A stretch of 42,033 nucleotides of DNA, from IMG/VR virus record IMGVR_UViG_3300023083_000106, positions 1 to 42,033 of that record; one strand, written 5' to 3'. The notes under the pieces were generated by a model. The model was not told where the DNA came from. It saw only the letters and a list, made by a program, of their open reading frames with translations, and made no database searches. The translations under genes were made by a program, and so were the position numbers. Origin of the DNA: a virus. This document shows positions 1-42,033 of the stretch, one piece after another (the stretch's first letter is position 1; each line of letters begins with the position of its first letter).

Positions 1-163
1 ATGGGAGGCAACCAAAACCGCGCCTATCCCCTTATAAGAATCAACAACTTACAACTGTATTTCGCTACAGCTTTTCCCCTCCCCGGCGTCCTGCCGAACG
101 AAGACCAACCCAAAAATGAGCAGCCCGTCACCCAGCCTTGCTGAATCCGTCTGATCTCGATTA

Positions 164-179
164 CTGTATATAGGTACAG
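164..179 (+). promoter_or_regulatory. LexA (SOS) box upstream of the leftmost gene
   Basis: The site CTGT-ATATAGGT-ACAG matches the gammaproteobacterial LexA consensus (CTGT-N8-ACAG) with both half sites intact. It ends 19 bases before the ATG of the gene at 199, so LexA bound here would block that gene's promoter. The reading of the site is direct; LexA control is inference. Confidence 0.85.
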
Positions 180-198
180 TATTATCCGAGCAGCTTTG

Positions 199-924
199 AT
201 GGACGACGACAAGAAAGCCCAGGCACTGGCCGAGTGGTACCGGTCTTACCGGGCTCCAGGCGGATGGCGAAACCCCAGCGCCCACTATCGATACCTGACC
301 AGGCTGGCCGACAACCTTTGGCGATCAGAAATCATTGACCCCATGGAGAGATTCGAAATGCAGGAGCTTGTCACCGGCGCGTTCTGCCACCACGTAGAAG
401 AGAGCCCGCCCGAGTGGCGAAACCCGGCCGCCGAGTACGATGTGTTCAACGAAACAGGCGCACAGGTGGGTAGCGTGAGTGGCAACAGATATTTCTTGCA
501 CGGACCAGGCGCGAAGCCGGGCCCGATGGAGTTCTTCGCCCAGATCCATGACGCGGAAGGCGACCGACCCGTCATCACCCGCACCTACGCGCCCTACGGG
601 GTTTTTCGGGACCGCTATATCTTCACCGAGACCGGGCAGAAATTGACCTTGGTCGAGACCGGCAAGATGGTTGATGGGGTGATGGTGTCCCGCCTGGACG
701 ATCCGGACGTTTACCGATCGATCATTGATGCCGCACTGCTCGCGCTCGAGGAAGGCAACATGGCCAGGTATGTCGCCCTGTGGGAGCGGGAGAACTTCTC
801 AGTGTTCCGCCAGTGCTCGAGATGCTGCGACCGATTCGAGCTGCGTGAGGACTGCTCCGCCTGCACTGGCGCCGGGTTTGTTGAAGACCCGGAGTGCCCG
901 AGCAGGCTCCCGCCGACACACTGA
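199..924 (+). CDS. SOS-controlled hypothetical protein with C-terminal Cys cluster
   Basis: About 241 residues, unrecognised. The C-terminal 40 residues hold a Cys-rich stretch (CSRCCDRF, then CSACTGAGF and a later Cys) that could bind zinc, resembling the CxxC spacing of DnaJ-like or rubredoxin-like knuckles. The N-terminal part is charged and has no membrane segment. A TTG sits directly before the ATG chosen here. The gene points away from the late operon, ends 4 bases before the converging endolysin gene, and lies behind a perfect LexA box. It is therefore probably expressed from the prophage during DNA damage independently of late transcription. This position, at the outer end of a prophage, is typical of lysogenic-conversion cargo. 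Function unknown. Confidence 0.75.
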   Translation: MDDDKKAQALAEWYRSYRAPGGWRNPSAHYRYLTRLADNLWRSEIIDPMERFEMQELVTGAFCHHVEESPPEWRNPAAEYDVFNETGAQVGSVSGNRYFLHGPGAKPGPMEFFAQIHDAEGDRPVITRTYAPYGVFRDRYIFTETGQKLTLVETGKMVDGVMVSRLDDPDVYRSIIDAALLALEEGNMARYVALWERENFSVFRQCSRCCDRFELREDCSACTGAGFVEDPECPSRLPPTH

Positions 925-928
925 CCGA

Positions 929-1354
929 TCAGGGCACATCCCTGAAAAAGACATGGTGCCCGAGCTTCAACGTCTGTTTTGCTTTCGCCGCCCAGGCTGG
1001 CGCCTTTGGCATGGTGGTGGCGTAGTAGTGAGTCGCCCCGCCAGTCGGGTCAGGATAGACGCCATCCATCACCGCGGTGGCCACCATAACCGCCTTCGCC
1101 ATCTCGGCAACCGGGATCGGCTTCGCGCCACTCAAGAACGGAAAATTCGGGTCGTTCTTATTCCAGCAGCTGAACTGGTATGGCTTCAAGCACACACCGG
1201 CGTAACCCTCCCCCCACCATGATCTCGCTTTGCCGTCGTTCACGCGGTTACGGATGGCCCAGGCAACGGCCAACATCCCGGCCAGGGTCTCGCCCCGCGC
1301 CTCGCCCCATAGCGTTCGCGCTAGTACGTCGCGATCTTTTTCGGTTTCGGTCAT
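929..1354 (-). CDS. SleB-type cell wall hydrolase (endolysin)
   Basis: A 141-residue protein of the Hydrolase_2/SleB family, which cleaves peptidoglycan and serves as endolysin in many Pseudomonas phages. The LWGEARGE motif near the N-terminus carries the expected catalytic Glu, followed by AWAIRNRV and a Trp/Tyr-rich core (QFSCWN, GGATHYY). There is no signal peptide, so release would depend on the holin encoded far upstream at 23654. The ATG at 1354 is preceded by TGGAGAAAAGC; the reading frame is open further upstream but has no better site. It is the last gene of the leftward late operon and lies directly behind a terminator hairpin, an arrangement that recurs in this genome. Confidence 0.88.
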   Translation of the reverse strand: MTETEKDRDVLARTLWGEARGETLAGMLAVAWAIRNRVNDGKARSWWGEGYAGVCLKPYQFSCWNKNDPNFPFLSGAKPIPVAEMAKAVMVATAVMDGVYPDPTGGATHYYATTMPKAPAWAAKAKQTLKLGHHVFFRDVP

Positions 1355-1369
1355 GCTTTTCTCCAGACG

Positions 1370-1395
1370 AAAAAAAGCCCGCACATGGCGGGCTT
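1370..1395 (-). terminator. Intrinsic terminator before the endolysin
   Basis: AAGCCCGC (1375-1382) pairs with GCGGGCTT (1388-1395) around a 5-base loop. On the minus strand a run of T follows at 1376-1370. The next bases are the endolysin Shine-Dalgarno, so the hairpin separates the 97-residue gene upstream from the endolysin. Confidence 0.85.
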
Positions 1396-1412
1396 CGTTA
1401 AATAATTATGAG

Positions 1413-1706
1413 TTAGTGGTTATTTGCGTTCCTGAGGGCTTTGCTGATGGATGGCGCAGCAACCGCCTCCATTACCTCTCGAAGCTCTTGCCACGGGTAG
1501 CGACCTATCCCAGTGGCGGTACAGCCCTTTACATGCTTGAACGGCTGACTGGCATCATCAACCGTTTGGATGCTCAGGCATTGGCAACAAAGCACGAAGC
1601 TCCCACACAGGGACCATCGGCCTGTCCACCCAATGAGCCTGGCGCTGAGCACGTCGCTTTTACTGAGGTTTTGGCAGTAGCTATTTACATCAAATGTTTG
1701 AGTCAT
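1413..1706 (-). CDS. Hypothetical 97-residue protein, moron-like position
   Basis: Unrecognised small soluble protein with several Cys (CGSFVLCCQCLS). The start ATG at 1706 is chosen because AAGGAG lies 7 bases upstream; a GTG one codon earlier would be too close. The gene is bracketed by leftward terminators, one inside the end of the DUF1353 gene (1869-1887) and one just after its own stop (1375-1395). It therefore looks like an individually insulated unit placed in the late operon. I saw no convincing promoter in 1707-1848, so it may depend on antiterminated late transcription. Confidence 0.6.
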   Translation of the reverse strand: MTQTFDVNSYCQNLSKSDVLSARLIGWTGRWSLCGSFVLCCQCLSIQTVDDASQPFKHVKGCTATGIGRYPWQELREVMEAVAAPSISKALRNANNH

Positions 1707-1848
1707 CACACATCTCCTTATGTGCTGGCGAGGAACATCCCAATTCCTGCCTAAAACATCTATAGCTCATTCGTTCGGGCACGTTTGGATCAATTCGCTA
1801 TTCAAAAGAATACGGTTCCTCTGAATGGTCATAAGCGTGGCTTACCGC

Positions 1849-2358
1849 TCAATCCCCAGGCGAAGAAAACCCCGAACTTGTCGGGGTCTTGGTGTAGCTC
1901 CTGTGGCCTCCCAGTCGGACGCCGATCCAGAATATGAGCGAGCGCCATCGGGCCGTGCCGTCGCCAGTGGTCAGCGCCCGGTAATAGATGGCATCGCAGT
2001 CGCGGCGGCTGAACTGGCCGGTTGTGTAGATCAGGTCGTGCAGGATAGAGGCGCGCATGCCGTAGCCGACCAGCAAGCCGTAGATGGCCAGCGCAATGAC
2101 GGCAATGACCACCAGTGCGGCGCGAATCCACGGATAAGAATCTACCAGCGCCCCGCCAGTTAGCGCGGTTAGCGCGCACCACCGGCAGATCTCCCGCAGA
2201 ATGCGGATTGATGCCAAGTCACTGACGAAACCTTCAGGAATGGCAATTAGGCCGTGCACCGGGTCATTGAACGCCATCGACTGCCGCATCTCCACTTCCC
2301 AGCGGCTGATGTATCGGATGTCGGGCTTTACGTCGAACTTGCCGACGGGTGATGTCAT
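1849..2358 (-). CDS. DUF1353 family phage protein
   Basis: A 169-residue protein with DUF1353 features: an N-terminal beta-rich part (ISRWEVEM, then GLIAIPEGFVSDLASI), a conserved SILHDLIY motif, and the following DAIYYRAL. A hydrophobic segment around residues 78-100 (AALVVIAVIALAIYGLLVGY) suggests one or two membrane passes. DUF1353 genes commonly lie near lysis and tail genes of tailed phages; their role is not established. The ATG has TGGAGAAAA upstream, right behind a terminator. The last codons of the gene themselves encode the next terminator hairpin. Confidence 0.8.
   Translation of the reverse strand: MTSPVGKFDVKPDIRYISRWEVEMRQSMAFNDPVHGLIAIPEGFVSDLASIRILREICRWCALTALTGGALVDSYPWIRAALVVIAVIALAIYGLLVGYGMRASILHDLIYTTGQFSRRDCDAIYYRALTTGDGTARWRSLIFWIGVRLGGHRSYTKTPTSSGFSSPGD
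1865..1887 (-). terminator. Terminator embedded in the DUF1353 3' coding end
   Basis: ACCCCGA (1869-1875) pairs with TCGGGGT (1881-1887), loop of 5. On the minus strand the stem is followed by TTTTCTTCG. The hairpin is inside the last 15 codons, so translation and termination overlap. Confidence 0.65.
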
Positions 2359-2374
2359 GCGTTTTCTCCAAGCG

Positions 2375-2400
2375 AAAAAAAGCCCGCTAAACGGCGGGCT
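2375..2400 (-). terminator. Intrinsic terminator before DUF1353
   Basis: AGCCCGC (2381-2387) pairs with GCGGGCT (2394-2400), loop of 6, followed on the minus strand by seven T (2381-2375). The Shine-Dalgarno of the DUF1353 gene starts about 8 bases later. The unit is nearly identical to those at 1370 and 12597. Confidence 0.85.
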
Positions 2401-2463
2401 GGGATGGGTCGACCTTTAATCAAGTCTTTAAATTAAGCAGAAGACCATTCCAATTCAACTTAC

Positions 2464-3414
2464 TCAAGTCAATATAGAAAACTCTAAGGCTGCTCCAATT
2501 TTCGCATCAACGCCGGTCATAATAATTTCAATACTATTCTCCGAAACGGTGATATTCGCTGGATTGTATCCACTACGTTCAAGAGCCATCACAAAACTAT
2601 TACTCAATACATTGAACCCAATGAACGGATCAAATGAATTATTGACATCAGTCAGCACAAGCTTAGAAGGGTCGACATACATAGTAGTAAATGGGACCGT
2701 GGTTGAAATTTTAAAGGAGTTATGACCTAAATCAAGTGTAAAACCATCAATTCCAGCCTCTACCGAATCATCTACAACTGAAGTAGCAGTCCATTGAACC
2801 GCGTCATTGACATAAAATAAAAACTTCAAACTTTTTCCATAAAAATCAAGCGGGACTTTAGGGGGCACTACTGGAATGACTGGCGGTACAACAAGAGCAA
2901 CTACTGCAGGTGGATTATCTACGTACTCACTCACTAGCTTGGCGAGGCTCACCGATGCCGGATCACTCGTTACATTGGCCAGCAATATTTTCGCGTATGA
3001 AACATTATTGCCAGACTTGGAAGCGGCAAAGGTAAGGCCAAAGTCGACTTTGTTCTTCATCAGTTGCGCGTCAGTGCCGGTCCCGCCCGTCACTGAGCCG
3101 ATGAACTGCTCGACCATTTCCGCGCGACTGCCAACTTCGCCAAGACGCCCGGCCCAAAAAGCGGCACCGCCAGCGTCAGCAGTACGGTTCAATATGTTCT
3201 GGTAAAGGTTGGTGATGAATGCTGAGCTAGATACGCCAAAGCCATACTGGGCGACACCTTCATCGCTACTGAGAAAGAACCCAATGGTGTCCCGGAGCGG
3301 CAGACCGCCCGCGAGCTTTCCGGACCAATAATCGAGGCCGCTCTTGTCCGGTGCCCTCCCCAAGATGGAAACGTAGAGGGATGTAGCAAGGGCGCGCGAT
3401 TCTTGGTCCGTCAT
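2464..3414 (-). CDS. DUF4214-repeat tail-associated protein
   Basis: 316 residues from the chosen start. Residues about 5-50 (SLYVSILGRAPDKSGLDYW) and 65-110 (NLYQNILNRTADAGGAAFW) are two DUF4214 repeats, a helical module found in surface and S-layer-type proteins. A Pro/Val-rich linker (about 175-195) leads to a beta-rich C-terminal domain of about 130 residues that I do not recognise. A related DUF4214 module occurs in the tape measure protein. The start is uncertain: the ATG at 3414 fits the domain boundary but has a weak ribosome site; a TTG at 3471 with GAGG upstream would add 19 residues. The gene is more AT-rich than its neighbours, particularly the 3' half. Probably an adhesin or tail decoration; inference. 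Confidence 0.7.
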   Translation of the reverse strand: MTDQESRALATSLYVSILGRAPDKSGLDYWSGKLAGGLPLRDTIGFFLSSDEGVAQYGFGVSSSAFITNLYQNILNRTADAGGAAFWAGRLGEVGSRAEMVEQFIGSVTGGTGTDAQLMKNKVDFGLTFAASKSGNNVSYAKILLANVTSDPASVSLAKLVSEYVDNPPAVVALVVPPVIPVVPPKVPLDFYGKSLKFLFYVNDAVQWTATSVVDDSVEAGIDGFTLDLGHNSFKISTTVPFTTMYVDPSKLVLTDVNNSFDPFIGFNVLSNSFVMALERSGYNPANITVSENSIEIIMTGVDAKIGAALEFSILT

Positions 3415-3510
3415 GGCGGTCTCGGTGGGTAATATCCTATGATCGGGCATGATGCCATCATCAGTACCCAATAGACACCCTCACCGCCAAAAGGCTGAGT
3501 GCAGGGTGTT

Positions 3511-4104
3511 TTACGTCGGCAACTCCAGCACCGGCAGCTCCAGCAGGAACTCGTCAACAGTGGGCTGCTCACGCTCACCGGCCAGCACCAGGGCGAGCTG
3601 CTCATAGGCGTAGGCCCAGACCTTCGAGCGCCAGGCGCGGAACGCCTTGCCGTCATTCTGAAACTTAGGCACCGCTGGCTCTTCGGCATAGCTCACTGCG
3701 TTTTCGATGCTGTCGTATTTTGCAGCGATTGCCGCGCCATTGAGCTTGCCCTGCACTGCCCGCTCGAAATCGGCCATCACCGCAGCCTGAGCCGCTGCAA
3801 CCTGCTCAGCCACCAACGCATCCCGCGCCGCCTTCTCTGCCGCAGTCATCGCTACCTGTTTGCGCGAGACCTTCACGACCTTGCGCTCAACATCCAGCGT
3901 CAGGACTTCACCGCCCCACTTCTTGTTGGTGCCCAGTTCGCCGGATACATCCTCTTCGGGCCACCATGCGGCGTCGAGCAGGCCGAAGGTTGGATCGGTC
4001 CATGAGAGGTCGAGCAGTGAGGCGCGGGCTTCGGGTGTGTCCTTCTGATCGAGGAAGTCAGGGATCGCCTCGCGTGTTGCGGTGCTGTTTTGGACTTTGA
4101 TCAT
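3511..4104 (-). CDS. Hypothetical tail fibre-region protein
   Basis: 197 residues. The start at 4104 has a very strong GAGGAGGAA site placed over the stop codon of the preceding gene. The middle (about 85-140) is an Ala/Glu-rich helix likely to form a coiled coil (AAEKAARDALVAEQVAAAQ). The flanks are more globular, with an N-terminal ATREAIPDFL segment. Position right after the glycine-rich tail-tip gene suggests a fibre assembly or fibre-attached role, as for other tail fibre assembly proteins. No specific family recognised. Confidence 0.65.
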   Translation of the reverse strand: MIKVQNSTATREAIPDFLDQKDTPEARASLLDLSWTDPTFGLLDAAWWPEEDVSGELGTNKKWGGEVLTLDVERKVVKVSRKQVAMTAAEKAARDALVAEQVAAAQAAVMADFERAVQGKLNGAAIAAKYDSIENAVSYAEEPAVPKFQNDGKAFRAWRSKVWAYAYEQLALVLAGEREQPTVDEFLLELPVLELPT

Positions 4105-4115
4105 TATCTTCCTCC

Positions 4116-4916
4116 TCAGAACCACACTTCGATGCGAACGCCGCCGAAACCGCCATAGGATCGCTGGACTGTACTACCGCCAGCTCCGCCACCCCAATTT
4201 CCGCCCCGCCCTCCGTAACCAGAAGCGCCCGGCGTGCCCCATGGGGCATTCCACCTTTGTCCGTAAGCGCTTGCTGCATAATCGCCACCGGGGCCACGAA
4301 CACCACCGCCGCCGCCTCCCCCGCTGTTATTGTTACCTGCCCCCCCGCCGCCGCCGTCGCCAATGTACACGGCTCCGGTTCCACCGCCGTTAGAACCACC
4401 GTCACCGCCGTTACCGGTTGTTCCTGCCGCCCCGCCGCCACCACCCAAGCCGGTTCCACCCGCCCAATTATCAACACCGCCGCTGCCAACCCCGCCGAAG
4501 CCACCGCCGCTCTGGCCGCCACACACTCCACTAGTAGCCCGCAAAGATATGCCGTCAAACGTAGCAGTGCTAGGCGAGGCAATCTGCCCGCCAATTCCTG
4601 ATTGGGGAACTATGGGCGTGGATGCGGAGTATGTGACGACACTACTACCCTTTACTTTCAAAATTGCCGAGCGAGAAAGCCCACCACCACCGCCGCCGCC
4701 AAAACCGTTAGGACTCGTATCAATTGATCCTCCCGACCCGACAGCGGTGACCCTGTAAAACTTCGCTTTTATCGGTATTTGAAACGTACCGGATACACCA
4801 TCAATGAAGTCGTAAATGACCGGCTCTTTCAGCAAAGAGATATATTCGCCGCTACCGTCCGTGGCTAAGCCCAACGGGTTACCCAGTGAATTACCCAGCG
4901 GATTACCGAGGCTCAT
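4116..4916 (-). CDS. Glycine-rich tail tip/fibre protein
   Basis: 266 residues. The N-terminus has a short repeat (GNPLGNSLGNPLG). Residues about 30-75 form a beta-rich part ending in a seven-Gly run. The C-terminal 130 residues consist largely of Gly runs (GGGGG blocks separated by Asn/Ser/Ala). This glycine-rich domain is known from phage receptor-binding tips, where the runs form polyglycine-II-type bundles. The protein ends in the conserved-looking GGVRIEVWF. It starts with an ATGA overlap on the preceding gene and has AGAGGTGA upstream. The GC-rich tandem appearance of 4130-4500 is explained by these Gly codons. Confidence 0.75.
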   Translation of the reverse strand: MSLGNPLGNSLGNPLGLATDGSGEYISLLKEPVIYDFIDGVSGTFQIPIKAKFYRVTAVGSGGSIDTSPNGFGGGGGGGLSRSAILKVKGSSVVTYSASTPIVPQSGIGGQIASPSTATFDGISLRATSGVCGGQSGGGFGGVGSGGVDNWAGGTGLGGGGGAAGTTGNGGDGGSNGGGTGAVYIGDGGGGGAGNNNSGGGGGGGVRGPGGDYAASAYGQRWNAPWGTPGASGYGGRGGNWGGGAGGSTVQRSYGGFGGVRIEVWF

Positions 4917-5341
4917 AGCTCATTCACCTCTGTATAAAACGTAATGCCGGCGGCAAGCGCGACCTGTGAGCCGACATAGAGCATGTCGCCCGCCTCCAGT
5001 CGCATAGGGTTGGATGGCGAGATGTTTCCGAAAACCGTTTCGGGGATGGCTACAGTGTTCGAGAGCGTGAAAGCTGCCATCAGCTCAGAGTCGATCAGGC
5101 GATATACTGCGGTTGCAGGCGCAACAAAGGCCTTGACGATGAACAGCACCAGTGAAGATGCCGTAACAGTGCCTCGCGGGATCGCTGTCAGCTTCGACAC
5201 CAGAGAGCCATTGATGCCAGCCGTGAAAAGCAGTTGAGCACCAGTCGGCGCATCGGTGCCGATCCCCGCGAGCGCAGCAGTTACTACCGCGGTGCTGGTT
5301 TTGTATTTCTGGGCGAAAATTGGTTCGTGGTTAACGGCCAT
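4913..5341 (-). CDS. Hypothetical structural (tail) protein
   Basis: 142 residues with alternating beta-strand character and no membrane segment. The segment SPSNPMRLEAGDMLYVGSQVALAAG near the C-terminus resembles the small capsid/tail decoration-like proteins common near tail fibres. The start ATG at 5341 has TAAGGA 8 bases upstream, overlapping the previous stop. The stop overlaps the glycine-rich gene (ATGA), so the two are translationally coupled. Function is inferred from position only. Confidence 0.65.
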   Translation of the reverse strand: MAVNHEPIFAQKYKTSTAVVTAALAGIGTDAPTGAQLLFTAGINGSLVSKLTAIPRGTVTASSLVLFIVKAFVAPATAVYRLIDSELMAAFTLSNTVAIPETVFGNISPSNPMRLEAGDMLYVGSQVALAAGITFYTEVNEL

Positions 5342-5352
5342 GTTTCAAATCC

Positions 5353-5796
5353 TTACATTGATAGAACGGCAGCCCAGCGCTTTGGCGCAAGGTTTACGAA
5401 AGAAACGGTTTGCTCGTCGTCATTCACCACGAGCGCGTGGCCTGCGTGACCAACCATTGCTGGCAAACCGGCAGCCGCACCAGCAGCGGCAGCTGCTGCC
5501 TGGGCATTGGCAGCAGCAGTCTGCGCAGCCAGGACCTGCTCACTTACGTTGGTGTCCACTGCCTCTGCGCGGTCTGCAGCTGCTGCGGCGTCGGTCGCTG
5601 ATTGGGCGGCGGCGTTTTTGTATTCGAGGGCCAGATCTATCTGGACGCCAATCCAGACTGTGACCACGTTGACCTGAGTCGTCCAAGGGCCAATCTTTGC
5701 CGCCCAGGCATCTGCAATGATTGGGTAAGTTGTCGACGACATCCCGCGATTGGGCGCGGTCGGCAACTGCTCAACAACTGGAACAGTGGTAACCAT
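5353..5796 (-). CDS. Tail fibre-like protein with Ala-rich coiled coil
   Basis: 147 residues. The N-terminus (PTAPNRGMSSTTYPIIADAWAAKI) is of the type seen at the base of phage fibres. Residues about 55-110 are an Ala-rich heptad-like stretch (KNAAAQSATDAAAAADRAEA, then AAANAQAAAAAAG) that likely trimerises. The last 35 residues carry a GHAGHALVVND motif. TAATG overlap with the preceding gene. The size is short for a receptor-binding fibre, so it may be a fibre stalk or adaptor that works with the two genes that follow. Confidence 0.65.
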   Translation of the reverse strand: MVTTVPVVEQLPTAPNRGMSSTTYPIIADAWAAKIGPWTTQVNVVTVWIGVQIDLALEYKNAAAQSATDAAAAADRAEAVDTNVSEQVLAAQTAAANAQAAAAAAGAAAGLPAMVGHAGHALVVNDDEQTVSFVNLAPKRWAAVLSM

Positions 5797-6746
5797 TAAA
5801 TAAGACTCCCAACATCAAGTGCGCATTCGGAAACAGCGGGGTTACTGAGAACTATTTGAAGGTCCCGATATCGGCCAAAGATGATTGTTTCTTGCCTGGC
5901 TGGATCGCCGATAAACACCGCGCCCTTTGCACGGAGAGTGCTCAGGAAGGTCTTTTGATAAAAAACATCTTCGGTATCTATCCGGACATCGAACTGCACC
6001 CTGTCCCTGAAACCGCGCTCGATCATGCTTTCATTGCCGAAGTCATCGACATCTCGGGTGGAGAAGTCGGTGATTCCCGTGGCAGTACCAAAGATCGATT
6101 CTCCTACCGGATTGAGCGGGCCGATTGAAGCCATCGAGCAGCTGGCCACACCGCCAACCCCTGCCTCGATCACAATTCGAATGCTGGCGGTCCCATAGGC
6201 AGGAAGGTCGAGTAGCGCAATCGTGGTCTTGCGCTTCACCCGCTTGAACAGCCACTCCCACATGCCCTTTGCGGTTGGATCAACCAGGCTGATAACAGTT
6301 GATCTGACCTCGCCGTCTGTGGGGTCGGTGATGGTGATCGTGACCTGATAGCCCGTGAGTCCGAACAACGCGAGAGCGCTGACGACCTGCCCGGGCGTCA
6401 CGGTGAAATCGATCTTGTTCAGGTTGGTGGTGGTCGTGCCGATCTTGTAAACCCGCCGCTGCGCCCCCTTGTCCCCCACCAACTGCGCGGCGCCCTTGTC
6501 GAACATGCGCATGGCGTTGATAGCGCCGGTGTCGAGCCACTTGAGCGGGCTAAGCGCAGTAGCGATTTCCTCCCCTGGAATGGCGGTGTTGGCCGCCACC
6601 AGAGATTCCCAAACGTGCCGATTCTTGATGACCTTGGCGCCGAGGGCATAACTCCCAGCTACCCAGTCGGTAGCCCCAGGCTCTGTCAGCGGCACGTTCG
6701 TCACCAGCATCGCGGCCGTTATATCCACCTGATCAATAACGTCCAT
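5796..6746 (-). CDS. Tail tip protein with carbohydrate-binding-like N-terminal segment
   Basis: 316 residues, first gene after the tape measure and coupled to it by a TAATG overlap. Residues about 25-60 (DWVAGSYALGAKVIKNRHVW, then ESLVAANTAIPGE) resemble a type 5/12 carbohydrate-binding motif. The remainder is beta-rich, with a segment ending in FYQKTFLSTLRAKGAVFIGD. The position corresponds to the distal tail/tip proteins of siphophages. The usual lambda M-L-K-I-J set is absent, so this phage builds its tip from a different protein set. Exact role unknown. Confidence 0.65.
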   Translation of the reverse strand: MDVIDQVDITAAMLVTNVPLTEPGATDWVAGSYALGAKVIKNRHVWESLVAANTAIPGEEIATALSPLKWLDTGAINAMRMFDKGAAQLVGDKGAQRRVYKIGTTTTNLNKIDFTVTPGQVVSALALFGLTGYQVTITITDPTDGEVRSTVISLVDPTAKGMWEWLFKRVKRKTTIALLDLPAYGTASIRIVIEAGVGGVASCSMASIGPLNPVGESIFGTATGITDFSTRDVDDFGNESMIERGFRDRVQFDVRIDTEDVFYQKTFLSTLRAKGAVFIGDPARQETIIFGRYRDLQIVLSNPAVSECALDVGSLI

Positions 6747-9700
6747 TAATCCTCCATAGCTTTCAGGCCGACAGTCCGGATGGCGTCGAGGTGCGTCTCT
6801 GTGCGGCCCGTGTTGACGGTGGTCTGGCGTAAGTAAGCGCGCTGCTCTTTCACTTCCTTGCTCAGGCCGCGAAGCTCTTCCAGGAACTCTTCGTAGCCTT
6901 GCATCTGGCCCGATGGCTGCTGAGATGCGGCCATGCGAACCGGTCCCGCGACATCAAGCACCGGACCGCCCACCGCGAAGGCCGGAACCTGCAGGCTGTT
7001 CATCTGATCGAGGAAGTCAGTGCCGTAGGCCTGGACCGCGCCAGCGCGTATTACGTACTCGCCGTTTGAAAGCCGGGCCATGATGCTGTCGCTGGTGCCG
7101 GTACCGGGTCCGGAGACCAGCCCGCCAGAGGCATAGGCCGGAGTCTTGCCGCCTGCCATATAGGCCTTATCGCCAGCACTTGCGTACTGGGTCATGCGGT
7201 CCACGATGTCCTGATAAGTGCTTGCGCCCGACGCCAGCTGATCAACCCAGAATTGCTTCCCGCCGGCGTCAGCCTCGCGACCGAAGAGCTGCTGGTAGAG
7301 CGTGTCGACCACGGTGCCGTTGTTCGCGGCACTGTTCGCTATTGCACTTCCAGCACCGGTCACAGGCTTGGCGGCGAGAGCAGCAACCAGTGAGCCGTTC
7401 AGCGCCTTGATCGCCGCCTCAACGCTTTTGATCGACGTATCGATCCCGTTGAAGGCATCCATCTGCGCCTGAGCGTTCGCCAAGTCATTGTCCAAACGGT
7501 CCATCGCTAGCTTGTAATCGTCCTGGGCAATCTTGATCTGTTCTTCAAGACTGGCCTGGAGCCTCTCGGCAGCTGACAGCTGCTTGCCATTTATGGCATT
7601 CAGTTCGGCGACGACGTTCGCAGTGCGGCCCTGGTCTCGGGCGAAATCGTCCATCGACGCATACAGGTCGGTGTTGTTATCGCTGACCGTATCGAGCGCG
7701 TCTTCCAGGCCAGTGAAGCCGACCAGCGATCCGCCAGCACGGGCGGTGGCCAACGCCGACTGCAGCGTTGCCCGGGCCTGCGACTGAAGCATTTTCACGG
7801 CATCGTCAGACGTGCCGCGCAAAGACTTCATTGCGCCTTCGAGCGAGTTCCCAACTGACGACAGTCCGCTGACAGCCTTCGACGCGGTCGCCGACATATC
7901 GCTGAGCGAGGCGTTGGTTGCGTTGTAGGCTGCCGTCGCGGCTTTCTGCTGTGCAGCGATGGAGCGCTGAACAGTTGCGAAGTCGTTCGTCACCGCCAGA
8001 TTTAGCGCTGCAGCAATCGCGTCTGCGATCTCCTGAGCGGCGACCTTTGCCGCTTCCGCAGATGCTTTGGCCGTTTCCTCCATCGAGTCGAAGGCTGTGC
8101 CTGCAGCGCCAGCAACGCTCATCAACGAATCATAAAGCGCCTGGCCAGCGGTCGAGGTGTCCTTCTTGGCCGCCTCAACCATGGACCGGAACTCATCGCG
8201 AGTACCTGGCAGAGTGACACCCAATGCCTTGAGCTGATCAGTAGTCGACTTGATAGAGAACGCGGTCTGCTCTGATTCAGTGAAGAAGGCCGAGCGATAA
8301 GCGGCCTCTCGCTGCTCAAGGATTGCGTAGGCCGCAGCCGCCTGTTCAGCGTTTGCCGTCATCGCATTGAATGTCACTCGAGCACTTTCAGAGGTGACAT
8401 CGATCGCCCTGACCGCAGCCGCAAACCCTTCGCGCGTCGCTGGCAAGGCGACACCCATAGCTGCGAACTGAGCTCGAACACCATCCAGGGTATCGGCTGC
8501 TTTCTGAGTGTCTGTGGTGAAGTTGTCGTAGTACGCCGTTATGTTCTTGTTCAGCGTATCGACGCCGCCAGCGAGCGCAACCAGGTGCTCAACCGCTCGC
8601 CCGCCGACGATATCGAAGCTGACCATGCCGACGCCGATCATCTTCAGGCTAGAGTTGACGCTGTACAGGTTGTTCACAAACCCAGTTAGGTACTCAAGAT
8701 TGAGCTCCTTTCCGAACCCGGTGTTGGTGACCTTGTTGATTTCGACCGCAGCAGCATCACCTAGGCCGGTAAACCACTTGGCTATCTCCTCCTGGATCTG
8801 CTCGGCGGTCTTGTCCCTGGTGCTGATCTGAATCGCCGCGACGTTCAGGCCATCAAGCACCGCGTCGTTGAGCTCGACATCAAGGCTATCGAACAGCCCG
8901 ATGACCGTACCGAGCGTGGCTGCATAGGTTTTATCCAATGCCACCTGCAGCTCTGGATCGAGCGCTTTGATATTGGTGCGCTTTTTGTTGCTGCTGAAAA
9001 GCCCGCCCTTTTTCTTCTGGTACTCAAAACCATAGGATTCCAGTTCGCCATCGGCAACACCGAGCTGAAAGCCCTCATCCTTGGTGATCCACTCCCCCCC
9101 GAACAAAGAAGAGCCGAACATCCCACCGAGTACAGCGCCGATTGCTGCGCCGATTACGTTACCGATGATAGGAACTGCAGATCCAATGGCAGCACCGGCA
9201 TAGGCGCCAGCCACAGCGCCGCCAGCACCAGCAACGGCGCCTTTAACGCCCGCCTTGAGATAGCCCTGGATGGCTCCGCCGATTCCGTACATTAAAGCGC
9301 TGGATGCAGCCAGGCCCGTGGTGGCCGCCGTTGTCGCGGCAGAAGCGGTACCCGTCACGGCGCCGGTGCTGCTGGTCACGGTATTGCTGATGAGATCGAC
9401 CGTAGCAGCGCCGCCGCTGGCCCCCATCTGGTAAACGCCATTGACCATGGCGCCGCTTGAGCTGCTAGCAAACAAGCTGCTGATGCCCGAACTCAGATAG
9501 CCGGAACCAGCCTTGAACGCGCCTTGGACACCGCCCAAGAAACCTTCGCCCGCAGTCCAGCCAGCACCTACCGCACCGCCGAAGCCAGAAGTTGCAACGC
9601 TGTAAGCTCCGCTAACCCCGTCCCAGACGCTTTCAAGATTGATTCCACCGCCAGCACCGCCGCCGCCCAGTAAGCTCGAAGCTTGCCCGGACATCCCCCC

Positions 9701-12580
9701 AACCCCCAAAGAAGAGCTGAGCTGAACGATGATTGGCTTGGTAATCGCCATGTGCAGCATTTCGGCGAGGAACTGCCGGAAACTGTTCTTGAGCGTATCC
9801 ATGAAATTGCCGGACTTGCTCAGCACGGACTTCCACATATCGGCAAAGGCATCGTCGATACGATCAACTGCGGCCTCTGTCATCTGCCCCCAGACGGTCG
9901 CCTTACTGCGGTTTATCTCGTATTCCTGGCCGAGCCTGGCAAGCGCGCCTTGGTATTGCGCCGCGTTTGCCGGATAGAGCGTCATCGCAGCATTGAGTTT
10001 GTCCTGCTCAAGCGTGTATTCCCGCAGCAGCTTCGCCTCGGGATACAAGCGATCCACGATCCCGCCCGCATCGGCAGCCTGCTTGGCGATCTTAACGGCA
10101 TCCTGCTGGGCCTTGTTCGCCGCCAGTAGCTGCTGATATTCCTTGCTGCCAACCTCGATATTTTTCCCAGCAAGGGCGACGGTCATCGACTTTTGGAGGT
10201 TGTACGCCGCCAGTGCGTCAGCACCCTGGAGAGTGGCCTTGGCCTGGGCGATCAGATCGGCGGTTTCAGCCTGAAGATCAAACGCAGCTTTGCTGACATT
10301 CAACTTATCTTGAGCATTGAGCTGCGCGGTAAGCTTGTCGATGACCTCTTGGCGAGCAGCGGCTCCAGTCTTGAGAACCGCTTCATCGATCTTTTGTTGC
10401 AGCCCAAACTCGCGGGACTTGTCCGTGCCGTCGAGATACGCGGCGGAAAGACCAGTCGCAGAAGCGATGGTCATATCGGCCTGGGTTTTGAGGTCTGCGA
10501 GCGCTTTGGCTTGGTTCTTCGCCTCGGTGGCGGCTTCTTTGGCAGCGCTGTTACCACTTTTAGTGGCCTTGGCTGCCGCTTCGTCTGCAGCCTTCTGGGC
10601 GTCCTTCGCCGCCGCAACCTTGAGGATCTCGGCGCCCATTTCTTGGGTGAGAAGCTTGTTCTCGGAAATGAAACGATTGGCGGCCTCTACGGCGGTTTTA
10701 TCCTGGGAGGTGGCAAGCTGCTTTTGCAACTGCTCCAGGTATTTCTGGCCAACGCCGGCAGCTTCCGCTTTCGCAGCAGCGTTTTCGCGCTCGGCCTGGG
10801 TGAGCGCGTTGGTTTCACCAGTCAGCTGGGAAACCGTCTCCTTGAGCTTGTTGAGTTGAGCAGCCGCGGACGCCGAGGACGTGCCGCTTTCTTCGATCGC
10901 AACGGCCATTGCCTCGGTAACGCCGGGAACAAGGCGCAGCTCGTCGGCCACAGCCTTCCAATCAACCACGATGCCGGAAGCTTGGTCTTTAGAGGCCTTG
11001 CGCACCAAATCAAGTGCGGCCTGAGTGTCTTCTGGCAGACTAACCAGCCCTGCCATCAGGCCGTCTGCACCCGCCGCGCCCATGTTACGGAGGTCATTCT
11101 CGAACTTGTCGGCCATTGCGCCCGACATCTGAGCGACCTTTCCCTGAGTATCGGAAATTGTTTCCTGAAGGCCGCGCAGAGTTACCGACTTGCCAGCCCG
11201 ATCAAGTTCATTGAACCGCTTGGTGAGCTTTTCGATGGGGTCAGAAAGATCACCTAGTTTTTTCTCAAGCGCGCTGGTGTTATCGCGGAGCGTGAGAAAC
11301 GCGGTGGCAGCGCCGACGGCAAGAAAAGCAATCCCTGCAGGGCCGCCAAGTAAGCCAAGCAACGTTCGACCAGTGCCAACGATTGCGCCCTGAGCAGCGC
11401 CAAGCGCAGTGGTGGCACGGGCCTCGATCATGCGAGCTTCGGCCAGCTGGATGCTCAGCTGTTTCTCAACAGCCATACCGCTGATACGGGTTTTCGATGC
11501 GGCCAGCTCTTTCTCAGCCAGGAATACTGCTGTCTGCGCCTTCTGCTGATCGGCCTGAGCGGCGAGCAATACGGCGGTAGCCTGGGCGCGCCGAGCCATT
11601 GCGTCATCGATAGCCGCCTTGGTCGCAAGCACTGCACCCGCAGCCGAGGCAGCAAGCCCCCGCGCATAAGCTGCCAACGCACCAACCGCAGCGACACCGG
11701 CAACCTCGGCAATTGTTCCAAAGTTGTCTGCCAGCACCGAAATTCCGGACGCCAGTAGGCCAGTGCCGTCAGTTGTTTCGTTGAGCTGACCGATGTACAC
11801 GGTGAAGGCGTTGTTGAGCGCCACCATTGCATCGCGCACGGCCACGCCCATGCTGTCGGCAAGCAAGCCGTTGGCCTCAGCGCTCTTCCGCAAGCCCTGA
11901 GTCAAAGTGTCTAGACTGAGCTTGCCTTGTGCGCCGAGGCTCCGGATTTCCTCAGCAGACTTGCTCGTCGATTTTGAGAGCGTATCAACGATGGTAGGCA
12001 TCGCGGCGAGGATCGCTTGCCAAGAATCGGCTTCAACCTTCCCAGTTTGAAGCGACTTTGAGTACGCATCGATAGCTGACTTCGCTTTGTCTGCAGAAGC
12101 CGAGTTAGTCACCAAGAGATAGCTGAAGCTGTCCATCACATCCATGGACTGCGCAGCACTTAACCCCATAGACCGCAGGCTGTCAGAAGTGCGTATGTAA
12201 AGCTCCTGCGCCTCCTCAAGTGGCCGATAGGTCCGGTTGGCAGTGGCGAGCAAACGCTCTTGGACGGTGTTGTATTCAGAAAAGCTTTTGGTGGCCAGGC
12301 CGATACGGTCGGACATTTGAGAATATGAGTCGGCAGCTTTGATGATGGTGCCGATGGAAGCGGCACTTACCGCTGCTGCAATCGCGCTTTTGATCGCACC
12401 TGACGCGCTTTGAGCGCTGGACCCCGCACGGTCAAACGCGTTATCGATACGACCAAGGCTTGTGTCCATTTTCCCAGCAGATTGCGCAACCGCTGATTCA
12501 CCGCGCGCAATTTCCTGACGAAGCTGCGCCGTTGTCGCCTCAATGCGAATCAACATGCCTTGAACGTCGGCATCAGCCAT
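6746..12580 (-). CDS. Tape measure protein
   Basis: 1944 residues, the largest gene here. It is extended along the tail and sets tail length. The N-terminal region (about 70-270) matches the tape-measure N-domain (SYSQMSDRIGLATKSFSEYN and following). A hydrophobic patch lies near 410-435 (LLGLLGGPAGIAFLAVGAAT). Long Ala/Gln/Lys helical stretches follow, then a Gly/Ala-rich hydrophobic block (about 1010-1160) suited to membrane insertion during DNA entry. Near the C-terminus (from about 1760) is a DUF4214 module (TLYQQLFGREADAGGKQFW), then GGLVSGPGTGTSDSI and LSNGEYVIRAGAV, a motif pair common at tape-measure C-termini. TGGAGAAAA precedes the ATG, directly behind a terminator. At about 1.5 angstrom per residue the upper limit for tail length would be near 290 nm. 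Confidence 0.95.
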   Translation of the reverse strand: MADADVQGMLIRIEATTAQLRQEIARGESAVAQSAGKMDTSLGRIDNAFDRAGSSAQSASGAIKSAIAAAVSAASIGTIIKAADSYSQMSDRIGLATKSFSEYNTVQERLLATANRTYRPLEEAQELYIRTSDSLRSMGLSAAQSMDVMDSFSYLLVTNSASADKAKSAIDAYSKSLQTGKVEADSWQAILAAMPTIVDTLSKSTSKSAEEIRSLGAQGKLSLDTLTQGLRKSAEANGLLADSMGVAVRDAMVALNNAFTVYIGQLNETTDGTGLLASGISVLADNFGTIAEVAGVAAVGALAAYARGLAASAAGAVLATKAAIDDAMARRAQATAVLLAAQADQQKAQTAVFLAEKELAASKTRISGMAVEKQLSIQLAEARMIEARATTALGAAQGAIVGTGRTLLGLLGGPAGIAFLAVGAATAFLTLRDNTSALEKKLGDLSDPIEKLTKRFNELDRAGKSVTLRGLQETISDTQGKVAQMSGAMADKFENDLRNMGAAGADGLMAGLVSLPEDTQAALDLVRKASKDQASGIVVDWKAVADELRLVPGVTEAMAVAIEESGTSSASAAAQLNKLKETVSQLTGETNALTQAERENAAAKAEAAGVGQKYLEQLQKQLATSQDKTAVEAANRFISENKLLTQEMGAEILKVAAAKDAQKAADEAAAKATKSGNSAAKEAATEAKNQAKALADLKTQADMTIASATGLSAAYLDGTDKSREFGLQQKIDEAVLKTGAAARQEVIDKLTAQLNAQDKLNVSKAAFDLQAETADLIAQAKATLQGADALAAYNLQKSMTVALAGKNIEVGSKEYQQLLAANKAQQDAVKIAKQAADAGGIVDRLYPEAKLLREYTLEQDKLNAAMTLYPANAAQYQGALARLGQEYEINRSKATVWGQMTEAAVDRIDDAFADMWKSVLSKSGNFMDTLKNSFRQFLAEMLHMAITKPIIVQLSSSLGVGGMSGQASSLLGGGGAGGGINLESVWDGVSGAYSVATSGFGGAVGAGWTAGEGFLGGVQGAFKAGSGYLSSGISSLFASSSSGAMVNGVYQMGASGGAATVDLISNTVTSSTGAVTGTASAATTAATTGLAASSALMYGIGGAIQGYLKAGVKGAVAGAGGAVAGAYAGAAIGSAVPIIGNVIGAAIGAVLGGMFGSSLFGGEWITKDEGFQLGVADGELESYGFEYQKKKGGLFSSNKKRTNIKALDPELQVALDKTYAATLGTVIGLFDSLDVELNDAVLDGLNVAAIQISTRDKTAEQIQEEIAKWFTGLGDAAAVEINKVTNTGFGKELNLEYLTGFVNNLYSVNSSLKMIGVGMVSFDIVGGRAVEHLVALAGGVDTLNKNITAYYDNFTTDTQKAADTLDGVRAQFAAMGVALPATREGFAAAVRAIDVTSESARVTFNAMTANAEQAAAAYAILEQREAAYRSAFFTESEQTAFSIKSTTDQLKALGVTLPGTRDEFRSMVEAAKKDTSTAGQALYDSLMSVAGAAGTAFDSMEETAKASAEAAKVAAQEIADAIAAALNLAVTNDFATVQRSIAAQQKAATAAYNATNASLSDMSATASKAVSGLSSVGNSLEGAMKSLRGTSDDAVKMLQSQARATLQSALATARAGGSLVGFTGLEDALDTVSDNNTDLYASMDDFARDQGRTANVVAELNAINGKQLSAAERLQASLEEQIKIAQDDYKLAMDRLDNDLANAQAQMDAFNGIDTSIKSVEAAIKALNGSLVAALAAKPVTGAGSAIANSAANNGTVVDTLYQQLFGREADAGGKQFWVDQLASGASTYQDIVDRMTQYASAGDKAYMAGGKTPAYASGGLVSGPGTGTSDSIMARLSNGEYVIRAGAVQAYGTDFLDQMNSLQVPAFAVGGPVLDVAGPVRMAASQQPSGQMQGYEEFLEELRGLSKEVKEQRAYLRQTTVNTGRTETHLDAIRTVGLKAMED

Positions 12581-12596
12581 GTACTTTTCTCCAGGC

Positions 12597-12622
12597 GAAA
12601 AGAAGCCCGCTCATGGCGGGCC
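12597..12622 (-). terminator. Terminator between zinc-ribbon moron and tape measure
   Basis: GCCCGC (12605-12610) pairs with GCGGGC (12616-12621), loop of 5, followed on the minus strand by TTCTTTTCG and then the tape-measure Shine-Dalgarno. The T tract is interrupted, so strength may be moderate. Confidence 0.75.
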
Positions 12623-12649
12623 TGTTATTCGTCGCCTAGTATCAGACGA

Positions 12650-13039
12650 CTAAGTATCTGTAGTTTTCACTTTGTGCCCGCAAGACGGGCAGCGCGCGGC
12701 GCTAGATTTCATCTCCATTTGGCATTTACCACAGGGCCTTCTGGAGTCGTCGAGGTCATCAACCCAATCAAGCGCGCCCTCTAATTCCAAATTCTGTGCG
12801 GCATATTTTTCACGAAAAATCCTGTTTCCTTCCTGGATCTGTGCAGCGACGCGCCGTCTCGAATTCCATGCTTTGAAAAGCGGCCAGAGAACACTTCCGA
12901 CCATAAGCAAGACAGAAACCACAGCGACGATGCCGAGAACTATCCCGTAGACCGCCGCACCAGCTGCGAAAAACCATATAAGCCAAGGCGCAAGGATCAG
13001 GACGATCAGGGCGAGCAACAGAGCAACTACCACTTTCAT
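12650..13039 (-). CDS. Small membrane protein with C-terminal zinc ribbon
   Basis: 129 residues. Two hydrophobic segments (VVVALLLALIVLILAPWLIW and AVYGIVLGIVAVVSVLLMVG) span residues about 2-55. A helical part follows, then a C-terminal zinc ribbon with Cys pairs CGKC and CPSCGHK. The start at 13039 has GGAGG 7 bases upstream. The gene sits between the tail chaperone frameshift gene and the tape measure, where lambda-type tails normally have nothing, and is followed at once by a terminator. A possible leftward promoter lies at 13066-13094 (TTGATT, 17 bases, TTAGAT), weak at -10. These traits suggest a moron, perhaps a host-envelope or superinfection factor. Function not recognised. Confidence 0.7.
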   Translation of the reverse strand: MKVVVALLLALIVLILAPWLIWFFAAGAAVYGIVLGIVAVVSVLLMVGSVLWPLFKAWNSRRRVAAQIQEGNRIFREKYAAQNLELEGALDWVDDLDDSRRPCGKCQMEMKSSAARCPSCGHKVKTTDT

Positions 13040-13107
13040 AACGCAACCTCCGTGTGAAGGCGGCAATCTAACACCCCTATCAAGCCGCAATCAAAACAGC
13101 AGTATCT

Positions 13108-13718
13108 CTACCCTGCCTTCCTGCTCATAGCAGCGACCCTGAAGCCCATGCGTGCGTCCTTGGCCACCTGAACCTTTGACTGCTTGGTTGTGGTTTCACC
13201 GCTGCCGTTGGGATTCGTATCGATCATGAACTGACGCTTTGAATCCCAGGCCATCAACGTTTCAACCATGGGTGTATCCCACGCTTGGCTGGGCGGCCAT
13301 CCAAGCCACCCGGTAGCGATTTTGAAGATCAGATCAACAGGATCTACGTCGGGGCCCGCTTTTACGCGTTTCCCGCCGCCTCCTCTTTTTCCTTCTCGAT
13401 TTCTTCGTTGGTCTTGCCCGCCGGATTCAGCAGCGCTTGCAGGTATGGCAGCACCTGGGAAGAAACCGCGCTGAAGCCAGCTTCGAAGATTTGCTCTTCA
13501 ACCCCTTCAACGTCTTTGCGCTTGCCAGTGTCGACACCGGTGCCAGCGGCAACGATCAAAGCAATGGTGCTGATGTTCGCGTGACCCAACGATTGCATCG
13601 CGTCGATGACACCGCCGAAGTGGCGCTGGATATCGCGGAACGCGCGCAGGGTTGGCTTCAGGGTGAAGGTGATATTGCCGGCGGTTACTACAACGGTACC
13701 GTGGTCAGTCTTGGACAT
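13108..13718 (-). CDS. Tail assembly chaperone GT fusion made by -1 frameshift
   Basis: The G frame is read for 117 codons to the slippery heptamer G GGA AAC (13374-13368). Shifting back one base gives CGC GTA AAA and an open frame of 86 more residues, ending at TAG 13110-13108. The fusion is 203 residues. The T part starts RVKAGPDVDPVDLIFKIATG and contains a Trp-rich stretch typical of T domains (GWLGWPPSQAWD). In lambda the GT protein binds the tape measure and recruits tail tube subunits; a fixed G to GT ratio is essential there. The T part has no start codon of its own with a ribosome site. Frameshifting is inferred from the sequence, not measured. Confidence 0.88.
13362..13718 (-). CDS. 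Tail assembly chaperone G (unshifted product)
   Basis: 118 residues, the main product from the ATG at 13718 (AGAGAG 8 bases upstream; a GTG three codons earlier would be too close). A beta-rich N-terminal half (GTVVVTAGNITFTLKPTLRA) is followed by a helical half ending in the acidic/basic tail NEEIEKEKEEAAGNA. This is the usual pattern of siphophage G-type chaperones just after the tail tube gene. The stop TAA lies 4 bases beyond the slippery site, which favours slippage. Confidence 0.85.
   Translation of the reverse strand: MSKTDHGTVVVTAGNITFTLKPTLRAFRDIQRHFGGVIDAMQSLGHANISTIALIVAAGTGVDTGKRKDVEGVEEQIFEAGFSAVSSQVLPYLQALLNPAGKTNEEIEKEKEEAAGNA
13368..13374 (-). promoter_or_regulatory. Programmed -1 frameshift slippery site
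   Basis: On the minus strand the heptamer reads GGGAAAC in phase G GGA AAC, a canonical X XXY YYZ site comparable to the lambda G/GT heptamer GGGAAAG. The zero-frame stop follows 4 bases later. I found no clear downstream stimulatory hairpin; lambda G/GT works without a strong one. Confidence 0.88.
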
Positions 13719-13786
13719 GGGAGGCACTCTCTAACAGATTTTTGGATGGTGTACGCCGCCGCAATGTGCGGCGACGTAAGGCGGGA

Positions 13787-14257
13787 TTACTCGCTTTCTA
13801 CTTCGTAGATTTGCGAGTTGATGCCCAGAGTGACGGTGCGCTTCACAACGCCTTCAACGCTGATGCCGGTCTTCTTGTTACTCATGACCTTCGCAGCGAA
13901 GTAGTCGGTGTTGCCGTCTACGTACACAGCCTTGATCGGGTAGTCGTAGCGCGAGCGATCAAGATAAGCCTGGACCAGCGCCAGTTGACCGGCATCGCCT
14001 TTGTCAAAACCGATGGAGAGTTCAGACTGACCGGCATCTGCCAGACCCTTGAGATGCTCTGCTCGGCCAGCGGCCAGGCCAGCGAAAGTCACGTCGTTCG
14101 TGCTGTCGCCATAGTCGCCGATGCTCTCAAGCTCGCCGACCTCGACATAGGTCAGGCCTGACAGCAAGGTGATCGCGGCCGCTTCAACAACAGGCAGCTT
14201 CGCGGTGAGGCGTGGACCGATATAAAGTCGCGTGCCAGCGCCGGTATTGATAGGCAT
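13787..14257 (-). CDS. Major tail tube protein
   Basis: 156 residues from the ATG at 14257, chosen because AGGAGG lies 7 bases upstream; an upstream extension has no ribosome site. The protein is beta-rich, starts PINTGAGTRLYIGP, contains YVEVGELESIGDYGD, and ends EVEGVVKRTVTLGINS-like. This fits the lambda gpV/phage tail tube fold. Located between the tail terminator gene and the G/GT chaperones, the conserved siphophage position. The Shine-Dalgarno lies in a small hairpin (GTCCT with AGGAC), which might tune expression of this highly translated gene. Confidence 0.8.
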   Translation of the reverse strand: MPINTGAGTRLYIGPRLTAKLPVVEAAAITLLSGLTYVEVGELESIGDYGDSTNDVTFAGLAAGRAEHLKGLADAGQSELSIGFDKGDAGQLALVQAYLDRSRYDYPIKAVYVDGNTDYFAAKVMSNKKTGISVEGVVKRTVTLGINSQIYEVESE

Positions 14258-14306
14258 GGGTAGTCCTCCTGAGGACAGGTGATAGAGCCGCGTGGCGGCG
14301 TGTCGG

Positions 14307-14693
14307 TTAGTGCTGGGTGATGATTCGGAGGGTGACGGCGCCCATGTAGGTACGCCCGTCTGGCTCGCGGTTTGAAGAAGTTCTGAGCACGCGAATGGCA
14401 ACCGCCCTGCCCGTGCTCAATGGAAGCTTGACGCCGTCCAAGGCCCCAGCGATTTCGGCATTGATCCGCTTCACTTCGGACTGGCCCTGATAGTCAGACC
14501 AGACACTCAGGTACAGCAGCCGGTCTTCACGTTTTTTGCCAGACAGCGGCGAAGCGTTGCTGGCAATCTCGGAGCCAATCACGACATACGGGTACGGCGT
14601 GTCTTCCGGCACCGAGTCATAAACCGGCACCGTCAGCGCCGAGGTGAGCAGCTGGTAGAGTGCTACCTGCAGCGCAACAGATGGATCAGCCAT
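14307..14693 (-). CDS. DUF3168-type tail terminator/completion protein
   Basis: 128 residues from the ATG at 14693 (GGGGGAG upstream), overlapping the previous gene by 8 bases. It opens with a helix (DPSVALQVALYQLLTSALTV) and the PVYDSVPEDTPYPYVVIGSE motif of DUF3168 proteins. The body is an alternating beta/alpha fold with a C-terminal strand TYMGAVTLRIIT. DUF3168 proteins are hexameric ring proteins that cap the tail tube (lambda gpU-like). Context between the HK97 gp10-like gene and the tail tube agrees. Confidence 0.85.
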   Translation of the reverse strand: MADPSVALQVALYQLLTSALTVPVYDSVPEDTPYPYVVIGSEIASNASPLSGKKREDRLLYLSVWSDYQGQSEVKRINAEIAGALDGVKLPLSTGRAVAIRVLRTSSNREPDGRTYMGAVTLRIITQH

Positions 14694-15186
14694 TGCCAAG
14701 CTCCCCCGCGGCGCGCGCCAGCGTAGAGCTGATGGCGCCTTCAATGATTCGCACGATGTCTTCCTTGTTCATGTCGTACGACGGACGCAACCATGGGTGG
14801 GCGGCCCGGGCCGGGATGTCGGGATACTTGCCAAAGAAGGTGCCACCGTTCGACTTGTTGGTGTCACGTCTCTTTCGGTTCCCTGCACGCTTATCGCCGC
14901 TGTAACCCTTGGTGCCATGCTCAACAAAGCGCATGTAATAAAGGTCCTTGTTGTTCTTCTTGCCCCGAATACCAATCTGCGCGTCCAGACCACTTTTCGA
15001 AACAAACGCGGTGAGTGCCGCAGCGGCTTCGCCCGTGTCCTTCGGGATCAGTTCCTGCTGAGCGGCCAGCACGATGTTGGCTGCTTCCTGCATCGCCCCG
15101 CGTAGCTCGTTATCAAGCGTGGTGTGGATGTTCCGAAGCGTTTTGCGAAGCTTGAAATCACCGTCGAGACGCGAGCGGCGAGCCAT
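14686..15186 (-). CDS. HK97 gp10-family tail completion protein
   Basis: 166 residues. The N-terminal helix is charged, followed by AAQQELIPKDTGEAAAALTAF, the PxDTG motif of HK97 gp10 family proteins, then FVEHGTKG and a C-terminal PARAAHPWLRPSYD motif. All are hallmarks of that family. The protein joins the head-tail interface during tail completion. The insert GNRKRRDTNKSNGG is Lys/Arg-rich. Start at 15186 with AAGGAG 5 bases upstream. Confidence 0.88.
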   Translation of the reverse strand: MARRSRLDGDFKLRKTLRNIHTTLDNELRGAMQEAANIVLAAQQELIPKDTGEAAAALTAFVSKSGLDAQIGIRGKKNNKDLYYMRFVEHGTKGYSGDKRAGNRKRRDTNKSNGGTFFGKYPDIPARAAHPWLRPSYDMNKEDIVRIIEGAISSTLARAAGELGNG

Positions 15187-15188
15187 GG

Positions 15189-15371
15189 TTACTCCTTGGC
15201 GTCACCGCCTTTGGCTTTCGGGTCGACCTTCGCCGCCGCTGCTTCGGTCACAGCTTCAGCAAGCTTGCGATCAATCAGATCTTTGCCGACGTCCGCTGCG
15301 ACGGTGAACTCATCACCGGACAGCTTCGAACCAAACGGGCCAGACAATCCGGCCAGTGCTCGTACTTTCAT
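15189..15371 (-). CDS. Small hypothetical structural-region protein
   Basis: 60 residues, starting MKVRALAGLSGPFGSKLSGD and ending in a charged Lys/Ala tail. The small beta-type start with a Gly-Asp turn resembles short accessory proteins often found between connector and tail-completion genes. TGAGG upstream. The stop is 3 bases before the next ATG. No function assigned. Confidence 0.7.
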   Translation of the reverse strand: MKVRALAGLSGPFGSKLSGDEFTVAADVGKDLIDRKLAEAVTEAAAAKVDPKAKGGDAKE

Positions 15372-15381
15372 TGGAAATACC

Positions 15382-15702
15382 TCATGGATGTGGAACGTTG
15401 GAGCACAGCAGCCGAAGCATGGAGCGCTCGTTATCAGGCAGAACCGCCTCGATCAGGTAGGTGGTGGCTTTATGTACCAGGCGCATCTGGGCAACGACAT
15501 CAGAACGCGGCCTGATTCGGATCTCGGCAGTTACCACTCCGGTTAGCTGATCAGCGACAACAGCAACACGGCCGGTGGGCATGGCGATTTCTGCCCACAT
15601 CTCGCCAACTTTCACCCAAGCTTCAGCGTTGCCGCCGGCACCATCGGGAACGCGCTGTCGATTCTGGATTTCACACCGGTGACGCAAGGGCCCGGCGCGC
15701 AT
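15382..15702 (-). CDS. Head-tail adaptor (SPP1 gp16-like)
   Basis: 106 residues from the ATG at 15702, which overlaps the previous stop (TGATG). The family signature is clear: MRAGPLRHRCEIQ at the start, then DGAGGNAEAWVKVGEMWAEI and a C-terminal ERSMLRLLCSN. Proteins of this family form a ring under the connector and seal the head channel. An in-frame start 7 codons earlier is possible but lies inside the preceding gene without a better site. Confidence 0.88.
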   Translation of the reverse strand: MRAGPLRHRCEIQNRQRVPDGAGGNAEAWVKVGEMWAEIAMPTGRVAVVADQLTGVVTAEIRIRPRSDVVAQMRLVHKATTYLIEAVLPDNERSMLRLLCSNVPHP

Positions 15703-15998
15703 CAGAAACGCTTCCTTGTCCACAAGAGTGCAGGCACTCCCATTGGGACTTCAGCCGCACTTACGCCGACGACGACGCTTTCACGGTTCGCGTACCAGTG
15801 ACCCACCAGCAGCAGGATTGCCTGCTTCACGTCGTCGGTGAGCGCCATCTGTTCAGGCCCTTCAGGGACATCGACCAGCCGCCGATCACAGTGCTGTTGC
15901 ACGTATTCAACGGCAGCACTGAGATATGACCCGATCAGGCCGTCCTCTTCGTCGCCATCGACGCGCAAATGCAACTTGATCAGCGATAGATCGATCAT
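15702..15998 (-). CDS. Head-tail connector (HK97 gp6-like)
   Basis: 98 residues. The start IDLSLIKLHLRVDGDEEDGL, then LSAAVEYVQQHCDR and a C-terminal PALLWTRKRF match the phage gp6-like connector family. This forms the ring attached to the portal. The ATG at 15998 has AGAGG 7 bases upstream and overlaps the preceding stop (TGATG). A GTG one codon earlier is less well spaced. Confidence 0.88.
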   Translation of the reverse strand: MIDLSLIKLHLRVDGDEEDGLIGSYLSAAVEYVQQHCDRRLVDVPEGPEQMALTDDVKQAILLLVGHWYANRESVVVGVSAAEVPMGVPALLWTRKRF

Positions 15999-16195
15999 CA
16001 CTTGACCTCTTTAACGCCGGGTTTCTTGTTGGTCTTGGACGGCGGCGCGTCCGATTCTGGCTCGTCGATAATCTCGGCGAGTTCCATACCCACCAGCGCT
16101 TCGGCAATGGCGTCGTCAACCGGACGCTCTTCGAACTGATCGAAGTTGCCCGCGTGGTAATGCGAGAACTGGCGCAAAGCGCGGATTTTCTTCAT
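15998..16195 (-). CDS. Small hypothetical protein after capsid
   Basis: 65 residues, highly charged, ending in a Lys/Pro-rich tail (PPSKTNKKPGVKEVK). The middle (VDDAIAEALVGMELAEIIDE) is helical and acidic. No clear Shine-Dalgarno precedes the ATG; instead a perfect hairpin lies at 16205-16222 between this gene and the capsid gene. Similar short genes follow capsid genes in other Pseudomonas siphophages. Role unknown. Confidence 0.65.
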   Translation of the reverse strand: MKKIRALRQFSHYHAGNFDQFEERPVDDAIAEALVGMELAEIIDEPESDAPPSKTNKKPGVKEVK

Positions 16196-16204
16196 GACGA
16201 TGAC

Positions 16205-16222
16205 GGGGCAGTTGCCTGCCCC
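16205..16222 (-). terminator. Hairpin downstream of the capsid gene
   Basis: GGGGCAG (16205-16211) pairs perfectly with CTGCCCC (16216-16222), loop of 4. No T run follows on the minus strand, so it is unlikely to be a strong terminator. It may stabilise or process capsid mRNA, or reduce expression of the next gene. Confidence 0.5.
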
Positions 16223-16233
16223 GACCCTAGTTA

Positions 16234-17394
16234 TCAGACGGTTGCGAACGGCCCGGTAATGATTGCAGTCGGGCGATAGTGAGCCAGTGCCAGACGCTCT
16301 TCACACAGAATGGTCAGCATGTTTTTGACGAAGTTGTCACGGTCTTCGCGGCTGACTTCAACTGTTGCATCCATGCGGTCCCAAACCTGAGATGCCAGGT
16401 CGAAACCACCAACCGTGAAGGTGCCCAGCGCCTGCGCCTTCGTTGCAACAACCGGCAGACCCCACATGACCTTCGCCGCAAATGCAGCCGGGCCGCCGAA
16501 GATGTAGCGGCCGTCCGCATCCTTGAGCAGCGCGATAGCGTGCCAGTCGCGCGGGTTGAGAATGATCCCGGAGGCTTCAAACTCAGACTCGCTGGTCTGG
16601 AAGATCGCGTGCGCGATTTTGTCAGCGCGGGTGTCACCGGTCACGTTCAGAGCGGCGTCGTAGGCGGTCGCTACCTTGTTCAGGCCCACCAGGTTGTCAC
16701 CGGTGCCGTCGCCGTTCAGCAACTGGCCTTCTTCGACCAGCGCCAAACCGAACAGCAGACGGTTGTTAACGTACGACTCCAGCATCGGAGCGTCGTCCAT
16801 CACCTGGCGAGATGCTTGAATCCAGTGAGCAATGGTCTTCACGTTCGCGGTTTCTTTGGTGAACGTAAGGTTCGACTCAGGCTTCAATGCGCCTTCAGCA
16901 ACCGGCGCAGCGCCATTGGTGAAAACGTTCTCGCGGACGTATTCCAGGGAGTTCGACGAAATGCGACCTTGCGCCAGAAGATCCCGGATAGTCAGGCGGC
17001 GCAGGCCAGGCATGAGAATACCGGCGTTACGCTGCGGGTCGATCAGCGCGCCAGCCGAAGCCGCGGTGCTGCCGAGCTGCTTGTTGAAGCTCTTCACATC
17101 AACCTTGCCGGACGATTTGCCGTCCCACGACTTCTGCAGGTCGATGGCTGTCTGCTCGGCGAAGGACTTTTTATTGTCCTGATCGTCCAGGCTGCCGCTG
17201 GCCAGCTTCTGTTCCAGGTCAAACAAGCGGGTGCCTGATTTGGTCAGTTCTTCCTGGACGGTAGCCAGATCGGTTTGCAGCTTCTTGCTGATCACACCGG
17301 TTTCGGTGATTTCTTTCTTCTGCGCGTCGAACAGCTGAGTCATGTTCGACTGCGCGTCTTCGATGGCTTTCTGGATTTGGGCCAATTCGGACAT
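16234..17394 (-). CDS. HK97-fold major capsid protein
   Basis: 386 residues. Residues about 1-105 form a Gln/Glu-rich coiled-coil delta domain acting as built-in scaffold, to be removed by the protease encoded just upstream. The mature part has landmarks of the HK97 fold: LTIRDLLAQGRISSNSLEYVRE, PVAEGALKPESNLTFTKET, then HWIQASRQVMDDAP, EEGQLLNGDGTGDNLVGL and VEVSREDRDNFVKNMLTILC. TAGGA precedes the ATG. The order protease-capsid with a 2-base gap is standard. I cannot say whether the subunits crosslink. Confidence 0.95.
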   Translation of the reverse strand: MSELAQIQKAIEDAQSNMTQLFDAQKKEITETGVISKKLQTDLATVQEELTKSGTRLFDLEQKLASGSLDDQDNKKSFAEQTAIDLQKSWDGKSSGKVDVKSFNKQLGSTAASAGALIDPQRNAGILMPGLRRLTIRDLLAQGRISSNSLEYVRENVFTNGAAPVAEGALKPESNLTFTKETANVKTIAHWIQASRQVMDDAPMLESYVNNRLLFGLALVEEGQLLNGDGTGDNLVGLNKVATAYDAALNVTGDTRADKIAHAIFQTSESEFEASGIILNPRDWHAIALLKDADGRYIFGGPAAFAAKVMWGLPVVATKAQALGTFTVGGFDLASQVWDRMDATVEVSREDRDNFVKNMLTILCEERLALAHYRPTAIITGPFATV

Positions 17395-17396
17395 GG

Positions 17397-18059
17397 TTAT
17401 TTTCCTACAGATGGGAAGGACTTGATGCGATCAAGGATCGCGGTGATTTCGCCACCTTCGGAATCGCTCCGAACTGCGGACTTAATGCGGGCGATGAACG
17501 CCAGCGCCTCGGACTTGGAAAGGCCGGCCGAATCCCTCAACCAGTTTTCCGCATCGCGGATACTTTCAATGGCCTCCATGCTTTTCAGCGCAGAGACGGT
17601 TGCCTGCTCGTTCGCGGGGAACGTGCAGATGCTGATTTCGCTGAGCCGCGAGACGCTCTTGAACGAGTACCCGGTCGCAATCGGGGAGATGTCGCCCTTG
17701 GCGGCCGAAAATCCGACCGACATACCTCCCACGGTGCCGTGAATCATCGCGGCCTTGAGCGCGTCTGACTGGGGATTGCCCGGTGTCAGCTCGCCACGGA
17801 CATGCAGACCTGTGCTGTCCTCTGCCAAATCGAGCCATTTACCGACTGGAATTTCGTTCCGGCGATGATTGAAGAACATCGCCACAGCCCGGGACTGGGT
17901 CTTGAGAGCATTGCCGAAGGCGCCGGGCTGGATGATGTCGCCGTCGCTGTCGACCACACCGAACACGCTGGCATAGCCTTCGAAAACACCTTGCGCACCA
18001 CCGGATGCAAACTTGATCGACGCCTGGTCAAAGGCCAGGGTCTTTTGAATGTTGGACAT
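17397..18059 (-). CDS. Prohead protease (HK97 gp4 family, S78)
   Basis: 220 residues. A catalytic triad is visible: His65 in FFNHRRNEIPVG, Ser114 in GTVGGMSVGFS, and an acidic residue at Glu141 in RLSEISICTFPAN. The N-terminal EGYASVFGVVDSDGD motif is characteristic. The enzyme matures the prohead by removing the capsid delta domain. The C-terminal 55 residues are a helical tail that may be auto-cleaved. The start has GGAG 7 bases upstream, placed just after a terminator hairpin that overlaps the portal stop codon. Confidence 0.93.
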   Translation of the reverse strand: MSNIQKTLAFDQASIKFASGGAQGVFEGYASVFGVVDSDGDIIQPGAFGNALKTQSRAVAMFFNHRRNEIPVGKWLDLAEDSTGLHVRGELTPGNPQSDALKAAMIHGTVGGMSVGFSAAKGDISPIATGYSFKSVSRLSEISICTFPANEQATVSALKSMEAIESIRDAENWLRDSAGLSKSEALAFIARIKSAVRSDSEGGEITAILDRIKSFPSVGK

Positions 18060-18072
18060 TTGCTGACTCCAG

Positions 18073-18102
18073 AAAAACTAAACCCCGCCAGGGGCGGGGT
18101 TT
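18073..18102 (-). terminator. Terminator overlapping the portal stop codon
   Basis: A 10-bp stem, AAACCCCGCC (18080-18089) with GGCGGGGTTT (18093-18102), loop of 3, followed on the minus strand by AGTTTTTC. It covers the last portal codons and touches the stop codon. The protease ribosome site follows directly, so an intrinsic terminator divides portal from protease. Confidence 0.8.
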
Positions 18103-19349
18103 GTTTTGCCAAGTTGATCAAGTGGTATGTTTTGGCTTTGTCGCGTGGCCACCTGACCACCCGGGAGCGCCGGCCGGTTGTCGAGACGTCGCCCTTCGTT
18201 GACGGTCATGAGACCGGTGTCGACAAGCGTTTTCAGGAAGTTGGCACGGGCAGTCGAGTCGCCGCGCAGCAGGCCTTCGAGGTTGTGCTCAGCGTGGTAC
18301 TTACCGACATCGGCCGGCTTCACGATCCAACGCTGCAGAGCGTGCTCCCAACGATTGATGTAAGGCGACAGCGTGTACTGGAGAAACCCGAGGTTCTGCT
18401 GCTCAATGCCGGAACCCCAGCTGGTGGATTTCTCGACATCGCCCACCAGGTGCGGCGGCACACCGAAGAACCGGGCCAGCTCACTGACCTGGAACTTACG
18501 GGCGGCCATCGTTTCCGCGTCCTGCGGGCTTACCCCGATAGCCTGGGTCGTGAACCCGGCCTCTAGAATCCAAAGACGCTTCTTGACCGGACCGCCGGCT
18601 ATCTCCTTGAAATTCTCTTCAAGCTGGCCGCGCTGCTCCTTGTTGAGCATCTTCCCGTCGCCAGTCATCAACAACTGAGGCGACTTCGCACCGTTCGCGT
18701 AGAAGTCGCGCTGCTGATCTTCCATCGCCACAGCGACCCCGGCGGTCTTGGCAGCGAATGCGATGGGCGACAAGCCTACGAGGCCGTTGAAGCCGAAGCC
18801 CTTGAGGTGGAATATCTCCGAAGGCTTGAAATCCGCATACTCGGTATCGCGCTTGTAGCGATAGACCACCCGCTTGTTCTCCAGCTTTACGTCCATGTTG
18901 ACGGACATAAGCGGAATCATGCTGATCACATCACCGGCGCTGTTGCGCTCAATGAGTGCGTAGGCATTGCCGTAGTAGGCGAGCTGCATCGTCATGGCCT
19001 CGCGGAACTCCAGCGCGGTCATGTACATGTTTGGGCTGTAACAAAGCAGACGGGCCAGCGGGTTATCGAGCCCAACCTTCTTGCGGTCGTCGCCAACGGT
19101 CTCGTAAATATCCAGCGGCAGGCCGGCCGTCACGCTCGAAATCAAGCGCACGCAGGCGAAAACGGTAGATATCTGAAGCGAGCGTTCGTCGTTGACGATG
19201 GAGTCGCCGACCACGCCCGACGCGGATACGGGTCCAAGCTGCGAACCTTTTTCCGGCGTAACGAGGCGGCCCCCGACGAAGAAGCTCGCCATGCGCGCCC
19301 AGAAAGGGCTACGGGTGCGCAGGTCAATGCTGTAGTCGGTATCTGCCAT
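18078..19349 (-). CDS. Portal protein (HK97 gp3 family)
   Basis: 423 residues. Landmarks of the family: SVNDERSLQIS-like start of the core, then VFACVRLISSVTAGLPLDIY, LLCYSPNMYMTALEFREAMT, HLKGFGFNGLVGLSPI, ARFFGVPPHLVGD and YTLSPYINRWEHALQR. It forms the dodecameric ring through which DNA enters and leaves the head. The start overlaps the terminase stop (TAATG), so translation is coupled; no separate strong ribosome site is needed. The end of the gene is built into a terminator stem. Confidence 0.93.
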   Translation of the reverse strand: MADTDYSIDLRTRSPFWARMASFFVGGRLVTPEKGSQLGPVSASGVVGDSIVNDERSLQISTVFACVRLISSVTAGLPLDIYETVGDDRKKVGLDNPLARLLCYSPNMYMTALEFREAMTMQLAYYGNAYALIERNSAGDVISMIPLMSVNMDVKLENKRVVYRYKRDTEYADFKPSEIFHLKGFGFNGLVGLSPIAFAAKTAGVAVAMEDQQRDFYANGAKSPQLLMTGDGKMLNKEQRGQLEENFKEIAGGPVKKRLWILEAGFTTQAIGVSPQDAETMAARKFQVSELARFFGVPPHLVGDVEKSTSWGSGIEQQNLGFLQYTLSPYINRWEHALQRWIVKPADVGKYHAEHNLEGLLRGDSTARANFLKTLVDTGLMTVNEGRRLDNRPALPGGQVATRQSQNIPLDQLGKTNPAPGGV

Positions 19350-21058
19350 TACATGCTCAATGGTTTGTTTAGGAAATCATCAACGCTGGCAACATTGCAC
19401 AGCATCATTGCGCGGTTGACGCCCATCAAAAGCGCTACCGCGCCGTCGATCTTGCTGGCGTTCTTTTCCTTTCGTGGGAACACATTCTCGTTGGCGTCCG
19501 GTTTTGCCGTCACGTTGCCCATCATCCAGCCCAGAATCGGGTTGCCGTCATGGTGAAAGCGGCCGCTGAGAATCGCGCCGTTGAGTTCTTTCATGGCCGG
19601 CGAAAACGTTTTGGTGGTTTTCGGGATCTTCACGGGCGTATGCCCATGGCTTTCAAAGTCCTGGGCAATCTGAAACGCGCCCCATTCGTCGTGGGGTATC
19701 TCAGTCAGAGCGACTTTGTTCGCATCGTCGAGCAACTCGTCTCGAACCTGATTGAAGCTGACCTCTGCACCATCGCAACCGGTAAGCACACCCTGGTTGA
19801 GCCACTTCTGATACCGCTCCACCACCGCCCTCTCCTTGCCGTGCTGGATCGTGTCCTCTGGCAAATAGAAGTGCGGGGCAATGCTGTAGTAATGCAGGAC
19901 GCCATCGATCATCCGATAGAACAGGTTCACGCGAGCGCAAATGTCTGTCTTGGATGCCAGGTCGAGACACATCAGGCATTCCGAACCCTCGAAATCCTCG
20001 AAGGCCAGCGTCGGATCGGAGCAATCACTCCATGCTTCCATGTTGAAGTAGGCCGCTCGGGCCGAAACCCACACGTTCAAATGCTTCGTTTTGAACGTGT
20101 TTTGGAAACTGGCGTTCTTGACGGCCTTCAATTGCTGGCTTTCGAGGTACTCCTGGTACACCGACACGCCCATATTTGGGTTGGCTTTGGCCATGACTCG
20201 GGGGTCTGTCCAGTCGTCGCCCTCATCAATCGTCCAGATCCAGCCGAACAACTCATCATCGGTCACAGTTTCTTCGAGCATCTCGATGACGCGGCGGCGC
20301 ATTTCGTAGCACGGACCCTCGATGTTGCTGCCCGCAGTGGTGATGATGAACATTAACGGCTGGAGCCTGGCGCCCATACCGGTGACCATCGTTTCGTACA
20401 GAGCGGCGGTATCGTGTTCGTGATACTCGTCGACAATGGCGCAGCTGGGCGAAGCACCGTCGCCAGGGTTGCCAATGACGACCTCGAAGCGGCTGCCATC
20501 GATGGGTTTGCTCATATTCGAGGCGTTAACCTCAATGCCCGCGGCCTCCATCAGCATCGGTGAGCGCTGGACCATCAGTCGGGCCGGGCGAAAAACCTCC
20601 CAGGCCTGCTTTTCGGTGGTCGCACCGCTGTAGATCTCGGCGCCGAACTCACCATCAGCAACGAACATGCCGATGCCAACCGACGCGGCAATCACGCTTT
20701 TGCCATTCTTGCGCGGCACTTCCCAGTAACTTTCGCGGAAACGGCGCAGGCCGGACCGCTTCTTGACCCAGCCGAAGGTCGCAGCCAGACCAAACTTTTG
20801 CCAAGGCTCCAAGGTGATCAGCTGACGCTTGCGAGCCCACTCGCCTTTGACGTGCGGCATCAACTGAGCAAGCTTCAGGTATTTCTCTGCCTTCTTCGGA
20901 TCAAACTTGTACGGGAAGCTGGCCGACTTACTTTTGATCAGGTCATCTATGTGGCGCTGACAGGCTAACCGGACGTAGCGACATGCTGGAACCTGGCCAC
21001 GAATCACCGCGCGCGCCCAGCGGTTCGCCGCTTCGACGTTCGGGTATTTGAAGGCCAT
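19349..21058 (-). CDS. terL: Terminase large subunit
   Basis: 569 residues. ATPase: Walker A variant VPRKNGKS (about 114-121) and Walker B CAIVDEYHE (about 206-213, Asp210-Glu211), with the coupling motif IITTAGSN. The C-terminal nuclease half contains acidic residues, including CLDLASKTDI and the VDGAVALLMGV-type ending (KIDGAVALLMGVNRA). The protein packages and cuts concatemeric DNA. It is of the HK97/Terminase_1 type paired with a P27-like small subunit and nearby HNH nuclease. Two bases separate it from the small subunit gene. Confidence 0.95.
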   Translation of the reverse strand: MAFKYPNVEAANRWARAVIRGQVPACRYVRLACQRHIDDLIKSKSASFPYKFDPKKAEKYLKLAQLMPHVKGEWARKRQLITLEPWQKFGLAATFGWVKKRSGLRRFRESYWEVPRKNGKSVIAASVGIGMFVADGEFGAEIYSGATTEKQAWEVFRPARLMVQRSPMLMEAAGIEVNASNMSKPIDGSRFEVVIGNPGDGASPSCAIVDEYHEHDTAALYETMVTGMGARLQPLMFIITTAGSNIEGPCYEMRRRVIEMLEETVTDDELFGWIWTIDEGDDWTDPRVMAKANPNMGVSVYQEYLESQQLKAVKNASFQNTFKTKHLNVWVSARAAYFNMEAWSDCSDPTLAFEDFEGSECLMCLDLASKTDICARVNLFYRMIDGVLHYYSIAPHFYLPEDTIQHGKERAVVERYQKWLNQGVLTGCDGAEVSFNQVRDELLDDANKVALTEIPHDEWGAFQIAQDFESHGHTPVKIPKTTKTFSPAMKELNGAILSGRFHHDGNPILGWMMGNVTAKPDANENVFPRKEKNASKIDGAVALLMGVNRAMMLCNVASVDDFLNKPLSM

Positions 21059-21060
21059 GG

Positions 21061-21540
21061 TTATCCGTTGAGTAGTGAGCCAAAGGGGTTGGCTTCGCCG
21101 GTCTTTTTGGCCCCTACAAGTCGCGTGCGGCTCGACGGATCGAGCCCAAGCAGCGAGCCGAAGGTGACCATCTGCGCCATCGCTTCTTTCGCGGCGGTGA
21201 GCGCAGGATTTTTGATGGGCGACCCCATCGCCGAGGTGACGACAATGCCGAACTGCACGACCGAAGCCTGTGACGCCCGCCAGTTGGCGTAGGCAGTACA
21301 GAACGCCTCGACGTTATGCAGATCGGTGACGCACAAGACCTTTTCAGCCAGGAGCGCCGGAACGACCCGGGCCCACATCTCTTGTGAGTTCGGACATAGC
21401 CACTCCGGGGGGTCGATATTGGTGACAAGCTCAAAACTGGGCTCATCTTTGTTTAGTTTTCGTTTGCCGGGATTCCCGGCCAACTCCTTGCTGGCCGTGG
21501 GTTTCGGGCGACGGCCGGAGCGCCCCTTGACCCCCGGCAT
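21061..21540 (-). CDS. terS: Terminase small subunit (P27 family)
   Basis: 159 residues. The basic N-terminus GVKGRSGRRPKP, then ELAGNPGKRKLNKDEP, with PPEWLCPNSQEMWARVVPAL and the C-terminal LLGLDPSSRTRLVG motif, identifies the P27 family. These proteins recognise the packaging site. AGGAG lies 8 bases upstream of the ATG. The 107-base gap upstream (21541-21647) to the HNH gene is the likeliest place for a cos site. Confidence 0.93.
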   Translation of the reverse strand: MPGVKGRSGRRPKPTASKELAGNPGKRKLNKDEPSFELVTNIDPPEWLCPNSQEMWARVVPALLAEKVLCVTDLHNVEAFCTAYANWRASQASVVQFGIVVTSAMGSPIKNPALTAAKEAMAQMVTFGSLLGLDPSSRTRLVGAKKTGEANPFGSLLNG

Positions 21541-21647
21541 TCGCTCAACTCCTGAAATTCATTTTTCGCGGGCGCGTGTAAAAGGCCAAGGGGACGGTCA
21601 TGTCAACGAAAGGCCTGAACTTTTGCCCCTCCCCCTGCGATTCGTTC

Positions 21648-22031
21648 TCATTCGCGAGATTCGCGACCAGAACCGACCGGTTTGCCCTTTTCCGACGCCG
21701 TTTTGGCCTTGTGGCATGGCCCGCACAGTGACTGGAGGTTGCCATCGTCCTCGGTTCCGCCATTTGCACGGCTGATCACGTGGTCAACCTCGTTCGCTGA
21801 CTGAACCCGGCCCGACCTTGCGCACAACTGGCAAAGGTAGTGGTCACGCTTGAGAATTCGAGCGCGCTGGATGCGCCAAGCGTGTCCGTAGTTCCGGGAG
21901 GTCGTGCTGCCTGACCTGTCTTCCCGCTTGCTCCAGCCTGACCTGAGCTCGGCATGCTTATCGCAATAGCCCTTCTGGTCCGCTGTCTTGACCAGCTCAG
22001 GGCAACCGAAGGACCGACATGGGCGAGCCAA
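21648..22031 (-). CDS. HNH endonuclease
   Basis: 127 residues. The N-terminus has CRSFGCPELV and a later CDKH, a possible extra zinc knuckle. The HNH core is RDHYLCQLCA, then EVDHVISRANGG with the catalytic His, and LQSLCGPCHKAKT with the metal-binding His/Cys. In HK97-like phages an HNH protein beside the terminase is needed for cos cleavage. The start is a TTG at 22031, supported by GGAGGG about 8 bases upstream and immediate contact with the preceding stop. No in-frame ATG is near. Confidence 0.9.
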   Translation of the reverse strand: MARPCRSFGCPELVKTADQKGYCDKHAELRSGWSKREDRSGSTTSRNYGHAWRIQRARILKRDHYLCQLCARSGRVQSANEVDHVISRANGGTEDDGNLQSLCGPCHKAKTASEKGKPVGSGRESRE

Positions 22032-22250
22032 TCACTTACCCTCCAGCCGGACCATCTCACCATCGACCGAGAACTCAACCCTCAGAACGGCGAGCGAGTC
22101 AGGCTCCTGGTGCAAAGACACACGGATCTGACCGCCCAGCACTTCACCACTGAATGCGTCGTGCAAGCAGACATAAGCACCGTCCTGCTTGATGATCAGA
22201 GGGCGAGCCGACAGCAGGTAACTGAGGCGAGACTGATCAGAGCGTTTCAT
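22032..22250 (-). CDS. Small hypothetical protein
   Basis: 72 residues with alternating strands (LIIKQDGAYVCLHDAF, QIRVSLHQEP, LAVLRVEFSVDGEMVRL), probably a small beta protein. It overlaps the previous gene by 14 bases and its stop touches the TTG start of the HNH gene, so it is part of the same translational unit. No function recognised. Confidence 0.65.
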   Translation of the reverse strand: MKRSDQSRLSYLLSARPLIIKQDGAYVCLHDAFSGEVLGGQIRVSLHQEPDSLAVLRVEFSVDGEMVRLEGK

Positions 22251-22746
22251 CGGTAGCCATCCGCTTCAACTGCTCAGCAAGCAGTTGGTCAAGGTGGCGG
22301 CCCATGCGGTCATGCAGCGAGCTAGCCTGCATTCCCTGATCCAGGCGCTTGCAAAGCTCAGTCATCGCCTCGCGCTCATCGCGCATCACTTGAGCCGTGC
22401 ACTGGATGGCCTGCTCCAGCGGATCAAGCGCGGCGCTCACTACCTGGCCATGAATTGCTTCAGCCCTATCAAGGATCGACACCAGCTCCGAGGTATCCAC
22501 GCTGATCTTCATTTCGCCATTCTTGCTGGAGCTGGCCGAGCCCTGCTCGCGCAGATTGAAGATGGTGTCGCCAATGCGGGGCTTCAGCAGTTCATGGCCG
22601 AGCCCCCTTTCGAGCGACAGTTCGTGCGACGTGATCTGCGCATGAATGCCGTACTCGGCACGTAGAGCGCGGGCCAACAGGTCCAGCACATGCGACTTGC
22701 CAGAGCCGGTATCACCGACAACAACGATCTCGATTACTTTGGTCAT
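22237..22746 (-). CDS. Small P-loop protein of unknown role
   Basis: 169 residues. The start IEIVVVGDTGSGKSHVLDLL is a clean Walker A (GDTGSGKS, about 11-18) on a first beta strand. No obvious Walker B follows; a short strand HAQITSHELS comes next and the C-terminal 100 residues are helical (ISVDTSELVSILDRAEA onward). The P-loop with a helical tail may hydrolyse ATP or GTP, but this is unproven. It precedes the packaging genes, so a DNA packaging accessory role is possible. Start at 22746. Confidence 0.7.
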   Translation of the reverse strand: MTKVIEIVVVGDTGSGKSHVLDLLARALRAEYGIHAQITSHELSLERGLGHELLKPRIGDTIFNLREQGSASSSKNGEMKISVDTSELVSILDRAEAIHGQVVSAALDPLEQAIQCTAQVMRDEREAMTELCKRLDQGMQASSLHDRMGRHLDQLLAEQLKRMATDETL

Positions 22747-22750
22747 GGGT

Positions 22751-22879
22751 TCACTCGACGGTTACGTTAGGCCAGATGCCCTGGGCGAATGCCAGTGCTC
22801 CAGCGTGGTCGTGGTCTTCTTGCATGATCATGGGGAATGGTGGATAGCCTGGCGCTGTGACTGACCAGGACTTCTTCAC
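22751..22879 (-). CDS. Small protein (42 residues) with GYPPF...IWP motif
   Basis: From a GTG at 22879 the frame encodes VKKSWSVTAPGYPPFPMIMQ, then EDHDHAGALAFAQGIWPNVTVE, ending 4 bases before the next ATG. The amino-acid pattern (aromatic strand, GYPPF turn, helix ALAFAQGIW) looks genuinely coding and resembles small cytoplasmic phage proteins. No good ribosome site precedes the GTG. However, a 6-codon reading frame (MYDMRS) with GAGG upstream ends in a GTGA overlap with it, so coupled translation is possible. The alternative start is the ATG at 22831. Confidence 0.5.
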   Translation of the reverse strand: MKKSWSVTAPGYPPFPMIMQEDHDHAGALAFAQGIWPNVTVE

Positions 22880-23015
22880 GAGCGCATGTCGTACATTGAT
22901 GTGTGCCTCACTGGTTCCCTGCCGACTGATTACCCTGCGCGTCAGGTCGTTCGTTCTTCAGGTAGGCGTGCACCGACGCCTCGTTTTAGTTCTGCCTTGC
23001 GGCCTTCCAGTAAGC

Positions 23016-23113
23016 GGGGACCGGGAGGATTCGAACCTCCGACCCGCATCGCGTCTACGGCACACAGGATCTGTACCGCAGGGAGCTGCTCTAACCAACT
23101 GAGCTACGGTCCC
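23016..23113 (-). tRNA. tRNA-like gene with abnormal anticodon arm
   Basis: 98 bases. Acceptor GGGACCG/CGGTCCC with C as discriminator, TA linker, D arm GCTC-AGTTGGTTA-GAGC, and T arm GGAGG-TTCGAAT-CCTCC are all perfect. The 47 bases between D and T arms do not give a standard anticodon arm. Instead CTGCGGTACA pairs with TGTGCCGTAG (10 bp with two or so wobbles) around the loop GATCCTG. The loop lacks the expected U33, so no anticodon can be named. No CCA is encoded. It lies directly between Rz1 and the 42-residue gene in the late operon. Either a degenerate phage tRNA or a tRNA-like RNA. Confidence 0.75.
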
Positions 23114-23119
23114 ATGAAT

Positions 23120-23395
23120 CTATTTGCTCTTGCTGCGTACGATCTGGGCGTCCACCTGATCGGCGCATGTGTCCAGCAGGTTCACTGCCCGATCCTTCAA
23201 CGCCCATAGGTCACCATTGAGTGCGAGGTCGTCCTCGCTCTCAGTGATCCGCTCACACGGGATCAGCTCAGGGGGTTCGAGCCTTACTGCTGTTGTCTTT
23301 GTTACCACTGGCTGCGGGCTTCCCGCGCAGGCCGTCAGGCAAAGGCTGAGCAGCCCAATCACGAACAGGCTTGCTGGTGCGCTTGAGTTGATCAA
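23120..23395 (-). CDS. Rz1-like outer-membrane spanin lipoprotein
   Basis: 91 residues. A hydrophobic signal segment (SLFVIGLLSLCLTAC) ends in the lipobox LTAC with Ala+2 next, then a Pro-containing stretch. This marks an outer-membrane lipoprotein (o-spanin). The gene starts inside the Rz-like gene in another frame and extends 148 bases beyond it, a common o-spanin layout. The start is TTG at 23395, with AAGGAAAGA upstream. A GTG at 23362 would remove most of the signal peptide. It pairs with the i-spanin to fuse inner and outer membranes at lysis. Confidence 0.85.
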   Translation of the reverse strand: MINSSAPASLFVIGLLSLCLTACAGSPQPVVTKTTAVRLEPPELIPCERITESEDDLALNGDLWALKDRAVNLLDTCADQVDAQIVRSKSK

Positions 23396-23657
23396 AGTCT
23401 TTCCTTGCCTTCAGGGCTTTCTGTTCGCTGTCTTTGAGGCGCTTATTCAGGTCGGCCCGATAGTCGGCATTGCGCTTGGCCTCGTCGCGGAGGGTGGTGA
23501 TGGTGGCCTGGCTAACCTTGTTGGCTTCAATCGCTTCGTTCTTGCTCTTGGTCTCTACCGTGAGCGTGCCTTCCAACCCAAGGTATCGGTACTGCTGAAA
23601 ACCGATCAGCAGGAAGGCGACCAGAGCAACGATGAGTGCAACGGCAAAAGCTTTCAT
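23268..23657 (-). CDS. Rz-like inner-membrane spanin
   Basis: 129 residues. A single N-terminal membrane anchor (FAVALIVALVAFLLIGF) is followed by a long periplasmic coiled coil rich in Lys/Glu/Ala (NEAIEANKVSQATITTLRDE and onward), ending in a Gly/Ala/Pro-rich tail. This is the classic i-spanin architecture. The ATG at 23657 overlaps the holin stop (ATGA) with AAGGTGG upstream. The C-terminal part encodes the start of Rz1 in another frame. Confidence 0.88.
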   Translation of the reverse strand: MKAFAVALIVALVAFLLIGFQQYRYLGLEGTLTVETKSKNEAIEANKVSQATITTLRDEAKRNADYRADLNKRLKDSEQKALKARKDFDQLKRTSKPVRDWAAQPLPDGLRGKPAASGNKDNSSKARTP

Positions 23658-23977
23658 ACCGAATCCACCTTGCGGCCAATGAAGCGGGTGACCAGTTCGC
23701 GGATGGCTGTCACACCGAGAAAGCCAATGGCACCACCAGCAGCGACTGACAGGTTCGAAGGCCACTCCATCCACTCAATGACGCTACTGGCCGACAGCGA
23801 CAAGCCACCACAGATAAGCGCCTCGAAGATCATCCGGCGCTTACTGGTTTCTTTGGCGTCGTACAGGATGCGCAAGCACGAGATGAGGATCGCCATGATC
23901 GCGCCCTGCCAGAGTGGGTTCGAAAGAGCGACCCAGAGCGCCGCCCATGTATCTGGCTTTTCAGGCATGTTTGGCAT
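23654..23977 (-). CDS. Holin-type membrane protein
   Basis: 107 residues from the ATG at 23977. Three hydrophobic segments: WQGAIMAILISCLRIL, FEALICGGLSLSASSVI, and SVAAGGAIGFLGVTAI, then a basic tail. Size, topology and position ahead of the spanins fit the lambda-type (class II/III) phage holins. GGGAGG lies 7 bases upstream and is partly buried in a hairpin (23986-24000). It is the first gene of the late operon, separated from the endolysin by about 22 kb. No dual-start motif is obvious. Confidence 0.82.
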   Translation of the reverse strand: MPNMPEKPDTWAALWVALSNPLWQGAIMAILISCLRILYDAKETSKRRMIFEALICGGLSLSASSVIEWMEWPSNLSVAAGGAIGFLGVTAIRELVTRFIGRKVDSV

Positions 23978-23984
23978 CCGGTGT

Positions 23985-24000
23985 CCTCCCTTTCGGGGAG
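23985..24000 (-). promoter_or_regulatory. Hairpin covering the holin ribosome-binding site
   Basis: On the minus strand CTCCC (24000-23996) pairs with GGGAG (23990-23986) around CGAAA; the second arm is the Shine-Dalgarno itself (GGGAGG, 23990-23985). It may lower holin translation and help time lysis. Pairing is seen; the effect is inference. Confidence 0.6.
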
Positions 24001-24006
24001 CGTTAA

Positions 24007-24034
24007 ACAAAAGAAACCCCGGCAAATGCCGAGG
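24007..24034 (-). terminator. Leftward terminator before the holin (tR'-like)
   Basis: CCCCGGC (24017-24023) pairs with GCCGAGG (24028-24034), including one G-U pair, loop AAAT on the plus strand. On the minus strand it is followed by TTTCTTTTG. It stands between the late-control region and the holin, where lambda has tR'. A Q-modified polymerase would be expected to pass it. Confidence 0.8.
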
Positions 24035-24035
24035 C

Positions 24036-24373
24036 TCGGAATAGGTGCAGATGGCCGGTGCTGGTCTCCGGCTTGATTCGTCTACGCGTTGGCTTGTCGG
24101 TCCACCATCGAATCGGATCCCGCTCTCTGCGCATCAGCCTGCGCATTCATCTGCATAAGATGCGTGTCTTCCCACGCTGCCCGCCAGAGCTACCCCGTCG
24201 ATGGAGCAAAGGTACGATGGCTGCCGGTGTTTTCTCGTAACACCGCACTACCGGCTAATCGGTGTCCAGGCCCACCCGAAGGTCCACCCTGGCTATGGTC
24301 AACAACGCATACATGTAAGTTGGCCGCAGCGGCACTCCCAGCTCGGGGCAATGGGTGTGGTGCAGCCAAAAAC
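24036..24373 (-). other. Late-control gap, probable late promoter and Q-utilisation region
   Basis: About 340 bases without a convincing gene between terminators. Short leftward frames (24 and 19 codons) lack ribosome sites. One hairpin, CGGTGTT with AACACCG, lies around 24224-24245. In lambda this interval carries pR' and the Q-binding site, and makes a short leader RNA ended by the terminator before the holin. A weak -35-like TTGACC is present near 24300 on the minus strand, but I could not place a convincing -10, so the late promoter is not identified. Confidence 0.45.
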
Positions 24374-24400
24374 GAAAAAGCCCCGCACGATGGCGAGGCT
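24374..24400 (-). terminator. Second terminator downstream of Q
   Basis: AGCCCCGC (24379-24386) pairs with GCGAGGCT (24393-24400), with one G-U pair, loop of 6. It is followed on the minus strand by TTTTTCGTTTTT. Together with the one at 24419 it closes the leftward early operon. Confidence 0.8.
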
Positions 24401-24418
24401 TATAAAGAGGGAGAAAGC

Positions 24419-24446
24419 AAAAAGCCCAACTCTAGGGTTGGGCTTT
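24419..24446 (-). terminator. First terminator downstream of Q
   Basis: A perfect 10-bp stem, AAAGCCCAAC (24421-24430) with GTTGGGCTTT (24437-24446), loop of 6, with TTTTTGC on the minus side. It is 55 bases beyond the Q stop. Confidence 0.88.
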
Positions 24447-24500
24447 GCTCGCGGAAAAACCGCAAAGTAACGAGAAATCTATAGATCGGGACCGGGGGTG

Positions 24501-24851
24501 TCAAGCTGCCTTTCTACGGAATTCCAATGCGCCGTCGATCCAGCCAACTCCGACCTTCCATAGCTGCCTGGTCTTCTCCTCGCCGAACTTGAGCTTCTTG
24601 CCAACGGCGAACAGTGACGTGTCGCGAGAGGTGTAGTAACCGATTATCACCTTGCCTGACTCTGGGTACCGATCACGAAGCCGACCAACCAGGGAATCAA
24701 TGAGCAGGGCCTCGTCATCGGTAATCATGGGGTCAGCAATGTCATTCTCGCGAGAGGCGCAGCACGACACGCCCGAGCCCAGCACTACCCAGCGGCCCCA
24801 GTGCTCAAGCAAGTTTTCTACGCTACGTTCTTGGCGGCTATAAACAGTCAT
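24501..24851 (-). CDS. Q-type late antiterminator
   Basis: 116 residues, resembling the type 1 phage antiterminator Q family: an N-terminal part ending HWGRWVVLGSGV, then DDEALLIDSLVGRLRDRYPE, the GYYTSRDTSLFAVGKKL segment with HTH character, and a closing KTRQLWKVGVGWIDGAL. AGGGGA lies upstream of the ATG. It is the last gene of the leftward early operon, directly before strong terminators and then the late genes, just as Q in lambda. It would bind near the late promoter and let polymerase read through terminators. Confidence 0.82.
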   Translation of the reverse strand: MTVYSRQERSVENLLEHWGRWVVLGSGVSCCASRENDIADPMITDDEALLIDSLVGRLRDRYPESGKVIIGYYTSRDTSLFAVGKKLKFGEEKTRQLWKVGVGWIDGALEFRRKAA

Positions 24852-24854
24852 TGA

Positions 24855-25166
24855 TCAATCCCCTGTGTAATTCGAGCCACCGGCACCGCGGCGGTTGTTC
24901 TGTTCGTATTGTTGCTGCGGGCCTGACTGCTGATCGACCAAGGCCAGCTCGCGTTCCAACGCCCGAAGCCTCATGCCCAGTTGCAGCACCAGATCAGCCA
25001 GCGGCAGCGCCTCGCCCGTTTCGGCACAGACCCAGCCCGAGGCATTGCAAGTGGCGCAGTCCATCTGGTGAAACACGCCGTTTACCAAGCCGGTACCGCG
25101 ACAGTCGAGGCACTCTCGGAGCGGCTTCATCACCTTGCGGAAGGCTGGGCCGTGGCTCTTCTTCAC
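24855..25166 (-). CDS. Zinc-finger (DnaJ-type Cys repeats) nin-region protein
   Basis: 103 residues from a GTG at 25166, supported by GGAGG 7 bases upstream and the GTGA overlap with the previous stop; a longer frame exists upstream but covers the neighbouring gene. Cys repeats CLDCRGTGLV and CATCNASGWVC match the CxxCxGxG zinc knuckle of DnaJ-like proteins. A helical part (LADLVLQLGMRLRALERELA) follows, then a Gln/Asn-rich tail. Similar small zinc proteins lie next to Q in other Pseudomonas phages. Function unknown. Confidence 0.75.
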   Translation of the reverse strand: MKKSHGPAFRKVMKPLRECLDCRGTGLVNGVFHQMDCATCNASGWVCAETGEALPLADLVLQLGMRLRALERELALVDQQSGPQQQYEQNNRRGAGGSNYTGD

Positions 25167-25369
25167 TCGCTTGCCTCCATTAACTGGGCATGGATCACGT
25201 TCAAATCGATTTTGCCGAGGTCGTTGCTGGCCGGTATCACGATCTCCCTGCCAGAGATCATATGCAGCTCCAGAATCCAGCGGCCACCGATGCCCTGCAC
25301 CATCTGCATCGAACTGATATCGCCTGGCTGGACTGCCAGCTTTCGGCGGGAATCGACCATAATCATCAT
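25163..25369 (-). CDS. Small hypothetical nin-region protein
   Basis: 68 residues with a hydrophobic start (MMIMVD), then RKLAVQPGDISSMQMVQGIG, WILELHMISGREIVIP and a helical end. A beta-rich fold is likely. GAGG lies 7 bases before the ATG, inside the end of the integrase-like gene. Operonic with its neighbours on both sides. No family recognised. Confidence 0.65.
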   Translation of the reverse strand: MMIMVDSRRKLAVQPGDISSMQMVQGIGGRWILELHMISGREIVIPASNDLGKIDLNVIHAQLMEASE

Positions 25370-25371
25370 TT

Positions 25372-26661
25372 TTAAACCTCGCCCTTAACAATGTGCGGAA
25401 TAGACTCGCAAGCCACGTATTTCAAGGCCTGCACGTCATTTTGCGATTCTTCATATCTAACACCTGTCTGCCCGTGAATGGATGCGAAGCCACGGCTATC
25501 TAACCATTCGTGCCACTTCACCAAAGCCAATCGGCGCTGCTCGGTGGCCTGGGTGTTGATGTAGGTGGAGGTGATCTTGCCGAGGGAGTGGTTCAGCAGC
25601 ATCTCGCCGATGTGCCCGTCGATGCCGATGTCTGTCCAGGCAGTCCGGGCAACCTTGCGCAGATCGTGGCTCGACCATTCACCGCGACCCAACCGGGTGA
25701 AAACTGCGCTTGCTTGGTTCTCGCTCAGTGGCAGCCCACGGCGATTCGGGAACAGGTAGGCACCTTGATAGCCGCTGTCCAACTGGGCGGCGCGGTAACG
25801 ACGAAGCAGACTGCATACCTGGTCAGTCAGCGGGAGACGGTGCTCGGTCCGAGTCTTGGTGTTCTCAGCCGGGATGAACCATTCGCGCTCAGGCAGCGCG
25901 ATATCGGCCCAGCGCGCCAGACGGGTTTCGCCTATGCGCGTCCCGTGGCAGAGCATCATCAGGGCGAGCATGGCATCGGCCGGGGCTGGGTCGAACTGTC
26001 CGGCCAGCAGCGCCAGGACTTCGGGAATCTGGACGCCACGCAACCGCGCGGCCTTGGGTGCGATGCGGGCCGTGGTGAAGTGCCCGAACTTCATGTCGGC
26101 CATTGGGTTCGACGGAATCAGGTCAAGCTTGGCGGCCTGCCTGAACGCAGCAGACAGCAAGCGATAGAGTTGCTGCACATAGGACAGCGACAGAATGGCT
26201 TGGACTGGCCACATCAACAGCTGGTCGAGGGTCTGAGCGCTGACGGCACGGATTGGAAAGTCAGCAAGACGCGGCTTCAGGTGGCAAGCAATGGCCGTCT
26301 TGCCGCCCGCTTTACGCTTGTCCGACAGTGACCGGTCACGGGCCATGCGGTCGCCGTACCAGTCGAGCAGGTCACCGACCGTGTGCCAGGCTTCAATGGC
26401 GGTGCTGGCATTGGGTTTGAGAACAAGGCGCTGACGCAGTTCTGGCAGCAGCGTCAACACGGCAGCAGCCTTCAGGTCTGGATACCCAGCAATGCGCCGC
26501 CATGAGCGCTGCACAACCAGATACCAGGAGCCACGCGCCCTGCCCTGACTGAACCGGAAATAAAGCCCAGGGTGACGAGGGTCGCGCAACGTATCGACCG
26601 ACGTGTCAGCGGACTGCCGGCGGATCTCCGCGTCTGACAGGTTCACGGTGGCGGTTGTCAT
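25372..26661 (-). CDS. Second tyrosine recombinase in the nin-like region
   Basis: 429 residues. The N-terminal part (GLYFRFSQGRARGSWYLVVQ) resembles an arm-type DNA-binding domain. The core domain ends near 190. The catalytic set is complete: Arg242 (CHGTRIGE), His332 and Arg335 (SSHDLRK), His358 (LLNHSLG), nucleophile Tyr367 (TSTYINT). It would cut and rejoin specific DNA sites. It overlaps the RusA stop (ATGA), so it is expressed as a lytic early gene, not next to an attachment site or excisionase. A separate integrase ends the window. Possible roles: concatemer or dimer resolution, inversion, or second-site integration. None shown. Confidence 0.9.
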   Translation of the reverse strand: MTTATVNLSDAEIRRQSADTSVDTLRDPRHPGLYFRFSQGRARGSWYLVVQRSWRRIAGYPDLKAAAVLTLLPELRQRLVLKPNASTAIEAWHTVGDLLDWYGDRMARDRSLSDKRKAGGKTAIACHLKPRLADFPIRAVSAQTLDQLLMWPVQAILSLSYVQQLYRLLSAAFRQAAKLDLIPSNPMADMKFGHFTTARIAPKAARLRGVQIPEVLALLAGQFDPAPADAMLALMMLCHGTRIGETRLARWADIALPEREWFIPAENTKTRTEHRLPLTDQVCSLLRRYRAAQLDSGYQGAYLFPNRRGLPLSENQASAVFTRLGRGEWSSHDLRKVARTAWTDIGIDGHIGEMLLNHSLGKITSTYINTQATEQRRLALVKWHEWLDSRGFASIHGQTGVRYEESQNDVQALKYVACESIPHIVKGEV

Positions 26662-27020
26662 TCAGAGGCCTCGGCGTAGTCAGAAATGCGAACGCGGACG
26701 GCACCGCCCTTGATGGTCTCGGCGCTGATCTGCAGCTGAGTAACAAAGCGGCTGTCGTCGATGCCCAGGGCTTGCGCCACGCCGTCACGACCCGACTTGA
26801 ACGCGGCAATGCAGTTGTCATCGTCCCGCCGGCGGCGATCTGGCGGAATGAATTCGAGCGACAGCAGTGCACGTCCTGTGGGAGCGGACAAACCAGCCTG
26901 GTGGCACAGCAGAAAGCAGGCGCTGCGGTACGCTTTGGCCGCACGGCTCTTGGTTGCCCAGTGCGTACGCGCGTTGGGACTGAGAACCTTAGGCGGCCAA
27001 GGCAGCATCAGATCGATCAT
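26658..27020 (-). CDS. rusA: RusA-type Holliday junction resolvase
   Basis: 120 residues. The start DLMLPWPPKVLSPNARTHWA and the acidic core RRRRDDDNCIAAFKSGRDGV match RusA; the clustered Asp residues bind the metal. The enzyme cuts Holliday junctions made during phage recombination. AGGGGG precedes the ATG, which overlaps the DUF1364 stop (ATGA). RusA genes are typical of lambdoid nin regions, just before Q. Confidence 0.92.
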   Translation of the reverse strand: MIDLMLPWPPKVLSPNARTHWATKSRAAKAYRSACFLLCHQAGLSAPTGRALLSLEFIPPDRRRRDDDNCIAAFKSGRDGVAQALGIDDSRFVTQLQISAETIKGGAVRVRISDYAEASE

Positions 27021-27319
27021 GCAGCCCCCTTCACAGTGAGAATTCCCACCCTGATCAGGGCTTCGTGGGTTTCAGCAATGGCGCGCGGCATGTCCTGCCA
27101 GTCAACCTCACCCGCGGCGCGACCGTCGATCACGTCGTGACATGCGCTACAGGCGTAAACCGCGACAGTGTCGAAGCCCTTAATACCCATGCCTTTCTGC
27201 CCACATGGCAGGTGCGCAAGAACGGTGGTTTCCGGGTTGTGATTGCAGATGCCAGGGATTCGGACGGTGCAGTCCTGGCCGTTGGCCGAGGCGCGAAGCT
27301 TCTTCGACGTCACGCGCAT
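27017..27319 (-). CDS. DUF1364 nuclease-domain nin protein
   Basis: 100 residues from the ATG at 27319, inside the end of the preceding gene. The signature ASANGQDCTVRIPGICNHNP, then TTVLAHLPCGQKGMGIKG and YACSACHDVIDGR, is DUF1364, a lambdoid nin-region family with an HNH-like Cys/His arrangement (CxxCH). Family members are annotated as nuclease-domain proteins, with no defined substrate. The frame extends upstream but there it is covered by another gene. Confidence 0.85.
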   Translation of the reverse strand: MRVTSKKLRASANGQDCTVRIPGICNHNPETTVLAHLPCGQKGMGIKGFDTVAVYACSACHDVIDGRAAGEVDWQDMPRAIAETHEALIRVGILTVKGAA

Positions 27320-27519
27320 ACCGGCTTCCCCGTGACGACATCGATAACTTCGTAGGTGCTCGGCCACATCCACGCACCGTAGCGCTGAGCCATGCCGGAA
27401 TCGGCGAACAGTGCCAGGGCATGATCAGGCGTCGACCCAAGGTCAACCTTGAACGAGCAGCAGAACACCGCAAAGCGGTAGGTATCGATCTCCGGAACAG
27501 CCAGGCGGCGATCAGGCAC
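27310..27519 (-). CDS. Small hypothetical nin-region protein
   Basis: 69 residues from a GTG at 27519, chosen for GGAGG 5 bases upstream and its overlap with the P-like gene's stop; the longer frame upstream is a shadow. It contains a hydrophobic strand (YRFAVFCCSFKVDLG) and MWPSTYEVIDVVTGKPV at the end. Probably a small beta protein. No family recognised. Confidence 0.6.
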   Translation of the reverse strand: MPDRRLAVPEIDTYRFAVFCCSFKVDLGSTPDHALALFADSGMAQRYGAWMWPSTYEVIDVVTGKPVCA

Positions 27520-28168
27520 GTGCACCTCCACGACCGGCGCGCAACTCGGCCAGCGCTTTGTTTCCAACCTCGGGTGTGGTTCGACCCTGGGCGCGCTCGG
27601 GCAATGCCAGCGGCATCTTCTGCAACGGCTCGCCCGCAATCATGCGGCGGATAGTGATCGTGTAATTGCGGTCGAACAGCTTCAGGCTCAGCGACGCTTC
27701 CAGCCGGTTCAGGTTCTGGAATCCGCATTCCTTGGCCGCGTGCCATACCGCGTCGTGAGACCAATTGCCTTTCCCTGCCATGGCGGGGTGAGCGTTGCGG
27801 CATGCTTCACGATGCGCAGCGGCCAAGGGCGGAATACCCAGTATTTCCGGCGTTGGTTGGCACATGCCGATGAACCGGCCGACGCTTGGCGCGAAGTCGG
27901 TTCCAAGCTTGCGGCATTGCTCGATCCCGAAGCGAATTTGCTCGATTCTGGTGATTTTCTCGGCCATGAACGCCTTGGTCCAAGTGACCTTGGCAGCGCT
28001 AATGGCCTCCTGATCCGGCCACGCCTGCTTCCACGCAGGGAAGATCGCCATCAGCTCGCGAAACAGAGCATTGATCACTTGAACAGTCCCGGCGTCAGCC
28101 TTGAGTGGCGCGACTTCACTCGGCGGAAGGTTCGGCAAGGTTTGCAGCATGCTCGTTGCAGATTTCAT
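27512..28168 (-). CDS. Replication protein P-like helicase loader
   Basis: 218 residues. Features of the lambda P family: INALFRELMAIFPAWKQAWP near the N-terminus, then WTKAFMAEKITRIEQIRFGI, a KLGTDFAPSVGRFIGMCQP motif, and a basic C-terminus. P recruits and inhibits the host DnaB helicase and delivers it to O at the origin. The start ATG at 28168 overlaps the O stop (TGATG) behind a G-rich ribosome site. Position directly after O agrees. Confidence 0.85.
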   Translation of the reverse strand: MKSATSMLQTLPNLPPSEVAPLKADAGTVQVINALFRELMAIFPAWKQAWPDQEAISAAKVTWTKAFMAEKITRIEQIRFGIEQCRKLGTDFAPSVGRFIGMCQPTPEILGIPPLAAAHREACRNAHPAMAGKGNWSHDAVWHAAKECGFQNLNRLEASLSLKLFDRNYTITIRRMIAGEPLQKMPLALPERAQGRTTPEVGNKALAELRAGRGGARA

Positions 28169-28956
28169 CACAAGCCCCCCAAGTCATCGCCCCAGGCGGT
28201 GTCGTCAAAATCAGGTTCCTGACCCTTCCCGGCGGCCTTCACCCGCTCGCGCTTCACCCAACCGACAAGCCGGTAGCACCAGCCAGCAGGCGAGTCGAAG
28301 GTGTTGGGTTTGGCGACGAAAAAACCCTTGAACTTGCGAACGGCTTCGTCCGGAACACACCCGGCGGGCAAGCCGGCGATTGCAACCTGGTCAGCGAGGG
28401 ACTTCGCGTCAGGCTCCCAGGCAGCGAACATTGCAAAGCGGCGATCAGGGGCTGAGCCATTTGCGGCGGCTTGGTCTTGCCGTTCAATCTCGGAATCCAA
28501 ATCACGCTGCAGCTGCTCTTCGGTTCCCTGATGGTTAGATGATGTATTGGGTGCAGCTGGTGCACCCCGTTCTGTCTCAAGATGCACCCCGTTCTGTTCT
28601 GAGTTGCACCCCGTGCCGTCATCTGCACCCCGCTTTGAACGGGGTGCAGCATTTGCACCCCGGACTAGCTGGAGGTCATAAACTACTGGGCGCCGGTCAT
28701 GGCGCTCGATGTAAACAGCAGCCAGCGCCTGATTGCCGCGAACGATGAATCCACCCGCCTCCAGAGCATCCAATTTGTAGCGAATGGTGCGCTCAGCAAG
28801 GCATGTGTCTTCGGCCAGGGTTCTAGCCGATGGATAAGCACCGCGACCATCTGCACTGGCGTAGTTGCCCAGGCAAAGCAGTACGTGGCGAGCAGTTGGG
28901 TCAGAAAGTTCGGTCTTGGCGATCTGAAGCGCCCAGGCCATAGCTTGAACACTCAC
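28168..28956 (-). CDS. Replication initiator O-like protein
   Basis: 262 residues. The N-terminal winged helix (ARHVLLCLGNYASADGRGAY, then PSARTLAEDTCLAERTIRY) binds DNA. A low-complexity linker (about 98-165) is encoded by an array of repeats. The C-terminal domain (AMFAAWEPDAKSLADQVAIA, then FKGFFVAKPN and LVGWVKRERV) resembles the DnaT-like/phage replication protein C-domain. As in lambda, the origin is inside the gene. The ATG overlaps the stop of the Rha-like gene. Confidence 0.85.
   Translation of the reverse strand: MSVQAMAWALQIAKTELSDPTARHVLLCLGNYASADGRGAYPSARTLAEDTCLAERTIRYKLDALEAGGFIVRGNQALAAVYIERHDRRPVVYDLQLVRGANAAPRSKRGADDGTGCNSEQNGVHLETERGAPAAPNTSSNHQGTEEQLQRDLDSEIERQDQAAANGSAPDRRFAMFAAWEPDAKSLADQVAIAGLPAGCVPDEAVRKFKGFFVAKPNTFDSPAGWCYRLVGWVKRERVKAAGKGQEPDFDDTAWGDDLGGL
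28561..28662. repeat. Iteron array, putative phage replication origin
   Basis: Five direct copies of TGCACCCCG start at 28561, 28583, 28605, 28624 and 28654, and one inverted copy (CGGGGTGCA) lies at 28640-28648. The first three are spaced 22 bases apart (two helical turns), two of them extended by TTCTGT. The array lies in the linker-coding part of the initiator gene, as lambda ori does. A moderately AT-rich stretch flanks it at about 28528-28550. Repeats are seen directly; origin function is inference. Confidence 0.85.
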
Positions 28957-29702
28957 AGTGCAGCTCCAATATTTTTTTCGGCAAGCATGACAAGGCCTTT
29001 CGGGGTTACGAGAGGTTGAAACGCTGCGCGCTCTACACCCGTTTCATGATCCGGCCGCAGAGAAGTGACTTTGTGGATCAGCAGCCCGGACTGGATACGC
29101 GGCTCCATGGCGATCCATCGAGTGGAATTACCACGTCGGTAGATCCAGCGATTCTGCTGAAGCCAGTCGAAGAGCTGTGCAGGACGGATTTGCAGTTGCT
29201 TAGCCGCGTCAGTGATGCAGATCGCACCACCAGCACCGGCCAGGCGCCGAATCGCGGCCACCTTCGGCGCCTGTCGCTCAATGACCTGCAGCAGTTGCTG
29301 GTTTTCTTCTGCCTGTGCCGCAGCAAGCCGCAGAGCTTCTGCGAACGATGCGGGAATCTGGAATTTTCCGATCACCCGACCTTCGAGTTCGTGCCAGCGG
29401 CGGATGACCTTCATGCGCAAACCGGCGCTGTAGCCAGTCAACAAGCAATCGGTGTGCTCGCGGTCGAGCAGGTACTCGATCTGCTGCCTGTTCTGGCCGT
29501 CCAAATAGATGTGCTCAAAACTGAGTACATCTCCCTTGAGGTCCTGAACCATGGCGATTACATCGCGCTTCACATTCGCGTGACGCTTATCGGTCAGTTC
29601 CGCGATCTCTCGCGACGACATCACCTGACGCGTCAGATTTGACGCTTGGTGCAAAGCTGACGAATCAGCCCTGCTATTGATCGGGGTGGATATGGTGTGC
29701 AT
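28953..29702 (-). CDS. Rha-family regulator with KilAC-like C-terminal domain
   Basis: 249 residues from the ATG at 29702 (GTGAGG 6 bases upstream; an upstream extension lacks support). Residues about 22-105 match the phage Rha domain (MSSREIAELTDKRHANVKRD, EYLLDREHTDCLLTGYSAGL, KVIRRWHELE). The C-terminal half looks like an antirepressor KilAC domain (ITDAAKQLQIRPAQLFDWLQ, then NRWIYRR). Such proteins antagonise repressors or redirect early transcription. It is the second gene of the pR operon, in the place of lambda cII. A possible antisense RNA starts at its start codon. Confidence 0.85.
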   Translation of the reverse strand: MHTISTPINSRADSSALHQASNLTRQVMSSREIAELTDKRHANVKRDVIAMVQDLKGDVLSFEHIYLDGQNRQQIEYLLDREHTDCLLTGYSAGLRMKVIRRWHELEGRVIGKFQIPASFAEALRLAAAQAEENQQLLQVIERQAPKVAAIRRLAGAGGAICITDAAKQLQIRPAQLFDWLQQNRWIYRRGNSTRWIAMEPRIQSGLLIHKVTSLRPDHETGVERAAFQPLVTPKGLVMLAEKNIGAAL

Positions 29703-29705
29703 AAT
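29677..29705 (+). promoter_or_regulatory. Rightward promoter candidate antisense to the Rha-like leader
   Basis: TTGATC (29677-29682), 17-base spacer, CATAAT (29700-29705). The expected start is near 29712. Transcription would run antisense to the Rha-like mRNA leader and stop at the terminator 29730-29756. Sequence match is direct; activity is inference. Confidence 0.5.
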
Positions 29706-29729
29706 CGACCTCACTAAGTGTTGTTGAAG

Positions 29730-29756
29730 AAGCCGGGCCGTAATCCCGGCTTTTTT
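29730..29756 (+). terminator. Terminator oriented rightward between cro and Rha-like genes
   Basis: AAGCCGGG (29730-29737) pairs with CCCGGCTT (29745-29752), loop of 7. On the plus strand it continues into six T (29751-29756). On the minus strand only CTTC follows, so it is a much better terminator for rightward RNA although no rightward gene precedes it. It could still slow leftward transcription like tR1. Confidence 0.75.
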
Positions 29757-29871
29757 GTGTCTGCGATTCGGTACTGGATGAATCACCAGCCAATCCGCTG
29801 TACTACTGCCGCCCTTCTATCGCGCTGATAATTGCCACACACCGGACGCTTTGTTCCCGTAGGGGCTGACT

Positions 29872-30111
29872 TCAAGCGGCGGATTTTTTGGGGTGGGCTT
29901 CCGCCAGCAGCCATGACGCATCGAAGGGCTTTCCATTGCCCGATGCCAAGCTAGAAATTCGTTCTGCATAGCGCGTCTCACCGGTGTACTCAGTGCGCGG
30001 CAGGCATTCGGCAGTCAGCCATTTGTAAACTGCTCGCGGGGTCAAACCGCAGGCCAGGGCAACCGCAGGAACGCCACCGGCGTCATCAATCGATTTCTTG
30101 AGCGGGCTCAT
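29872..30111 (-). CDS. Cro-like/YdaS-type repressor
   Basis: 79 residues. A helix-turn-helix is visible (GGVPAVALACGLTPRAVYKW), followed by YTGETRYAERISSLASG. It resembles the YdaS/Cro family found opposite CI genes. GGAGG lies 4 bases before the ATG. Divergent from the repressor gene at 30195, with shared operators in between. In lytic growth it would turn down repressor and early transcription. Confidence 0.85.
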   Translation of the reverse strand: MSPLKKSIDDAGGVPAVALACGLTPRAVYKWLTAECLPRTEYTGETRYAERISSLASGNGKPFDASWLLAEAHPKKSAA

Positions 30112-30129
30112 GGGGCCTCCGGGTCAAAT

Positions 30130-30203
30130 ATGAACTTGCAGTACATATTATGTCGGAACTGAAAGTACATGCAACTGCATGCGATATTGAACCTATGGTT
30201 CAG
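30130..30203. promoter_or_regulatory. OR operator region (three sites)
   Basis: Three 17-bp sites of the form 7-3-7: ATGAACT TGC AGTACAT (30130-30146), CGGAACT GAA AGTACAT (30154-30170), TTGAACC TAT GGTTCAG (30187-30203, inner 6+6 perfectly palindromic). They lie between the Cro and CI starts. A leftward promoter likely overlaps sites 1 and 2 (CATAAT on the minus strand, 30147-30152). The third site covers the ATG of the repressor at 30195. The same pattern occurs at 33195-33236. Confidence 0.75.
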
Positions 30204-31058
30204 ATAGAAGAAATCCGCACAGCCTTCGTGGCTCGCCTCAAGAAATCCCTTTCAGCTCACGGCATTGACCAGTGGGGTGCAGGCGCTCGGCTGGCTGAAA
30301 TAGCCAAGGTCACCCCAAAGGCGTCGAGCAAGTGGCTGAATGGTGAGTCGATGCCTGGCCCTGCGAAAATGCAGGCCATCGCCAATGCACTCGAGGTAAA
30401 GATCGAGTGGCTCCAGCATGGTGCGGGCGAGGATCCAGCGCTTTCGCAGATCGCCAGGGCCGATAAACCAACCGCCACGGATAAGCAATCTGCTTCTGAT
30501 ATCGTTCGCGACATGCTCGCCAAACAGGGCAAAGGTCTTTCCGAGGATGCCCGTAGACGATTACTCGCGGCGGCCAGCGCTGAGGATGGTGGCGGCGCAA
30601 TCGAAATCGACTACTACCGCCCCGGTGTTGCCGGGGATGAGGTGTGGATTGCGCACTACGACGTCCGCGCGGCAATGGGCGGCGGCCAGATCCCGCACGA
30701 CTACCCAGAGATGCTCCAGGACGTGCGCGTCAGCCCGCAGCATTTGCGTGAGATGGGTGTCGAGTTTACTGAGCACTTCCATCTGAAGATGGTGACAGGC
30801 TGGGGCCAGTCGATGGCCCCGACCATCAAGCATCGCGACCCCCTACTTGTGGACATCAGCATCCGCGAGTTCTCCGGCGACGGTATCTATATGTTTTCGT
30901 GGGATGGGCACCTGTACATCAAGCGCCTGCAATGGATGGGCGACAACCAGATCAAGATGATTTCGGATAACACCAGGCATCCGCCAGAGACGATCAAGGC
31001 CGATGAAACGTTTATTCAGGCTCGGGTGCTGCTTGTGTGGAATGCCAATCTAGTTTGA
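30195..31058 (+). CDS. CI-like repressor with S24 peptidase domain
   Basis: 287 residues from 30195. N-terminal HTH (GAGARLAEIAKVTPKASSKW, then NGESMPGP), linker, and a C-terminal S24 domain with catalytic Ser206 (GWGQSMAPT) and Lys243 (LYIKRLQ). It represses lytic promoters and would self-cleave when stimulated by RecA. Start choice: neither ATG at 30195 nor ATG at 30150 has a ribosome site. The 30195 start fits the HTH boundary, and an extended -10 (TGC GATATT) 6 bases upstream would give a leaderless mRNA, as for lambda cI from pRM. The earlier start would put two operators inside the coding region. No terminator separates it from the next gene. Confidence 0.9.
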   Translation: MVQIEEIRTAFVARLKKSLSAHGIDQWGAGARLAEIAKVTPKASSKWLNGESMPGPAKMQAIANALEVKIEWLQHGAGEDPALSQIARADKPTATDKQSASDIVRDMLAKQGKGLSEDARRRLLAAASAEDGGGAIEIDYYRPGVAGDEVWIAHYDVRAAMGGGQIPHDYPEMLQDVRVSPQHLREMGVEFTEHFHLKMVTGWGQSMAPTIKHRDPLLVDISIREFSGDGIYMFSWDGHLYIKRLQWMGDNQIKMISDNTRHPPETIKADETFIQARVLLVWNANLV

Positions 31059-31127
31059 AGGGTTTAAGTATTCTGCATTTTTAGATTTTGGCCTGCCATT
31101 TGGAAGGCTTTATGGGGATGGACGGAT

Positions 31128-32021
31128 ATGGCCAACACTAAAGTTTTAAAGAAAGAAACCGAAAAACAGCTATCCGAAAAAAAATTCACGATTTCGTACG
31201 ATGCAAAAGAGAGTTCCTTGTCTGAGCATGAGATAAGTGCAAAAGATCTCGGCGAAGCGATTTTGGGAATGCACAACCTTATAGAAGAAACGGCAAAAAT
31301 TATAAGCAATGGATCTGCGGATGTAGCGCTTAAAGTCACTACTCCGGCGAAAGAAGGTTCGGTGGAAGTAGTATTTGCACTGCTCGCGGATCCCGTGACC
31401 GCCTTAAAAGTTCTATCTATCCTTGGATTTGCTACGCCTGCTGTATCATTTGTAGGCGGGTCACTTGTAGAGCTTGTACAGCAGATCAAAGGCAAGAAAA
31501 TCACTTCTGTAACTATCGAAGGCGACAGTCCGACTGCAGAGGTGATGACTACGGAGGGACCGATCAAAGCGGACAAAAATCTTGCGAAATTAATTACCAA
31601 TAACAAGATTCGGGATGCATTACATAAGGTTATTCAAGCACCTTTGACTGGGAAAAAGGATGCTAAATTTAAGGTACTTGAATCAACGAACCAGCCAATA
31701 ATTTCAATAAAAAACGAAAATATTGATGATTTCTCTAGGCTGCCTAAAGGGACTCTAGAGGAAGTTACGGTAACAACTGAAATTGTACGCGGCTCGTTTG
31801 CACAAATAAACTTTGAATCTCAAAAAGGTTGGCGCATACGGAAACATGACGGAACAGAATTTCCGGCCACAGTCAAAGACCGTGAATTTTTGGACAAAGT
31901 GAGCAGAAACCAAAAGGCTTTCCAGAAAGACGACAATTACAATATAACCATTGAAACAACCACTACTTCCAGAACGACACGCTCAAGTATCGAGCGTGCT
32001 ATACTTAAAGTGGAAGATTGA
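31128..32021 (+). CDS. Unrecognised AT-rich rex-position protein (cassette gene 1)
   Basis: 297 residues, no family recognised with confidence. Layout: charged N-terminus (KKETEKQLSEKKFTISYDAK), a helix with ISAKDLGEAILGMHNLIEET, a beta strand followed by a hydrophobic block (about 83-112, VEVVFALLADPVTALKVLSI then GFATPAVSFVGGSLVELV) that could be one membrane hairpin or a buried core, then a beta-rich C-terminal half rich in Thr/Lys (KGWRIRKHDG, TTTTSRTTRSS). A/T-rich codons contrast with the phage backbone. It follows the repressor by 69 bases without a terminator and overlaps the next gene's frame, so it is probably expressed in the lysogen, like rexA. Confidence 0.8.
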   Translation: MANTKVLKKETEKQLSEKKFTISYDAKESSLSEHEISAKDLGEAILGMHNLIEETAKIISNGSADVALKVTTPAKEGSVEVVFALLADPVTALKVLSILGFATPAVSFVGGSLVELVQQIKGKKITSVTIEGDSPTAEVMTTEGPIKADKNLAKLITNNKIRDALHKVIQAPLTGKKDAKFKVLESTNQPIISIKNENIDDFSRLPKGTLEEVTVTTEIVRGSFAQINFESQKGWRIRKHDGTEFPATVKDREFLDKVSRNQKAFQKDDNYNITIETTTTSRTTRSSIERAILKVED

Positions 32022-32053
32022 TTTTTTTAACGCCGGTAATGGAGGGCGGCTCA

Positions 32054-32311
32054 TTGTCTAATTGGAGCCAGCAAGATATCGCACTAGGCTTGATCTATGT
32101 TTTTATGATACTCCTTGCCCCAGGAGCGTTTAGACTTGGCCGCCTATCCATGCGCTACTTCTACCACCGCTATTTTTCCAGTGAAGACATATATGTAACT
32201 TACCAAAGAAATGGAGTTGTAACTAACAAATACAAGATACAAAGAAAAAAGAACGGGTCATTAGTAGAGATAGACCTTACTACAGGTCAGCGGAGGGCAG
32301 GCCATGAGTAA
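32054..32311 (+). CDS. Small single-pass membrane protein (cassette gene 2)
   Basis: 85 residues from a TTG at 32054, chosen because GGAGGG lies 7 bases upstream. A TTG at 32018 overlapping the previous stop or an ATG at 32039 would lengthen it. A transmembrane segment (IALGLIYVFMILLAPGAFRL) lies near the N-terminus, followed by a basic segment (GRLSMRYFYHRYF) and a soluble tail with strands (YVTYQRNGVVTNKYKIQRKK). The start is weak and tightly coupled; its stop overlaps the third gene by 8 bases. Unknown function. Confidence 0.65.
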   Translation: MSNWSQQDIALGLIYVFMILLAPGAFRLGRLSMRYFYHRYFSSEDIYVTYQRNGVVTNKYKIQRKKNGSLVEIDLTTGQRRAGHE

Positions 32312-32705
32312 TAATGATAGCCCTTCATCTACAGATAGAACGGGGCTAACCGCCACGGTTACAGGGCTTTTAGTTTCGATCAGTGCTTTTTTCAGCGCTG
32401 ATATGTCAACAGAAGCAAAAACGATCATTCCTGTTATAGCGGGGATCATAAGTCCTTTCATTTCAGCGGGGATATCCAGGCTTCAGCGCAAAGTAGAGCA
32501 GCCCTCAGAGCTGACTGACTTTCTTACTGCGTACGAGAATGATCTAAAATACACGAAGACGATTCTCAAGGATCCGAACCTCAGCCCTGCTGCCAGAACG
32601 GCTTTAGAGCAGAAATACTCAGACACGGTCCTGATGATGGCGACCGCGCATCAGGATTTCCGCTCGAAATCACTTGGGATCATTACTGCAGCCAAACCAG
32701 AATGA
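32304..32705 (+). CDS. Two-pass membrane protein (cassette gene 3)
   Basis: 133 residues. Two hydrophobic segments (about 14-33, LTATVTGLLVSISAFF; about 40-60, TIIPVIAGIISPFISAGISR) form a hairpin, followed by a cytoplasmic helical tail (DFLTAYENDLKYTKTILKDP and on). The topology resembles small pore-forming or effector membrane proteins. GGAGGGCAGG precedes the ATG. Together with genes 1 and 2 it forms one unit that ends at a strong bidirectional terminator. A superinfection-exclusion role like RexB is plausible but unproven. Confidence 0.75.
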   Translation: MSNNDSPSSTDRTGLTATVTGLLVSISAFFSADMSTEAKTIIPVIAGIISPFISAGISRLQRKVEQPSELTDFLTAYENDLKYTKTILKDPNLSPAARTALEQKYSDTVLMMATAHQDFRSKSLGIITAAKPE

Positions 32706-32724
32706 TCTAATTAGTGCAGCGCAA

Positions 32725-32748
32725 GAAGCCTGCCAATCGGCAGGCTTC
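32725..32748. terminator. Bidirectional terminator between convergent units
   Basis: A perfect 10-bp stem, GAAGCCTGCC (32725-32734) with GGCAGGCTTC (32739-32748), loop AATC, then TTTG on the plus strand and TTGCGC on the minus strand. It closes the CI-cassette transcript and the converging DUF1654 unit. Confidence 0.8.
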
Positions 32749-32758
32749 TTTGCGACCA

Positions 32759-33073
32759 TCAGAAAGGCGCAGGCTCATCTTCTGGCGCGTCGGCGGCCTC
32801 GAGGGGCCGATACTTAAGCGGGATCGGCTCCCACCTCACCGTGACCGCGCCGTCATCCTCGAAAGTCATATCCAGCTCATCAGTAGCGGATAGCACGCCC
32901 ATCACTTCCTCCCACTCCCTGTCGCCGTCTGTATCCAAGCGGTGAATCGTCACCCAGCGCTGCACCTGAGCGACTGGGTGGTTAATCATGCCTGACACTC
33001 GCAACCCCAAGCGCTCTACCCCAGACATCTCGACTCGTAATGCTGGTTTCGCCGCCAACTGCGCCATGCTCAT
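32759..33073 (-). CDS. DUF1654 family Pseudomonas-phage protein
   Basis: 104 residues. The motif VERLGLRVSGMINHPVAQVQ, then VTIHRLDTDGDREWEEVMGV and FEDDGAVTVRWEPI, fits DUF1654, a small family seen almost only in Pseudomonas and its phages. No biochemical role is known. AGGAGG precedes the ATG, which overlaps the stop of the next gene to the right. It lies in the immunity region on the strand opposite the repressor. Confidence 0.82.
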   Translation of the reverse strand: MSMAQLAAKPALRVEMSGVERLGLRVSGMINHPVAQVQRWVTIHRLDTDGDREWEEVMGVLSATDELDMTFEDDGAVTVRWEPIPLKYRPLEAADAPEDEPAPF

Positions 33074-33258
33074 ACACTCCTCCTTTGCTGTATATCCATC
33101 CAGTTGTTAAGGAGGATAGCGAACCATTGGTTCGCGGTAAATCCCCCTACAGGCATAAGTTCAATTTCCATCAAATCTGTACTTTCCCTGAAATATGTAC
33201 TTTTGGTACTTGACTCAATATGAACCTGTAGTTCATATTTCACCCGTCGCAGCGACAT
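33070..33258 (-). CDS. Small hypothetical protein overlapping OL
   Basis: 62 residues if read from 33258, but this start lies within the operator region and lacks a ribosome site. Starts at 33171 or 33156 (33 or 28 residues, IELMPVGGFTANQWFAILL onward) would leave OL1 and OL2 outside the gene. Its stop overlaps the DUF1654 start (ATGA), which supports the end of the gene as real. Function unknown. Confidence 0.4.
   Translation of the reverse strand: MSLRRVKYELQVHIESSTKSTYFRESTDLMEIELMPVGGFTANQWFAILLNNWMDIQQRRSV
33119..33236. promoter_or_regulatory. OL operator region
   Basis: ATGAACC TGT AGTTCAT (33220-33236, perfect inverted arms but one position), ATGTACT TTT GGTACTT (33195-33211, weaker), and GCGAACC ATT GGTTCGC (33119-33135, perfect palindrome, possibly chance). 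They share the 7-3-7 pattern of the sites near the repressor start at 30130-30203. Confidence 0.65.
33210..33239 (+). promoter_or_regulatory. Rightward pL promoter under OL
   Basis: TTGACT (33210-33215) and CATATT (33234-33239), 18 bases apart; TCATAT one base earlier gives a 17-base spacer. Operator 33220-33236 lies between the hexamers, so repressor binding would block it. It points into the rightward operon. Confidence 0.7.
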
Positions 33259-33559
33259 ACCGCAGCGAAGGGGCCAGCGGCCTCGCCGCTCTTTAACAGC
33301 TAGCGCAACACAGCAATACCAACAGACCGCATTGCCTCTACCGGCGACCGGAGATCAGACAGGCGAACGAGGAAAGCCTGCCCACGACAGGGAGCAACCT
33401 GGACGGCTGATCGATGACGAAATGTCAGAACCGCGAGAACGACCCGGCACGCAATGCGCCCCGCCAACCCGGCGGTAATGGGATGGAACATTTCACTGCA
33501 TGCCCTTGGCAACAGGGGCATTCGGGAAGTTAACCAGGAGTACCAACAGGAGCAGCACG
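33259..33559 (+). other. Untranslated pL leader
   Basis: About 300 bases without a convincing gene between pL and the first operon gene. It holds a boxA (33287-33298) and a hairpin CCGCC-AACCC-GGCGG (33462-33476). The combination suggests transcription antitermination control. No N-like arginine-rich protein was found in the window. Confidence 0.5.
33287..33298 (+). promoter_or_regulatory. boxA-like antitermination element
   Basis: CGCTCTTTAACA matches the core of the rrn boxA (TGCTCTTTAACA) and the lambda boxA (CGCTCTTA). It lies about 50 bases past the expected pL start. No clear boxB hairpin follows immediately. Confidence 0.65.
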
Positions 33560-33943
33560 ATGGATTCGACAATCACTTACGGCGGGTGGAAAGGAAATTT
33601 AGGGCAAGGGCTGGCACCGAGAGAGCTTCAGTTCGTTCTCTCGGTTGCCCAGGGCATGACAGCAAAAGAGATCGCCCAGATGTTCGGCGTTGCGCCGGGC
33701 ACCGTAGTTAAGCGTTTGTCGAACGCCATGTTCAAGCTTGGAGTGAATCGCCAGACGGCTATGGTCGCGGAATGTATGCGGCGCCGGATTATCTCGCCGG
33801 TGTGCGTAGTGCTGGCAGCGGTGATCGCCATACACGCAATGATCGATGACCAGCCAATGAGACGGGAACGTCGGTCGAGCGAAAGGCGCATGACTGATAT
33901 GCGCCCTGCTCGACGCGCTGAAGCGCTGGAATTGTACGGCTGA
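33560..33943 (+). CDS. LuxR-type HTH protein with membrane segment
   Basis: 127 residues from the ATG at 33560 (AGGAG 7 bases upstream). Residues about 19-75 are a GerE/LuxR HTH (LAPRELQFVLSVAQGMTAKE, then IAQMFGVAPGTVVKRLSNAM). A hydrophobic segment (SPVCVVLAAVIAIHAMI) and a basic tail rich in Arg follow. An HTH next to a membrane helix is unusual for a response regulator without a receiver domain. It is the first gene of the pL operon; possibly a regulator of phage or host genes. Confidence 0.8.
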   Translation: MDSTITYGGWKGNLGQGLAPRELQFVLSVAQGMTAKEIAQMFGVAPGTVVKRLSNAMFKLGVNRQTAMVAECMRRRIISPVCVVLAAVIAIHAMIDDQPMRRERRSSERRMTDMRPARRAEALELYG

Positions 33944-34015
33944 GCCTTTCACTTATGCAGCTTGGCAACAAGCTGCATCGGGAAAGCCCCCCCCCCAACA
34001 CTCGAAGGTATCCCC

Positions 34016-34453
34016 ATGTTAGGCAAATTTTTCGGCAAGAAATCGGGCGAAGCGCGCGCCGCTGTCGCAGTCATGACCAATCGCGACCTGATGCAGGCCT
34101 GCGTCTACGGCTGCTTCTACGTAGCCGCTGCTGATGGCGATCTCGAAGCGGCTGAACTCGACAAAATCGAGAAGCTGATCAGCAACGCACCGGCGCTTCA
34201 GGGTTTCGGCTCTGAACTGAGCAACACCATCGACCGCGCCAAGAACGACTTCCTGAACGGCGGCCCGCGCATCCTGCGCCAGAACGCTGAAAAGGAACTG
34301 AAGGACCTGGCACACAGCGCTGATGACGCCGCCACGGTGCTGAACTTCATGCTGACCGTTGCTGAAGCTGATGGCGAAATTGAGCCAGAAGAAACGGTCG
34401 TGCTGGAAAAGGCCGCCAAGATCCTGAACCTCAACCTCAAAGACTACCTGTAA
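34016..34453 (+). CDS. TerB-like protein
   Basis: 145 residues. A basic N-terminus (LGKFFGKKSGEARAAV) precedes a helical TerB domain with paired acidic metal-site motifs: AAADGDLEAAELDKIEKLI and AEADGEIEPEETVVLEKAAK. TerB proteins bind calcium and are linked to tellurite resistance and phage inhibition. In Pseudomonas phages a lone TerB in the early-left region is common, with unclear role. The start at 34016 has GAAGG 7 bases upstream. A run of ten C lies 20 bases before the start (33987-33996). Confidence 0.85.
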   Translation: MLGKFFGKKSGEARAAVAVMTNRDLMQACVYGCFYVAAADGDLEAAELDKIEKLISNAPALQGFGSELSNTIDRAKNDFLNGGPRILRQNAEKELKDLAHSADDAATVLNFMLTVAEADGEIEPEETVVLEKAAKILNLNLKDYL

Positions 34454-34455
34454 CG

Positions 34456-34623
34456 ATGCTGGGCGAGCTCAGCAGCAGGGTTCGCCGCTGGGCTGCCTTC
34501 GGGTTGGCAGGTGGTGTGGTGTTCGTCGACTCGGCCAGTCGCATCTTCTCAATGGTTGGTGACCTGATCTTGGTGTCACTGCTGTTGGTTGTGCTGATGG
34601 CCGGCAAGTCAAAGAAAGGGTGA
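34456..34623 (+). CDS. Small membrane protein (55 residues)
   Basis: A short open frame 2 bases after the TerB stop. An amphipathic basic N-terminus (ELSSRVRRWAAFGLAGG) is followed by a strong transmembrane segment (DLILVSLLLVVLMA) and a Lys-rich end (GKSKKG). TAA of TerB and this start nearly touch, suggesting coupled translation. Position before a poly-Ser protein in the same operon. Function unknown. Confidence 0.7.
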   Translation: MLGELSSRVRRWAAFGLAGGVVFVDSASRIFSMVGDLILVSLLLVVLMAGKSKKG

Positions 34624-34627
34624 TGAC

Positions 34628-34993
34628 ATGTTCAAGTTTTTGTCCAGGATCTTCGGCCGAAATCCAAAGGTAGCACCGCCCGTAACTCGGCCCGTCACCG
34701 TTGAACGGGCGCCACGCGGAACAGTGAGCAACCCCGGACGCGCAGCCCGGAGCGAGCCAGTCAGGGTGTCGACGGTGAGCCAGCCTCAACGCGATTACAT
34801 CCTCACCAACCCGCTACACCCGCTGAACCCAACAAGCCAAGCGATTTACAGTGCGAGCGACGACCCGCCATCACGCTCGCACTGTGGCGGGTACAGCACC
34901 GGTGACAGCTACAGCAGCAGCTCAAGCAGCAGCGACAGTTCGAGCTGCTCATCAAGCGATAGCAGCAGCTCTTCCAGCTCCAGCAGCGACTGA
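34628..34993 (+). CDS. Hypothetical protein with poly-serine tail
   Basis: 121 residues. An N-terminal basic/hydrophobic segment (FKFLSRIFGRNPKVAPPV), a Pro/Arg-rich middle and a C-terminal tail of about 30 residues, almost all Ser with isolated Asp and Cys. The tail uses both AGC and TCA/TCG codons, so it is not a simple DNA repeat. AAAGGG precedes the ATG. Low-complexity Ser tails recur in Pseudomonas phage early proteins; role unknown. Confidence 0.7.
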   Translation: MFKFLSRIFGRNPKVAPPVTRPVTVERAPRGTVSNPGRAARSEPVRVSTVSQPQRDYILTNPLHPLNPTSQAIYSASDDPPSRSHCGGYSTGDSYSSSSSSSDSSSCSSSDSSSSSSSSSD

Positions 34994-35047
34994 ACAACCA
35001 GCGCCACGTCAGCCTGACGTTAACTGCCCGATCCTCTCAACGAGAGC

Positions 35048-35166
35048 GCATCGGATATCGCTCGGCCCAAGGCGTGACTGCGGGATGGCCATCTTGCCCC
35101 GAGCCCAAGCTGATTTTGCAGCGGCGAAGACGGGCGACACCCAGGGATTCGAGCGATATCCGATGC
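35048..35166. repeat. Perfect 17-bp inverted repeat in a gene-poor stretch
   Basis: GCATCGGATATCGCTCG (35048-35064) is exactly repeated in reverse complement at 35150-35166, 85 bases apart. It flanks the first part of a possible 75-residue gene. The transcript could fold into a long hairpin. The surrounding interval 34994-35638 otherwise shows only weak coding evidence. Confidence 0.7.
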
Positions 35167-35312
35167 GGATGAGTACACACCGCGCAAGCGGCCCCCTGCA
35201 TCAACGCAACAATGCAGAAGCGGCGTGGAAAGCAGACACGCAGCGCGACGAAGCTCCGAGCGCACCTGAACGACCGGAGGCATGGTATCCGCGCTTATCG
35301 ATGGCGGACTAA
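35085..35312 (+). CDS. Possible small hypothetical protein
   Basis: 75 residues (AILPRAQADFAAAKTGDTQG start, Arg/Ala-rich, ending PRLSMAD). No good Shine-Dalgarno, and one arm of the inverted repeat lies inside. The codon pattern is only moderately convincing. An alternative is a structured RNA or decayed gene. Low confidence. Confidence 0.35.
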   Translation: MAILPRAQADFAAAKTGDTQGFERYPMRMSTHRASGPLHQRNNAEAAWKADTQRDEAPSAPERPEAWYPRLSMAD

Positions 35313-35430
35313 GAGAGATTGGCGGAACCATCGGGGCCATGACCGACCGCAGGGAGAAAGGCTTTGTCGGCCTCTGAGGATAGCCAGGGTAGCGACTGGC
35401 CTTCTGCATCATCTATTCAAGAGCAACGCG

Positions 35431-35628
35431 ATGCTGCGAGCGCCACCGTGGGAAGGCATTGGGGATTTCAATGTGATCAAGCCAATACGCACGGAATCAC
35501 GCAGACGTGGACCACTTACGGCTAAGTGGAGGCCGAGCCACTGGGCCATATCAGTCAGCAACGACGGGGTGAAGCGCCGTGACAGCCGGAGAGACGGCAC
35601 CTATTTCCCACCGAGCACCATCCCCTGA
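35431..35628 (+). CDS. Possible small basic protein
   Basis: 65 residues with Arg/Lys-rich, Trp-containing sequence (LRAPPWEGIGDFNVIKPIRT, then GPLTAKWRPSHWAIS). The ribosome site is weak and the frame extends upstream to 35212. It ends 10 bases before the next gene. May be real or a chance frame; no family recognised. Confidence 0.35.
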   Translation: MLRAPPWEGIGDFNVIKPIRTESRRRGPLTAKWRPSHWAISVSNDGVKRRDSRRDGTYFPPSTIP

Positions 35629-35638
35629 AGGACTAGCC

Positions 35639-35998
35639 ATGAATCAAGAAATCTTGCGCAGCCTCGCAGCCCTTCAGGGCATGCAGATGCGATTCAACAC
35701 CTCGGCGGCCGACATGTATGCAATGACCGGCCGCGACGAACCTGTTCGCACGATGCGCCATGTGGTGGTGCCCTGCGGTAACGGTGAGTTCAGCATCGTG
35801 GACCGCACCAGTGACCGCACCAAGGCAATGTGCATCGGCATCGACAAGGCCGTGCGGTTCGCCAAGCGCTGCGATGAAGCGCCTATTGTTGCGGTGAAGC
35901 CAAAACCGCCTGTGACTTTCGGGGTGTTCATGCTGCGCTGGACCGCCTTCTTCTGCGTAATCCTCGGCCTGTTCGCCTTCTTCGGTGCGCATTCATGA
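35639..35998 (+). CDS. Hypothetical protein with C-terminal membrane anchor
   Basis: 119 residues from the ATG at 35639 (AAGGACT upstream). A soluble helical N-terminal part (NQEILRSLAALQGMQMRF) is followed by a beta-rich middle (HVVVPCGNGEFSIVDR) and a C-terminal transmembrane segment (TAFFCVILGLFAFFG). A tail-anchored protein. Its stop overlaps the next gene. Unknown function. Confidence 0.7.
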   Translation: MNQEILRSLAALQGMQMRFNTSAADMYAMTGRDEPVRTMRHVVVPCGNGEFSIVDRTSDRTKAMCIGIDKAVRFAKRCDEAPIVAVKPKPPVTFGVFMLRWTAFFCVILGLFAFFGAHS

Positions 35999-36570
35999 TC
36001 AGCATGGAGCTGAGCGGGGTTCAGCGAAACACGGCGATATCGGCTGAGCTGGCAGCAGCCATGGATAGCTTTCTGGCCCGAGGCGGCACGGTGTCCACGC
36101 TTCAAGGCTTTGTTCAAACGCCAAAGCCGCCGGCCGTGCCCTACGGGCGTAAATTCCCGGTAGCACCGAAGCCCAAGCCGCCAGCCGAGCCTAAACCGAA
36201 ACGCGCTGCAACTGTCCCCCGCATCCAGATAGGCCCGGACATGCAGGAGAGGCTACGAGCTTTGGCCCCGACCATGACCAGGTACGAAGCGTCACAGGTG
36301 ACGGGCCTCAGTCATCATCTGATATCTCGGTTCGCCAGAGAGCATTCAGTTGAGTTCAAGCGACGCGACATGTCGCAGAACTTGAAGCCGCCTGTGATCG
36401 ATCCGGTGGCGGACGCCATGAACGTCGTCCGGATCAAAGATGCATGTGCTCAAGGCCTTGCCCGCAAACAAGCCGCCGTGGCGCTCGGATTGAGCCGCAC
36501 ATTGGTTGAGCGCCTTATTGCTGACTACAGCATTGATTTCCCGAAACGCCGCACCGGTCAACGCCGGTGA
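35995..36570 (+). CDS. HTH-like DNA-binding protein of unknown family
   Basis: 191 residues. Pro/Lys-rich linker (about 45-75, TPKPPAVPYGRKFPVAPKPK) followed by two HTH-like blocks: LAPTMTRYEASQVTGLSHHL (about 90-115) and ARKQAAVALGLSRTLVERLI (about 155-175), each with a basic helix after it. The repeated block suggests a two-HTH DNA-binding protein. ATGA overlap with the previous gene. A regulator is likely; target unknown. Confidence 0.65.
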   Translation: MISMELSGVQRNTAISAELAAAMDSFLARGGTVSTLQGFVQTPKPPAVPYGRKFPVAPKPKPPAEPKPKRAATVPRIQIGPDMQERLRALAPTMTRYEASQVTGLSHHLISRFAREHSVEFKRRDMSQNLKPPVIDPVADAMNVVRIKDACAQGLARKQAAVALGLSRTLVERLIADYSIDFPKRRTGQRR

Positions 36571-36661
36571 AGCGCATGCAGTCCCGCTCTAACCAGCGCC
36601 GCCGACCACTTCAACTGACCATCCCACCCAGCAGGCTCACGCCGCATCCGGAGAACCGCCC

Positions 36662-37009
36662 ATGTCCACAGCAACTGACACCGCCGAATTCCTCGAAGAA
36701 CTGAACGGCGGCGCGTTCGCCAGCCAGATTGGTCACGCCCTTTCCGAAGTTGCCGCCGGTGTCGTTGACCATGGCAAGGCCGGGAAGCTGGTCATCACTC
36801 TGGATTTCTCCCAGATCGGCGAATCCAGCCAGGTGAAGATCAAGCACAAACTCGACTACAAGGTGCCGACCAAGCGCGGTACCCGGAGCGAGAACACCAG
36901 CCTCGATACCCCGATGCACGTTGGCAGCGGTGGTCGTATCTCGTTGTTCCAGGAAAAGCACGACCAGCTGTTCAGCCGCGACGAAGCACCAATCAAGCCG
37001 CGCACCTGA
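36662..37009 (+). CDS. Hypothetical protein paired with DUF2303 gene
   Basis: 115 residues. Opens with a helical segment (TAEFLEELNGGAFASQIGHA) and a beta core (KLVITLDFSQIG, then KIKHKLDYKVPTKRG), ending SLFQEKHDQLFSRDEAPIKP. GGAGAA upstream of the ATG. It is followed 36 bases later by the DUF2303 gene; the two genes commonly travel together in proteobacterial phages. Function unknown; a single-stranded DNA or recombination accessory role has been suggested only by position. Confidence 0.7.
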   Translation: MSTATDTAEFLEELNGGAFASQIGHALSEVAAGVVDHGKAGKLVITLDFSQIGESSQVKIKHKLDYKVPTKRGTRSENTSLDTPMHVGSGGRISLFQEKHDQLFSRDEAPIKPRT

Positions 37010-37045
37010 TCCCCGCTCTACCCCTTCCCCACAGAGACCTGAAAT

Positions 37046-37861
37046 ATGTCCCTTACTGCAGAAGCAATTCAACTGATCACCGATAACGCGATGATCGCCA
37101 CCGCAAAAGCGCTGGATACGAACAACCCCGTCGTGGTGCTTCCAGCGGGCGCGAAAGTGTTCGACCTGGAACAGTTCGGCGCTGGCCGCAGCCGCTTCCG
37201 TGGCACCTTCTCCACCAACTCTCTGGTGGACTTCAGCAAGTACGTCATCGACCGCAACGTCGCGGACGCCCAAGGCTTTATCAATCAGGACGAAATGACC
37301 TGCGCTGTTCTGTTCAACCTGGGTGATGTTCTCGCGCCGGGGCACGCCGATGACCGCGCCGTCTTGAAGCTCAAGGCCACCGCCGGTTATCAAGCAGTGC
37401 AGGCAATTAGCGGCCGCGCAATGTCCCAGAAGGACATGAGCGACTGGATCGAAGACTGGCACAGCACCCTGACAGCGGTTGGGGCTGACAATCAGGACAT
37501 CAGCCTAGTGAAAGCCATCGCGGCGGTTCGGACCATCTCGGTTAAAGCTACCTCGGAAAGCGATCACACCGTCAGCGAGACCCGCGCCAGCCGCAGCGCG
37601 ATGGATGCCATCGAGGCAACCAGCAAAGAAACACTGCCCACGTCGCTGATCTTCTCGGTGGTGCCCTTCGAAGGCCTGTCGGTGCGCGAGATCATCCTGC
37701 GCATCTCGGTCATCACCAGTGGTGCCCAGCCTGCATTGAAGCTGCGCTGGGTCGGTGAAGACGTACAGCGCGAGGAAATCGCTCAAGAGTTCAAGTCGGT
37801 GCTTGATGCTCAGATCGGCGAAGCGGCCAAGCTTGCACTGGGCACCTTTAGCCCGAACTAA
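37046..37861 (+). CDS. DUF2303 (YfdQ-like) protein
   Basis: 271 residues. The pattern VVLPAGAKVFDLEQFGAGRS, then GTFSTNSLVDFSKYV, DEMTCAVLFNLGDVLAPGHA and AVLKLKATAGYQAVQ, is DUF2303/YfdQ. Found in many prophages next to recombination and early genes; role not established. No strong Shine-Dalgarno (AGAGA at distance). Ends at the hairpin 37873-37909, before a converging gene. Confidence 0.88.
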   Translation: MSLTAEAIQLITDNAMIATAKALDTNNPVVVLPAGAKVFDLEQFGAGRSRFRGTFSTNSLVDFSKYVIDRNVADAQGFINQDEMTCAVLFNLGDVLAPGHADDRAVLKLKATAGYQAVQAISGRAMSQKDMSDWIEDWHSTLTAVGADNQDISLVKAIAAVRTISVKATSESDHTVSETRASRSAMDAIEATSKETLPTSLIFSVVPFEGLSVREIILRISVITSGAQPALKLRWVGEDVQREEIAQEFKSVLDAQIGEAAKLALGTFSPN

Positions 37862-37872
37862 AAAAGACTACT

Positions 37873-37909
37873 TGCCGGGGCAGCACCGATAGTTTCAGGA
37901 TCCCCGGCA
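37873..37909. terminator. Hairpin between convergent DUF2303 and FRG genes
   Basis: TGCCGGGG (37873-37880) pairs with CCCCGGCA (37902-37909), loop of 21. There is no T run on the plus strand; the minus strand has only AGTCTTTTTT (37870-37861) beyond. It may work better for the leftward FRG transcript. Confidence 0.5.
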
Positions 37910-37916
37910 CTTCAAT

Positions 37917-38741
37917 TCATTGACTCTTCGGAAGAATCCTCGTCTGGAAACCTCCAAAGTAGGTAAAGTGCAAGTCTCTACATAAACCCTCTAGATCTCC
38001 AAACATCGTCTTAGCGCCAACCCCTGCCTGGATTAGGTCCGTAACAACTGTAGCTATAAACTCTCTCTTAATAACTATTTTATGGGCGACTTCTTTCGGG
38101 AATAAGTGCTGGACGGTACACCCGACCGAGAAAACACCACTTTGAGTCCGGAGCCTGCTATTCAGATAGTTAGGCGTGTAGAAGCAATATCCAGATTGTT
38201 GTGCTTTATCCACAACATCAAACACATCTTCTGGCAAAGATTCACTATCAACCCAGATCGCTGGATCATCGCCCGTGACCACAAACACCACAGCATCTGC
38301 TACAGCTGATCCGAACTCGTTGCCCAGTGCCGGTATACATTCGGCGCCAGACCTGACTAAATCCGAACAATCGAACATATTCTTAAACTCATACTTGACG
38401 CCGTCTATCGCAAAAAAAAGCGCGGCCAATGGTGATAAAGACCAATCAAGAAGTCTAGTTGGCATGCCGTAGTGCTGTGCAAGAGCCAGCACATCCCATT
38501 TGTTCTGACTAGACAGGTTGTGATATCCGTGCCGCTCAGCATTAAAGATATCAAATGCTGTCTTTGCTCGTGAAATCCTACTGTTATCCTCAAAGTCTGG
38601 GGCTCTAGCAAGAGAGCTTTTCAGATCCCAATCGACGTTAGCCTGACCTCTATACACTGCCCTCTTATGACCGTTAACAACCTTCTTGATGGCCGCCATA
38701 AATTGCGCCAGATTACAAACATACTCAGTCATAGCTTCCAT
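37917..38741 (-). CDS. FRG-domain protein, AT-rich cargo
   Basis: 274 residues. The FRG domain is clear: VYRGQANVDWDLKSSLARAP, then LALAQHYGMPTRLLDWSLSP and LAALFFAIDG. The rest is helical with a beta-rich stretch (VADAVVFVVTGDDPAIWVDS) and FYTPNYLNSRLRTQSGVFSV. FRG domains occur in proteins of mobile elements and some anti-phage loci; an ADP-ribosyltransferase-like fold has been proposed. AAGGGA lies 6 bases before the ATG. It points against the operon, is AT-rich and has few restrictive overlaps, all signs of an acquired gene. Confidence 0.88.
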   Translation of the reverse strand: MEAMTEYVCNLAQFMAAIKKVVNGHKRAVYRGQANVDWDLKSSLARAPDFEDNSRISRAKTAFDIFNAERHGYHNLSSQNKWDVLALAQHYGMPTRLLDWSLSPLAALFFAIDGVKYEFKNMFDCSDLVRSGAECIPALGNEFGSAVADAVVFVVTGDDPAIWVDSESLPEDVFDVVDKAQQSGYCFYTPNYLNSRLRTQSGVFSVGCTVQHLFPKEVAHKIVIKREFIATVVTDLIQAGVGAKTMFGDLEGLCRDLHFTYFGGFQTRILPKSQ

Positions 38742-38850
38742 ACATAGTCCCTTATCGCCAACGACAATACATCACTAGCTACAGCTTACCGGTTAATTGA
38801 TCAGATATATCCCACTTCAACGAATCACGCCACACCGGCGAGGATCCCAC

Positions 38851-39774
38851 ATGCTCACAGCTATTGATTTGTTCGCCGGTATGGGCGGATGGACGCGCGG
38901 CGGCGTTAACGCCGGCCTGAACGTTACCTGGGCTGCCAACCACTGGCCCGCGGCCGTGGAGTGGCACACCCGCAACAATCCTGACACCGTCCACGCTTGC
39001 CAAGACCTTCATCAAGCCGACTGGTCGGCAGTTCCCAAGCACGATGTCATGCTCGCCTCGCCTTGCTGTCAGGGCCACACCAAGGCGCGAGGCAAGGAGT
39101 CCGGCAATCCTCAGCACGACAACTCGCGCTCAACTGCATGGGCGCCTGTGGCCAACGCTGAGGTAAACCGCCCAGAGTTCGCCGTAATCGAGAACGTCCC
39201 CGAGTTCATGTCTTGGGTTCTCTACCCCGCATGGGAAGATGCCATGCGGCGGCTGGGCTACGCACTTGCGCCACACATCGTGGATTGTGCCGACTTGGGC
39301 GTTCCGCAACATCGCGTGCGGCTTTTTATGGTCTGCTCACGCAGCAAGGCGCCATTGCATTTGCAGCTCCCCCAGCACCAGCACGTTCCAGCGAGTGAAA
39401 TCGTCGATTTCGATGCGGGTAAATGGTCGCCGATTATCAAGCCTGGCCGTGCCGAATCGACACTCGCCCGCGTGAAGAATGGCCGCGAGCGCTTCGGCGA
39501 GCGATTCATCATGCCGTACTACGGCTCTGGGTCTGGCCTGACCGGCCGCAGCCTTGACCGCCCAATCGGCACCATCACAACGCTTGATCGCTGGGCGTTG
39601 GTGCGCGGCGATGACATGCGAATGCTGTCAGCCAACGAGGCGCTTGCCGCCATGTCGTTCCCACCTGACACGAAACGCCCGGACAACCACCGCCTTACCA
39701 TGCACATGGCCGGGAACGCCGTGCCGCCCCTCGCTGGCCAGCGAATCATCGAAGCAATGCTGGAGGCAGCATGA
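38851..39774 (+). CDS. C5 cytosine DNA methyltransferase
   Basis: 307 residues from the ATG at 38851 (GAGGA upstream). Motif I (IDLFAGMGGWTRGG), motif IV with catalytic Cys72 (ASPCCQGHT), motif VI (ENVPE, 114-118), motif VIII (QHRVRLF, 153-159), and the C-terminal GNAVPP motif are present in the standard order. No restriction partner is nearby, so it likely protects phage DNA or modifies host DNA. The target recognition part is short (about 175-260). Confidence 0.93.
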   Translation: MLTAIDLFAGMGGWTRGGVNAGLNVTWAANHWPAAVEWHTRNNPDTVHACQDLHQADWSAVPKHDVMLASPCCQGHTKARGKESGNPQHDNSRSTAWAPVANAEVNRPEFAVIENVPEFMSWVLYPAWEDAMRRLGYALAPHIVDCADLGVPQHRVRLFMVCSRSKAPLHLQLPQHQHVPASEIVDFDAGKWSPIIKPGRAESTLARVKNGRERFGERFIMPYYGSGSGLTGRSLDRPIGTITTLDRWALVRGDDMRMLSANEALAAMSFPPDTKRPDNHRLTMHMAGNAVPPLAGQRIIEAMLEAA

Positions 39775-40097
39775 AGAAACTCTACCTGGCCGGCCCCATG
39801 TCCGGCCTGCCCGAAAACAACTACCCAGCCTTCGCCGCCGAGACCATCCGGTTGCGCGGCCTGGGTTACGAAGTGGTCAGCCCCGCCGAGATAAACCCCG
39901 AAGGCGGCACCTGGCACGAATGCATGCGCCGCGACATGGAACAGATGGTTCGCTGCGATGAAGTGGCCACCCTGCCCGGCTGGGACAAATCACAGGGCGC
40001 AACGCTTGAGGTGTACGTGGCCGGCCGCCTCGGCATCGAATCCAAGCCCGCCTCAACCTACACCGGAGCACAGGTGCAAACATGCTCAAGCCTCTGA
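39771..40097 (+). CDS. DUF4406/nucleoside deoxyribosyltransferase-like protein
   Basis: 108 residues. KKLYLAGPMSGLPENNYPAF, then LGYEVVSPAEINPEGG and DEVATLPGWDKSQGATLEVY with VAGRLG, match the DUF4406 family, related to nucleoside 2-deoxyribosyltransferases. The substrate is unknown; a role with modified nucleotides next to the methyltransferase is a possibility only. ATGA overlap with the methyltransferase. Confidence 0.85.
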   Translation: MKKLYLAGPMSGLPENNYPAFAAETIRLRGLGYEVVSPAEINPEGGTWHECMRRDMEQMVRCDEVATLPGWDKSQGATLEVYVAGRLGIESKPASTYTGAQVQTCSSL

Positions 40098-40261
40098 CAG
40101 TCGTCCACGCCCACAAACAAAACCTGATCGTGTTCGACAGCCTGCCCGCTAGCGTAACGCCGCAGGAAGCAATGCTGCTCGCTCGCGCCATTCAACAAGC
40201 TGGCATCGATGCGCTCCAGGGTGCAAAGGGTCAGCAGACTTATCCGCCGGAGGCTGTATGA
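40082..40261 (+). CDS. Small hypothetical protein
   Basis: 59 residues (LKPLTVVHAHKQNLIVFDSL start, helix EAMLLARAIQQAGIDALQGA). It overlaps the DUF4406 gene by 16 bases. AGGT lies 6 bases upstream. The codon pattern looks genuine. No family recognised. Confidence 0.6.
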   Translation: MLKPLTVVHAHKQNLIVFDSLPASVTPQEAMLLARAIQQAGIDALQGAKGQQTYPPEAV

Positions 40262-40271
40262 GCGGCCAGCC

Positions 40272-40526
40272 TCAGCCAGGCTGATTCTCGGAGCTTCCAG
40301 CACGCATGAAAGCTCTAAACCATAGGAGAACTACTCCAAGAGGCAGGGTTGACCAAATCAACAACCCCTCGTGCCGAAGACGGAAAATATCACCGAGCAC
40401 GCTAGCGTCTGCTTTGATAATTCCAAATGCCGACATCAAGAGCGCCAGGCCTCCACCGATTACAACGCACAGCCAACCGACCACGCCCATGGTTTTGTCC
40501 AACAGCTTTTTCTGAGCTGTGTTCAT
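40272..40526 (-). CDS. Small two-pass membrane protein, opposite strand
   Basis: 84 residues from the ATG at 40526 (TAGGA upstream). Two transmembrane segments (VVGWLCVVIGGGLALLMSAF and GLLIWSTLPLGVVLLWFRA) are separated by a short loop (IIKADASVLGDIFRLRHE). Lies on the leftward strand inside the rightward operon, 10 bases from the end of the previous gene. Likely cargo; a role in envelope or exclusion is only a guess. Confidence 0.6.
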   Translation of the reverse strand: MNTAQKKLLDKTMGVVGWLCVVIGGGLALLMSAFGIIKADASVLGDIFRLRHEGLLIWSTLPLGVVLLWFRAFMRAGSSENQPG

Positions 40527-40706
40527 CTGATCATTCCTAGAAAAAACAAAGGATTGTATAGCAAGCGGATCATCGGAATGGCGAGTCGAAGCGATTTTAA
40601 GTCGTGCCTGGCTTGAGCGCATTTACGCCTCCTTAAGCAATAAACCTATTCCCGTAATCCATCCCCTACTTCAAGCCTGCCAGTGATAGGCGGGCGGAGC
40701 ATTCCT

Positions 40707-40949
40707 ATGAGCAAAGTTACCCTTGATGAGTGGGCAGCCGACCAGTTCCGGACGCCGCCCAGCCAGGACACACTTCGTAGATGGGCGCGCGAAGGTCGAA
40801 TTACACCAGCGCCCATCAAGCACGGCCGACGCTACTATGTTGAAGCTGAGGCACAGTACAGCGAGCCAGATAAACCAGTCGTCCGCATCGTCGGCGGCAG
40901 CCTGATCAGTCGAATAGCGAGTGCACGTAATGGTTCCAAGGCCGCGTAA
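40707..40949 (+). CDS. Excisionase-like (Xis) protein
   Basis: 80 residues from the ATG at 40707 (GGAG upstream). A winged-helix-type DNA-binding pattern (TLDEWAADQFRTPPSQDTLR, then RWAREGRITPAPIKHGRRYY) is typical of phage excisionases. It overlaps the integrase start by 20 bases, the usual xis-int arrangement. It would bind next to attP/attR and promote excision. Confidence 0.85.
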   Translation: MSKVTLDEWAADQFRTPPSQDTLRRWAREGRITPAPIKHGRRYYVEAEAQYSEPDKPVVRIVGGSLISRIASARNGSKAA

Positions 40950-42033
40950 TGCCGGATCAAAAGATTTACCCCCCAACCTCTACCGCAAAACTGACGGGCG
41001 TAATGGGCAAACCTATTACACGTACCGCGACCCGGTATCTGGCCGAATGTTCGGGCTGGGAAAGGACAAGGACGAGGCCATTCGTCAGGCAGTAGCTGCC
41101 AACCACGCCGAACTGTTGAAGCCGACATTGCGCGAAAGAATTGCGGAGCCGGTCGCCGACCCTGGCAAGAAGTTCAGCGAGTGGATCGTCGAGTATGAGG
41201 TGATCTACGCAGACAAAGGGCTGGGTATCCACTCCATGAACACCTTCAAAAGCAGAATCCGCACCATTGATAATGCGTTCGGCGACAGGTACATCAGAGC
41301 CATACGGACAATGGACGTGGCGACATTCCTCGGTTCATTCACCAAGGCAGGCAAAGCCCCAATGTCCAAGGCGCTGCGATCCATGCTCCGCGATGTATTC
41401 GCTGAAGCGATTGCGGCAGGATGGTGTGATCTGAACCCTGTAGACGCGACAAAAGCCGCTCGGTCGAAGGTCAAGCGGTCCCGGCTAACCCTTGAGCTTT
41501 GGAAGGCAGCGCATGCAGCCACTGACCGCCCATGGCTGAAACGAGCTATGGAGCTCGCCCTGCTCACTGGGCAGCGCCGGGATGACATACGATCGATGCT
41601 GTTTAAGGATGAGCGCGACGGCTTCCTACATGTAATCCAGTCAAAGACCGGCGCGCGACTGCGCCTCAGCACCAGCCTGCGTCTGGAAGCAATAGGTCTG
41701 GATTTGGCGACAGTAATAAAGATGTGCAGAGACCTTGTCCTATCCAAGCACCTGGTGCACCACTGTAGGTCTTTCGCCAAGGCAAAAGCTGGCAGCCCAA
41801 TCAAACTTGAGACGCTGACGCTTGCATTTGCCGAGGCCAGAGACAAGGCAGCAGCCAACCTAGGAATCGACTTGGGGGAGCACCCGCCCAGCTTCCACGA
41901 AATGCGATCGCTTGCAGCACGCCTCTACGATGCTGAAGGCCGCGACCCACAAACTCTGCTGGGTCACAAAAGTGCAGCGATGACCGAAATGTATAAAGAC
42001 GGTCGCGGTTCTGAGTGGATCAATGTCGGGTGA
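40930..42033 (+). CDS. int: Tyrosine integrase
   Basis: 367 residues from the ATG at 40930; a GTG three codons earlier is possible. N-terminal arm-binding domain (LPPNLYRKTDGRNGQTYYTY, then MFGLGKDKDEA). Catalytic residues: Arg216 (TGQRRDD), His323 and Arg326 (SFHEMRS), His346 (LLGHKS), Tyr355 (TEMYKDG). The enzyme integrates the phage at its attachment site and, with the excisionase, excises it. The gene ends on the last base of the window, so attP or attR is outside it. Confidence 0.93.
   Translation: MVPRPRNAGSKDLPPNLYRKTDGRNGQTYYTYRDPVSGRMFGLGKDKDEAIRQAVAANHAELLKPTLRERIAEPVADPGKKFSEWIVEYEVIYADKGLGIHSMNTFKSRIRTIDNAFGDRYIRAIRTMDVATFLGSFTKAGKAPMSKALRSMLRDVFAEAIAAGWCDLNPVDATKAARSKVKRSRLTLELWKAAHAATDRPWLKRAMELALLTGQRRDDIRSMLFKDERDGFLHVIQSKTGARLRLSTSLRLEAIGLDLATVIKMCRDLVLSKHLVHHCRSFAKAKAGSPIKLETLTLAFAEARDKAAANLGIDLGEHPPSFHEMRSLAARLYDAEGRDPQTLLGHKSAAMTEMYKDGRGSEWINVG

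Follow-up and report, generated by a model that had tools for sequence, protein, structure and literature searches.

A putative two-domain RNA joining a tRNA-like element to a structured RNA domain in the late operon of a phage related to Pseudomonas phages

The late operon of the viral DNA analysed here (IMG/VR record IMGVR_UViG_3300023083_000106; the whole stretch of 42,033 nucleotides is called the window) carries an insert in which a tRNA-like domain whose anticodon arm is replaced by a long arm is followed almost immediately by a structured RNA domain, designated E (Table 1). Comparison with other phages showed structural conservation of both domains, which share one orientation in the late operon, and a fixed spacing of their junction in several phages, and the two-domain architecture is well supported on these comparisons. 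It is tentatively proposed, with confidence somewhat short of even, that the insert encodes one late-expressed non-coding RNA of ~208 nt (23113→22906), that its tRNA-like half would be non-decoding and that the whole RNA would act by tRNA mimicry.

Table 1. Positions of the features of the insert and of its neighbourhood in the window
Feature	Position	Strand	Basis
Proteo-phage-1 RNA, between Q and holin	24219..24298	(-)	RF03044, 85.7 bits
Rz1-like outer-membrane spanin, ending with its stop codon just 5' of the tRNA-like domain	23120..23395	(-)	PHROG 456, E 4e-14
Insert relative to sister phage L006, at the junction of Rz1 stop and next-gene start; contains the tRNA-like domain and E	22880..23123	(-)	L006 alignment
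tRNA-like domain, 98 nt, extended arm at the anticodon position, no usable anticodon	23016..23113	(-)	Rfam tRNA, fold, ARAGORN negative, homologue L140:3213-3309
Possible 3-bp helix closing the long arm (23082-23084 with 23043-23045)	23043..23084	(-)	U-G in window, C-G in L140; two sequences, weak
10-bp arm CUGCGGUACA/UGUGCCGUAG with 7-nt loop GAUCCUG (loop 23065-23071)	23055..23081	(-)	Sequence; 10/10 pairs kept in L140
T arm GGAGG-UUCGAAU-CCUCC, 5 bp, complete	23024..23040	(-)	Rfam, fold; 4/5 pairs kept in L140
Structured RNA domain E, 108 nt, with 2 nt between it and the 3' end of the tRNA-like domain	22906..23013	(-)	BLAST identity, covariation
Core motif M of E, UAAAACGAGGCG-N8-CGCCUA	22963..22988	(-)	20/48 columns invariant in 14 phage/plasmid sequences
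42-aa gene downstream of the insert	22751..22879	(-)	PHROG 8532, E 4.5e-7

Structure and conservation of the tRNA-like domain

The tRNA-like domain lies on the coding strand of the late genes (23113→23016) and matched the Rfam tRNA family RF00005 with 48.2 bits (E 2e-7 over the whole window; cut-off 29 bits); ARAGORN, run on the window with introns off, called no tRNA. The minus strand folds into a cloverleaf with an arm of 9-10 bp capped by the loop GAUCCUG (z = -3.05, and -3.34 in a further fold run), and the plus strand gave z = -1.1. A complete 7-bp acceptor stem (GGGACCG/CGGUCCC) and a complete 4-bp D-arm (GCUC-AGUUGGUUA-GAGC) were observed together with U8, A9, A26 and G18 G19, the 3' end having C as discriminator with CCA not encoded. 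Between the D and T arms, a 5-nt linker (GCUCC) is followed by the arm CUGCGGUACA-GAUCCUG-UGUGCCGUAG, whose ten pairs include G-U pairs, and by a 14-nt linker (ACGCGAUGCGGGUC). The loop has A at the position of U33 and offers no readable anticodon, and so the element displays the cloverleaf of a functional tRNA with its acceptor, D and T arms, but not the 5-bp anticodon stem and 7-nt loop with U33 and a readable anticodon. The preliminary description, which had placed here a tRNA-like gene of 98 bases with full acceptor, D and T arms, a 10-bp arm, a 7-base loop lacking U33 and no fitting anticodon, was exact in its coordinates and is borne out in these points, the strand being minus.

A homologue was detected in L140, a contig from another metagenome obtained by a scan of viral contigs for D and T arms of standard form with too long a distance between them. 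Its tRNA-like element begins a few nt after the Rz1 stop, has the same inner length as that of the window (50 nt) and carries a homologous arm, CUGCUGCACA-GAUCCAG-UGUGCAGCAG; it could also be drawn with an 8+4 acceptor/T layout. The Rz proteins of the two phages are only 62% identical, and the neighbouring Rz and holin genes diverge by 39-50% at third codon positions, compared with ~19% for the tRNA-like (18 substitutions in 97 positions, besides one T-stem base deleted in L140); the similarity ends at the acceptor 3' end. All of the ungapped pairs are kept (25/25), against a mean of 18.3 when the same number of changes was placed at random in a mutation-placement test (P ~1e-4), and the long arm alone keeps 10/10 pairs through 4 substitutions (P ~0.008). 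Pairs changed on both sides were observed in the acceptor (A-U to G-C) and in the arm (G-C to U-A), the changes of the long arm comprising one double change and two one-sided changes between G-U and G-C/C-G. The long-arm family of the window consists of these two sequences, with which a generic shuffle control is powerless; the case for conservation is made by the mutation-placement test and the conservation pattern, and by these the tRNA-like is not decaying and its structure is under conservation.

The arm had been called divergent at the outset: it does differ from a normal anticodon arm, but it is not divergent within its own family, as 10/10 pairs and 6/7 loop bases are common to the window and L140. 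The suggestion of selection for a purpose other than decoding gains support, since an independent phage keeps the arm, the loop and the length with compensatory changes, and random decay of all arms, for which a related phage was to be checked, did not occur in L140. Other members were sought with exact patterns from two stretches of the window element in viral contigs (no match); with a loop-specific scan of viral contigs (L140 as the sole match); with the D-arm plus AGATCC in GTDB (ten unrelated matches, none in Pseudomonas); and with BLAST, in which the tRNA-like was compared with phages and the insert with plasmids (partial similarity only, mostly in the D-arm or T-arm). The R1 model, searched over 50 related phage records, gave no second member beyond L140, MT121966 being rejected for its length, which is that of a normal tRNA. 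No target complementary to the loop was common to the window and L140.

Three other readings are poorly compatible with these observations. A decaying tRNA gene (pseudogene) or an integration scar would explain the absent anticodon, the missing CCA and the T-stem base lost in L140, but this is very unlikely and has been largely refuted, as all alignable pairs are conserved (P ~1e-4) with compensatory changes, and the inner length is equal in the window and L140 on divergent backbones. More doubtful still is a DNA-level element, such as a recombination or att site whose inverted repeat merely resembles an RNA arm; the site is a hotspot and relatives carry other inverted repeats there, but the substitutions follow RNA pairing, G-U included, in acceptor and arm alike, and the whole cloverleaf is conserved. 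Least probable is an intron-containing or unusual decoding tRNA. ARAGORN with introns allowed does read the window element as Arg(gcg) with a 24-nt intron, and a related tRNA of phage Psa21 has a 7-nt loop readable as ACC, but L140 is called Ser(gct) with a 9-nt intron at another place, and only 3/5 anticodon-stem pairs can form in the window. The spliced-tRNA reading was rejected because the intron calls are inconsistent between the window and L140, and a normal anticodon stem was rejected with any variable-loop length; software folding thus gave no normal anticodon arm, save the forced intron call that the homologue contradicts.

Viral tRNAs with abnormal anticodon arms seem to be common. 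In another family of phage tRNA-likes, comprising 17 distinct sequences (L099:11333-11436, L107:8642-8740, L246:11395-11493, L261:582-680 and others), the acceptor, D and T arms are normal and the anticodon loop is replaced by a conserved ~33-nt domain, UCAnGGYnAAGGRCC-AAn-GC; several members stand in phage tRNA arrays, and their Rfam match is to tRNA only. Part of the ~33-nt domain is shared by a related set (L239, L244, L248, L253 and L257). Recurrent tRNA-likes in which a canonical 5-bp anticodon stem is extended by a long hairpin or a 30-nt loop were also observed, in L051:1997-2096, L085:5742-5841, L087:12394-12492, L236:5937-6034, L251, L259 and L264.

Domain E and its junction with tRNA-like RNAs

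Domain E, 2 nt past the acceptor end, was missed in the preliminary description, whose reading of the insert was incomplete in this respect, and its presence changes the interpretation. E resembles non-coding DNA of the Pseudomonas jumbo phages Psa21 and D6, of TPWB-08 and of three Vibrio phages (82-89% over 70-90 nt; BLAST, phage records), and the near relatives of the window lack the 130 nt following the tRNA-like. The domain is composed of an outer stem P1, hairpins P2 and P3 and a long helix P5 holding P4, followed by GGUAAUCAG; P3 is set in the almost invariant context UAAAACGAGGCG...CGCCUA, the core motif M. In an alignment of six sequences, the Vibrio members of which are near-duplicates, the consensus has 27 pairs with double-sided changes in 16/27. 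The well-aligned helices P3-P5 pair in 98% of cells, with 9/17 pairs changed on both sides; their covariation score was reached by 0/500 shuffles and no slid register comes near it. P1 and P2 were partly misaligned by the program, so that the counts are probably lower bounds. E gave no match to Rfam 15, M likewise had no Rfam match, and by its covariation E is an RNA family absent from that release.

Motif M was also found in longer gaps with no abutting tRNA, in P22-like phages (IME10, CUS-3 and Huey), Acinetobacter SR, Bacillus plasmids and others. In the form AGUAAAACGAGGCG...CGCCUA it lies in long non-coding gaps of L276:1440-1640 (phage IME10), L277, L279, L281, L284 and L286, the gap being located between Q and holin in the P22-like phages. 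Most of the length of the 201-nt IME10 piece is present in 118/5,426 complete E. coli genomes, with no annotated feature under the matches listed, and it is possible that the M-bearing gap of IME10 and others encodes a large unannotated RNA.

The acceptor end is separated from E by 2 nt in the window and by 0-1 nt in Psa21, D6 and TPWB-08, and from the M core by 30-34 nt in nine loci, Erwinia and Aeromonas phages included; the composite count includes relatives of one genus (L282, L287 and L288), and the tRNA halves of L280, L287 and L288 are poorly resolved (5/7 acceptor pairs). A shorter M domain stands behind a tRNA-like at the same spacing in Erwinia phage SNUABM_27 and Aeromonas phage phiA050, and less clearly in SNUABM_29, Aioli and EaPF9. 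The anticodon-position arms next to E differ in build, with 10 bp in the window, 8 bp in Psa21, 6+3 bp in D6 and a long branched arm in TPWB-08, whose tRNA-like has a length of 118 nt; the E-abutting tRNA of D6 is the sole 'tRNA-OTHER' annotation in a cluster of seven. The composite, defined in this analysis as a tRNA-like with an extended or abnormal anticodon arm abutting E within 3 nt, was accordingly found in the window, Psa21, D6 and TPWB-08, and not in L140 or the Vibrio phages.

The two domains are separable, since L140 has the tRNA-like without E and no tRNA was detected beside E in the Vibrio phages, and some adjacency is to be expected because E sits inside tRNA clusters in three phages (Psa21, D6 and TPWB-08). 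ARAGORN assigned anticodons to the E-abutting tRNAs of Psa21, Gly(acc), and D6, Asp(gtc), and the Psa21 loop, AUACCAC, has U33; the term non-decoding is therefore firm for the form of the window and L140 only, and the common feature elsewhere is an extended or abnormal anticodon arm. Searches with the E and M models beside other abnormal phage tRNAs yielded no convincing copy, and the whole 208-nt fold has a z of only -1.4.

Genome context and insertion site

The window is related to Pseudomonas phages, and its order of transcription is antiterminator Q, Proteo-phage-1 RNA, holin, Rz, Rz1, tRNA-like, the 42-aa gene, a P-loop ATPase-like gene, a 72-aa gene, HNH endonuclease and terminase; the gene order and PHROG matches agree with the location between Rz1 and a small gene of the late operon that had been described. 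The closest relative, L006, aligns on both sides of the insert, with 92% (through Rz/Rz1) and 96%, and lacks 22880-23123, its Rz1 stop overlapping the start of the 42-aa gene. Because these genes overlap in L006, the alignment indicates that ~244 bp is gained or lost as cargo exactly at the junction of Rz1 and the next gene.

The site after Rz1 is an insertion hotspot in the set of 77 informative Rz1 tails that was compared (window and related phages); 2 of them have the tRNA-like (window and L140) and 1 (L213) has a normal tRNA-Gly(UCC) at the corresponding position. By ARAGORN and Rfam, the tRNA-like is the sole tRNA-type gene of the window. Hotspot cargo is bordered by long inverted repeats, GTCGCGACAC...GTGTCGCGAC or CGCGCCACAAATTC...GTGGCGCG, which are candidate terminators or recombination sites and were observed just after the Rz1 stop in L010, L021, L156, L166, L167, L213, L218 and L140; a GC-rich stretch, TAGGTCGTGGACCTACC...GGGGGACCCTGGGGGTATTCGGGG, is conserved after the Rz1 stop in L158, L161, L182, L212, L223 and L230 (Pseudomonas-type phages). 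The Proteo-phage-1 RNA was also detected in many relatives, and directly upstream of it in related phages (L187:1542-1820 and L219) there are clusters formed by a tRNA-Ser(tga) in L187 and by more tRNA-type T-loops in both.

Comparison with known RNAs and possible function

The element shares with phage-encoded tRNAs (RF00005) the acceptor, D and T arms, U8/A9, G18 G19 and the T-loop UUCGAAU, and the normal tRNA-Gly(UCC) of L213 occupies the same Rz1-adjacent site, whereas the replacement of the 5-bp anticodon arm by a 10-bp one with GAUCCUG, the lack of U33, the length of 98 nt, the C discriminator with no CCA and the abutting E set it apart. Like tmRNA, which some phages encode, it is a tRNA-like domain joined to structured RNA, but its tRNA-like part forms a full cloverleaf and lies at the 5' end; the tmRNA model had no match in the window while the same searches did find tmRNAs elsewhere, and no tag reading frame was identified in the window RNA. 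Non-canonical tRNAs such as tRNA-Sec and allo-tRNA keep a readable anticodon loop and are changed in the acceptor, T or variable arms. Non-standard arm lengths are a likeness to this group (PMC7609411), but in the window the anticodon arm itself is replaced, the acceptor and T arms have 7+5 pairs and no anticodon is readable. Phage tRNAs that evade anticodon nucleases are likewise tRNA-derived and changed at the anticodon arm, but they are decoding tRNAs with loop mutations and have neither a new long arm nor a second RNA domain (PMC10264068). The kind nearest to the composite is that of GOLLD and ROOL, structured phage ncRNAs near tRNA islands; the E domains of Psa21, D6 and TPWB-08 have such a location, and the window has the tRNA-like alone as a tRNA-type gene. 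GOLLD can hold a tRNA in a linker, is expressed more strongly in lysis and has been connected with ribosomes by pull-downs (PMC12286853). The window RNA differs in having ~208 nt against many hundreds and a tRNA-like 5' of the structured domain rather than inside it, and the GOLLD and ROOL covariance models gave no match up to an E-value of 10 at 22850-23130 of the window or at M loci in longer gaps.

In the proposed mechanism, the insert would be transcribed from the Q-dependent late promoter. The acceptor and T arm are the features read by RNase P, and because both are intact a cut by the host enzyme at the acceptor stem could make the 5' end, as in established tRNA biology. The 5' domain would then present a tRNA-like fold with intact acceptor stem and elbow and the long arm replacing the anticodon arm, and the 3' domain would be a compact multi-helix RNA whose stable closing stem P1, starting 2 nt past the acceptor stem, may hinder 3' maturation, CCA addition and aminoacylation. 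The resulting molecule would be late and stable, combining a tRNA elbow with a rod where the anticodon would otherwise be. It would most likely act in trans, the elbow and acceptor docking by tRNA mimicry on a host tRNA-handling machine, of which the ribosome, RNase P and a tRNA-targeting defence enzyme are candidates, and E together with the long arm may provide specificity.

The main rival holds that the tRNA-like and E are two independent phage RNA genes, brought together as small RNA cassettes collected at the same sites, and it is a possible though unlikely account. The tRNA-like alone in L140, E alone in Vibrio phages, M without a tRNA in P22-like, Acinetobacter and Bacillus elements and the Rz1 3' end as a general insertion hotspot all fit it, but junctions of 0-2 nt, the distance of 30-34 nt to the M core, which hardly varies across several phage lineages, and an abnormal tRNA at every well-resolved junction point the other way. 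A role as a punctuation mark, processed by RNase P so that the lysis part of the late mRNA is severed from the packaging part, agrees with the intact acceptor and T arm, with the position between Rz1 and the next gene and with the real tRNA-Gly(UCC) that L213 has there; the sister phage L006, however, manages with no element and with Rz1 stop and next start overlapping, and punctuation leaves the conserved long arm, the loop and E unexplained, which makes it quite improbable. Slightly better, though still improbable, is a counter-defence tRNA mimic soaking up or resisting anticodon nucleases or other tRNA-targeting defences: the decoding loop is absent with the elbow intact, the element is late-operon cargo at a variable site, and phage tRNAs do counter such defences as resistant or replacement tRNAs (PMC10264068; PMC11555353). 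Those evading tRNA nucleases nevertheless still decode (PMC10264068; PMC11555353), the phage tRNA-Tyr of the published retron case had to be decoding-competent, rescue being abolished by an anticodon change (PMC11555353), and no link from the element to any defence gene was found.

Beyond the window, it is suggested more tentatively than the two-domain RNA itself that phages widely carry an undescribed class of RNA, in which a tRNA-like that does not decode, fused to E/M and expressed late, engages a tRNA-handling host machine, M also anchoring longer RNAs in other phages and prophages. Full-text searches of open-licence papers gave no description of the tRNA-like/E composite, which within that scope is weak evidence of novelty. 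E directly adjoins tRNA-like RNAs in phages that differ in host and lifestyle. Should the joined RNA prove real, the giant phage RNAs GOLLD and ROOL would have in it a small counterpart in kind, which at ~200 nt would be far easier to make, mutate and solve than these; phage tRNA cargo, for which codon supply or nuclease evasion is the usual explanation, would then have a role independent of decoding.
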